Shown here: one piece after another, positions 1-35,798 of the stretch | Position numbering within the stretch: position 1 is the first letter of the stretch | Layout of the letters: each line of letters starts with the position of its first letter | Assembly: GCA_003159675.1 (NCBI GenBank) | Contig: PLQC01000168.1 | Coordinates: 43,036-78,833, forward strand | DNA: 35,798 nt | From: Limisphaerales bacterium | GTDB taxonomy: Bacteria; Verrucomicrobiota; Verrucomicrobiia; Limisphaerales; BOG-1460 | Reading direction: 5' to 3' | Made by a program: the position numbers and the translations under genes | The notes under the pieces: model-generated | The model's input: only the letters and a program-made list of their open reading frames with translations | The model's database searches: none | What the model was told of the DNA's origin: nothing

Positions 1-1032
1 GTCCGACGTCGGCGCGGACTCGTCGGACGCACGAGGCGTCGCCGCAATCGTTTCCACCATCGTCTTCACTTCGCTGACCTGCTGGTAGCGGAGTTCGGGT
101 TTCTTTTCCAACGCGCGCAACACCACTTCATCGAGGCGCACGTCAATCTGGACTTTCCCGCTCGTGCGGGACGGCGGAACCATTGGTTTGCCGGGCAGTT
201 CGCCGGTGAGCATCTGGTAAAACACCACGCCCAGCGCGTAAATATCCGCGCGATGATCCACATCGGCGGGGTGTTCGATTTGCTCCGGCGCCATATACTG
301 CGGCGTGCCCATGACCTTGCCGGCGTCAGTCAGGTTGGTAGGGCCGACCTGCTGGTCGGCCTGGACGCGCGGCAGCGCGTCCCTGCCTTCCACAATTTTC
401 GCCAAACCAAAATCCGCCACCTTCACGCGCCCGCGGCGATCGAGCAGAATATTCTCCGGCTTGATGTCGCGGTGGACGATGCCCTGGTCGTGCGCGAACT
501 GGAGCGCATCGCAAATCTGTGGCACGATGGCCAGCGCCTCGCGCGGCGACACGCGGCCGGTATTGAGCAGTTGCCGCAAGGTTACGCCATCCACAAACTC
601 CATCACCAAATAAAACAAACCGTTGGTCTGGCCGAAGTCGTGGATGGTAACGATGTTCGGGTGACTCAACTTGGCCAGCGTCTCGGCTTCCACGGAACAC
701 CGCTGGGCAAACGCCGTATCCCTCTCCCGCTCCGGCGCCAGGATTTTCAGCGCCACCAGCCGGTTCAGCGATTTCTGTCGCGCCTTATAGACCACACCCA
801 TGCCGCCGCGTCCGAGACATCCGAGCAGATCGAAGTTGGGGAAGTGCTTCGCGATTTCCTCTGGCTCGGGCGGCTTCGCCTTGGGTGTGCCCTGCGAGCC
901 GGTGTCCTCGACCGTCAACTCCGTCTGCGTAGCCAGGTTCACCGCCATCAGGCAACGAGGACACAACCCGGCCGGCGAATTTGCCGGGAGAGGCTCGCCG
1001 CACTGCGGGCAAACTGACGTTGTGTCGCTCAT
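1..1032 (-). CDS. Serine/threonine protein kinase with N-terminal zinc ribbon (partial, 3' end outside window)
   Basis: Open for 344 codons from the ATG at 1032 to the window edge; the C-terminus is missing. The first 30 residues hold a zinc ribbon (CPQCG...CPRC). A Hanks-type kinase domain starts near residue 67: glycine loop LGRGGMGVVYKA at 73-84, VALK lysine at 96, catalytic loop HRDIKPEN at 187-194, DFG at 207-209 and APE at 248-250, so all catalytic motifs are intact. The protein presumably phosphorylates Ser/Thr on cytoplasmic partners; the substrate is unknown. The kinase starts 49 bp after the sigma factor gene ends, same strand, so the two probably form one operon. Sigma factor-kinase pairs of this type are common in Verrucomicrobiota and Planctomycetota. 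The missing C-terminus may carry a membrane segment or sensor repeats. Confidence 0.93.
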   Translation of the reverse strand, partial: MSDTTSVCPQCGEPLPANSPAGLCPRCLMAVNLATQTELTVEDTGSQGTPKAKPPEPEEIAKHFPNFDLLGCLGRGGMGVVYKARQKSLNRLVALKILAPERERDTAFAQRCSVEAETLAKLSHPNIVTIHDFGQTNGLFYLVMEFVDGVTLRQLLNTGRVSPREALAIVPQICDALQFAHDQGIVHRDIKPENILLDRRGRVKVADFGLAKIVEGRDALPRVQADQQVGPTNLTDAGKVMGTPQYMAPEQIEHPADVDHRADIYALGVVFYQMLTGELPGKPMVPPSRTSGKVQIDVRLDEVVLRALEKKPELRYQQVSEVKTMVETIAATPRASDESAPTSD

Positions 1033-1081
1033 GCCCGTTACTTACCGGTCGCCGAACAGTTGTTACCGGGCAATGTTGATT

Positions 1082-1831
1082 TCACAATTGCGCGAGGGCA
1101 TTAGCCAGATGGCGCATTTCAGCATCGAGATCCGCCTTGTCCGGAAGGGTTTGCGAGATTTCCTTCCGATACAGCTCGCGAAACCGCTTGCGCAACCGAT
1201 GCACCGCTACGCGCGCGGCGCCTTCGCTGACACCCAATCGTGCCGCAGCCGAAGTATAATCGATGGCTGCATGCGAGACGGTCAGAAAACTTTTGAGCAC
1301 AGAAAATTCACCTGCCTTGCCGGCCGTTTTGAACTCGGCCGACAGGCGATCAACGGCAAGTTCGAGCAATGTAAGAGCCCACTGACGGTCGAAAACTGCG
1401 TCGGCGGCAACCTGCGCTCCGGGATCGGCGGCGTAACGGCTCTCGGCAAAAGCAGTGTTCATCGGCAGGTGAATCGTTCCACCGCCGCGCCTTTGGGCGG
1501 AAAGCCGCCTCCATTCCTTGGCCATGAAACGCTTCAGGGCGGTGACCAGAAAGGTGCGCAACCGTCCCTTCGCGCGGTCGGCGCTTTCGAGCCAGCGCTT
1601 TTCCAGCAGGAGCCGGAAGAATTCCTGCGTGATGTCTTGTGCATCGTGGGGCGGCTGTCCACAACGCCGGACGTAGGCGTAAAGTGGATACCAGTAGGCG
1701 CAGCAGACGGCTTCAAGCGCGGCGGCTGACTCCGGCGAAGGCTGCTGCCGGGCGGAGACCACGAGGGACCACCGGGTATGCGGAAAAGCCTGTGGCAACG
1801 CGCTCGAAGTCTTTGTATCGCTCATTCCCAT
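1082..1831 (-). CDS. ECF-like RNA polymerase sigma factor
   Basis: A 249-residue protein with region 2 at about residues 40-110 (AQDITQEFF and a basic RTFLVTALKRF helix) and region 4 at about 185-225, whose helix-turn-helix reads AAARLGVSEGAARVAVHRLRKRFRELYR. It should direct core RNA polymerase to a small set of promoters. The sequence resembles the long sigma factors that lie next to Ser/Thr kinases in planctomycetes and verrucomicrobia, and a kinase gene follows 49 bp downstream. ATG codons at 1831 and 1825 are both possible starts; neither has a strong ribosome site. The divergent gap to the permease gene (1832-2044) probably holds its promoter. No anti-sigma factor is visible; regulation by the adjacent kinase is an inference. 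Confidence 0.88.
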   Translation of the reverse strand: MGMSDTKTSSALPQAFPHTRWSLVVSARQQPSPESAAALEAVCCAYWYPLYAYVRRCGQPPHDAQDITQEFFRLLLEKRWLESADRAKGRLRTFLVTALKRFMAKEWRRLSAQRRGGGTIHLPMNTAFAESRYAADPGAQVAADAVFDRQWALTLLELAVDRLSAEFKTAGKAGEFSVLKSFLTVSHAAIDYTSAAARLGVSEGAARVAVHRLRKRFRELYRKEISQTLPDKADLDAEMRHLANALAQL

Positions 1832-2044
1832 TCCATTGCCTTGATATTACCGAAAAGTGAAACATCGTTACACTTCGATAATATGCAATGGATGATTGTT
1901 CCGCCTCGGGTTCGTGCGCTGGCACGGAAGCCGGGGGATGGATTGCAGTTCCGTGACGAGTTCGGCTTCCAAACAGACCAAGCGAGGTTGCGGGCCGGCC
2001 ACTAAAGCTTGCGGGAGCGGCCATGCGCTTTTACGCTGCCGAAG

Positions 2045-3175
2045 ATGCGCCTGCTCGATCGTTATCTGTTGCGCGAATTTCTTGTCCCGCTCGCCTATTG
2101 CATCAGCGGATTTCTGATCTTCTGGATCGCCTTTGACTTGTTCTCCGAGCTGCACGCAATGCAGGACAAGCACCTCCTGGCCGGCGACATCGCCGAATAT
2201 TATCTCTTCCGGATCCCGGAGTTCCTGCCGGTGGCGTTGCCGGTCGCTCTCCTGCTGGCGCTGCTGTATGCCATCACCAACCACGCGCGGCACAATGAAC
2301 TCACCGCCATGCGAACGGCGGGGTTGAGCCTGTGGCGGCTCTGCGCACCCTATCTGGCGGTTGGACTCCTGGCGTGCATGGCCTTGTTCGTGTTGAATGA
2401 ATTCTGCGCGCCGAAAACAGCGGAGGCCGCGGAGCAGGTCCTGCTTCGGCGCGTCCCGCGGCGCCCCGGACCGGACGAGCGGCACCAAATCAGAAATCTC
2501 GCCTTCAAGAACTCGCGTGAAGACCGCTTTTGGGGGCCCATCGGCGTTTACAACCTGGCGACGGGAGAAATGATACAACCGCACGTGGAGTGGCGACTGG
2601 CGGACGGCTCGTGGCGATCCATCTTTGCGGACCGCGCGGTTCGCACAAACGGGGTCTGGACCTTTTATCGCGTGCACGAGTTCAAGGCCACGACGGCGAC
2701 AAATTCGCTGCCGGTGCCGCTGCCGGAAATGAGTGTGCTGGCCGCGCCCGAGTTCTCCGAGACACTCGAAGAGATCAGAAGTGAAATCAATATCAGGGAT
2801 CGCTACGGACGTCCCACGCGAACGCATCGGGCGGATGTCCCCATCAACGAAATACTGAACTACCGGCGGCTGCACCCGGACCCGGAGCCGGCGGTCAACG
2901 CCTGGCTGTCAACGAAACTCGAAGGGCGCTTTGCCGGACCGTTCACCTGTCTGGTGGTCGTGATGATCGCCGTGCCGTTTGCCGCGGCATCGGGCCGCCG
3001 CAATGTCTTCGTCGGGGTGGCGGCCAGCATCTCCATCTTTTTCGTGTATTTCATCATCCAACAGTTCGGCTTTGCCCTCGGCGAAGCGGGTCGGGTGCCC
3101 GCCTGGCTGGGGGCGTGGCTGCCGAATTTGACATTCGGAATTGCCGGCGTTGCGATGATGTTCAAGGTCCGGTGA
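2045..3175 (+). CDS. LptF/LptG family lipopolysaccharide export permease
   Basis: 376 residues from the ATG at 2045; a longer frame from 2009 adds 12 residues that do not fit the family. The protein begins MRLLDRYLLREFLVPLAYC, the usual YjgP/YjgQ start, with a first membrane helix at about 14-35, two more helices near 58-80 and 100-125, a soluble beta-jellyroll region in the middle, and three C-terminal helices from about residue 295. This is the six-helix plan of LptF/LptG, inner-membrane subunits that with the ATPase LptB extract lipopolysaccharide toward the periplasmic bridge. Only one permease is present; its partner and LptB are not in the window, and F and G cannot be told apart here. 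The presence of the gene implies an outer membrane. Confidence 0.88.
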   Translation: MRLLDRYLLREFLVPLAYCISGFLIFWIAFDLFSELHAMQDKHLLAGDIAEYYLFRIPEFLPVALPVALLLALLYAITNHARHNELTAMRTAGLSLWRLCAPYLAVGLLACMALFVLNEFCAPKTAEAAEQVLLRRVPRRPGPDERHQIRNLAFKNSREDRFWGPIGVYNLATGEMIQPHVEWRLADGSWRSIFADRAVRTNGVWTFYRVHEFKATTATNSLPVPLPEMSVLAAPEFSETLEEIRSEINIRDRYGRPTRTHRADVPINEILNYRRLHPDPEPAVNAWLSTKLEGRFAGPFTCLVVVMIAVPFAAASGRRNVFVGVAASISIFFVYFIIQQFGFALGEAGRVPAWLGAWLPNLTFGIAGVAMMFKVR

Positions 3176-3260
3176 ATCGGGTGGGTCGCCGGGTGTCCGG
3201 CCGGGAGAGAGAGCGATTTGGCCTGACACGAGACACCCGACATCGGACACTTTTGCCATT

Positions 3261-5003
3261 GTGAGCGATGCGATGACAGAGCTGAAGGCGCGGTACGACC
3301 GCCTGAACCTGTTGTACCATGTGAGCAATGTCATCCATTCCACGCTGGAACCGCAGGAAGCGCTGCAATTGATAACACACGAGGCCGTGCACCTGGTGCG
3401 CGCTTCCAGCGGCTCGGTCGTTCTGATTAACCCCACGACCGGCTTTCTGGAGATTCAGGCGTCGGAAGGCCTGCCGCCTAACGCGGCGGAATTGAAGCTT
3501 CGCGTCGGCGAGGGCGTCACCGGCTGGGTTGCGCGAACCGGCAAACCGGCCCGGATGGGGGACGTGAGGCAGGACTCCCGCTACATCATGCTTCGCCGGA
3601 ATGTTCGATCCGAACTCGCCGTGCCCCTGATGGTCAAGGACGAGGTGCGCGGTGTGTTGAACGTGGACTCGGACCGGCAGGATGCGTTCAGCGCGTACGA
3701 TCAGGAGCTCCTTGAGGCCCTGGCGGTGCAGGCGGCGCGCGTCATTCAAAACACGTGGCTCTATGAACAACTGCGCCTGAAAGCGCGGTTGTTCGAGTCG
3801 CTGGCGAACGTGAGTCGAACGATCAATTCGGCACTCGGCCTGAATGACGCCTTGAAAGTGGTAACCCGGGAAGCCTGCGTGCTGATGCGCGCCAAAATGT
3901 GCTCCCTGATGATGCTGGATGAGAGCCGGGAATGGCTGGATTTGCGGGCCAATTACGGCGCCGGAGAGGCGTACGTCAGAAAACCGCGCCTGAGCATCTC
4001 GGAGAGCCTGTTGGGCGTGGTCGTGAGACGCAAGAAGCCGTTGCAGGTGGAAAACGTGCAGGTCTCGAGCCGGTACCAAAGCGTGGAAGTGGCGCGGCTC
4101 GAAGGCCTGGTGTCGCTCGTGAGCGTGCCCTTGCTGTTTGCAGGCCAGGCCATCGGCACGCTGAGCGTTTATACCGGCCAGCCCTATAATTTTTCAAATG
4201 AGGAGATCCGCATCCTCTCCGCCCTGGCGGAGCTGTCCGCCATCGCCATCGAGAAGGCCCGGCTCTACGAACAGATCGTGGATGTGGAAGAGCAACTGCG
4301 CCAGAACGAAAAGCTCTCCGCCCTCGGTCTCCTCGCCGCGGAAGTGGCCCACGAAATCAGGAATCCGCTCACCGTAATGAAGATGCTTTACCACTCGCTC
4401 AACCTGGAATTCCCCGCCGGCGATCCCCGCACGAAGGACGCGCGAATCATCAGTGAAAAAATCGAGCACTTGAACAAGATCGTTGAGCAGATCCTCGCCT
4501 TCGCGCGCACCAGCGAACCGAACTTCGCGCCCGTCAATCTGAATCAATTGATCAATGAACTGGGCCTCCTGGTCCGGCATAAACTGAAAAACCAGGGCGT
4601 CGAGTGGACCCTCCGCCTGCACTCGAACCTGCCTCCGATCCTGGGCGATGCGACGCAATTGGAGCAGGCGTTCCTGAACCTTATCCTGAATGCCGCGGAA
4701 GCCATGCCCCGGGGCGGCACGCTGACGATCACGTCCCGGCCCATGCACTTGCGCCGCGGTTCCGGAGTTCCCACCCACGTGCTGGTCGAATTCAAAGACA
4801 CCGGTGAAGGCATGAGCCAGGAGCAGCAGCGCCGCGCTTTCACTTCCTTGCTCAACACCTCCAAACGCACCGGCACCGGCCTGGGGCTGGCCATCGTGCG
4901 TCGCATTGTGGAAGCCCACCAGGGCAAACTCTCGCTCCGCTCCCAGCCCGCCCAAGGCACGGTCATACGCCTCGTTTTGCCTTACCAGCCCGACGCTGAC
5001 TAG
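3261..5003 (+). CDS. Soluble sensor histidine kinase with two GAF domains
   Basis: 580 residues from GTG 3261; ATG 3273 is an alternative start. GAF domains lie at about residues 10-165 and 185-335. A dimerisation/phosphoacceptor domain follows with the H-box EVAHEIRNPL (His364), then an HATPase domain with N-box NLILNAAEAM, G1 DTGEGM and G2 GTGLGLAIV. No membrane segment is seen, so sensing is probably cytoplasmic, through a small ligand or redox cue bound by the GAF domains. It should autophosphorylate and pass phosphate to a response regulator, but none is encoded nearby, making it an orphan kinase. The gap to the permease gene is 85 bp. Confidence 0.93.
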   Translation: MSDAMTELKARYDRLNLLYHVSNVIHSTLEPQEALQLITHEAVHLVRASSGSVVLINPTTGFLEIQASEGLPPNAAELKLRVGEGVTGWVARTGKPARMGDVRQDSRYIMLRRNVRSELAVPLMVKDEVRGVLNVDSDRQDAFSAYDQELLEALAVQAARVIQNTWLYEQLRLKARLFESLANVSRTINSALGLNDALKVVTREACVLMRAKMCSLMMLDESREWLDLRANYGAGEAYVRKPRLSISESLLGVVVRRKKPLQVENVQVSSRYQSVEVARLEGLVSLVSVPLLFAGQAIGTLSVYTGQPYNFSNEEIRILSALAELSAIAIEKARLYEQIVDVEEQLRQNEKLSALGLLAAEVAHEIRNPLTVMKMLYHSLNLEFPAGDPRTKDARIISEKIEHLNKIVEQILAFARTSEPNFAPVNLNQLINELGLLVRHKLKNQGVEWTLRLHSNLPPILGDATQLEQAFLNLILNAAEAMPRGGTLTITSRPMHLRRGSGVPTHVLVEFKDTGEGMSQEQQRRAFTSLLNTSKRTGTGLGLAIVRRIVEAHQGKLSLRSQPAQGTVIRLVLPYQPDAD

Positions 5004-5104
5004 GTTGGTTCGCAAAAGCGGCTTCCTGTAACTCCCGTCTTTCCATCCGGGCCGGTTCGTGATTTCATCCACGGACATTTCTGTGCTAAGCTGGATGTCA
5101 TTGT

Positions 5105-5944
5105 ATGAACCTTCTTCTGATTGGAATTGGCGGTTCCGCCCTGGGGCCCCAATTCGTATTCCGTGCTCTTGGCCAGCCCGGGAAGGACAATCCAGCAGCC
5201 CAACTTGCTCTGGCTTGGGTTTTTGCCGGTAACGGTAAAGGAACGAAGAATATGGTCGTTATCCCATATAAGGATAGGCTCGAGCTGTTTTCAAAGTACC
5301 CACAACAACTGTTGATGGAATCTCTCGGAAAAGAAAAGGATTTGGAGGGCAAAACCGTTCGACAAGGAATTTCAGTCTTCGGAAACAAAGGATATGCTGA
5401 TCAACATTCTTATATTCAACAACTTATAGATGTACTAGACAATTATTTCCTGATCTTCATCGAAGTCTTGCAGGATCGCCAGGCTCCGTCGATGGAGGTG
5501 GAGCCAAATACAACTTCCGGAGATTATCTGATTGGTTTTCTACCAGGTACCCGTCAGGCGCTGTTCGAAAAGGACCGCGAATCGCTGACGCTCACGCTGA
5601 GGAATGTCACACCGTTTTCTGTGGGGGTCCTTATAGCACTCTTCGACAGAGCGGTGGGGTTTTATGCTTCGCTGATCAATATTAACGCGTATAATCAGCC
5701 TGGGGTTGAGGCCGGCAAGAAGGCGGCCTCAGCCGTGATTAATTTGGAGCTCGAGATCTTTCAGTTCTTGTCCAAAGACAAGGGTGCCGCTTATACTGTG
5801 GAACGGATATCGGAAGGCATTCACAAGCCGGACGAGATCGAAACCGTCTTCAAGATCTGTGAGCGCCTGTCTGCAAATCCATCTCGTGGGATTCAGAAAA
5901 AGACGGGCAAGAATCCCTTCGATGCCATCTATCAGCAGGCTTGA
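5105..5944 (+). pseudogene. pgi: Glucose-6-phosphate isomerase, truncated and internally deleted
   Basis: The 279-residue frame aligns by eye with bacterial glucose-6-phosphate isomerase but is far shorter than the usual 450-550 residues. It opens directly at the first glycine-rich strand (LLLIGIGGSALGPQF, residues 3-17), so about 130 N-terminal residues are missing. After residue 26 it jumps to the region reading NPAAQLALAW, so a second block of over 100 residues, including part of the sugar-phosphate site, is also lost. The rest is well kept, including QHSYIQQL and the signature-2 region NAYNQPGVEAGKKAA. Stop codons lie upstream in frame. It ends directly against the mnmG start. Base composition looks lower in GC than the flanks. 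It is most likely a pseudogene still carrying a long open frame; an assembly deletion is the alternative. Confidence 0.75.
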
Positions 5945-7906
5945 ATGTTCGCATACCCGAAGAAGTACGATGTGATCGTGGTGGGGGCGGGTCACGCCGG
6001 CGTCGAAGCGGCATTGGCCTCAGCTCGAATGGGTTGCCAAACGCTGCTCCTGACCATCAACGTCGATACGATCGGCCAGATGTCGTGCAATCCGGCAATT
6101 GGCGGCCTTGCAAAGGGTCATCTGGTTCGAGAGATTGACGCATTGGGCGGTGAGATGGGGATTGCAACAGACATGACCGGGCTTCAGTTTCGAATGCTGA
6201 ACATGAAGAAAGGTCCGGCCGTCTGGGCGCCACGCGCTCAATGCGACAAGAAGGCTTATCAGTTCCGCTTGAAGTGGATTTGCGAACGGGAACCGAACCT
6301 GGATGTCAAGCAAGGCCAAACCTCCAAAATCCTTCATAAGGATGGCCAGGCATATGGGGTCGAGACTACACTCGAAGTCCATTACCACGGCAAGACCGTC
6401 ATTGTTACCACGGGAACATTCCTGCGTGGGTTAATGCATATCGGACAGAACCAGCAATCCGGAGGGCGCGCTGGGGAACCGGCAGCCGGTACCCTGTCCT
6501 CGTCACTGAAAGAGCTGGGCCTTGAACTTGGTCGATTGAAGACGGGAACTCCTCCGCGACTTCTCCGAAGGTCCATCGACTTCTCCAAAACCGAGGTCCA
6601 GCCAGGCGATGAACCCGTACCTTACTTCACCTACTGGACGGACGAATTGTTCCACGTGGAACATTCCAACTCAATCCCGACGAACCTCCCGGATTCAGTG
6701 GGCAGGTATCCGCGAGGCTCCATCCTGGACAGAATAGGAGCCCAGCTCCCGTGCTATATCACGTTTACCACTGACGCCACAGCCAGGATCATCCGGGAAA
6801 ACCTACACAAGTCTCCGATGTATTCTGGTGTGATTGAAGGTGTTGGACCTAGATACTGCCCGTCCATCGAAGACAAAATTGTTAAGTTTCCAGAGAAGGA
6901 ACGCCAGCAGATCTTTCTGGAGCCGGAAGGAATTGCTACGGACGAAATCTACGTCAATGGTTTCTCGACGTGTCTTCCGTTCGAAGTGCAAGTCGAAATG
7001 GTGAAGACCATCATTGGATGCGAGAACGCTGAGATTATGCGTCCAGCCTACGCGGTCGAGTATGACTTTTCGTTCCCGACCCAGTTGCATCCTTCACTCG
7101 AAACCAAGGTCTGCCGGAATCTCTACCTTGCCGGACAAATCAACGGAACTTCTGGCTACGAAGAGGCTGCGGGACAAGGACTTATGGCTGGAATTAACGC
7201 GGTAAGACGGATTCGGGATCTCAGTCCTATCGTCATTCAGCGCGATCAGGGATACATAGGGGTGTTGATCGACGACCTGGTCACAAAGGGAACGGTCGAG
7301 CCATATAGAATGTTTACTTCTCGTGCGGAGTACCGACTCCTCTTGCGCCAGGATAATGCGGATAGCCGCCTTTCTCGACTGGGGTCTGAAATAGGGCTCC
7401 TGCCTGAAAACCGGTATCGAAAGTTCGAAGCCAAGGAAAATGCTGTCGCTTCGGAACTCGAACGGTTGCATAAGACCCGCATCGGCTCCGAAACACTCGT
7501 TCAATTGCTTCGCCGCCCCGAGGTCACCTATAAGGACCTTCCCGCAAGGAACCCGGATTTGTCGCAGGAAGTAATTCAACAGGTAGAAATCGCGGTTAAA
7601 TACGCCGGCTACATCGAGCGCCAGCAATCCGAGATCGAAAAGTTTAAGAGCCTTGAAAGCAAATGCATTCCTGCCGCTTTCGACTATTCAGCCGTGCCAA
7701 GCCTGCGCAGTGAAGGACGACAGAAGCTCACCAAGATCCGCCCGGCTACCGTGGGTCAGGCCTCTCGGATTTCGGGCGTTTCTCCGGCCGACATCAGCAT
7801 TCTGACGGTGTGGTTGAAGCGGAGCGCCAAAACAGCGGCTGCAGCAGGCCCCGCCAACAGTGCCGATCCCGACGGCCTCCCTTTCGAGACGGGAGAACCT
7901 GAATAA
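5945..7906 (+). CDS. mnmG: tRNA uridine-5-carboxymethylaminomethyl modification enzyme MnmG (GidA)
   Basis: 653 residues, the usual length for the family. The FAD-binding Rossmann motif VVGAGHAGVEAA is at about 13-24, followed by the family block CNPAIGGLAKGHLVREIDALGG and later GTFLRGLMHIG and SRAEYRLLLRQDNAD. The C-terminal helical domain ends with the GidA-type run QASRISGVSPADISIL. With MnmE it installs the cmnm5 group on U34 of certain tRNAs using FAD and methylene-tetrahydrofolate, in the cytoplasm. Its ATG at 5945 touches the stop codon of the pgi remnant, which suggests translational coupling to a gene that is itself broken. Codon choice looks less GC-biased than in the genes around it. 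mnmE is not in this window. Confidence 0.96.
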   Translation: MFAYPKKYDVIVVGAGHAGVEAALASARMGCQTLLLTINVDTIGQMSCNPAIGGLAKGHLVREIDALGGEMGIATDMTGLQFRMLNMKKGPAVWAPRAQCDKKAYQFRLKWICEREPNLDVKQGQTSKILHKDGQAYGVETTLEVHYHGKTVIVTTGTFLRGLMHIGQNQQSGGRAGEPAAGTLSSSLKELGLELGRLKTGTPPRLLRRSIDFSKTEVQPGDEPVPYFTYWTDELFHVEHSNSIPTNLPDSVGRYPRGSILDRIGAQLPCYITFTTDATARIIRENLHKSPMYSGVIEGVGPRYCPSIEDKIVKFPEKERQQIFLEPEGIATDEIYVNGFSTCLPFEVQVEMVKTIIGCENAEIMRPAYAVEYDFSFPTQLHPSLETKVCRNLYLAGQINGTSGYEEAAGQGLMAGINAVRRIRDLSPIVIQRDQGYIGVLIDDLVTKGTVEPYRMFTSRAEYRLLLRQDNADSRLSRLGSEIGLLPENRYRKFEAKENAVASELERLHKTRIGSETLVQLLRRPEVTYKDLPARNPDLSQEVIQQVEIAVKYAGYIERQQSEIEKFKSLESKCIPAAFDYSAVPSLRSEGRQKLTKIRPATVGQASRISGVSPADISILTVWLKRSAKTAAAAGPANSADPDGLPFETGEPE

Positions 7907-7948
7907 CAAATGTTGCTCCATCGAGAGGTTTAGGCCTTCGCTTCCGTC

Positions 7949-9028
7949 GTGAAACTGAAATTCAGACGTCTGGACCTACAGCTTGTTGATCCTTGGACAA
8001 TTGCCAGGGCACGTGGGACGACCTCGATTGCCGTGGTCGATGTGGAGCTGACCGACGGAGACGGTTTCATTGGCCTTGGCGAAGCTTCACCGGCAGCTCG
8101 CTACAATGAATCGGTGGAAAAAGTAGAGGCATTTTTGGCCAAATTGGACGCAAATAGGCTATGCGTTAACGATATCGACTCCAACATTTCCTATTTACGA
8201 GCGATTTCACCCGGTAGTATGGCCGCCAAGTGCGCGATCGACATCGCCCTGATTGATGCCGCTGCCAAGCGGGCGAAACAGCCGGTTTATGACTTCCTCG
8301 GGTTGGGGTTCCGGGACCAACACCACGTCACTTCCTTCACGATCGGCATAGACACACCGGAGGTCATACGCCGGAAAGTGTTGGCTGCGGCGCAATATCC
8401 GATCTTGAAAATGAAGGTCGGTGTGCCGGAAGACAAAGCCAACCTGCGGGCCCTTCGTGACGTGGCCCCAAGCAAAGTGGTGCGCGTAGACGCCAATGAG
8501 GGTTGGGCCACGAAGGAGCAGGCCCTGGCGATGATCGAATGGCTCGCGACGGACGGTCGCATTCAGTTTGTCGAACAACCCATGCCCGCATCGGTGCTGG
8601 CGAAGGATTGGGTATGGCTGAAACAACGGTCTCCGTTGCCGATTTTCGCCGATGAATCCTATCATCTGGCCGAAGATGCAGAGCGGGTGGCCGGGTGCTT
8701 TCACGGTGTGAACGTCAAATTGGTCAAAGCGGGCGGCATCACCCCGGCGGTCGAGGCGCTTCGGGCCGCACGGAAGCTCGGTCTCCAAACCATGCTCGGC
8801 TGCATGATTGAAACCAGTCTTCTCACAAGCGCCGCCGCGCACCTTGCCGAATTGTGCGACTATCTGGATCTGGACGGCAATCTGCTCATCAAGAACAATC
8901 CCTACGCCGGTGTCACAGCGGACAAGGGAATCCTCTCATTCATCCATGCTCCGGAGAGGTATGGCCTGCGCGCGAGCGCGGAAGGAAATTCGCCGGTGGG
9001 AACACCGAGGTTGCTGGTGTCCGGCTAA
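7949..9028 (+). CDS. Dipeptide epimerase (L-Ala-D/L-Glu epimerase type, enolase superfamily)
   Basis: 359 residues from GTG 7949, a typical length. The N-terminal capping domain includes GLGEASPAARYNES (42-55). The barrel domain carries the muconate lactonising subgroup residues: KMK at 154-156, metal ligands at D181 (VRVDANEGW), E209 (FVEQP) and D235 (IFADES), and the second catalytic lysine in NVKLVKAGG (257/260). Enzymes of this kind epimerise L-Ala-D-Glu from recycled peptidoglycan, or other dipeptides, using Mg2+; the exact substrate cannot be read from sequence. It lies 42 bp after mnmG and may share its transcript. Its stop overlaps the end of the convergent next gene by 4 bp. Confidence 0.88.
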   Translation: MKLKFRRLDLQLVDPWTIARARGTTSIAVVDVELTDGDGFIGLGEASPAARYNESVEKVEAFLAKLDANRLCVNDIDSNISYLRAISPGSMAAKCAIDIALIDAAAKRAKQPVYDFLGLGFRDQHHVTSFTIGIDTPEVIRRKVLAAAQYPILKMKVGVPEDKANLRALRDVAPSKVVRVDANEGWATKEQALAMIEWLATDGRIQFVEQPMPASVLAKDWVWLKQRSPLPIFADESYHLAEDAERVAGCFHGVNVKLVKAGGITPAVEALRAARKLGLQTMLGCMIETSLLTSAAAHLAELCDYLDLDGNLLIKNNPYAGVTADKGILSFIHAPERYGLRASAEGNSPVGTPRLLVSG

Positions 9029-9528
9029 AGTCCTATCTTGCTCAACTCGGCTTCCAAAGCCATCTGGAATTGCTGCAGATCGGCGGCGGGAGGCCGATAA
9101 CCCTGTCGCTCCGTCAGCAATCCGAGCCGGCCGGTTTGATCGAAGTGCCACTCGGCCTTGTTGCCGTCGCGGAAGGTGACTTTGCCGCTCGCGACCGCGC
9201 CGGGCCGGGCAATCTGGTCCACGCTGACGGAGACAGTCCCTCCTCCAACCGGAGGCTCCGCCGGCTTTAGACCCGCCGCGGCAGGCTGATTCAACGACGG
9301 TGTTCCGGCCGGGGGCGGAGCCCCCGCGCCGGTGAGTGTCCCCGCGAACGGCTTGGGGCGCTCCACGTCCTTGGGAGTCAATTTCAAATCGTCCACCAGA
9401 AACCGGACGTCCATATACGTCATTCGAATGCCCAGCTCGGACACGATCCGGTTTTGAATTTCCGAAAGTTTCAGCCCTTCCGCCACCCATGCGGCCACCT
9501 TCTTTCTTTGTGCCTCATCCAGGTTCAT
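9025..9528 (-). CDS. Conserved-type hypothetical protein with N-terminal helical domain
   Basis: 167 residues, no recognised family. The first 50 residues look like a compact helical, helix-turn-helix-like unit (EGLKLSEIQNRIVSELGI). A low-complexity Ala/Pro/Gly linker runs from about 58 to 100. The C-terminal part (100-167) looks like a small beta-sheet domain followed by a helix. There is no signal peptide or membrane segment. The frame is supported by a clear ATG, sensible codon use and a tight 4-bp convergent overlap with the epimerase gene. I recall similar unnamed proteins in verrucomicrobia but cannot confirm this. A DNA-binding role would be speculation. Confidence 0.7.
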   Translation of the reverse strand: MNLDEAQRKKVAAWVAEGLKLSEIQNRIVSELGIRMTYMDVRFLVDDLKLTPKDVERPKPFAGTLTGAGAPPPAGTPSLNQPAAAGLKPAEPPVGGGTVSVSVDQIARPGAVASGKVTFRDGNKAEWHFDQTGRLGLLTERQGYRPPAADLQQFQMALEAELSKIGL

Positions 9529-9617
9529 AATGTGCCTTGTCTCATATCCCTACGATCTTACCCAAAGTTTGCATCTTCACAGAGGAAAAAACAATTGCGC
9601 GGCTCCCGGTTTTTGGT

Positions 9618-10256
9618 TCAGCCGCCCCGGTTGAAGCAGAACCGCAGCGCGCGCTCGTAGTCCGACGGTGTGTCCATGTCGAAATCCAACCCGGCATCAT
9701 CCGATTCAAAAACGGCCAATCTGTCCGCGTGCGATTCGAGAAACTGCCTGAGGTCGGCGGCCGGATGATCCCTCAGCGCATCAAACACGGATTTCGGCAG
9801 CAACACCGGATGGCGTGGCCGACCCTGACGCGAAGGCTGGCAAATCCTGTCTCGGTTCGCTGCCCCGAAATCCAGCAAGGCTTGCAAAGTTGCCGCTCTC
9901 AGGTGCGGTTGGTCCCCAAGAGCGATCATCCAATGCGTCAATTCTCCCTTCCAGCCACCCCAGGCGGCAGCGCGTTGAATCGAACTGAACATGCCACGGT
10001 CGGGGTCCGGATTGAAGATCCGATTTTCCACCGGGAAATGAAGCCGGTCCAGTTCCTCCTCGATTGCGTGGGCGTCCCTGGCGCACACAACGGCGATCTG
10101 CCCGCCCAGCAGTGATCTCCACGTTCCGATCAAATGACCGAGCACGGTCGTGTCACCCCAGGGCAATAGCAGCTTCGGCCGTCCCATTCGCCGCGAACTG
10201 CCGGCGGCGAGAACGATCACTCCGTAAGAAAAACTTTCCTTGCCTGGCTCACACAT
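9618..10256 (-). CDS. MobA-like nucleotidyltransferase (molybdenum cofactor cytidylyl-/guanylyltransferase family)
   Basis: 212 residues from ATG 10256; a TTG at 10286 would add ten residues but is less likely. The N-terminus has the NTP-binding signature LAAGSSRRMGRPKLLLPW of the MobA/MocA (NTP_transferase_3) fold, with the signature lysine, then VCARD, DRGMFSSIQ and the metal-binding region ALGDQPHL. The C-terminal DMDTPSDYERAL is typical of MocA-type proteins. It probably transfers CMP or GMP to molybdopterin; specificity cannot be decided. No molybdoenzyme or other cofactor gene is nearby. It is divergent from the GH8 gene, with about 150 bp between them holding both promoters. Confidence 0.82.
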   Translation of the reverse strand: MCEPGKESFSYGVIVLAAGSSRRMGRPKLLLPWGDTTVLGHLIGTWRSLLGGQIAVVCARDAHAIEEELDRLHFPVENRIFNPDPDRGMFSSIQRAAAWGGWKGELTHWMIALGDQPHLRAATLQALLDFGAANRDRICQPSRQGRPRHPVLLPKSVFDALRDHPAADLRQFLESHADRLAVFESDDAGLDFDMDTPSDYERALRFCFNRGG

Positions 10257-10412
10257 GCGATCTGCAGGATACCACTCCGCTCTCAAGACCTGAAGCCCTG
10301 TTCGGCATCCGCGCGGGATTTCTTCTTGCGCTACAAGCCGGGCCGACTCAACCTGCGTTCATTGATCCAGACCTCGTTCCATGGCCAGCCCTCAAGTGGT
10401 TGGAATCGGCGT

Positions 10413-11798
10413 ATGAACCGGTTGTTCCACATGAAAACCGGCGTTGTCTGGCTCGTCATTTTTTGGAGCGGGATCCTGTTGGCCCCGATGCCGATGAACG
10501 CTGCTCCGAATCAGCCGGAGCCGAATGCCACCCTGCAGACACTGCCGTCCGACGGAAAGGCGACGACCCCGGCCGGCCCGGATGGTTCGGGAGCATTCGC
10601 CACCGGCCACTACCGCAACCTGTTTGTCGAGGCAGGGCATCCGCAACAGGAGGTGACGGCGAGAATCAATGCGGCTTTCCATCAGTTATTTCATGGCAAC
10701 CCGGACTCACAGACGGTCTATTACCCGGCAGGCGCCAACTCCAACGGACCGCTCGGTTACGTCACCGACATCAAACATCATGATGTGCGCACCGAAGGGA
10801 TGTCCTACGGAATAATGATCGCCGTTCAACTGGACCGGAAGGCCGAGTTCGATGCGATTTGGAACTGGGCAAAGACCTTCATGTACCACGACTCGCCCAC
10901 GCACCCGTCCTACGGTTTCTTTTCGTGGTCCCTGAAGACGAATGCCGTTCCGAACAGCGAACTCGTGGCCCCGGACGGCGAGGAATATTTTGTCATGGCG
11001 CTCTACTTCGCCGCGAACCGCTGGGGTAATGGCGGAGGCATCTACAATTACCACACCGAGGCCGACCGGTTGCTGGCCAACCTCCGCCACCGCGCGCTCA
11101 TCCATGGCTCGGTCATCATGCCTCGCGGAAATACGAACTCGATCGTCGTCACCGCCGGACCGCTCTTCAATGCCGACTATAAGATGGTTCGTTTTTCTCC
11201 CAGCAGCGAAGTGCCGGATCACACGGATCCTTCCTATCATCTGCCCGCGTTTTACGAGTTGTGGGCGCGCTGGGGTCCGCGGGCGGATCGGGATTTCTGG
11301 ACCGGGGCCGCCTCGGCGAGCCGCGACTTCTTTCAGCGCGCCACGGACCGCATCACGGCCCTGGCGCCGGACTATGCGAATTTCGACGGCACACCACACG
11401 CCAGTTCGTGGAACAAAGGGACGGTGAATTTTAGATTCGATGCGTGGCGCACGGCGATGAACTGGTCCATGGACTGGTCCTGGTGGGCAAAGGACGCCCG
11501 CGAAAGACAACTGAGCGACCGGCTGCAGGCGTTTTTCGAATCCAAAGGCATGCCCGTTTACGGGTGCCAGTTCACTCTGGACGGAAGCAGGCAACTGGAT
11601 GATGGACACGCGCCGGGTTTGGTGGCAATGAACGCCGTGGCCAGCCTGGCAGCCACCGACCCGCGGGCGCGCGAATTCGTGGATGCGCTCTGGAACACGC
11701 CGGTCCCCGACGGAATCGAGCGCTATTACGACGGCCTGTTGTACCTGATGGCCCTGCTCCATTGCAGCGGCGCGTATCGCATCTGGTTGCCGTCTTAA
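10413..11798 (+). CDS. Secreted glycoside hydrolase family 8 (exo-oligoxylanase type)
   Basis: 461 residues from ATG 10413 (ATG 10431 also possible). The signal peptide covers about residues 1-31 (hydrophobic VVWLVIFWSGILLAP, Ala-rich cleavage site). The GH8 alpha/alpha barrel follows: the general acid is expected in VRTEGMSYG (Glu128) and a second conserved acid in APDGEEYF (Asp188). The sequence resembles reducing-end xylose-releasing exo-oligoxylanases more than endo-cellulases, judging by HHDVRTEGMSYG and the overall length. It would trim xylo-oligosaccharides in the periplasm. The next gene encodes GH115 alpha-glucuronidase only 49 bp away, so the two likely form a xylan operon. A cellulase or chitosanase activity is less likely. 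Confidence 0.9.
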   Translation: MNRLFHMKTGVVWLVIFWSGILLAPMPMNAAPNQPEPNATLQTLPSDGKATTPAGPDGSGAFATGHYRNLFVEAGHPQQEVTARINAAFHQLFHGNPDSQTVYYPAGANSNGPLGYVTDIKHHDVRTEGMSYGIMIAVQLDRKAEFDAIWNWAKTFMYHDSPTHPSYGFFSWSLKTNAVPNSELVAPDGEEYFVMALYFAANRWGNGGGIYNYHTEADRLLANLRHRALIHGSVIMPRGNTNSIVVTAGPLFNADYKMVRFSPSSEVPDHTDPSYHLPAFYELWARWGPRADRDFWTGAASASRDFFQRATDRITALAPDYANFDGTPHASSWNKGTVNFRFDAWRTAMNWSMDWSWWAKDARERQLSDRLQAFFESKGMPVYGCQFTLDGSRQLDDGHAPGLVAMNAVASLAATDPRAREFVDALWNTPVPDGIERYYDGLLYLMALLHCSGAYRIWLPS

Positions 11799-11847
11799 CC
11801 CCGCCGTGAGGCCCGGCAATGCCGGAAGATCATAAAAATGAAGTGGC

Positions 11848-14829
11848 ATGATCGCTGGAACTGATCTCGTTCGCCGCCTTGGCCTGACTTGCTGCAGGCA
11901 GCTTTATCATGCCCTTGGCAGGCAGGATCGGCGGGTCGCACTTTGGAAAAAGGGCTCCGCGCTCGCCGCCATTTGTGCTCTTGCCTTCCTTTGCGATGCT
12001 CATGCCATCGGCCAGACTCAATACGTGCAGAACGTTTCCAGTCCCGGCAGCTTCCCCATCGTTCGACAAAATGTTCCGGCGGTCCTCCTGGTGGACACAA
12101 ACGACTGGGCGGGCGTCGCGCGCGCCGTCGGTGATTTGCGGGCGGACATTGTGCGGGTCACCGGCTGCACGGCTATGATTGCGCACGAGGAAGGAGATTT
12201 GGGAACCCATGTCATTCTCATCGGCACCCTCGGCAGAAGTCCGCTGATCGATCGATTGGTTCGTCACAGGAGACTCGATGTATCGCAAATCGCCGGCAAG
12301 TGGGAATCGTTCCTGATCCAGCTCGTGCCGGATCCGCTGCCCGGTGTTGCCAGTGGCCTGGTCATCGCCGGCAGCGACAAGCGCGGAACCCTCTATGGCA
12401 TCTACGATCTGTCCGAGGAGATCGGCGTGTCGCCCTGGTATTGGTGGGCGGACGTGCCGGTTCGACATCAGGATGAACTCTTTGTGAAACCGGGGCGATA
12501 TGTGCAAGGGCCGCCGGCGGTCCAATATCGCGGCATTTTTTTGAACGACGAAGCGCCGTCGCTCACGGGTTGGGTGAAGGAAAAATACGGCGATTACAAC
12601 CACGGCTTCTACACGAACGTCTTCGAGCTCCTGCTCCGCCTGAAAGCCAATTACCTCTGGCCCGCCATGTGGAACAATTGCTTCAACGAGGACGATCCCC
12701 TGAATCCAAAGCTCGCCGACGAATACGGCATCGTCATGGGAACGTCCCACGTCGAACCCATGATGCGGGCGGACAAGGAATGGAACCGGAAGGGTTACAC
12801 CGCTGCCGAATGGAACTACGACATTCACCCAAACGAGCTCCGCGCGTTTTGGAAGGAGGGCATCGAGCGAAACAAGGCTTGCGAAAATATCATCACCCTC
12901 GGCATGCGCGGGAAGATCGATACCCCGATGTCGGAGTCCGCGAACATCGCGTTGCTGGAAAAAATCGTGGCGGCCCAACGACAGATCATCTCGGATGTCA
13001 TGCACACCAACCCCGCGGCGGTGCCCCAGCTCTGGGCGTTGTACAAGGAGGTGCAGGAGTATTACGAAAAAGGGATGCGGGTGCCGGAGGATGTGATCCT
13101 GCTCTGGTGCGATGACAATTGGGGAAATCTCCGCCGGTTGCCGACCCCCGAAGAGCGGCGGCGAAGCGGCGGCGCCGGAATCTATTACCATTTCGATTAT
13201 GTCGGCGGGCCGCGGAATTATAAATGGGTCAACACGGTTCCCATCACGAAGGTTTGGGAGCAGATGAACCTGGCATATCACTACGGCGCCAACCGGATTT
13301 GGATCGTGAACGTCGGGGGGCTGAAGCTGAAGGAATTTCCCACGGAATTCTTCCTGAAGTTCGCCTGGGACCCGGAAAAATGGCCGAAGGAAAGAATCCA
13401 GGCGTACACCCGCCTCTGGGCCGCGCGTGAATTCGGCCCGGCCGATGCCCCGCAAATCGCCGATATCATTTCCAAGTACACGAAATACAACGGCCGGCGG
13501 AAGCCGGAGCTGCTCGAGCCGGCCACATTCAGCCTGGTGGATTATCAGGAGGCGGACAGGGTATTGGCCGATTGGAAATCCATCACAGCCGAAGCGGAAC
13601 AACTCTATCAGCGCCTGCCCGCGAATGCCCGGAACGCCTTCTTCGAACTGGTGCTTTATCCGACCAAGGCCTGCGAGCAGGTGAACGAACTCTACATCAT
13701 AGCCGCGAAAAACAGGTTGGAGTCGGGCCAGGGCCGGGCCGGCGCGAATGACCTTGCCACGCGAGCCCGGGAGCTGTTCCAAGCCGATGCGGACTTGTCC
13801 GCGTACTACAATCACACTCTGGCGGATGGCAAGTGGGACCATATCATGGATCAGACGCACATCGGCTACAATTCCTGGCAGCAACCGCCGAGCAACAACA
13901 TGCCTCGACTTTCCGAACTCGATGTTCCTGCGAAGGCGAAACCAGGCGTTGCCGTGGAGGGTTCGACGTCGGCGTGGCCGGGCGCCACCAACGAGGCGGT
14001 CTTGCCGGAGTTCGATGTGTTCAACCAGCCCCGGCATTACATCGACGTGTTCAACGAAGGCCGCGCGCCATTCAAGTTCTCGGCCGTGAGCAGCGCTTCC
14101 TGGATTGTGGTAACCCCGGCAGACGGAATGGTGGACAAGGAACAACGTCTATGGGTGACGGTGGACTGGAGCAAGGCGCCCGGCGGTTCGGAACGCGGCC
14201 GGGTGAAAATCACCGGTGCCGGGACGGAGCCGGTCACAGTGAACGTCGAGATGTTCAATCCACGGACACCGAAACGGGAGGCGTTGAAGGCTTTCGTGGA
14301 AACCGACGGTTATGTTTCCATCGAGGCGGAGCATTACACCCGGAAGATCGATGCCGGCGAGGCCCGGTGGGAAAGGATTGAGGATCTGGGGCGGACCGGG
14401 TCGTCCATGTCGATCTTCCCGGTGACGGCGCCGAGTGCGCTGCCGCCGCAAAATTCACCCCGCCTGGAATATCGGATGTATCTTTTCAATCCGGGAATGG
14501 TGGAGGTTGAAGCCCTCCTTTCGCCGACGCTGAATTTCATTCCTGGCCGGGGCTTGCGATTCGCGATGTCGTTCGACGACCAACCGCCGCGGATGATGAT
14601 CGCCGTGCCGGAGGGCTTCGTCGTTGATAACGGAAATCGGGACTGGGAACGGTCCGTGAAGGACAGCGTCCGCGCCGTCCGATCCACTTTCAGCCTGGCG
14701 CACACGGGTTACCACACGTTGAAAGTGTGGATGGTGGATCCGGGAGTCGTCTTGCAGAAGCTGGTTGTGAACCTCGGAGGCGTGAAGCCAAGCTACTTGG
14801 GTCCGCCCGAGAGCTACCGCGGTGAGTGA
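11848..14829 (+). CDS. Secreted glycoside hydrolase family 115 (xylan alpha-1,2-glucuronidase)
   Basis: 993 residues, normal for GH115. A hydrophobic stretch at 37-49 (ending CDAHA) is a signal peptide behind an unusually long N-terminal lead of about 33 residues, so the true start may lie further in. An N-terminal domain is followed by the catalytic region with YRGIFLNDEAPSLTGW, LKANYLWPAMWNNCFNEDD and MGTSHVEPMMRADKEW, all characteristic of the family, and by the C-terminal GH115 beta domain (about 800-985). The enzyme removes (4-O-methyl)-glucuronic acid from internal and terminal xylose of glucuronoxylan. With the adjacent GH8 and GH3 it makes a small glucuronoxylan degradation locus. No TonB-dependent or sugar transporter is present in the window. 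Confidence 0.93.
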   Translation: MIAGTDLVRRLGLTCCRQLYHALGRQDRRVALWKKGSALAAICALAFLCDAHAIGQTQYVQNVSSPGSFPIVRQNVPAVLLVDTNDWAGVARAVGDLRADIVRVTGCTAMIAHEEGDLGTHVILIGTLGRSPLIDRLVRHRRLDVSQIAGKWESFLIQLVPDPLPGVASGLVIAGSDKRGTLYGIYDLSEEIGVSPWYWWADVPVRHQDELFVKPGRYVQGPPAVQYRGIFLNDEAPSLTGWVKEKYGDYNHGFYTNVFELLLRLKANYLWPAMWNNCFNEDDPLNPKLADEYGIVMGTSHVEPMMRADKEWNRKGYTAAEWNYDIHPNELRAFWKEGIERNKACENIITLGMRGKIDTPMSESANIALLEKIVAAQRQIISDVMHTNPAAVPQLWALYKEVQEYYEKGMRVPEDVILLWCDDNWGNLRRLPTPEERRRSGGAGIYYHFDYVGGPRNYKWVNTVPITKVWEQMNLAYHYGANRIWIVNVGGLKLKEFPTEFFLKFAWDPEKWPKERIQAYTRLWAAREFGPADAPQIADIISKYTKYNGRRKPELLEPATFSLVDYQEADRVLADWKSITAEAEQLYQRLPANARNAFFELVLYPTKACEQVNELYIIAAKNRLESGQGRAGANDLATRARELFQADADLSAYYNHTLADGKWDHIMDQTHIGYNSWQQPPSNNMPRLSELDVPAKAKPGVAVEGSTSAWPGATNEAVLPEFDVFNQPRHYIDVFNEGRAPFKFSAVSSASWIVVTPADGMVDKEQRLWVTVDWSKAPGGSERGRVKITGAGTEPVTVNVEMFNPRTPKREALKAFVETDGYVSIEAEHYTRKIDAGEARWERIEDLGRTGSSMSIFPVTAPSALPPQNSPRLEYRMYLFNPGMVEVEALLSPTLNFIPGRGLRFAMSFDDQPPRMMIAVPEGFVVDNGNRDWERSVKDSVRAVRSTFSLAHTGYHTLKVWMVDPGVVLQKLVVNLGGVKPSYLGPPESYRGE

Positions 14830-15231
14830 CTTTCGAGCTTCGACAATAGTCCGCAAGAATTTCCCTTGTATTCCTATCCTATTGCTCGAACCATCGGTTT
14901 CAACCATGAAAGCTTTTGCAACCTCCCATTCCATTCCGAGCCGGGCGGCGCATCTTCTGGCGGCCTTGTTCCTGTGCGTCCTTGTATCACCGGCGCCGGC
15001 GGCCATGCCCGGCGCCGGGACAAACGAGGATTTTTCGGCGGTACCCGGACAGTAGTGATCTCGTCCTCGCCGGTCATGTCAAAAACTCAGTTCTCCTTTG
15101 AAGCCGCGGTCGCCTGCCGCGTTGAAGCCGGGCGAAAACCGGAGGATGGCGGGGCAAGGTACCCAATTCGGCGACGGCTCCAAATCCCAAACCCGGGACG
15201 CCAAACCAAGCAGGAGAACAATGTCAAAATT
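14830..15231. other. Intergenic stretch with a gene remnant and a possible repeat end
   Basis: 402 bp between convergent GH115 and GH3 genes. It contains the signal-peptide stub listed separately (14906-15055) and no other believable gene. Near the right end, a ribosome-site-like AGGAG precedes ATG and a frame that closes after four codons at TCTAGGACCGACCCC. I recall similar sequence at the ends of repeat elements, but this is memory only. The stop codon of the GH3 gene falls inside it. Confidence 0.4.
14906..15055 (+). pseudogene. Signal-peptide stub of a lost secreted protein
   Basis: The 49-codon frame from ATG 14906 reads as a complete signal peptide (MKAFATSHSIPSRAAH, then a hydrophobic LLAALFLCVLV core and APAA cleavage site) followed by only about 17 residues of mature sequence before a stop. 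Such a short tail cannot be a functional enzyme. The position inside the xylan locus suggests another secreted hydrolase or esterase whose body was deleted, but the family cannot be named. A short secreted peptide is a less likely alternative. Confidence 0.5.
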
Positions 15232-17556
15232 CTAGGACCGACCCCTGCACGACCCCTTCACTGCCTTCTTGCTCCAGTGCACAGTAGCCGGCTTCACCTG
15301 GCTTGTTGAGCTGCCGCCGATCCGGATCATGAATTCCCCTGGTTCCCAATCGTATTCCAGTTTGCCATTATAGAATTTCAGATCTTCAGAGGTGATGCGG
15401 AACGTCACTTCCTTGGTCTCGCCCGGCTGCAAGCGCACTGTTTGGAACCCCCGCAAGTCCTCCACGCTGCGCGTCACGCTGGCCACCGGCTGGCTGAGGT
15501 ACAACTGCACCGTCTCCTCACCAGCACGCTCCCCCGTATTGGTCAGGCCGACCGACGCCACCAGCGTCTCCTCATCTGCCAGCGCGGTTTTGCTCAGCTT
15601 GACGTCCCCGTAGGAAAACGTCGTGTAGCTCAAGCCGTAGCCGAACGCATACAATGGGTCATTCGGCACGTCGAGGTAACGGGAAACATACCTATATCCC
15701 GGATCCCCCGTGTAGGGACGCCCCGTGTTCTTGTGATTGTAATAGATGGGGATTTGGCCGACATTGCGCGGAAAGGTCGCCGTCAGTTTTCCCGACGGAT
15801 TGTAATCGCCGAACAGCACATCGGCCACGGCATTGCCCGCTTCGGTGCCGCCAAACCAGGTTTCGAGAATCGCGCCGCAATGCTTCGCTTCCCAGGTCAA
15901 CGTCAACGGCCGGCCGTTCATCAGCACCAACACGAGCGGTTTGCCGGTTTCCACCAGCGCTCGCAAAAGTTCCTTTTGACTTTCCGGAAGTCCGATGTCG
16001 CTGCGGCTCGCGGCCTCGCCGCTCATGCCGGAGGATTCCCCCAGCACCGCCACCACCACGTCCGCGCGGGCCGACACTGCCACCGCTTCCGCCACCATCT
16101 CTTGCGGCGAACGACTGTCCACCGGAATGTCATCGCCGAACGCCTTCAGCGTTGCCCGCAGCGCAGGATCATCGACGAGGTTTGCGCCTTTCGCGTGCAG
16201 GAGCGTCACCGCGGAACCGGCCACGTTGCTGATCCCCGTCCGAACGCTGACTGCCTGTCGCCAGTCGCCGGCGGCGCGCCAACTGCCCAGCAGATTCTGC
16301 TGGTCATCCGCCAGCGGACCCACCAACGCAATGATCCCGGATTTCCTCAAGGGGAGAATCTGCCGGTCGTTCTTCAGCAGGACAAACGATTGCTCCGCGA
16401 ATTCCCGCGCGGCTTTCCGGTTTTCCGGCGTGAGGATTTCCCTGCGGGCCCTTTCCTCCGTGCAGCCGCGATAGGGATCGGCAAACAACCCGAGCTTGTA
16501 CTTTGCCTCGAGTATTCGCCGGCAGGCTTGATTGATCATTGACTCTGAGATTTCTCCGTGCGCGGCCAGTTCCGGCAAATACTTGAGGAAGGTCTCGCTC
16601 ACCATGTCCATGTCCACCCCGGCTTTCAGGGCCAATTCGGCATCCTTTCGCAAATCGCCCATGCCGTGCTCGCTCAATTCATTGATGGCCGTATAGTCGG
16701 TGACGACGAAGCCTTGGAAGCCCCACTGCGTTCGTAGCAGGTCCGTGAGCAGCCAGCGATTGGCCGTTGCCGGCACCCCGTTGATCTCATTGAAGGAACA
16801 CATGACGCTGCCGGCTCCGGCCTCCACGGCCGCCCGGTATGGCGGCAGATAATATTCGTACATCTGGAGGCGGCTCATATCCACGGTGTTATAGTCCCGG
16901 CCCGCCTGCACCGCGCCGTATAAGGCAAAATGCTTCACGCATGCCATCAGCGCGTTGCTCCGGCTGAGGTCGCCGCCCTGGTAACCACGCACCATCGCCC
17001 GAGCGATCTGCGCGCCCAGATACGGGTCTTCCCCCGCTCCTTCCGCAATTCTTCCCCAGCGCGGGTCCCGGGCGATATCCACCATTGGCGAGAACGTCCA
17101 GTTCAAGCCATCGGCGCTCGCTTCAGCCGCGGCAATGCGCGCGCTCCGCTCGATCGAATCCAGGTTCCAGGTGCAAGAGAGCCCAAGCGGGATCGGAAAA
17201 ACCGTCTTGTGGCCGTGAATGACATCGTACCCGAACAGCAGCGGGATACCCAAACGGCTCTCCATTACGGCCAGCGATTGCAGCTTCCGCACCGCCTCCG
17301 GTGTGTAGGTGTTAAAAACCCCACCCACCAAGCCCTGGCGAATTTTTGTTTCCGCGTCCTTGCTAAGCACCGGCCCGGTCACATCGAAGCCCACGGACAG
17401 CAGATTCAATTGCCCGATTTTTTCCTCCAGCGTCATCCGGCTCATCAAATCGCCAATGAAGGCGCTCATTTGGGGATCGATGGCCGGCGGTTGGGCATAA
17501 AGGCAGCTCGACATCATCACCCCGATCAAGCCCATGATCAGTCTGGTTCTTTTCAT
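15232..17556 (-). CDS. Secreted glycoside hydrolase family 3 beta-glucosidase/beta-xylosidase
   Basis: 774 residues, BglX-like in layout. Signal peptide 1-21 (cleavage near LYA-QPP). The (beta/alpha)8 domain carries LGLSCTWNLD, the KHF motif (208-210) and the nucleophile Asp287 in GFVVTDYTA. An alpha/beta sandwich domain follows from about 390, and a fibronectin type III-like domain from about 680 to 755. It removes terminal beta-linked glucose or xylose from oligosaccharides in the periplasm; context favours xylo-oligosaccharides. The last residues (GSCRGRS) look foreign and coincide with the repeat-like sequence at the stop codon, so the original C-terminus may have been slightly longer or different. 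It is convergent with GH8/GH115 and so separately transcribed. Confidence 0.92.
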   Translation of the reverse strand: MKRTRLIMGLIGVMMSSCLYAQPPAIDPQMSAFIGDLMSRMTLEEKIGQLNLLSVGFDVTGPVLSKDAETKIRQGLVGGVFNTYTPEAVRKLQSLAVMESRLGIPLLFGYDVIHGHKTVFPIPLGLSCTWNLDSIERSARIAAAEASADGLNWTFSPMVDIARDPRWGRIAEGAGEDPYLGAQIARAMVRGYQGGDLSRSNALMACVKHFALYGAVQAGRDYNTVDMSRLQMYEYYLPPYRAAVEAGAGSVMCSFNEINGVPATANRWLLTDLLRTQWGFQGFVVTDYTAINELSEHGMGDLRKDAELALKAGVDMDMVSETFLKYLPELAAHGEISESMINQACRRILEAKYKLGLFADPYRGCTEERARREILTPENRKAAREFAEQSFVLLKNDRQILPLRKSGIIALVGPLADDQQNLLGSWRAAGDWRQAVSVRTGISNVAGSAVTLLHAKGANLVDDPALRATLKAFGDDIPVDSRSPQEMVAEAVAVSARADVVVAVLGESSGMSGEAASRSDIGLPESQKELLRALVETGKPLVLVLMNGRPLTLTWEAKHCGAILETWFGGTEAGNAVADVLFGDYNPSGKLTATFPRNVGQIPIYYNHKNTGRPYTGDPGYRYVSRYLDVPNDPLYAFGYGLSYTTFSYGDVKLSKTALADEETLVASVGLTNTGERAGEETVQLYLSQPVASVTRSVEDLRGFQTVRLQPGETKEVTFRITSEDLKFYNGKLEYDWEPGEFMIRIGGSSTSQVKPATVHWSKKAVKGSCRGRS

Positions 17557-17637
17557 TTCTCATTGCAGTCTTCCGAGGTTTTTCGTGCTCATATCATAGT
17601 TCTCCTTTGCAGGCTTCATGTAAACCGCCGGGAAAAG

Positions 17638-18963
17638 TCATCCATAAAACTTGATCAGGATTCCCTCCACCTGATCAGGAGTAGCCTTCATGCTTGAAGC
17701 CTGTTCACGAACGAAGATTTCGTGATCGAGAAAATAAAGAGGTTGTTCACCACGCGGAACAAATATCCGCAACACGGTCTTTCCTTGGTGAACAATGAAA
17801 TCCACAGCCACCGAAATCACGGGTTTGATTGATTGTGTGGTAATTTCGCGAATCCGCTTCAGCTCGCGGTCCTTGATCGTCGGCGAATCGCAGTCAACGC
17901 CAACTACTCCGCACTTGTCATCGACGCCCAGGAAAATCGTGCCGTTGTTCGTGTTGGCGAACGCCACAATCGCTCTAGCGAGGTGCTCATCAGCAAGACC
18001 CCGCTTAAACTCGATCGATTGTGATTCACCATCTTTCAGCGCCTGCTCAAGCGAGGCTGCTTGCGGACGGTGCCGCCAGTCCTCGACTGCAAGGAACACG
18101 ATCACAACCGCCAAGGCGGTCAGCCAGGATGCCAACGTCGCAATTGCGTTGAAGACGATATGCTGGCGAATCACATGCTCCTCGCCAGTGACTTCTTTGG
18201 GTATAATAATTGTGCCGACGTCATCGCCTCGTGCGTCCAGAATGGGCTTGGAGACGAGCAGATACGACTTGCCGCCTCGCTGGATCAATCCACGTGTTTT
18301 TGCCAGCTCGGAAACGGATCTCGGTTCCACTTTGAGTGGAAACCAGTCAGCCTCGAACAGCAAGTTGTCCGAATCATCGATGATCGCATAATCCACCTGA
18401 GCTGATATTTGCCGGGTATGAACCTTTAAGGCTTCCTCAATTGTGGAGCCAAATTCGTGACCGGCGCTCTTTAGAATCTCATCTGGAGCGTTAATATCTT
18501 GAGGATTCCAGATCCCCAAAGCGACAACGCCTCCTTTGACCTTTATTGCAAACTCTCTCCAGGTTTCGCCCGTTTCCTTTACTTTTACGGTCTTCGGTTC
18601 GGTGAGAATTGAATCGTCAAGCAGTTTGGCGTGGCCAATCAGGTCGGGAATGAACCCGGCCGTTTCAACAACTATTCCATCCGACGTGAACACGAATACA
18701 TGTGGAGCTTGGATATCTTCCGATTGGCGAAATGCCGTCAGATCCCATTTGTCTTTGTAAGCAATCTCCGCGACAACTTCGTCAGTCCATTGCTGCAACT
18801 GCAGCTCTGCTGATTTATAAACCCCGTGACGAACGAAAAGGTATTGGGCAACTGCAATAAGCGAAAACAAAAGTGCGAAAACCACGGCGAACATCGGGGC
18901 GCGTTTACGAATCACCCTGTAAATGAACTTTGCGGAAAAATTGTCTGTGGCCGCAGAATTCAT
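17638..18963 (-). CDS. Membrane-anchored sensor protein with C-terminal Schlafen AlbA_2 domain
   Basis: 441 residues. A membrane helix at about 24-44 and another at about 270-293 bracket a roughly 225-residue extracytoplasmic region with sensor-like features (FVFTSDGIVVETAGF, VDYAIIDDSDNLLFEADW). The cytoplasmic C-terminus (309-441) is an AlbA_2 domain: ESQSIEFKRGL, then AIVAFANTNNGTIFLGVDD and GVVGVDCDSP. AlbA_2 domains bind or cut nucleic acids in Schlafen-like proteins and are frequent in defence loci. A strong GGAGGAGAG ribosome site lies upstream, and the ATG overlaps the stop of an hsdS-end remnant as ATGA, which points to translational coupling with hsdS. Function unknown; signal-gated control of restriction or an RNA/DNA effector are possibilities. 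Confidence 0.8.
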   Translation of the reverse strand: MNSAATDNFSAKFIYRVIRKRAPMFAVVFALLFSLIAVAQYLFVRHGVYKSAELQLQQWTDEVVAEIAYKDKWDLTAFRQSEDIQAPHVFVFTSDGIVVETAGFIPDLIGHAKLLDDSILTEPKTVKVKETGETWREFAIKVKGGVVALGIWNPQDINAPDEILKSAGHEFGSTIEEALKVHTRQISAQVDYAIIDDSDNLLFEADWFPLKVEPRSVSELAKTRGLIQRGGKSYLLVSKPILDARGDDVGTIIIPKEVTGEEHVIRQHIVFNAIATLASWLTALAVVIVFLAVEDWRHRPQAASLEQALKDGESQSIEFKRGLADEHLARAIVAFANTNNGTIFLGVDDKCGVVGVDCDSPTIKDRELKRIREITTQSIKPVISVAVDFIVHQGKTVLRIFVPRGEQPLYFLDHEIFVREQASSMKATPDQVEGILIKFYG

Positions 18964-19013
18964 TGAAACTCTCCTCCGGAGGCGCGGTCGAGGATGGCGG
19001 GGAGGCGGGCAAC
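18960..19013 (-). pseudogene. Remnant of a second hsdS 3' end
   Basis: On the minus strand this segment reads RLPAILDRASGGEFQ and a stop. It matches the last residues of the intact HsdS just upstream, LPSILDKAFRGELS, including the spacing to the stop. The stop TGA overlaps the ATG of the AlbA_2 gene (ATGA). This is a fossil of an HsdS C-terminus, left when the present hsdS or its end was replaced. Confidence 0.7.
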
Positions 19014-19014
19014 G

Positions 19015-19077
19015 GAAGGATGAAGTATGAAGGCTGAAGGCTGAAGGATAAGAATTTCAGCCTTTAGCGTTTGGCCT
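19015..19077. repeat. Heptamer tandem repeats in inverted orientation
   Basis: Positions 19015-19049 are five head-to-tail seven-base units (GAAGGAT, GAAGTAT, GAAGGCT, GAAGGCT, GAAGGAT). After 10 bp comes an opposite-strand array of related units (GCTAAAG, GCCAAAC, GCTAAAG, GCTGAAA read on the minus strand). The array lies exactly between the stop of hsdS and the hsdS-end remnant. Confidence 0.8.
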
Positions 19078-19084
19078 TTAGCAT

Positions 19085-20329
19085 TCATGACAGTTCACCC
19101 CTGAACGCTTTGTCCAAGATCGAAGGCAACAAAGCGTCCAGCTCGGCGGCGGTCTCGGCTTGCAGGCGCTTGAGCGCGTCCACCTCCGCCTGCAACGCGT
19201 CCAGTTCGGACACGATCCGGCGCTGCTCGGGGAGCGCGAATGGCGGAAGGCGAAGAGCTAAGACTTTTTCCTTCGAGATGTTCTTCATCGTCGGCGACGT
19301 GCCGGATGCACCCCGTTCGATCTGATATCGTAACGGTGGCGATTTCAAAACTTGCTCCATGTATTCTGGCAGAACATTTCGAGGTTGGTGAAAAACAAAT
19401 CGGAATGTCTTGTCGCTCAGCATCAATTTCGGGCGCGTCTTTCGAACCAACGCACACGCGCCAACGAGCTCAACCGTGTTCGCCCTGCTCATAATGAAAT
19501 CTCCGCGGTGAACTTCCAGTGCAGATGGAACGTCGAAGGAAACGGGCAATGCCTTGTTCTCATGTTCATCAAAGATCCCGAATGACACCGCGCCAACCTT
19601 AAGCACACCCCATTCGTCAGAGGATGCCTGGCGCCCGTCGGTCGCGGGACTCTTCCCGCTCTCAATGCGCGAAACGAAGTTACTGAGAGGAATCCAATCG
19701 CCCTGCGGTGTTTCGCCGAACGTTACGCGACGGTGCGAAGTCAACATCGCCTCGGCTTCTTCGGCGGCTTGGTGGCGGAGGGTGCGGGCCTCGTGGATTT
19801 GGGCGGCCAGTTCGTTAATCCGCGCCACCACCCGCCGCTGCTCCGCCAATGGCGGCAGCGGGATTTCGCATTTAAAAAGCGCTTCCGGATTTAGCGTGCG
19901 CCTCCGGTCGCCCATGCCGCTTGCACGAGAACCAAGATCCTGCCAAAACGCAGGGCGACGCATCAACCAACCGAGGAAATCTCGGTCGAGTTTCTTCTCG
20001 TCGCAGAGAAACGTGGGGAATTGCGGCGACAGATACTTGCCCGCGAACTTCTTGGAACTGAGCGCCAACGCGCCTTCCCACCCAAAGAGCTGGCTCATCA
20101 CGACATGCTCGGCTTTCAGTTGATAGAAGAGGCGGTAGCTCGTCTTGCCATTCTCAATGGGCTCGCGATCAAACAGACCGCGTCCAAAGCTGAGGACTCC
20201 GACCATCGGATAGCTAGTCGCCGCATCCACCGGGAATCGTTCCAGATCGAGCCGTAGCACCTCCCCCAGCCGCACGGTTGGCCACGGGGTTTTGACAGGA
20301 TGAACAGGGTTTACAGGATTGGCTTTCAT
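19085..20329 (-). CDS. hsdS: Type I restriction-modification specificity subunit HsdS
   Basis: 414 residues with two target-recognition domains. The first ends in the conserved helix PPLAEQRRVVARINEL (about 156-171), the second in PPFALPEQRRIVSELDALQAEVDALK near 368-393, the usual coiled-coil spacers. HsdS chooses the bipartite DNA sequence methylated by HsdM and, with HsdR, cut at a distance. The first residues, MKANPVNPVHPVKTPW, are encoded by an ATCCTGT-type tandem repeat and are not part of the normal fold; an internal GTG start before RLGEV would skip them. hsdM lies upstream on the same strand but a divergently oriented toxin-antitoxin pair separates them, so hsdS probably needs its own promoter. 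Confidence 0.93.
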   Translation of the reverse strand: MKANPVNPVHPVKTPWPTVRLGEVLRLDLERFPVDAATSYPMVGVLSFGRGLFDREPIENGKTSYRLFYQLKAEHVVMSQLFGWEGALALSSKKFAGKYLSPQFPTFLCDEKKLDRDFLGWLMRRPAFWQDLGSRASGMGDRRRTLNPEALFKCEIPLPPLAEQRRVVARINELAAQIHEARTLRHQAAEEAEAMLTSHRRVTFGETPQGDWIPLSNFVSRIESGKSPATDGRQASSDEWGVLKVGAVSFGIFDEHENKALPVSFDVPSALEVHRGDFIMSRANTVELVGACALVRKTRPKLMLSDKTFRFVFHQPRNVLPEYMEQVLKSPPLRYQIERGASGTSPTMKNISKEKVLALRLPPFALPEQRRIVSELDALQAEVDALKRLQAETAAELDALLPSILDKAFRGELS

Positions 20330-20379
20330 ATGTTCCGCGCGTGCTCGTTCTTCATCCTGTCTATCCTGTTAATCCTGTC
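20293..20379. repeat. Inverted pair of ACAGGAT heptamer arrays overlapping the hsdS start
   Basis: Left arm 20293-20320 holds GACAGGATGAACAGGG and a third unit TTACAGGAT; right arm 20351-20379 holds three copies of the complement, ATCCTGT. The arms are separated by 30 bp containing the hsdS ATG, so the left arm encodes the first residues of HsdS. Confidence 0.8.
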
Positions 20380-20646
20380 TCCATCTCCGGGTCTTGTGTT
20401 TGCTCCTGGGTAATCTGTTTGACGCTGTAATACATCCGTCATACATTGGCTGCGGTTCGAGGGACAAAAGTCGGCCCTGTGCCGTGTGAGAGTCGCGTTT
20501 AGGCGCTTCGCTCCTATATCCCTCAACCACCGCGTAAGCGGTTTGAATTTGCAGGCAAGCGCAGGGTTTGTAGAGGTCGCCGGCAACGGTGGCAGCCCGA
20601 AGGGGTGGGATCCTAGAACCTGGGGTCTGCAAAAAGACATGGAGCC
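20330..20646. other. Intergenic stretch upstream of hsdS and vapB
   Basis: 317 bp between divergent hsdS and antitoxin genes. It holds the right arm of the ACAGGAT array and a small hairpin at 20529-20542 (ACCGC, GTAA loop, GCGGT). I see no gene. Promoters for hsdS (minus) and the antitoxin gene (plus) should be here, but I cannot pick out convincing boxes. Confidence 0.5.
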
Positions 20647-20898
20647 ATGAGCATCACCATCCAATTGGATTTGCCGGAAGCGCTCGTGAATGAAGCGCGG
20701 GCCAGCGGATTGCTCGAATCCGCTTCCATGGGCGATCTCCTCATGGCGGAATTGCGCCGCCGCAAGGCTGCCGCCGAACTGAACAACGTGCTGTACGAGA
20801 TTCGCGCGCAGCCTGGTGAGCCAATCTCGGAGGCGGAAATTCAAACCGAGATGAAGGCCGCGAGGAGGGACCGGCAGGGGCGTGAAACTGGTCGTTGA
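20647..20898 (+). CDS. VapB-like antitoxin of a PIN-domain toxin-antitoxin pair
   Basis: 83 residues. The N-terminus MSITIQLDLPEALVNEARASG looks like a ribbon-helix-helix strand and helix, which would bind the operator as a dimer; the polar C-terminal tail (GEPISEAEIQTEM...) would wrap the toxin. A good ribosome site (GGAG) is 5-8 bases before the ATG. The gene overlaps the next by 17 bp, the usual antitoxin-first order. Assignment rests mainly on the PIN-domain partner, as antitoxin sequences diverge quickly. Confidence 0.75.
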   Translation: MSITIQLDLPEALVNEARASGLLESASMGDLLMAELRRRKAAAELNNVLYEIRAQPGEPISEAEIQTEMKAARRDRQGRETGR

Positions 20899-21304
20899 CA
20901 CCAACACGACCACTTCCGGAACACTTTGGCAGGGACCGCCGGTCCAACTTTTATCCGCCGCCCTCGGAGGCCAAGCCCAATTATTCATGTCCCTGCCCAT
21001 GCTTCTGGAGTTGCGGGAAACGCTCCAACTCCCCAAGTTCGCGCAGCGACTGGCCGGCCGGGGTGAAACCGCCGAATCACTGGCTGTCCGTTTCCGCGCC
21101 GCCTGCCTCGAAGCTGTCCCCGCCAAGATCACGCCGCCCGCTGAGTTGCGCGATCCCGATGACACCGATGTCCTCGCTTGCGCCGTATCCGCCAGGGCCG
21201 ATGCGATCGTGACTGGCGACCAGGACTTGCTGACGCTGGGATCTTTCCAGGGCATCCCGATCATAAACACAGCGGAGGCGCTCAAACGACTGGGTCTTGC
21301 CTGA
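20882..21304 (+). CDS. PIN-domain toxin (VapC-like, putative toxin component, PIN family)
   Basis: 140 residues from GTG 20882, which has an AGGGG ribosome site inside the antitoxin gene. The PIN acidic residues are visible: D6 in VVDTN, E43 in MLLELRE, the cluster DPDDTD (91-96) and TGDQDLL (D113, D115). PIN toxins are Mg2+-dependent ribonucleases that cut tRNA or rRNA when the antitoxin is lost. It ends 1 bp from the convergent stop of hsdM. The cassette sits between hsdM and hsdS against their direction, which looks like a later insertion that could stabilise the restriction locus. Confidence 0.85.
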   Translation: MKLVVDTNTTTSGTLWQGPPVQLLSAALGGQAQLFMSLPMLLELRETLQLPKFAQRLAGRGETAESLAVRFRAACLEAVPAKITPPAELRDPDDTDVLACAVSARADAIVTGDQDLLTLGSFQGIPIINTAEALKRLGLA

Positions 21305-21305
21305 T

Positions 21306-22919
21306 TCATTTACCGTGTTTTGTGAGCAATTTCTGGATATTGCCCATGATTTCCGCAATGCGCTGCTCTTTCTTCAGGATGTCGGCGGCAAGCTGGGTGG
21401 GCGGCAGATGCGTGATGTCTTCCTTGGCGCGTGGGTTCTTGCGGTCGAGGTTGCAGCCATTGGCCAGCAATTCGGCGGCGGGCACTTTCCAGGCGTGCTC
21501 GTTTTCATTGCGCTTGGTGCCAGGGCCAGGTTGGTCCCACCACGCGATTAGCGGCGCGAATTCCTCGAACTGGATGGGCGCGGTCTTGGTATAGTTCTTC
21601 CGACCTTCGGGCAGCGGTTGTTCGTAATACCAGACCTCCCGTGTCGGTCCGGAGCGGTCGAAGAACAGGATGTTCGTGGGGATGCTGGTATAGGGCGCGA
21701 ACACGCCGTTGGGCAGGCGGACGATGGTGTGCAGGCTGAATTCCTTGAGCAGCTCTTCCTTGATGCGGGCGCACACGCCATCGCCGAACAGCGTGCCGTT
21801 GGGGACGACCACGGCGGCGCGGGCGGAACTGAGTGTCGAGCGTCGAGCGTCGAGCGTCGAGAGAGTGGCGGGATGCCGACGCAGCTTCCGCATAATCAAT
21901 TGCAGGAATAGCAGCGCTGTCTCGGAGGTCTGTTTATCTTCCGGGAAATTGCCCTGGATGCCCTTCTCCTCTTCGCCGCCGAAGGGTGGGTTGGTGAGGA
22001 TCACATCCACGCGGTCGCGTTCGCCTATGTCGGTGAGCTTGAAACGTAGCGAGTTGCCGGGGTCAATCTGCGGAGCATCAAGGCCGTGCAGGAGCAGGTT
22101 CATCTGGCAGAGCAGATACGGCAGCGTCTTGGGCTCGCAGCCGAACAGGCTCTTTTCCTGCAAGACGCGGCGATCGGCCACGGTTTTGACCTGCTTTGAC
22201 AAATGATTATACGCCTCGACGAGGAAGCCGCCCGTGCCGCAGGCGGGGTCGAGCACGGTTTCGCCGAGGCGCGGGTCGGTGACAGAGACCATGAGGCGCA
22301 CAACGGCGCGCGGGGTGTAGAACTCACCGGAATCGCCCGCGGCGTCGCGCATTTCGCGGAGCATGGATTCGTAGAGCGCGCCGAGCGTGTGCAACTCGTC
22401 GCTGGCGGTGAAGTGGATGCCGTTGAGCTTGTTGATGACATCGCGCAACAAGTAACCACTGACCATGCGGTTCTGCACGCCCCGAAACACCGTGGCGATA
22501 ACCTCGCGGGCGTCAGCGACGCCGGGCGCATTTGAACTGGTGAGCGTGCGAAGGTAGCGGAACAAGCCCGGCCCGCGCCCGCTGGTGGCCCTCCGCAAGG
22601 AGTTCGGCAGAGTGGTTTCCTCGTTGTTAATGAAGGCGAGGAGTTCATCGCCGGTGATGCCGTCGGACTTGGCGGCCCAATCGCGCCAGCGATAGGGCGG
22701 TTCGATGGCAGGCTTGAACTTTTTCGTGGCGAGCTTGGCCTCACCTTCGCGCTGAAGTTCCAGGTCATCGAGGAATTTCAGGAACATGATCCAAGTGAGC
22801 ATCGGCAGGCGGTCGAGATCGCCATTGAGCCCCTTGTCCTTGCGCATGATGTCGCGCGCGGATTTGATAAGAGAACCAAGAGATTGAGCGGTGGTGGGTT
22901 GGGTAACAGATTTGGTCAT
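21306..22919 (-). CDS. hsdM: Type I restriction-modification DNA methyltransferase subunit HsdM
   Basis: 537 residues. N-terminal helical HsdM domain (about 10-165), then the N6-adenine methyltransferase with SAM motif I DPACGTGGF (224-232) and catalytic motif IV NPPF (310-313), both intact. It methylates adenine at the site chosen by HsdS. An odd insert lies at about 349-366 (HPATLSTLDARRSTLSSA), just before the conserved AVVVPNGTLFGDG block, where I would expect only a couple of residues. The insert is encoded by a seven-base tandem repeat (21835-21861). Copy-number change there would shift the frame, so expression may be phase-variable. Adjacent Fic and HsdR genes complete the system. Confidence 0.94.
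   Translation of the reverse strand: MTKSVTQPTTAQSLGSLIKSARDIMRKDKGLNGDLDRLPMLTWIMFLKFLDDLELQREGEAKLATKKFKPAIEPPYRWRDWAAKSDGITGDELLAFINNEETTLPNSLRRATSGRGPGLFRYLRTLTSSNAPGVADAREVIATVFRGVQNRMVSGYLLRDVINKLNGIHFTASDELHTLGALYESMLREMRDAAGDSGEFYTPRAVVRLMVSVTDPRLGETVLDPACGTGGFLVEAYNHLSKQVKTVADRRVLQEKSLFGCEPKTLPYLLCQMNLLLHGLDAPQIDPGNSLRFKLTDIGERDRVDVILTNPPFGGEEEKGIQGNFPEDKQTSETALLFLQLIMRKLRRHPATLSTLDARRSTLSSARAAVVVPNGTLFGDGVCARIKEELLKEFSLHTIVRLPNGVFAPYTSIPTNILFFDRSGPTREVWYYEQPLPEGRKNYTKTAPIQFEEFAPLIAWWDQPGPGTKRNENEHAWKVPAAELLANGCNLDRKNPRAKEDITHLPPTQLAADILKKEQRIAEIMGNIQKLLTKHGK
21835..21861. repeat. GTCGAGC heptamer tandem repeat inside hsdM
   Basis: Three perfect GTCGAGC units and a fourth that lacks only the last base match. 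The tract is in the coding sequence of hsdM, within an apparent 16-18 residue insert. Seven is not a multiple of three, so loss or gain of one unit would change the reading frame. Confidence 0.85.
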
Positions 22920-22928
22920 CGGTCAATA

Positions 22929-23007
22929 AAACGTGAGGGCCGAAGGCCCGCAATGTGATAGCCCGGGCTGGAGCGAAGCGAAGGCCCGGGAGGCCCGGGA
23001 AACGTGA
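22929..23007. repeat. REP-like palindromic element with 8-bp direct repeats
   Basis: The segment carries a perfect short hairpin GGGCC-GAA-GGCCC at 22937-22949 and then AGCCCGGGCT and two GGCCCGGG units, which can pair with each other. Identical AAACGTGA octamers lie at 22929-22936 and 23000-23007, like a target duplication of a small non-autonomous element. Confidence 0.45.
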
Positions 23008-23080
23008 TCAATTACATCCCTCTCGCCCTGTAAGGGCGGCACAAACCCCACGCCAAAACGAAATTCAATCCCATGCATAG

Positions 23081-23098
23081 TTTCAGCCTTTAGCCTTT
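23081..23098. repeat. AGCCTTT heptamer pair downstream of fic
   Basis: Two perfect AGCCTTT units preceded by TTTC, the same unit family as at 19015-19077 and 24306-24333. With the array at 24306 it brackets the fic gene. Confidence 0.6.
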
Positions 23099-23244
23099 CC
23101 CCGTCATTACGCAGTTTATTACGCAGTTGTTGGCGGTATTACGCAATTCCGAATACCGTGAGGGTCGAAGGCGATGATGGGTTTGTGTTTCGTGCCATGT
23201 GATTCTTGAATACCTATTTAAATACCCACATAAATGGTTACTAC

Positions 23245-24291
23245 CTATTTGGAGGCTTTTCTCCATTTGGCAGCCGGACCGCGGCCCAGGCAGGTCAGGC
23301 GGGCGGCTTTCTTCTGGCGTTTCAATACCTGTCGTATCAAATCCACGCCCACGCCGAGGCATTCGTTCTGGAGGTCCGAAAAGCTGAAGTCGCCTGGCTG
23401 CCGAGCGATGGCGGCCTCGATCAGCGCCGTCTTCTCGCCATGAGGGGCTTTGAGCTTTCCGACGCGCTGCTCAAACTCCTTGCACGCCTGTGTGAGGATG
23501 AACAGGAGAAAACCCGTTGTCGGCCAGGGGTCATGCTTGCCCTCGTGCCAACCTTGAGAGCTCTGCTCAAGGACCTCATAGTACCGTTCCTTGTTCTCTT
23601 CAATGATGCGTTCCAGGCTGATATATCGGCCTGCCTCGATTCCGCAATGATAGGCTGCCAGCAGGAACAGCAGCCGCGACACCCGGCCATTTCCGTCCCT
23701 GAACGGATGGATACAGAGAAAATCCAGATTCAGCGCCGCGGCCAGGATCACCGGCGGCACCCATTTATCCCGGACACCGTCCTGCCAGAGCCTGACCATC
23801 TCGGCGATAGCCTTGGGCGTCTTCTTCGCCGGAACGGTTTTGAAGCGGACACGGCTCCGGCCATCGTCGTAGGTTTGGATGATGTCCACGTCCTTTTCCT
23901 TGTATTTGCCAGCATCCCAGATTTCACCCCGGCAAAGCTTATGGAGCCGTTTGATCGTGGCTTCGGAGATGGGGAGATTGGCGCCGCTCTCGTGGATGAG
24001 CTTCAAGGCATCGCGGTAACCGCGCACCTCCTCCTCGTCCCGGTCGCGCAAGGCTGGTTTGCCGAAGATGAGCGTGCCGATGCGCGACTTGTCCACCTCG
24101 ACACCCTCGATACGATTCGATGAAATGGCGCTCTCGATCAAGGCGTGCTCGCGGAGCGCTTTGAGCTTTTGTGGTGACTGGCGGGTGAACAACTCTTGTT
24201 TCCCGCGCGCTTCGGCTAAGTCCGTCAAATACCACGCCGCCCGCGTGGGCAGCGTGGGTGGTTCAGCGGCAAGTTGGCGCAGGGTCATCAT
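23245..24291 (-). CDS. Fic family protein (class II, AMPylase type)
   Basis: 348 residues. The Fic active-site loop HPFRDGNGRVSR is intact at 195-206, with catalytic His195. An N-terminal inhibitory helix motif SNRIEG (58-63) fits the (S/T)xxxE(G/N) rule, making this a class II Fic protein that blocks its own ATP site. A Fic_N-type region precedes it, and a C-terminal winged-helix-like part (about 285-345) follows. Such enzymes usually transfer AMP to a protein target. Fic genes are often found within type I restriction operons, as here between hsdR and hsdM, though their role there is unclear. ATG at 24291 or 24288 can serve as start. Heptamer repeats flank the gene on both sides. Confidence 0.92.
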   Translation of the reverse strand: MMTLRQLAAEPPTLPTRAAWYLTDLAEARGKQELFTRQSPQKLKALREHALIESAISSNRIEGVEVDKSRIGTLIFGKPALRDRDEEEVRGYRDALKLIHESGANLPISEATIKRLHKLCRGEIWDAGKYKEKDVDIIQTYDDGRSRVRFKTVPAKKTPKAIAEMVRLWQDGVRDKWVPPVILAAALNLDFLCIHPFRDGNGRVSRLLFLLAAYHCGIEAGRYISLERIIEENKERYYEVLEQSSQGWHEGKHDPWPTTGFLLFILTQACKEFEQRVGKLKAPHGEKTALIEAAIARQPGDFSFSDLQNECLGVGVDLIRQVLKRQKKAARLTCLGRGPAAKWRKASK

Positions 24292-24305
24292 AGCATGGAG
24301 GCAAC

Positions 24306-24333
24306 GCTAAAGGCCGAATGCTGAATGCTAAAG
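24306..24333. repeat. GCTAAAG-type heptamer array upstream of fic
   Basis: Four contiguous seven-base units: GCTAAAG, GCCGAAT, GCTGAAT, GCTAAAG. Same family as the arrays at 19015-19077 and 23081-23098, 15 bp before the fic start. Confidence 0.75.
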
Positions 24334-24441
24334 TTCAACCTTCCCTTTTGGTGTGGACCCCGGGATTGCGCGGTTTTGGGTGGGAAGTGTATTCGTTTTG
24401 AGAGCATTAATAAATTCGACCTTCTGCCCGATTTCCGGACT

Positions 24442-25056
24442 TCATCGGCCTGTTTCACTGACAATGCGAACTTCTACGTCCTCGATGCGAACGGGAGATA
24501 TCACTAATCGGTTAGTCGCTTGTTGGAAATATTGATGTGCGCCCCGTTCAACCAGGAATCGGTCAAATGCATCGTCTTCCGATCGTGGAATGAATATTGG
24601 ATTTGTTTGCTGCGGACCCGCAACTGAATCCCTTTGCCGATGTTCTAATTCGATGACTTCGAGTTCGACCTTCCGAGCTTCTGCGATCAGTCTTCTATGT
24701 TCGACGGGGTGGTCCACGACCTTACAATAAATCTGTACGATTGCCCAAATCGAACCAATCGCTAGTGAAGTGGCTGTTAGGCGTGCTACCAATTTTGTCG
24801 GGGACCCATGATTTAGTGTTTTCAGGCGGAGACGTTCGTCTACTCGTAGCGGACGCCCCTTTCTAAAAAATACATAGGGTGAAAAGCGAAAGGATTCGTG
24901 GTTGGGGTCAGTGGCGAGACGGCCAATTTCGTAGGCTACGTTGAAATCGAAAAGAAAATTCACCACGTCAAAAAGTGCAACAGAATCAGACTCTCGCCCG
25001 ACCACTGCGATTTCTATTTCTTTCATAAAATCAACAAAGGGACAATCGGACATCAA
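24442..25056 (-). CDS. Unknown protein with one membrane segment in the restriction island
   Basis: 204 residues, family not recognised. The N-terminal 90 residues are globular (MKEIEIAVVGRESDSV... VAYEIGRLATDP). One membrane helix lies at about 92-111 (LTATSLAIGSIWAIVQIYC), followed by a charged coiled-coil-like helix (118-142) and a C-terminal region (150-204) with the pattern IEDVEVRIVSE. Starts at 25056, 25053 or 25026 are all possible. It sits between hsdR and fic on their strand, 77 bp after hsdR, so it probably belongs to the same transcript. Base composition looks lower in GC than in hsdR, suggesting separate transfer. A defence-accessory role is inferred from position only. Confidence 0.65.
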   Translation of the reverse strand: MMSDCPFVDFMKEIEIAVVGRESDSVALFDVVNFLFDFNVAYEIGRLATDPNHESFRFSPYVFFRKGRPLRVDERLRLKTLNHGSPTKLVARLTATSLAIGSIWAIVQIYCKVVDHPVEHRRLIAEARKVELEVIELEHRQRDSVAGPQQTNPIFIPRSEDDAFDRFLVERGAHQYFQQATNRLVISPVRIEDVEVRIVSETGR

Positions 25057-25133
25057 TCGTCCATAAACTCATGGAGTGTGTCTGAGATAATGAAGAATGC
25101 TTCCCGACGTGAGTTCTTCAAGATCTGTCTTTT

Positions 25134-27521
25134 TCATGTGGCATACAGCAGCGTTTGCAGTTGGTTGACAGCTTTTCCGAGTTTCTCAAGCCCTCCAAAA
25201 TGCTGGGCAATTTCTGCCACGTTGCCATGTTGTGAAATCGGCGGGACTTTCAGCACGTCGGGCAGGGTGAATTGGAGTTCGCCATCAGTGGCGTATTTTT
25301 CCAGGAGGTCGTTCAGGATTTCACGGGCTTCCGGAGCGAAGTAGCCGAAGAAGGCCGCTTGTTGCTTCCTCAGGCGGTCGGCTCGCTGGCGGCGGGTGAC
25401 CATGGGCCCGTTGAAGGCGAGATGGCAAAGCAAGTCGAACGGGTCGGCATCCGGCTTGCCCGCCTGGAACGCCAGAGTCGTAAAATCTATCCCACGCTGG
25501 GCCAGCATTTCCATTAATTCCTTCCGCGCTTCCGGTTCGCTCCAGCGCTCCCGCAATTCCGCCGTGCTTGGGCAGATCGACCGCACTTTCTCGGCGGTGT
25601 AGTCCGTGAGCTTGACGACACGCAATTGCTTGCCGTCGGAGTCCAGTTCGTAAACGAGCTGGGCGGCGATCTCCACCTGGCCACCGTCGAAATAATACTT
25701 CCGCCGCCCACCGGGCGAATTGTCGATGACGACGGCAGGCCGATTTGTATCTGTCCCTTCCTCACCCCCTGTCCCGGTTTCATCTTCCGGTTCTTCGGGC
25801 CTTTCCACCTCGGTATTCCTGGTTTTCCCGTATTCATCGATCTCTTCGACGGTCGCGAAGGCGGGATCGCCGTCGAAGGCCGTGTCGGCGAAGTTGCGCG
25901 TGGCCGTGCCGGTGTAGTCGAGGATGTTGAACCAGAGCTTGCCGTAGTCGTCGCGCACGCGGGTGCCGCGCCCGATGATTTGCTTGAACTCGACCATCGA
26001 GTTGACGAGACGCACGAGCACGACGTTGCGGCAGGTGGGCGCGTCGAGGCCGGTCGTGAGCAGTTGCGAGGTGGTGAGGATGACAGGCGTGCGCGTCTCC
26101 ACGTCCTGAAACCGTTGCATATGGCCGCGCCCGATGTCGCCTTCGTCGGCGGTGACGCGGCAGACGTAATCGGGGAATTGCTGGACGAGGTCGGCGTTCA
26201 GGTTGTTCAGCGCGGTGCGCATCTCGGATGCGTGTTCCTGGTCCACGCAAAAGACGATGGTCTTGGCGAACCGGTCGGTCTTTTTCAGGAAATCGGTGAG
26301 GTGCTTCGCAATGACTTCCGTGCGCTTCAACAACGCCACTTTTCGCTCGAAATCCGCCGTGGTGTATGCCCCGTCAGGAATTCGGCGGCCGTAACGGTCG
26401 AGGTCCTCCTTGCTTGGACGCCAGCCGGCGGCATCCCATTGCGTGACGATGCGGTAAACGCGGTAGGGCGCAAGGAAACCGTCGTCAATGCCCTGCTTGA
26501 GGCTGTACGTGTAAATCGGGTTGCCGAAGTAAAGGTAGGTGTCCTTGTTCTCTTGCCGCAACGGTGTTGCCGTCATCCCGAGTTGATATGCGGGCTGGAA
26601 GTAATCGAGAATCTCGCGCCAGTTGGAATCTTCCTTGGCGCTCCCGCGGTGGCACTCGTCCACGATGATGAGGTCGAAGAAATCTCTGGCGAACTCTTTG
26701 TAGAGGCCTGGGCGATTCTCGTCCTCCGCGATGGATTGATAGGTTGAGAAGTAAAGTTCGCGCCCGTGCGTGACTTTTCCACCCTCGATCTTCCACCGGG
26801 CGTCGCCGAACGGGGCGAAGATTTTGTCCTTTGGGTCGTCCACGAGGAAATTGCGGTCCGCAAGATAGAGGATGCGTGGTTTCCTGGTGGGATCGCCTTT
26901 GGCGTTCCATTTCGAAGACCACAGTTTCCAGCAAATGTGAAACGCAACGATGGTCTTGCCCGTCCCGGTGGCCATCGTGAGCAACACCCTGCGTTTGCCT
27001 TGCAGGATGGACTGGACGGCGGCATTGATGGCGATTTCCTGATAGTAGTGGGGGATCTTGCCCGATATCAGGTTGAAGGGAGTGAGGAGGCGCTCGACGG
27101 CGGTCTCGTCCGGGAGCTTCTCGTTGGCACGAAGCCGCGACCATAGTTCGGATGGAGGGGGAAATGCCTGGATGTGACGTTCCAAGCCGGTGATGAAATC
27201 GCATTCGATGATGTCTGTGCCATTTGTGGCATAGGCGAATTTCAAACCGAGGATGGCGGCGTAGTCCTTGGCTTGCTGCAATCCGGAAGCAGCGTGTTCC
27301 TCGTCAGATTTTGCCTCAACGACCGCAAGCGGGAAATCCCGGGTGTACCGGAGAATATAATCGGCGCGTTTCCCGGGTCGGCGCGTGGCCCGGTTGCCCT
27401 GAACGACAATGCGTCCGTCCGTGAAAATGGGCTGCTCAGCGATTGAATGCGGGTCATCATCCCACCCCGACGCCTGGATTTTGGGCGTGATCAACCTGCG
27501 ACAAGTATCGGCCTCGTTCAT
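25134..27521 (-). CDS. hsdR: Type I restriction enzyme endonuclease/translocase subunit HsdR
   Basis: 795 residues from ATG 27521 (MNEADTCRRLI); a GTG at 27536 would add five. The N-terminal PD-(D/E)xK nuclease has RADYILRY and the VVEAKSD catalytic pair within the first 75 residues. The superfamily 2 translocase follows with Walker A TMATGTGKT near 185, DECH box (VDECHRGS) near 280, MTATPLR, and C-terminal helicase motif IGRGTRVRDD. The last 200 residues look like the EcoEI-type C-terminal domain that docks on the methylase. It moves DNA and cuts unmethylated foreign DNA at a distance. All motifs look intact. The genes that complete it, hsdM and hsdS, lie 2-6 kb downstream, separated by other genes. 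Confidence 0.94.
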   Translation of the reverse strand: MNEADTCRRLITPKIQASGWDDDPHSIAEQPIFTDGRIVVQGNRATRRPGKRADYILRYTRDFPLAVVEAKSDEEHAASGLQQAKDYAAILGLKFAYATNGTDIIECDFITGLERHIQAFPPPSELWSRLRANEKLPDETAVERLLTPFNLISGKIPHYYQEIAINAAVQSILQGKRRVLLTMATGTGKTIVAFHICWKLWSSKWNAKGDPTRKPRILYLADRNFLVDDPKDKIFAPFGDARWKIEGGKVTHGRELYFSTYQSIAEDENRPGLYKEFARDFFDLIIVDECHRGSAKEDSNWREILDYFQPAYQLGMTATPLRQENKDTYLYFGNPIYTYSLKQGIDDGFLAPYRVYRIVTQWDAAGWRPSKEDLDRYGRRIPDGAYTTADFERKVALLKRTEVIAKHLTDFLKKTDRFAKTIVFCVDQEHASEMRTALNNLNADLVQQFPDYVCRVTADEGDIGRGHMQRFQDVETRTPVILTTSQLLTTGLDAPTCRNVVLVRLVNSMVEFKQIIGRGTRVRDDYGKLWFNILDYTGTATRNFADTAFDGDPAFATVEEIDEYGKTRNTEVERPEEPEDETGTGGEEGTDTNRPAVVIDNSPGGRRKYYFDGGQVEIAAQLVYELDSDGKQLRVVKLTDYTAEKVRSICPSTAELRERWSEPEARKELMEMLAQRGIDFTTLAFQAGKPDADPFDLLCHLAFNGPMVTRRQRADRLRKQQAAFFGYFAPEAREILNDLLEKYATDGELQFTLPDVLKVPPISQHGNVAEIAQHFGGLEKLGKAVNQLQTLLYAT

Positions 27522-27731
27522 TTTCTGACGGCCCACCCAATGGATTCCGGGACGCCCAGCGACAGAAAATCACAAATCGAGCTCGATTTCCAGCCTTCAT
27601 TTGCAGCCCTTGAGGACTACTACTCTCCAACCGAACATGTTGAAATCTCGGCATGTTTACCGATCAACTCTGGCGTTTTGACCCGGCTAAACCGCTTGTC
27701 GAGTGATCGATCTGGGATTTTTCGTGAAATC

Positions 27732-28232
27732 TCAGTTCTTGACCAGCGTAATGCTGCCGTCCCGGCTCACGCGCGCGATGAAAGGAGGCTTTGTCGTTTC
27801 GCAAAGTCTTTTCATTCCTGGCAAAGCCTTGACGAAGATTTGGCCGACCTCCGCACCGCTCAGATCCCCTCGTGCAGTCAGAACAAAGGCGCGCACGTTG
27901 GCCGCGATCAATGCTTGAAGTTCAACTGCCCGGTAGCGGATGTTCTTGTCCTTTGTGAGAACGACCCAGCCTTGTTTGCCTACTGCGGCGAGCCAGACCT
28001 CGTCTTTCGCATCTTGTGGAAAATGATCGTCGTGAACACGAACGTCCTCGCCCGCTTCGCGGAGCGCGTCCGTAATGATTCTTCGGCCCAGAGACCGGTC
28101 GACGAAGAAGATCAATCGCCCAAGCAGGCCCGTCAGCATTCGCTTGAATTCGTCAGGACTGGGGAAATCCTCAGGCGGCAAGCTGAAGCTCGCACCGGAC
28201 TGCTTCTTCGACATGTCCTGGTTGGCAGCCAT
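27732..28232 (-). CDS. PIN-like (DUF5615/VapC45-type) toxin
   Basis: 166 residues from ATG 28232, which overlaps the 3' end of the DUF433 gene by about 60 bp; starts up to 28298 or further in are possible. The PIN-like core starts at about residue 40: IFFVDRSLGRRI (Asp45), VHDDHF (68-69), QDAKDEVWLA (75-78) and LTKDKNI (Asp95). This order of acidic residues fits the compact PIN-like domain partnered with DUF433 antitoxins (VapBC45 type). A ribonuclease role is known for the broader family; the target is unknown. It lies just upstream of hsdR on the same strand, separated by 210 bp. Confidence 0.82.
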   Translation of the reverse strand: MAANQDMSKKQSGASFSLPPEDFPSPDEFKRMLTGLLGRLIFFVDRSLGRRIITDALREAGEDVRVHDDHFPQDAKDEVWLAAVGKQGWVVLTKDKNIRYRAVELQALIAANVRAFVLTARGDLSGAEVGQIFVKALPGMKRLCETTKPPFIARVSRDGSITLVKN

Positions 28233-28857
28233 AATCCTCGGCAAGTTCATCAACTGACTCGCCCGCCTTGTAACGCTCCGCGATGATGGCCGTCGCAATG
28301 CCCGTTCCTGCTATGGTCGGGCGGCCGAAGGAGATCCAGGGGTCAATGACGATCACCTTTGGTTCATCCAGTTGGCGCTTGCGTGTGAAGGGATAGAGGC
28401 GCGTCGCCAAGCCGGTTTCATCGTGTTCCACCCGCCGCAAGTGGGCAGCCAGCATATCTTTCATCGCCAACTGCCCGGCTTCCGAGACGGCAATGAGTTT
28501 CTCGAAACGTGACAGGAACAGGGCGATACCATCCGTCTGAAATTTATGGTCCGCCAATGGATGCCGAGAGCCAAACTGCTTTCTCACGTAGTCCAGTGCG
28601 ATGCGAACCTTGGGTAGAGAAATGTCGTGCTCCCGCCGGATCGCGTCCAGGACATGCGCTTCAACCATGTTCACGAATGAAAGTGAGGGCAGTTTGGAGT
28701 CTGGCAGTTCGACGATTGGATTGAAAAACTTTTGGCCCCGCTCGGTCGGATAGAAGCGGCCACGCACCCAGGAGCGCAGCGTCGCAAGCGGGATGCGAAG
28801 ATAGTGGGCCGCCTCCGCGATTGTGAAGGCAGGCAACTCGCGGGGATCATTGGCCAT
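28171..28857 (-). CDS. DUF433 antitoxin with MerR-like N-terminal domain (VapB45 type)
   Basis: 228 residues from ATG 28857; earlier in-frame starts at 28887 or 28941 are possible but add sequence unlike the family. The N-terminal helix-turn-helix (PAFTIAEAAHYLRIPLATLRSWV, residues 9-31 by position) is MerR-like. The C-terminal DUF433 domain (about 175-225) includes ISFGRPTIAGTGIATAII and SVDELAEDYG. It likely binds its own promoter and neutralises the PIN-like toxin that follows with overlapping coding sequence. Confidence 0.85.
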   Translation of the reverse strand: MANDPRELPAFTIAEAAHYLRIPLATLRSWVRGRFYPTERGQKFFNPIVELPDSKLPSLSFVNMVEAHVLDAIRREHDISLPKVRIALDYVRKQFGSRHPLADHKFQTDGIALFLSRFEKLIAVSEAGQLAMKDMLAAHLRRVEHDETGLATRLYPFTRKRQLDEPKVIVIDPWISFGRPTIAGTGIATAIIAERYKAGESVDELAEDYGCQPGHVEEAVRCELQLAA

Positions 28858-28949
28858 GGCTTGGTTGGTGTGTGCTTTAAAAGGCATTGCCAGCGTCACG
28901 GTTTTCGGTTCAAGGATGGTACCGGGTATGGCCAAATGCAAGGCGCTAT

Positions 28950-29000
28950 TTAGGTCTGGTCCGGGTGACTTTCACTGCGGAGGATGTCAACGTAGAGCAT
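28950..29000 (-). pseudogene. Possible N-terminal stub of a GIY-YIG family protein
   Basis: On the minus strand the ATG at 29000 opens MLYVDILRSESHPDQT followed by a stop. GIY-YIG proteins of the UPF0213 type often begin with a pattern like MYYVYLLRSE...P.QTYVG, so this looks like their first 16 residues before truncation. The match is short and made from memory. Confidence 0.35.
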
Positions 29001-29062
29001 GGCCCATGCTCCGTTTCGCTGCCGGGAGCTTCTTTCGCGTCTTCAGAAGGTCGGTTTACAAC

Positions 29063-29191
29063 TCACGCCGCGACGGGCTCTTTGACGGGCAAGAGGGAGC
29101 GGGGTTTGACGGTGCGGGCGATACGAGCTTCGAGTTGGTCGGCTGCGACTTCGAGATCGTAATAGGTTTGCAGGTCGAGCCACCAACTGAA
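29063..29191 (-). pseudogene. C-terminal remnant of a HigA-type antitoxin
   Basis: The minus-strand frame reads WWLDLQTYYDLEVAADQLEAR and ends 42 codons in; the phrase W-LNLQ-YDL-VA is typical of the C-terminus of HigA/XRE antitoxins. A stop lies directly upstream in frame, so the helix-turn-helix part is gone, and no HigB toxin is visible. Confidence 0.5.
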
Positions 29192-29257
29192 TCATCGTTT
29201 AGTAATACCAGACCTCAGTTTCTGACCTGGCCGCCGCCGCAGTCCAACGCACTTCGT

Positions 29258-29920
29258 TCATTCGCGGTAATCGTCCCGGCCCATGAGCACCTTGCGCAGT
29301 TGAGCTTCCGTCACGCGCGGCCATTTCAATTTCCGCAGCCAGATGTTTGTCTTCGCGAGATCAAAGGCTTCGGCGTCGAACGGGCGGCCCAGCCATTCCA
29401 TCATGGATCTGTGTTCCGGGTGCTTCCGGTTCTTGAGAATCTTGAGCAGGTTGTCGTAGCCCCACACACCCCCGCAGTCTTCCGGCGGACAAGCGCGGGC
29501 GCCGTCCAGGCACAGCGCGACCGTTGCCGCAGCGGCATCGGATGGCAGAATCTTCTCCACCGTGATCTCGTGCTCCCACGAGTCACCAAAGTCGTATTCG
29601 TAGCCGAAAGCGCTCTTTTCGCGCGGGGCAATATGCTGAAGCGTGAACTTGCGCTCTTCCAGGATTTCAGGGTCGCCCTCGAACTCGGCGAAGTGGTGGC
29701 GTGTGTCCGAGTAGAGTGTCCCGCCGGCCTTGAAGTGGTGCAGATGGCTGTTGGTCCAGCCCATCGTGACCTGGAGAACGGCGTGGAGCCAGCCGAGGCT
29801 GGCTCTGCCGGGCACCCAAAGCCGCCGCCAGATGGCCGGCTTCGAGCCGATCAAGACGACTTTCAGTTGATAGACAGGAGCATTGGCTTTCCCGGTGGTT
29901 GGTTGGATCTGTGAAATCAT
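29258..29920 (-). CDS. Plasmid pRiA4b ORF-3 family protein
   Basis: 220 residues from ATG 29920. The N-terminal phrase YQLKVVLIGSKPAIWRRLWVPG and the following LGWLHAVLQVTMGWTNSHLHHF, plus YEYDFGDSWEHEITVEKI, identify the pRiA4b ORF-3 (IS1096_Tnp-like) family, of usual length. The function of this family is not established; members occur on plasmids, near insertion sequences and in accessory islands. It lies alone on the minus strand, with fossil toxin-antitoxin sequence downstream and about 800 bp of non-coding DNA upstream. Confidence 0.88.
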   Translation of the reverse strand: MISQIQPTTGKANAPVYQLKVVLIGSKPAIWRRLWVPGRASLGWLHAVLQVTMGWTNSHLHHFKAGGTLYSDTRHHFAEFEGDPEILEERKFTLQHIAPREKSAFGYEYDFGDSWEHEITVEKILPSDAAAATVALCLDGARACPPEDCGGVWGYDNLLKILKNRKHPEHRSMMEWLGRPFDAEAFDLAKTNIWLRKLKWPRVTEAQLRKVLMGRDDYRE

Positions 29921-30201
29921 GAGTTCAGTGCCGGTTTCTCCTGCACCTTCTACAGTTCCGGGATCGCGGTTTCAAATTTATTCTGAGGAGGGGTAGTTGA
30001 GAGCGCACCCGCTGTGTTGATGGTCTTTTCGTTTGGCTTGCCGAGTCGTAGCTCGTAGCGGGATACGCACGGGTGTTCTGGCCCGCCTTCGCTTTGCTAC
30101 GGCGCGGCAGTCTTCGCTCTCCGCTGCGCTGCGAGCGAAGACTGGCCCATTCTAACAGAAACTCGAACCGTCCTGGAAGAAAATCCCGAGCTTTAGTTCA
30201 G

Positions 30202-30225
30202 GGTGCCTTTGACGGGACTCGAACC
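30202..30225 (-). other. tRNA 3'-end-like fragment (possible attachment-site remnant)
   Basis: On the minus strand it reads GGTTCGAGTCCC followed by GTCAAAGGCACC, like a T-loop, T-stem 3' half and acceptor strand. Only two pairs of the T-stem can form with the bases before it, and no D- or anticodon arm is present, so it is not a tRNA gene. Integrating elements commonly leave such ends. Confidence 0.35.
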
Positions 30226-30253
30226 TTTTTTCAAGGACAATAGCCCCTGGCAG

Positions 30254-30300
30254 ACCCTGTTTCAGGGTATCCCCACACCCTTCCCCACAGGGGGATACCC
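30254..30300. other. Two mutually exclusive hairpins
   Basis: ACCCTG (30254-30259) can pair with CAGGGT (30263-30268). The GGGT part also belongs to GGGTATCCCC (30265-30274), which pairs perfectly over 10 bp with GGGGATACCC (30291-30300). Both stems cannot form together. Confidence 0.5.
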
Positions 30301-30365
30301 GGTCATGTGGAGAATACCCTTTTCTTGCAACTGTTTTGTCGCTGTTTTGATGTCTTGCCGTGTCC

Positions 30366-30383
30366 CCGACTTCGGTCGGTTTT
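30366..30383 (+). terminator. Terminator-like hairpin
   Basis: CCGAC, a TTCG tetraloop and GTCGG are followed by TTTT. The stem is only 5 bp, but the UUCG-type loop is stabilising. No plus-strand gene ends directly before it, so its role is unclear. Confidence 0.35.
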
Positions 30384-30723
30384 ATGGCTCGCGCGGCAGG
30401 GTTGATTTGACATGGATGCCGCGCTCGCCAAAAACCTCCCTCGTCGCTCACGCTCCAAACGAGTTCCCCCCACGGACGGGTTTAGACGAGTAAAGGACAG
30501 GCATGTCCTTAACGAGTTAGAACGAGTTTGGTGAACACGCCGGCGCAGTCAAACGCGCCAGCGTGAGGAACTATTTGCCTACCGGCGGGAGACGTGCCCT
30601 CACGGGTTGACGAGGGGGCAAACGATGGCTGGCCACGAACAACCGACGCGATCTCGTGTTACGGAAAGTTGAAAATAGCCCGGATGCTGACCGGCATGGT
30701 TCTTGGTGCCAAATTAGGGTATC

Positions 30724-31542
30724 TCACTTAATTCTCCTTCGGTGGAGCTTGAAGTTGTGCTGGTCAGCTTCAATCTGAAAAACTTCAAGGTGATCCAAAG
30801 GGGCTTTGCTCGTCAACGACATGATCTCATCGCGCGTAGGAGCCGTCGCACGCAGACCAATGGTCACGGATTTCAGGAGCTTGGGTTCGATCTTGAACAA
30901 GTATATGACCTGCCCGCCATTCACCTGCTTGCGCGCAAGCGACAAATCAAGAATCAGCCGAAACTCCTGCTCGTACTCCCAATCCAGACTCTTGCGTTTG
31001 GCAAACAGTTCGACAGCACCTCTCGGGTTTGAGCCGGTCGGATCATACTCCGCTCGGACGGCATCGTAATCAACCTTCAGAAACGAGTCGAGGTTGAAGA
31101 CCGGATCGGCCTGATCAAATTCAAGGACCAAGCCTTTGTGGGACGAGGCGTAATGTGCCCACATGAGAAGGTGTGCAGGATCAGCTGAGAAACAGATGAC
31201 GCCAAACTTGTGACTCAGCGTGTCGAGGACTTCCAGTTGTGTGTCGAGCTTGGGGGTTTCGGCAACCATTGTGGTGATCACCTTGCCCAAGTTGGCTCTC
31301 ACATGTGCCTGGAACTCTTGAAAATTTCGACAACCTGGAAATTCACTCCTGTGGGCGTTGAAGAACGTAGGATCGGTGATAACTTTTTTCGCCTCTCTCA
31401 GCTCGTAGCCCTTTGGATCTTTGGACACAACAACGGGACTGAATTCAAATGGATCGTTGAAGTCAATCGGTGGGGTCAGTTTGATTTCGAGATTCTTTAG
31501 AACCAGCAATCCTGACTCGCTGCAGTATTTGAAAAGTCCCAT
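30724..31542 (-). CDS. DUF2971 domain protein
   Basis: 272 residues from ATG 31542 (MGLFKYCSESGL); a TTG at 31563 would add seven. LFKYCS near the start, PIDFNDPFEF (about 26-35), then GVICFSADPAHLLMWAHYASSHKGLVLEFD in the middle and DWEYEQEFRLIL later are the marks of DUF2971. The biochemical role of the family is not established; members are often found in variable islands and have been noticed next to defence genes. No membrane segment or signal. It is isolated, with non-coding DNA on both sides. Confidence 0.88.
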   Translation of the reverse strand: MGLFKYCSESGLLVLKNLEIKLTPPIDFNDPFEFSPVVVSKDPKGYELREAKKVITDPTFFNAHRSEFPGCRNFQEFQAHVRANLGKVITTMVAETPKLDTQLEVLDTLSHKFGVICFSADPAHLLMWAHYASSHKGLVLEFDQADPVFNLDSFLKVDYDAVRAEYDPTGSNPRGAVELFAKRKSLDWEYEQEFRLILDLSLARKQVNGGQVIYLFKIEPKLLKSVTIGLRATAPTRDEIMSLTSKAPLDHLEVFQIEADQHNFKLHRRRIK

Positions 31543-32122
31543 AGAAGTTCTGTTTTCAGTCAACTACGCACGCGCTTGAGCTTCTTTCTTTCGCATCTGC
31601 CCATTCCGCCCCGTTGTGCTAACGGACGCCTCGCGTTCTCGTCATGCGAATTGCCAGAAGATTAGCAGCTAGGCCCGTTACCGGCAAGCCGGACCAGCAA
31701 ACACGAAACTTAATGAAAGGTGAACGGGTTGGCCGCATCGTGCCGGACTGGTATCATGGTTCCATCTCATCCCAGAAATGTTCCGGCACAGAGGAAAACC
31801 CAGCGTTCAACCTGCCATCGCAGCTTGGCGGCCAAAACCGACCGCGCCTTTCGCGCGTGAAGAGACGAGACATGCCAGCGAGAGCGAAGCCCATCGCCGG
31901 TGCAAGACAGAGATATTCAAGGCGCTGCAAAACCAGCCCGGCGTCCACAAGCCCATGTTGGAATGCCCGCTTAGCCAATGGAATCCAGTGTTTTTTGAAA
32001 GAAACGGTTAGCGTCTGAGAGTGAACAAGGCGGTTTACACATTCACATGCGTTTGCCTTTTAGCAAAGGCACAATCCTGGACGATGTCTCACGAAGGCAT
32101 CACCAGTTAAGAGAGGACATAA
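31543..32122. other. Intergenic stretch including the left 65-bp inverted repeat
   Basis: No convincing gene. It holds the left inverted-repeat copy (31971-32035) and a small hairpin near 32054-32069 (GCCTTT...AAAGGC). A minus-strand frame, 31754-31978, is open and in phase with the recombinase C-terminus carried by the repeat; see findings. Confidence 0.5.
31971..32035. repeat. Left copy of a perfect 65-bp inverted repeat
   Basis: Base-for-base reverse complement of 34001-34065, checked over all 65 positions; the first flanking base on each side differs. The right copy lies within the 3' coding part of the serine recombinase, so this copy is an inverted duplicate of that segment. Confidence 0.95.
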
Positions 32123-32135
32123 TTATGATCCTCTC
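32111..32135. other. Hairpin at the 3' end of the IS630-type fragment
   Basis: GAGAGGA (32111-32117) and TCCTCTC (32129-32135) form a perfect 7-bp stem with an 11-nt loop. The stop codon of the minus-strand fragment lies in the loop, so it may act as a terminator or protect the transcript end. Confidence 0.4.
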
Positions 32136-32551
32136 GTTTCTTGACGATTCCGTTCACACGCCCGCAACAAACGGCGGCAATGCCGCATCGTTAAATGAAT
32201 GCCATGACGTTTCCGCAGGAATTCCGCGACACGCGCGCCTGTCCACCGATTGCCGATCAGTCCGACATCCGTTGGAGATTTCTTGAGAGTTGCAAGCAGA
32301 GCTTTCTGTTGCCGTGGATTCAGCACGGCAGGCCGACCGGGTTTCTCCGCCTCTTTCAATCCATCGAGACCGCGCTTTCTGAACGCGATTGCCCAATGGG
32401 CAATCGTGCGTTGCGGAACGCCGAGAAACTTGCCGGCCTTAACCGTGCTTGAACCGAGGAGCACGAGAAGCACCCCATGCAGGCGGTGGACATATCGCGC
32501 CTCTTCCGAGCGGCGGATTTCTTTGCGGATGATTGCAATGGCATCATTCAC
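32123..32551 (-). CDS. IS630-type winged helix-turn-helix protein, DDE domain absent
   Basis: 142 residues resembling the N-terminal DNA-binding half of IS630-family transposases: a first helix-turn-helix (STVKAGKFLGVPQRTIAHWAIAFRKRGLDGL), the GRPAVL linker and a second winged helix (GNRWTGARVAEFLRKRHGI). A full transposase is about 340 residues; here the frame stops where the catalytic DDE domain should begin, and the downstream 90 bp encode none of it. It is therefore a truncated transposase, or a stand-alone DNA-binding protein. It is divergent from the recombinase gene, whose start is 66 bp away, and lies within the 65-bp inverted repeat pair. Confidence 0.75.
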   Translation of the reverse strand: MNDAIAIIRKEIRRSEEARYVHRLHGVLLVLLGSSTVKAGKFLGVPQRTIAHWAIAFRKRGLDGLKEAEKPGRPAVLNPRQQKALLATLKKSPTDVGLIGNRWTGARVAEFLRKRHGIHLTMRHCRRLLRACERNRQETRGS

Positions 32552-32581
32552 GGAAATAGTTGGCTCTTGTGCGCTTTTATA

Positions 32582-32608
32582 CTAGCAAAACAATGTGTCC
32601 TTTGCTAG
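32582..32608. promoter_or_regulatory. Palindromic operator-like site upstream of the recombinase
   Basis: CTAGCAAA (32582-32589) and TTTGCTAG (32601-32608) are perfect 8-bp arms around 11 bases, ending 9 bp before the recombinase ATG at 32618. The site sits in the divergent promoter gap and could bind a dimeric regulator of the recombinase. No Shine-Dalgarno sequence is seen, so the recombinase transcript may start near the ATG. Confidence 0.5.
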
Positions 32609-32617
32609 ACTATTCGT

Positions 32618-34183
32618 ATGCTCAGATATTTCATTTACTGCCGCAAGTCCACCGAGGACGAAGATCGTCAAATCCTTTCGATTGACGCGCAGATTTCCGA
32701 AATGAATGCCATCATCACGCGGGAGGGCTTGACCGTCACGGACACCCTCACCGAATGCCGGAGCGCAAAGGAACCAGGCCGCCCGGTGTTCAATGACATG
32801 CTTAGCCGCATTGAGCGCGGCGAAGCCAATGGTATTCTCGCTTGGAAGCTGGATCGTCTGGCCCGCAATTTCGATGACGGCGGCAAGATCATCGGTCTTC
32901 TCCAGCGAGGCGTCATTCGTGAAATCCGCACGTTCGAGAAGACGTATCTTCCCACTGACAACGTGCTCATGATCGCGGTTGAGCTTGGGATGGCCAATCA
33001 ATACGTCCGCGACCTTTCGACCAACATCCGGCGCGGCATCCGGGAGAAAATCCGCCGGGGGATATATTCGAGCAAAGCCCCGCTCGGATATATCAACGAA
33101 CCAAGATTGCGCACGATTGAGCCGCACCCTCTGTATTTTCCGAAGATAAAGCGTGTAATGGAGCTTTTTGCGACCGGCCAATACTCGCTGACGACCATTC
33201 AGAAGGAATTGGCGTCAGTCGGCATTGTGGGAAATCTGAGCAAAAAGCCCCTGCCGCTTTCGTCAATCGGAAATATGTTCCGCAACCCGTTTTACTACGG
33301 GGTCTTCCTCCACAAAGGCGAGATGCACCAGGGAGTGCATCCGCCGATGATTTCGAAAAAGACGTTTGACGAAATCCAGGCCGCGCTCGTCAAGATCGGG
33401 AAACCGCAGAGTCGGAACAAGCGCGGGGAGAAAGGATTCCTTTTTCTCAATTTCGCAACGTGCGGCTCCTGCGGGCACTGCATCACTGCCGAACGCCACA
33501 CCAAGAGGAGCGGTCGCCGGTATCACTACTATCGTTGCACACACAAGAACAAGAAGCAGCATTGCGACGACCGCGATTTCATCCGAGAGGAGCAATTTGC
33601 TGAGGAAGTGAAACGCAACACAAGCCTGGTGGCTCTTCCCGACGAATGGAAAGAGAAATTCCTTGCCCAAATTGAACTGTGGCAAGACGACGAGGGGCAA
33701 GCGCGGCAACGGCACGTTGACCGCATCAAATCCGAGCTTACCGCTCTCAAATCAAAAATTGACAGGCTCAACACCGCCTTTACAGAAGGCGGCCTTGAGC
33801 TTTCCGAGTTCAAGGAACTGAAGAACCCCCTGATCGTCCAAAAGGCCGTTTTGGAGCAGCAATTAGCCAAAGTTGAGAAAGGGGAAGCCAGTCGGCTCGA
33901 ACCCTTGAAAAACTGGGTTTTAGAGGCAAATCAGGCCCAAAAATGGGTTTTGGAGGACAACTGGTTAGAAATGAAGTCATTCCTCCAAAAAGTCGGCTCG
34001 AACCGCCTTGTTCACTCTCAGACGCTAACCGTTTCTTTCAAAAAACACTGGATTCCATTGGCTAAAATCACAGTCGCGGCGCAACGCGCAGCGTCCGAAA
34101 CTGAACGAAGTTCAATATGGTGGAGGCGGCGGGAGTTGAACCCGCGTCCCGGACAAATCTACCAGCCGCGACTACATGCTTAG
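32618..34183 (+). CDS. Large serine recombinase (resolvase/invertase family integrase)
   Basis: 521 residues as read. The resolvase domain starts at residue 3 with catalytic Ser11 in YCRKSTEDEDRQ and the arginine-rich AWKLDRLARN (about 75-84). A recombinase domain follows (about 150-265, APLGYIN... FRNPFYYGVF), then a zinc ribbon (CGSCGHC...YRCTHKNKKQHC, about 287-320) and a coiled-coil segment (about 370-440). It would cut and exchange DNA at short att sites through a phosphoserine link. The end is odd: codons 462-483 lie in the right 65-bp inverted repeat, and the last 20-odd residues (WWRRRELNPRPGQ...) are merely the tmRNA 3' end read in frame. The native C-terminus may have been different. 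Confidence 0.9.
   Translation: MLRYFIYCRKSTEDEDRQILSIDAQISEMNAIITREGLTVTDTLTECRSAKEPGRPVFNDMLSRIERGEANGILAWKLDRLARNFDDGGKIIGLLQRGVIREIRTFEKTYLPTDNVLMIAVELGMANQYVRDLSTNIRRGIREKIRRGIYSSKAPLGYINEPRLRTIEPHPLYFPKIKRVMELFATGQYSLTTIQKELASVGIVGNLSKKPLPLSSIGNMFRNPFYYGVFLHKGEMHQGVHPPMISKKTFDEIQAALVKIGKPQSRNKRGEKGFLFLNFATCGSCGHCITAERHTKRSGRRYHYYRCTHKNKKQHCDDRDFIREEQFAEEVKRNTSLVALPDEWKEKFLAQIELWQDDEGQARQRHVDRIKSELTALKSKIDRLNTAFTEGGLELSEFKELKNPLIVQKAVLEQQLAKVEKGEASRLEPLKNWVLEANQAQKWVLEDNWLEMKSFLQKVGSNRLVHSQTLTVSFKKHWIPLAKITVAAQRAASETERSSIWWRRRELNPRPGQIYQPRLHA
34001..34065. repeat. Right copy of the 65-bp inverted repeat
   Basis: Lies in the recombinase coding sequence (about codons 462-483) and is the exact reverse complement of 31971-32035. 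The pair encloses 1,965 bp containing the IS630-type fragment and most of the recombinase. Confidence 0.95.
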
Positions 34184-34470
34184 TCCGGAGAGATTTTTCT
34201 GCTGTGCGATAGCGTCCGAACTCGAGTCGCACTGCCTAGTCCGCATGGAATTTTCTCGGCCGCCGGCGCGCAGTCTCCGCCGTCAACCATGCCTGCTATG
34301 GCGTTCAGCCGGCGTAGCAGGTGTCCACCGGTGAACGTCGCGACGCATTAGGCCGCGAGAGCTAATTCTTGGTTAGCACTTATTTTTGGTTCGATATTTA
34401 ACGAGGCCAACGAACCATCCTCGGCATGCCGCCTCTGGCGCATCTCGCAGGTCGAAACCAGTACGCCCCC
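34118..34470 (-). ncRNA. ssrA: Transfer-messenger RNA (tmRNA)
   Basis: 353 nt. The 5' end GGGGGCG pairs with CGCCTCC before the 3' ACCA, seven pairs with one G-U. The T-arm (GGGTTCAACTCCC) and the 5' GGTTTCGAC region are typical. The tag frame starts with GCT at 34377 and reads ANQELALAA then TAA (34350-34348), a normal degradation tag end. tmRNA rescues stalled ribosomes with SmpB and tags the peptide for proteolysis. The 3' end adjoins the serine recombinase gene, and ssrA 3' ends are frequent integration sites, so the gene probably marks the boundary of an integrated element. Confidence 0.95.
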
Positions 34471-34508
34471 CCAATCGGCGCACACAACATCCGGCGTATC
34501 CTCCGGTT

Positions 34509-34514
34509 AGTCAA
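34509..34514 (-). promoter_or_regulatory. Possible -35 box of the tmRNA promoter
   Basis: TTGACT on the minus strand, then 17 bases and GATGTT as a weak -10, 15 bases before the mature 5' end. tmRNA precursors are trimmed at the 5' end, so the offset is acceptable. Confidence 0.25.
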
Positions 34515-34558
34515 GCCGGAAGCCCGTGGCCCAAATCCTCGCCTAAGGAACTTTTCTT

Positions 34559-34627
34559 GAACCGCGAACCACGCGAAATATACGAAACATCTGAATTTTT
34601 CGCGTCGTTCGAGTATTTCGCGGTTCA
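34559..34627. repeat. Inverted pair of nine-base-period repeats
   Basis: The left arm (34559-34586) repeats ACGCGAA-type units every nine bases; the right arm (34597-34627) carries the same kind of units on the opposite strand, starting and ending with GAACCGCGAA. They resemble in layout the ACAGGAT arrays at 20293-20379. Confidence 0.6.
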
Positions 34628-34859
34628 CTCGGTTTTCTACATTGGCACAGACATTGAAGGTGCTTGTCTTGCACGGTCCTCTTTCCGGTTTGCGGTCGTT
34701 AAGCGAGGATCAGGGCCGTGGGATGAGCGATCTGAGACGTATCTAACTGGTTCGACATGGGCAAACGCGATGAGTGCCAGACCGTTTCTGCCAATGGATT
34801 ATGGTTTGCGAAGTTGTAAGCTATTCATGTTAAACATGTTGCAATACACTAAGAAATAA

Positions 34860-34905
34860 CAACATTTTTGTTGCTTTAAATCAAAAACAAGCAACAATAC
34901 TGTTG
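34860..34905. promoter_or_regulatory. Two CAACA-N4-TGTTG palindromes, operator pair
   Basis: CAACA-N4-TGTTG occurs at 34860-34873 and at 34892-34905, with centres 32 bp apart, about three helical turns, on the same DNA face. The second ends 2 bp before the ATPase ATG, where a ribosome site would be expected and is not seen. A repressor bound here would block the gene; its identity is unknown. Confidence 0.6.
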
Positions 34906-34907
34906 TT

Positions 34908-35798
34908 ATGAATAATGACATCAACGGACCAAGACAAACGAGAAGCCTGGTTGGGCAAATTCCCGAACCCGACGAACTTTATGGGCGGGAAGATTTCATT
35001 GACCATCTCTGGCGACTGATTGACGGAAATAATGTCCTGCTGCTGGCCCCACGGCGATTTGGCAAGAGCGGAGTGATGCGGCATGTGCTGCTGCCCCCAC
35101 GGGCCGGTTTTCTGCCACTTTCGTTTGAGCTTGAGGACGTTGATTCACCAGAGGAATTTGTCTGGCGCATCACGCGCGAACTCTTAAGGCACGACACTTT
35201 CAAGGTCTTGTTAAGGGGCGCAAAGCGCCTTCCAAAGGCTTTTGGGGAGTGGGTGAAGGCTAATTTTGACGAAGCCGAGTTCGAGGGAGCGAAGATCAAA
35301 TTCAAGGAGAACATCAAGGAGGATTGGCGCGAAGCAGCGAAACGGATGCTGGGGGAGCTGGAGAAGGCGGACAAAACAATCATCTTCCTTTTCGACGAAT
35401 TCCCGGCAATGCTCGACCGCCTCATTGAGAAACAAGGCGAAGCCGTCGCACGCGATTTCCTGGCATGGTTCCGTTCCGTGCGACTGGAGCAAAAGGACGT
35501 GCTTCGGCGCCACAGGTTTATCGTCGCGGGAAGCGTCGGCATTGACCAGATTCTGCGCAAACTGGGGGCCGCTGACAAATTGGTGGATTTTGCGCGATTA
35601 ACCGTTGAGCCGCTGGACGAACCGACGGCGCGCCGGCTGGCCAGCGATCTGGCTCGCTCCCATTCAATCAACTGCGACGATGCGATTCTGGGCAGACTGT
35701 TCGAACTGATTGGCGCGCCCGTTCCCTACTTCATTCACATTTTCATCTCGCAGATCGGCCAGTTGCCGCTGGCCCAACGGAAAGACCTCACCGTCGCG
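34908..35798 (+). CDS. AAA ATPase (archaeal-type ATPase/STAND-like), partial
   Basis: 297 codons from ATG 34908, open at the window edge. Near the start, ELYGREDFIDHLWRLI is the usual lead of these ATPases. Walker A is APRRFGKSG (47-55) and Walker B IFLFDEFPAML (158-168). A sensor-1-like stretch RFIVAGSVGID follows, then the LTVEPLDEPTARRLA region and a winged-helix-like part. Proteins of this type are P-loop ATPases of uncertain role, often near mobile elements, toxins or defence genes. It stands on the non-element side of ssrA, so it may be native or belong to another insertion. The C-terminus, which would inform on function, is missing. Confidence 0.82.
   Translation, partial: MNNDINGPRQTRSLVGQIPEPDELYGREDFIDHLWRLIDGNNVLLLAPRRFGKSGVMRHVLLPPRAGFLPLSFELEDVDSPEEFVWRITRELLRHDTFKVLLRGAKRLPKAFGEWVKANFDEAEFEGAKIKFKENIKEDWREAAKRMLGELEKADKTIIFLFDEFPAMLDRLIEKQGEAVARDFLAWFRSVRLEQKDVLRRHRFIVAGSVGIDQILRKLGAADKLVDFARLTVEPLDEPTARRLASDLARSHSINCDDAILGRLFELIGAPVPYFIHIFISQIGQLPLAQRKDLTVA

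Follow-up and report, generated by a model that had tools for sequence, protein, structure and literature searches.

The 65-bp inverted repeat at positions 31971-32035 and 34001-34065 of the window (the whole stretch of 35,798 nucleotides analysed here) was confirmed by sequence comparison as a genuine remnant of a small mobile element. With a probability of roughly 85%, the window carries the decayed copy of a small integrative element, from a family which is moved by a large serine recombinase (LSR), possesses two attP sites in inverted orientation and integrates at the ends of tRNA or tmRNA genes. The evidence for this comprises nested repeats, three-way junctions and empty sites among relatives, a conserved tail that continues the recombinase reading frame, and varied cargo beside similar LSR modules. 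In the following, the copies of the repeat are referred to as arms, and T denotes a separate conserved sequence of about 90–355 bp beyond the left arm, with T(+) beside this arm and T(-) at the distal end. The parts of the element in the window are as follows.

30202-30203, no strand: probable attR crossover (T–CC–host), a tentative assignment with only CC common with the attL core.
30204-30482 (about), minus strand: T end, T(-), the putative distal P half, with a GTTCGA motif and RTFF tail codons.
30724-31563, minus strand: cargo gene for a DUF2971 protein, of the PADLOC candidate defence family PDC-S31 (E 2e-35).
31564-31970, no strand: expected place of T(+) and of the outer 52 bp of the left arm, with no T homology.
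31971-32035, minus strand: truncated left arm (armL), the inner 65 bp of a putative second, inverted P′ half of attP, duplicating the 3′ part of the LSR gene.
32123-32551, minus strand: HTH protein (HTH_32), divergent from the LSR, resembling the N-terminus of IS630 and having no DDE domain.
32618-34183, plus strand: LSR, an ORF of 521 aa with a conserved part of ~483 aa.
34001-34123, plus strand: right arm (armR), consisting of the last conserved LSR codons, a 52-bp in-frame spacer and the core TGGTGG.
34118-34470, minus strand: ssrA (tmRNA), the target gene, the 3′ end of which is the putative integration site.

The two 65-bp copies are exact reverse complements with a spacing of 1,965 bp, their flanks show no similarity immediately beyond the repeat on either side, and the sequence occurs in only these two copies in the whole 4.1-Mb genome. 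A sequence-only reading of the window had described a perfect repeat with abrupt ends, the right copy of which falls within the recombinase coding region, and both points are borne out, the right copy being located in the LSR reading frame; its odd position there is explained if attP lies within the integrase gene. The tmRNA gene, the T-end copy and the cargo gene to the left had been overlooked in that reading. The 3′ end of the tmRNA is located 52 bp past the outer end of the right copy, and the core TGGTGG corresponds to the last 6 nt of the tmRNA, so that armR and the tmRNA form attL; the LSR ORF reads through the arm and the core into antisense tmRNA. The recombinase contains the Resolvase (PF00239), Recombinase (PF07508) and Zn_ribbon_recom (PF13408) domains, all above the Pfam cut-off, and its PDB match is the A118 integrase, a domain plan that points to a large serine recombinase, or serine integrase. 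The divergent gene had been taken for an IS630-type fragment. The IS630 model is matched by the 142-aa protein only at positions 2-116 of 299, however, and the gene recurs in five related elements, likewise standing alone and with its place and orientation unchanged, and is kept in the verrucomicrobial elements; an IS630 transposon remnant was therefore rejected, as the DDE transposase domain is absent, and the conservation in five elements indicates an accessory gene rather than IS debris. Elsewhere in the window, a structured RNA of the DUF3800-VII motif (Rfam RF02967, 69.8 bits) lies at 20550-20636 on the plus strand, and the start of a possible AAA-ATPase-like gene, with a Pfam match below the cut-off, lies past the tmRNA at 34908-35798 on the plus strand, preceded by a 21-bp inverted repeat (34856-34876/34889-34909).

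A scan of the genome collection gave 79 loci, in which 58 LSRs were long enough for the arm-pair test. An arm pair was found for 35 of them (including the window), was absent in 19 and could not be sought in four that were without context. The pairs in the 34 relatives occupy the same place, are usually longer than that of the window (arms of ~65-160 bp) and 94-100% identical, and usually reach the core NNNCCA, the outer end of the arm being the last 5-6 nt of the adjoining tRNA or tmRNA gene. The targets at the arms comprise tRNA genes for Ala, Gln, Gly, Arg, Lys, Ser, Leu, Thr and Glu as well as tmRNA. In one example (L006, on the same contig as L028), arms of ~120 bp separated by 1,966 bp end at the CCA of a tRNA-Ala gene and enclose the same divergent HTH gene as in the window. 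In the LSR tree, all 35 arm-pair loci fall into one clade with a support of 100/100, together with three loci without a pair and three without context, and this clade spans Verrucomicrobiota, many patescibacterial phyla, Omnitrophota and Elusimicrobiota. The second main LSR clade, which is mostly from Omnitrophota and has several members at tRNA-His, showed an arm pair in none of its 14 loci with context. In a 0.8-Mb patescibacterial genome (G110; L113-L117 and L029), seven LSR homologues are present, and several of them possess an arm pair of their own and lie near different tRNAs. C-terminal LSR relics were also seen beside tRNA-Ala or tmRNA (L007, L015, L016/L019), which we read as repeated gain and loss at such sites. 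The plasmid and phage collections gave only distant matches of <30% identity, besides which there were four weak viral contigs, and an origin from a phage or plasmid was rejected.

In the loci with enough flank, T has an inverted partner located 1-5 kb farther out. These T/T′ pairs are 100% identical over 299 bp (L111), 181 bp (L123), 174 bp (L060) and 132 bp (L122), and are 99.6% identical over 277 bp (L110) and 97.7% over 355 bp (L121), with further pairs of 195 bp (96%, L118) and 342 bp (86.6%, L120); no T(-) was found within about 16 kb in L108 and L109. In complete form, the parts are arranged as host–T–cargo–T′–NNNCCA–arm–(HTH)–LSR–arm′–TGGNNN, in which TGGNNN is the end of the tRNA or tmRNA gene, and complete relatives measure 2.7-6.8 kb from this end to the distant T end. 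Many contigs stop 50-260 bp beyond the left arm, as might be expected if short reads fail to resolve the T repeat. In junction alignments of 11 elements, a shared core of 1-7 nt, positioned where the tRNA has its 3′ end, recurs in tRNA–core–arm, in T–core–arm and in T–core–host; we interpret these junctions as attL, an intact inverted attP and attR, respectively. Joining attL to attR gives a predicted circle with two near-identical inverted attP sites, each made up of T and an arm and measuring roughly 170-475 bp.

Empty sites were found for two of the relatives. In L121, 5,648 bp lie between tRNA-Gly and a gene resembling a solute-binding protein, whereas in G191 (L136) the tRNA-Gly is directly joined to the neighbouring gene (404-bp alignment, 78.5%) and in G192 (L144) the tRNA and the gene are likewise directly adjacent; for L111, L130 links tRNA-Ala straight to the same downstream sequence. 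With an apparent attL, an attR of shared core (11 elements) and an empty site, the relatives present the features of integrative elements that target tRNA or tmRNA genes. The sequence-only reading had considered a compact mobile unit with the repeats as its ends and had proposed a search of relatives for a 2.1-kb unit and for its empty sites. Mobility is upheld and empty sites do exist, but the block missing there is larger than 2.1 kb and the repeats are not its termini. A 2.1-kb terminal-repeat transposon was rejected because T ends lie outside the arms and because the empty site lacks the whole block.

On the basis of these junctions, the free form is proposed to be a circle with two identical attP sites in opposite orientation, each composed of a P half (T), the core and a P′ half (the arm), which would separate the LSR module from the cargo module. 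The attB would be the 3′ end of a tRNA or tmRNA gene, with its last nucleotides, NNNCCA, as the core. Recombination of attB with the attP overlapping the LSR 3′ end, presumably catalysed by the LSR itself, would insert the circle between attL (tRNA–core–arm) and attR (T–core–host), leaving the second attP intact inside the integrated element and generating the nested inverted pairs arm/arm′ and T/T′; the 65-bp repeat of the window would be the residue of such an arm pair.

The reading frame of the LSR is consistent with an attP located within the recombinase gene. In 28 of 29 elements, the frame stays open across the arm as far as the core. In 27 of the 29, reading on along the predicted circle leads into T and to a conserved tail at the end of the frame, with a consensus of roughly LxEK(I/V)RT(H/F/Y)FxENP. 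The exceptions are L048, in which the frame is broken ahead of the core (L048 and L120 being one element), and L022, in which T is absent. Four codons, CGA, AGA, CGT and CGG, are used for the invariant arginine across 26 tails, and conservation is highest at codon position 2 (0.595), intermediate at position 1 (0.504) and lowest at position 3 (0.400; permutation p 0.015), a pattern from which it follows that the tail is conserved partly at the protein level. The remaining conservation may be that of the attachment half-site itself, since a GTTCGA resembling that of the tRNA T-loop occurs within the tail stretch. When the element is integrated, antisense-tRNA codons occupy the position of the tail. 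With attP inside the LSR gene, integration would strip the recombinase of its conserved C-terminal tail and put these codons in its place, with a possible effect of the swap on the protein, while the second attP would retain an intact copy of the LSR end.

The order in the window, namely T(-), cargo, truncated left arm, HTH gene, LSR, right arm and tmRNA, is the expected one, and so are the orientations, and we regard the copy as decayed. T(+) and the outer 52 bp of armL appear to have been lost or replaced, and T(-) is degenerate, being 2 nt shorter than in the relatives beside the core, with its tail codons out of frame with the LSR. This decay explains why the 65-bp repeat stops abruptly and, together with the core reduced to CC, why the pairing of T(-) with the tmRNA is weaker than in the relatives. 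A search for a direct repeat of the tmRNA 3′ end within the window gave only short chance matches, which is expected because the core, on this model, is only a few nucleotides. A T-like end of 71% identity is also present elsewhere in the same genome (G000:C116:846-1070, L106), with no LSR noticed within this 2.6-kb locus.

Some relatives depart from the general layout. L022 has full arms and no T beside the left arm, which at position 3364 abuts the end of a protein reading frame, with a tex-like gene upstream; this arrangement is possibly the product of a spare attP recombined with a pseudo-attB. Hairpins with the core at both ends lie beside T modules in L122 (~14800-14890) and L120 (~12510-12550), both numbered in the LSR orientation. 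In G336 and G284, arms matching these hairpins are inverted and about 1.7 kb apart. The hairpins look like LSR modules with the interior lost, which would leave stacked cargo modules, and such remnants show rearrangements outside the scope of the doubled-attP model. Both departures could also be accommodated by two independent transposon-like units, one an LSR unit bounded by arm/arm′ and the other a cargo unit bounded by T/T′, each inserting beside NNNCCA: each module owns its inverted repeats, L022 would be an LSR module without T, and the arm-like hairpins of L122 and L120 lie without an LSR between T modules. This we consider improbable, because the LSR frame crosses from the arm to T, where it encodes a conserved protein tail, which marks the two as halves of a single ancestral sequence, and because the whole 5.6 kb is missing as a single block at the empty site.

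Perfect inverted arms on both sides of a serine recombinase would also suit a switch that turns genes on and off by inversion of the 1,965-bp interior, either by the recombinase, as the sequence-only reading had suggested, or by homologous recombination between the arms, and a flip of the LSR module would indeed link the LSR to an intact copy of its tail. Such inversion was not seen: the LSR 3′ end is directed towards the neighbouring tRNA or tmRNA in 24 of 24 elements with one called, and the reverse never occurs among the assembled relatives. This uniformity argues against frequent flipping after integration, or else for selection for the convergent orientation. The arms are, moreover, attachment half-sites common to the tRNA junction, and recombination between two attP sites is not normally carried out by serine integrases, so that an invertible switch is very unlikely. 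An exact 65-bp repeat in a draft assembly might finally raise the concern of an assembly artefact, voiced in the sequence-only reading, or of a chance duplication of the recombinase 3′ end, which can be dismissed since the same pair is found at homologous positions in 34 other LSR loci from many genomes and assemblies and since the length of the repeat excludes chance. To return to the doubled attP, the arms of the window are 100% identical to each other and only ~86% identical to those of the nearest arm-bearing relative (L022/L107), from which it follows that the arm pair evolves in concert, most simply through recombination, or conversion, in which the two inverted copies would engage while on the circle.

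The cargo of the relatives is varied. It includes restriction-modification genes, namely a C5 methyltransferase in L111 and an N4/N6 methyltransferase with an MvaI/BcnI-type endonuclease in L120, GrpB and DUF218 proteins in L118, a radical SAM protein in L042 and other genes elsewhere; the PADLOC comparison covered cargo other than that of L121, L122 and L123. The LSR modules of L118 and L111 are ~90% identical over 1.76 kb, whereas their cargo is unrelated and their T sequences have only ~45 bp beside the core in common.

Taken singly, this type of recombinase, this target and an attP located in int are all known. In Dehalococcoides, islands at the 3′ end of ssrA contain the serine recombinase DsiB and variable cargo, and the 3′ end of DsiB overlaps attL and runs antisense into ssrA (PMC3146451). 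They resemble the present family in their tmRNA 3′-end target, the overlap of the recombinase with attL and the variable cargo, but differ in that their repeats are direct and 20 bp long, that DsiA is present as a second recombinase and that there is a six-gene module, with no inverted repeats mentioned in the text (PMC3146451); neither a DsiA/DsiB pair nor the six-gene module is present between the arms of the window, which enclose one LSR and the HTH gene only. According to the accessible part of the Mx8 report, the attP of this myxophage is located in the coding sequence of int, which acquires a new 3′ end upon integration (PMC6070905), as in the elements described here; Mx8 is, however, a temperate phage, and that part describes no inverted second attP copy. 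Likewise, the accessible part of the work on integration-dependent immunity in mycobacteriophage BPs places attP in a gene whose product has its C-terminus altered by integration (PMC4557955); the gene altered in BPs is the repressor and not the integrase, and a doubled attP is not described there. The searchable literature, comprising few subscription papers and no preprints, contained no report of a doubled inverted attP with nested repeats across phyla, which is not proof of novelty.

The yeast 2-micron plasmid is a circle in which two inverted repeats with recombination sites separate two segments. The proposed circle resembles it in plan but differs in recombinase chemistry and host, and in the present family no replication gene was noticed among the cargo ORFs and no flipping was seen. 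Recombinase-mediated cassette exchange, as used in engineering, places two inverted attP sites around exchangeable cargo. It is man-made, whereas in the present family exchange is suggested by different cargo beside similar LSR modules.

In conclusion, this family of small elements carrying defence genes and other cargo in Patescibacteria, Verrucomicrobiota, Omnitrophota and Elusimicrobiota seems to be undescribed, and its plan, with a doubled inverted attP and an integrase C-terminus that would be exchanged at integration, is unusual and directly testable in both respects. The family offers serine integrases with defined tRNA-end targets, and the T repeats may account for the frequent contig breaks beside these LSR genes. 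As a tentative idea, to which we give somewhat less than even odds, the elements could be natural cassette exchangers, in which the inverted attP pair on the circle lets cargo swap and stack at tRNA ends and splitting of the integrase tail at integration provides a one-way lock, to be undone by flipping or re-circularization; if this is true, the exchanged cargo would include restriction-modification and candidate defence genes. The elements thus provide a concrete system for studying the control of integration directionality and cargo exchange.
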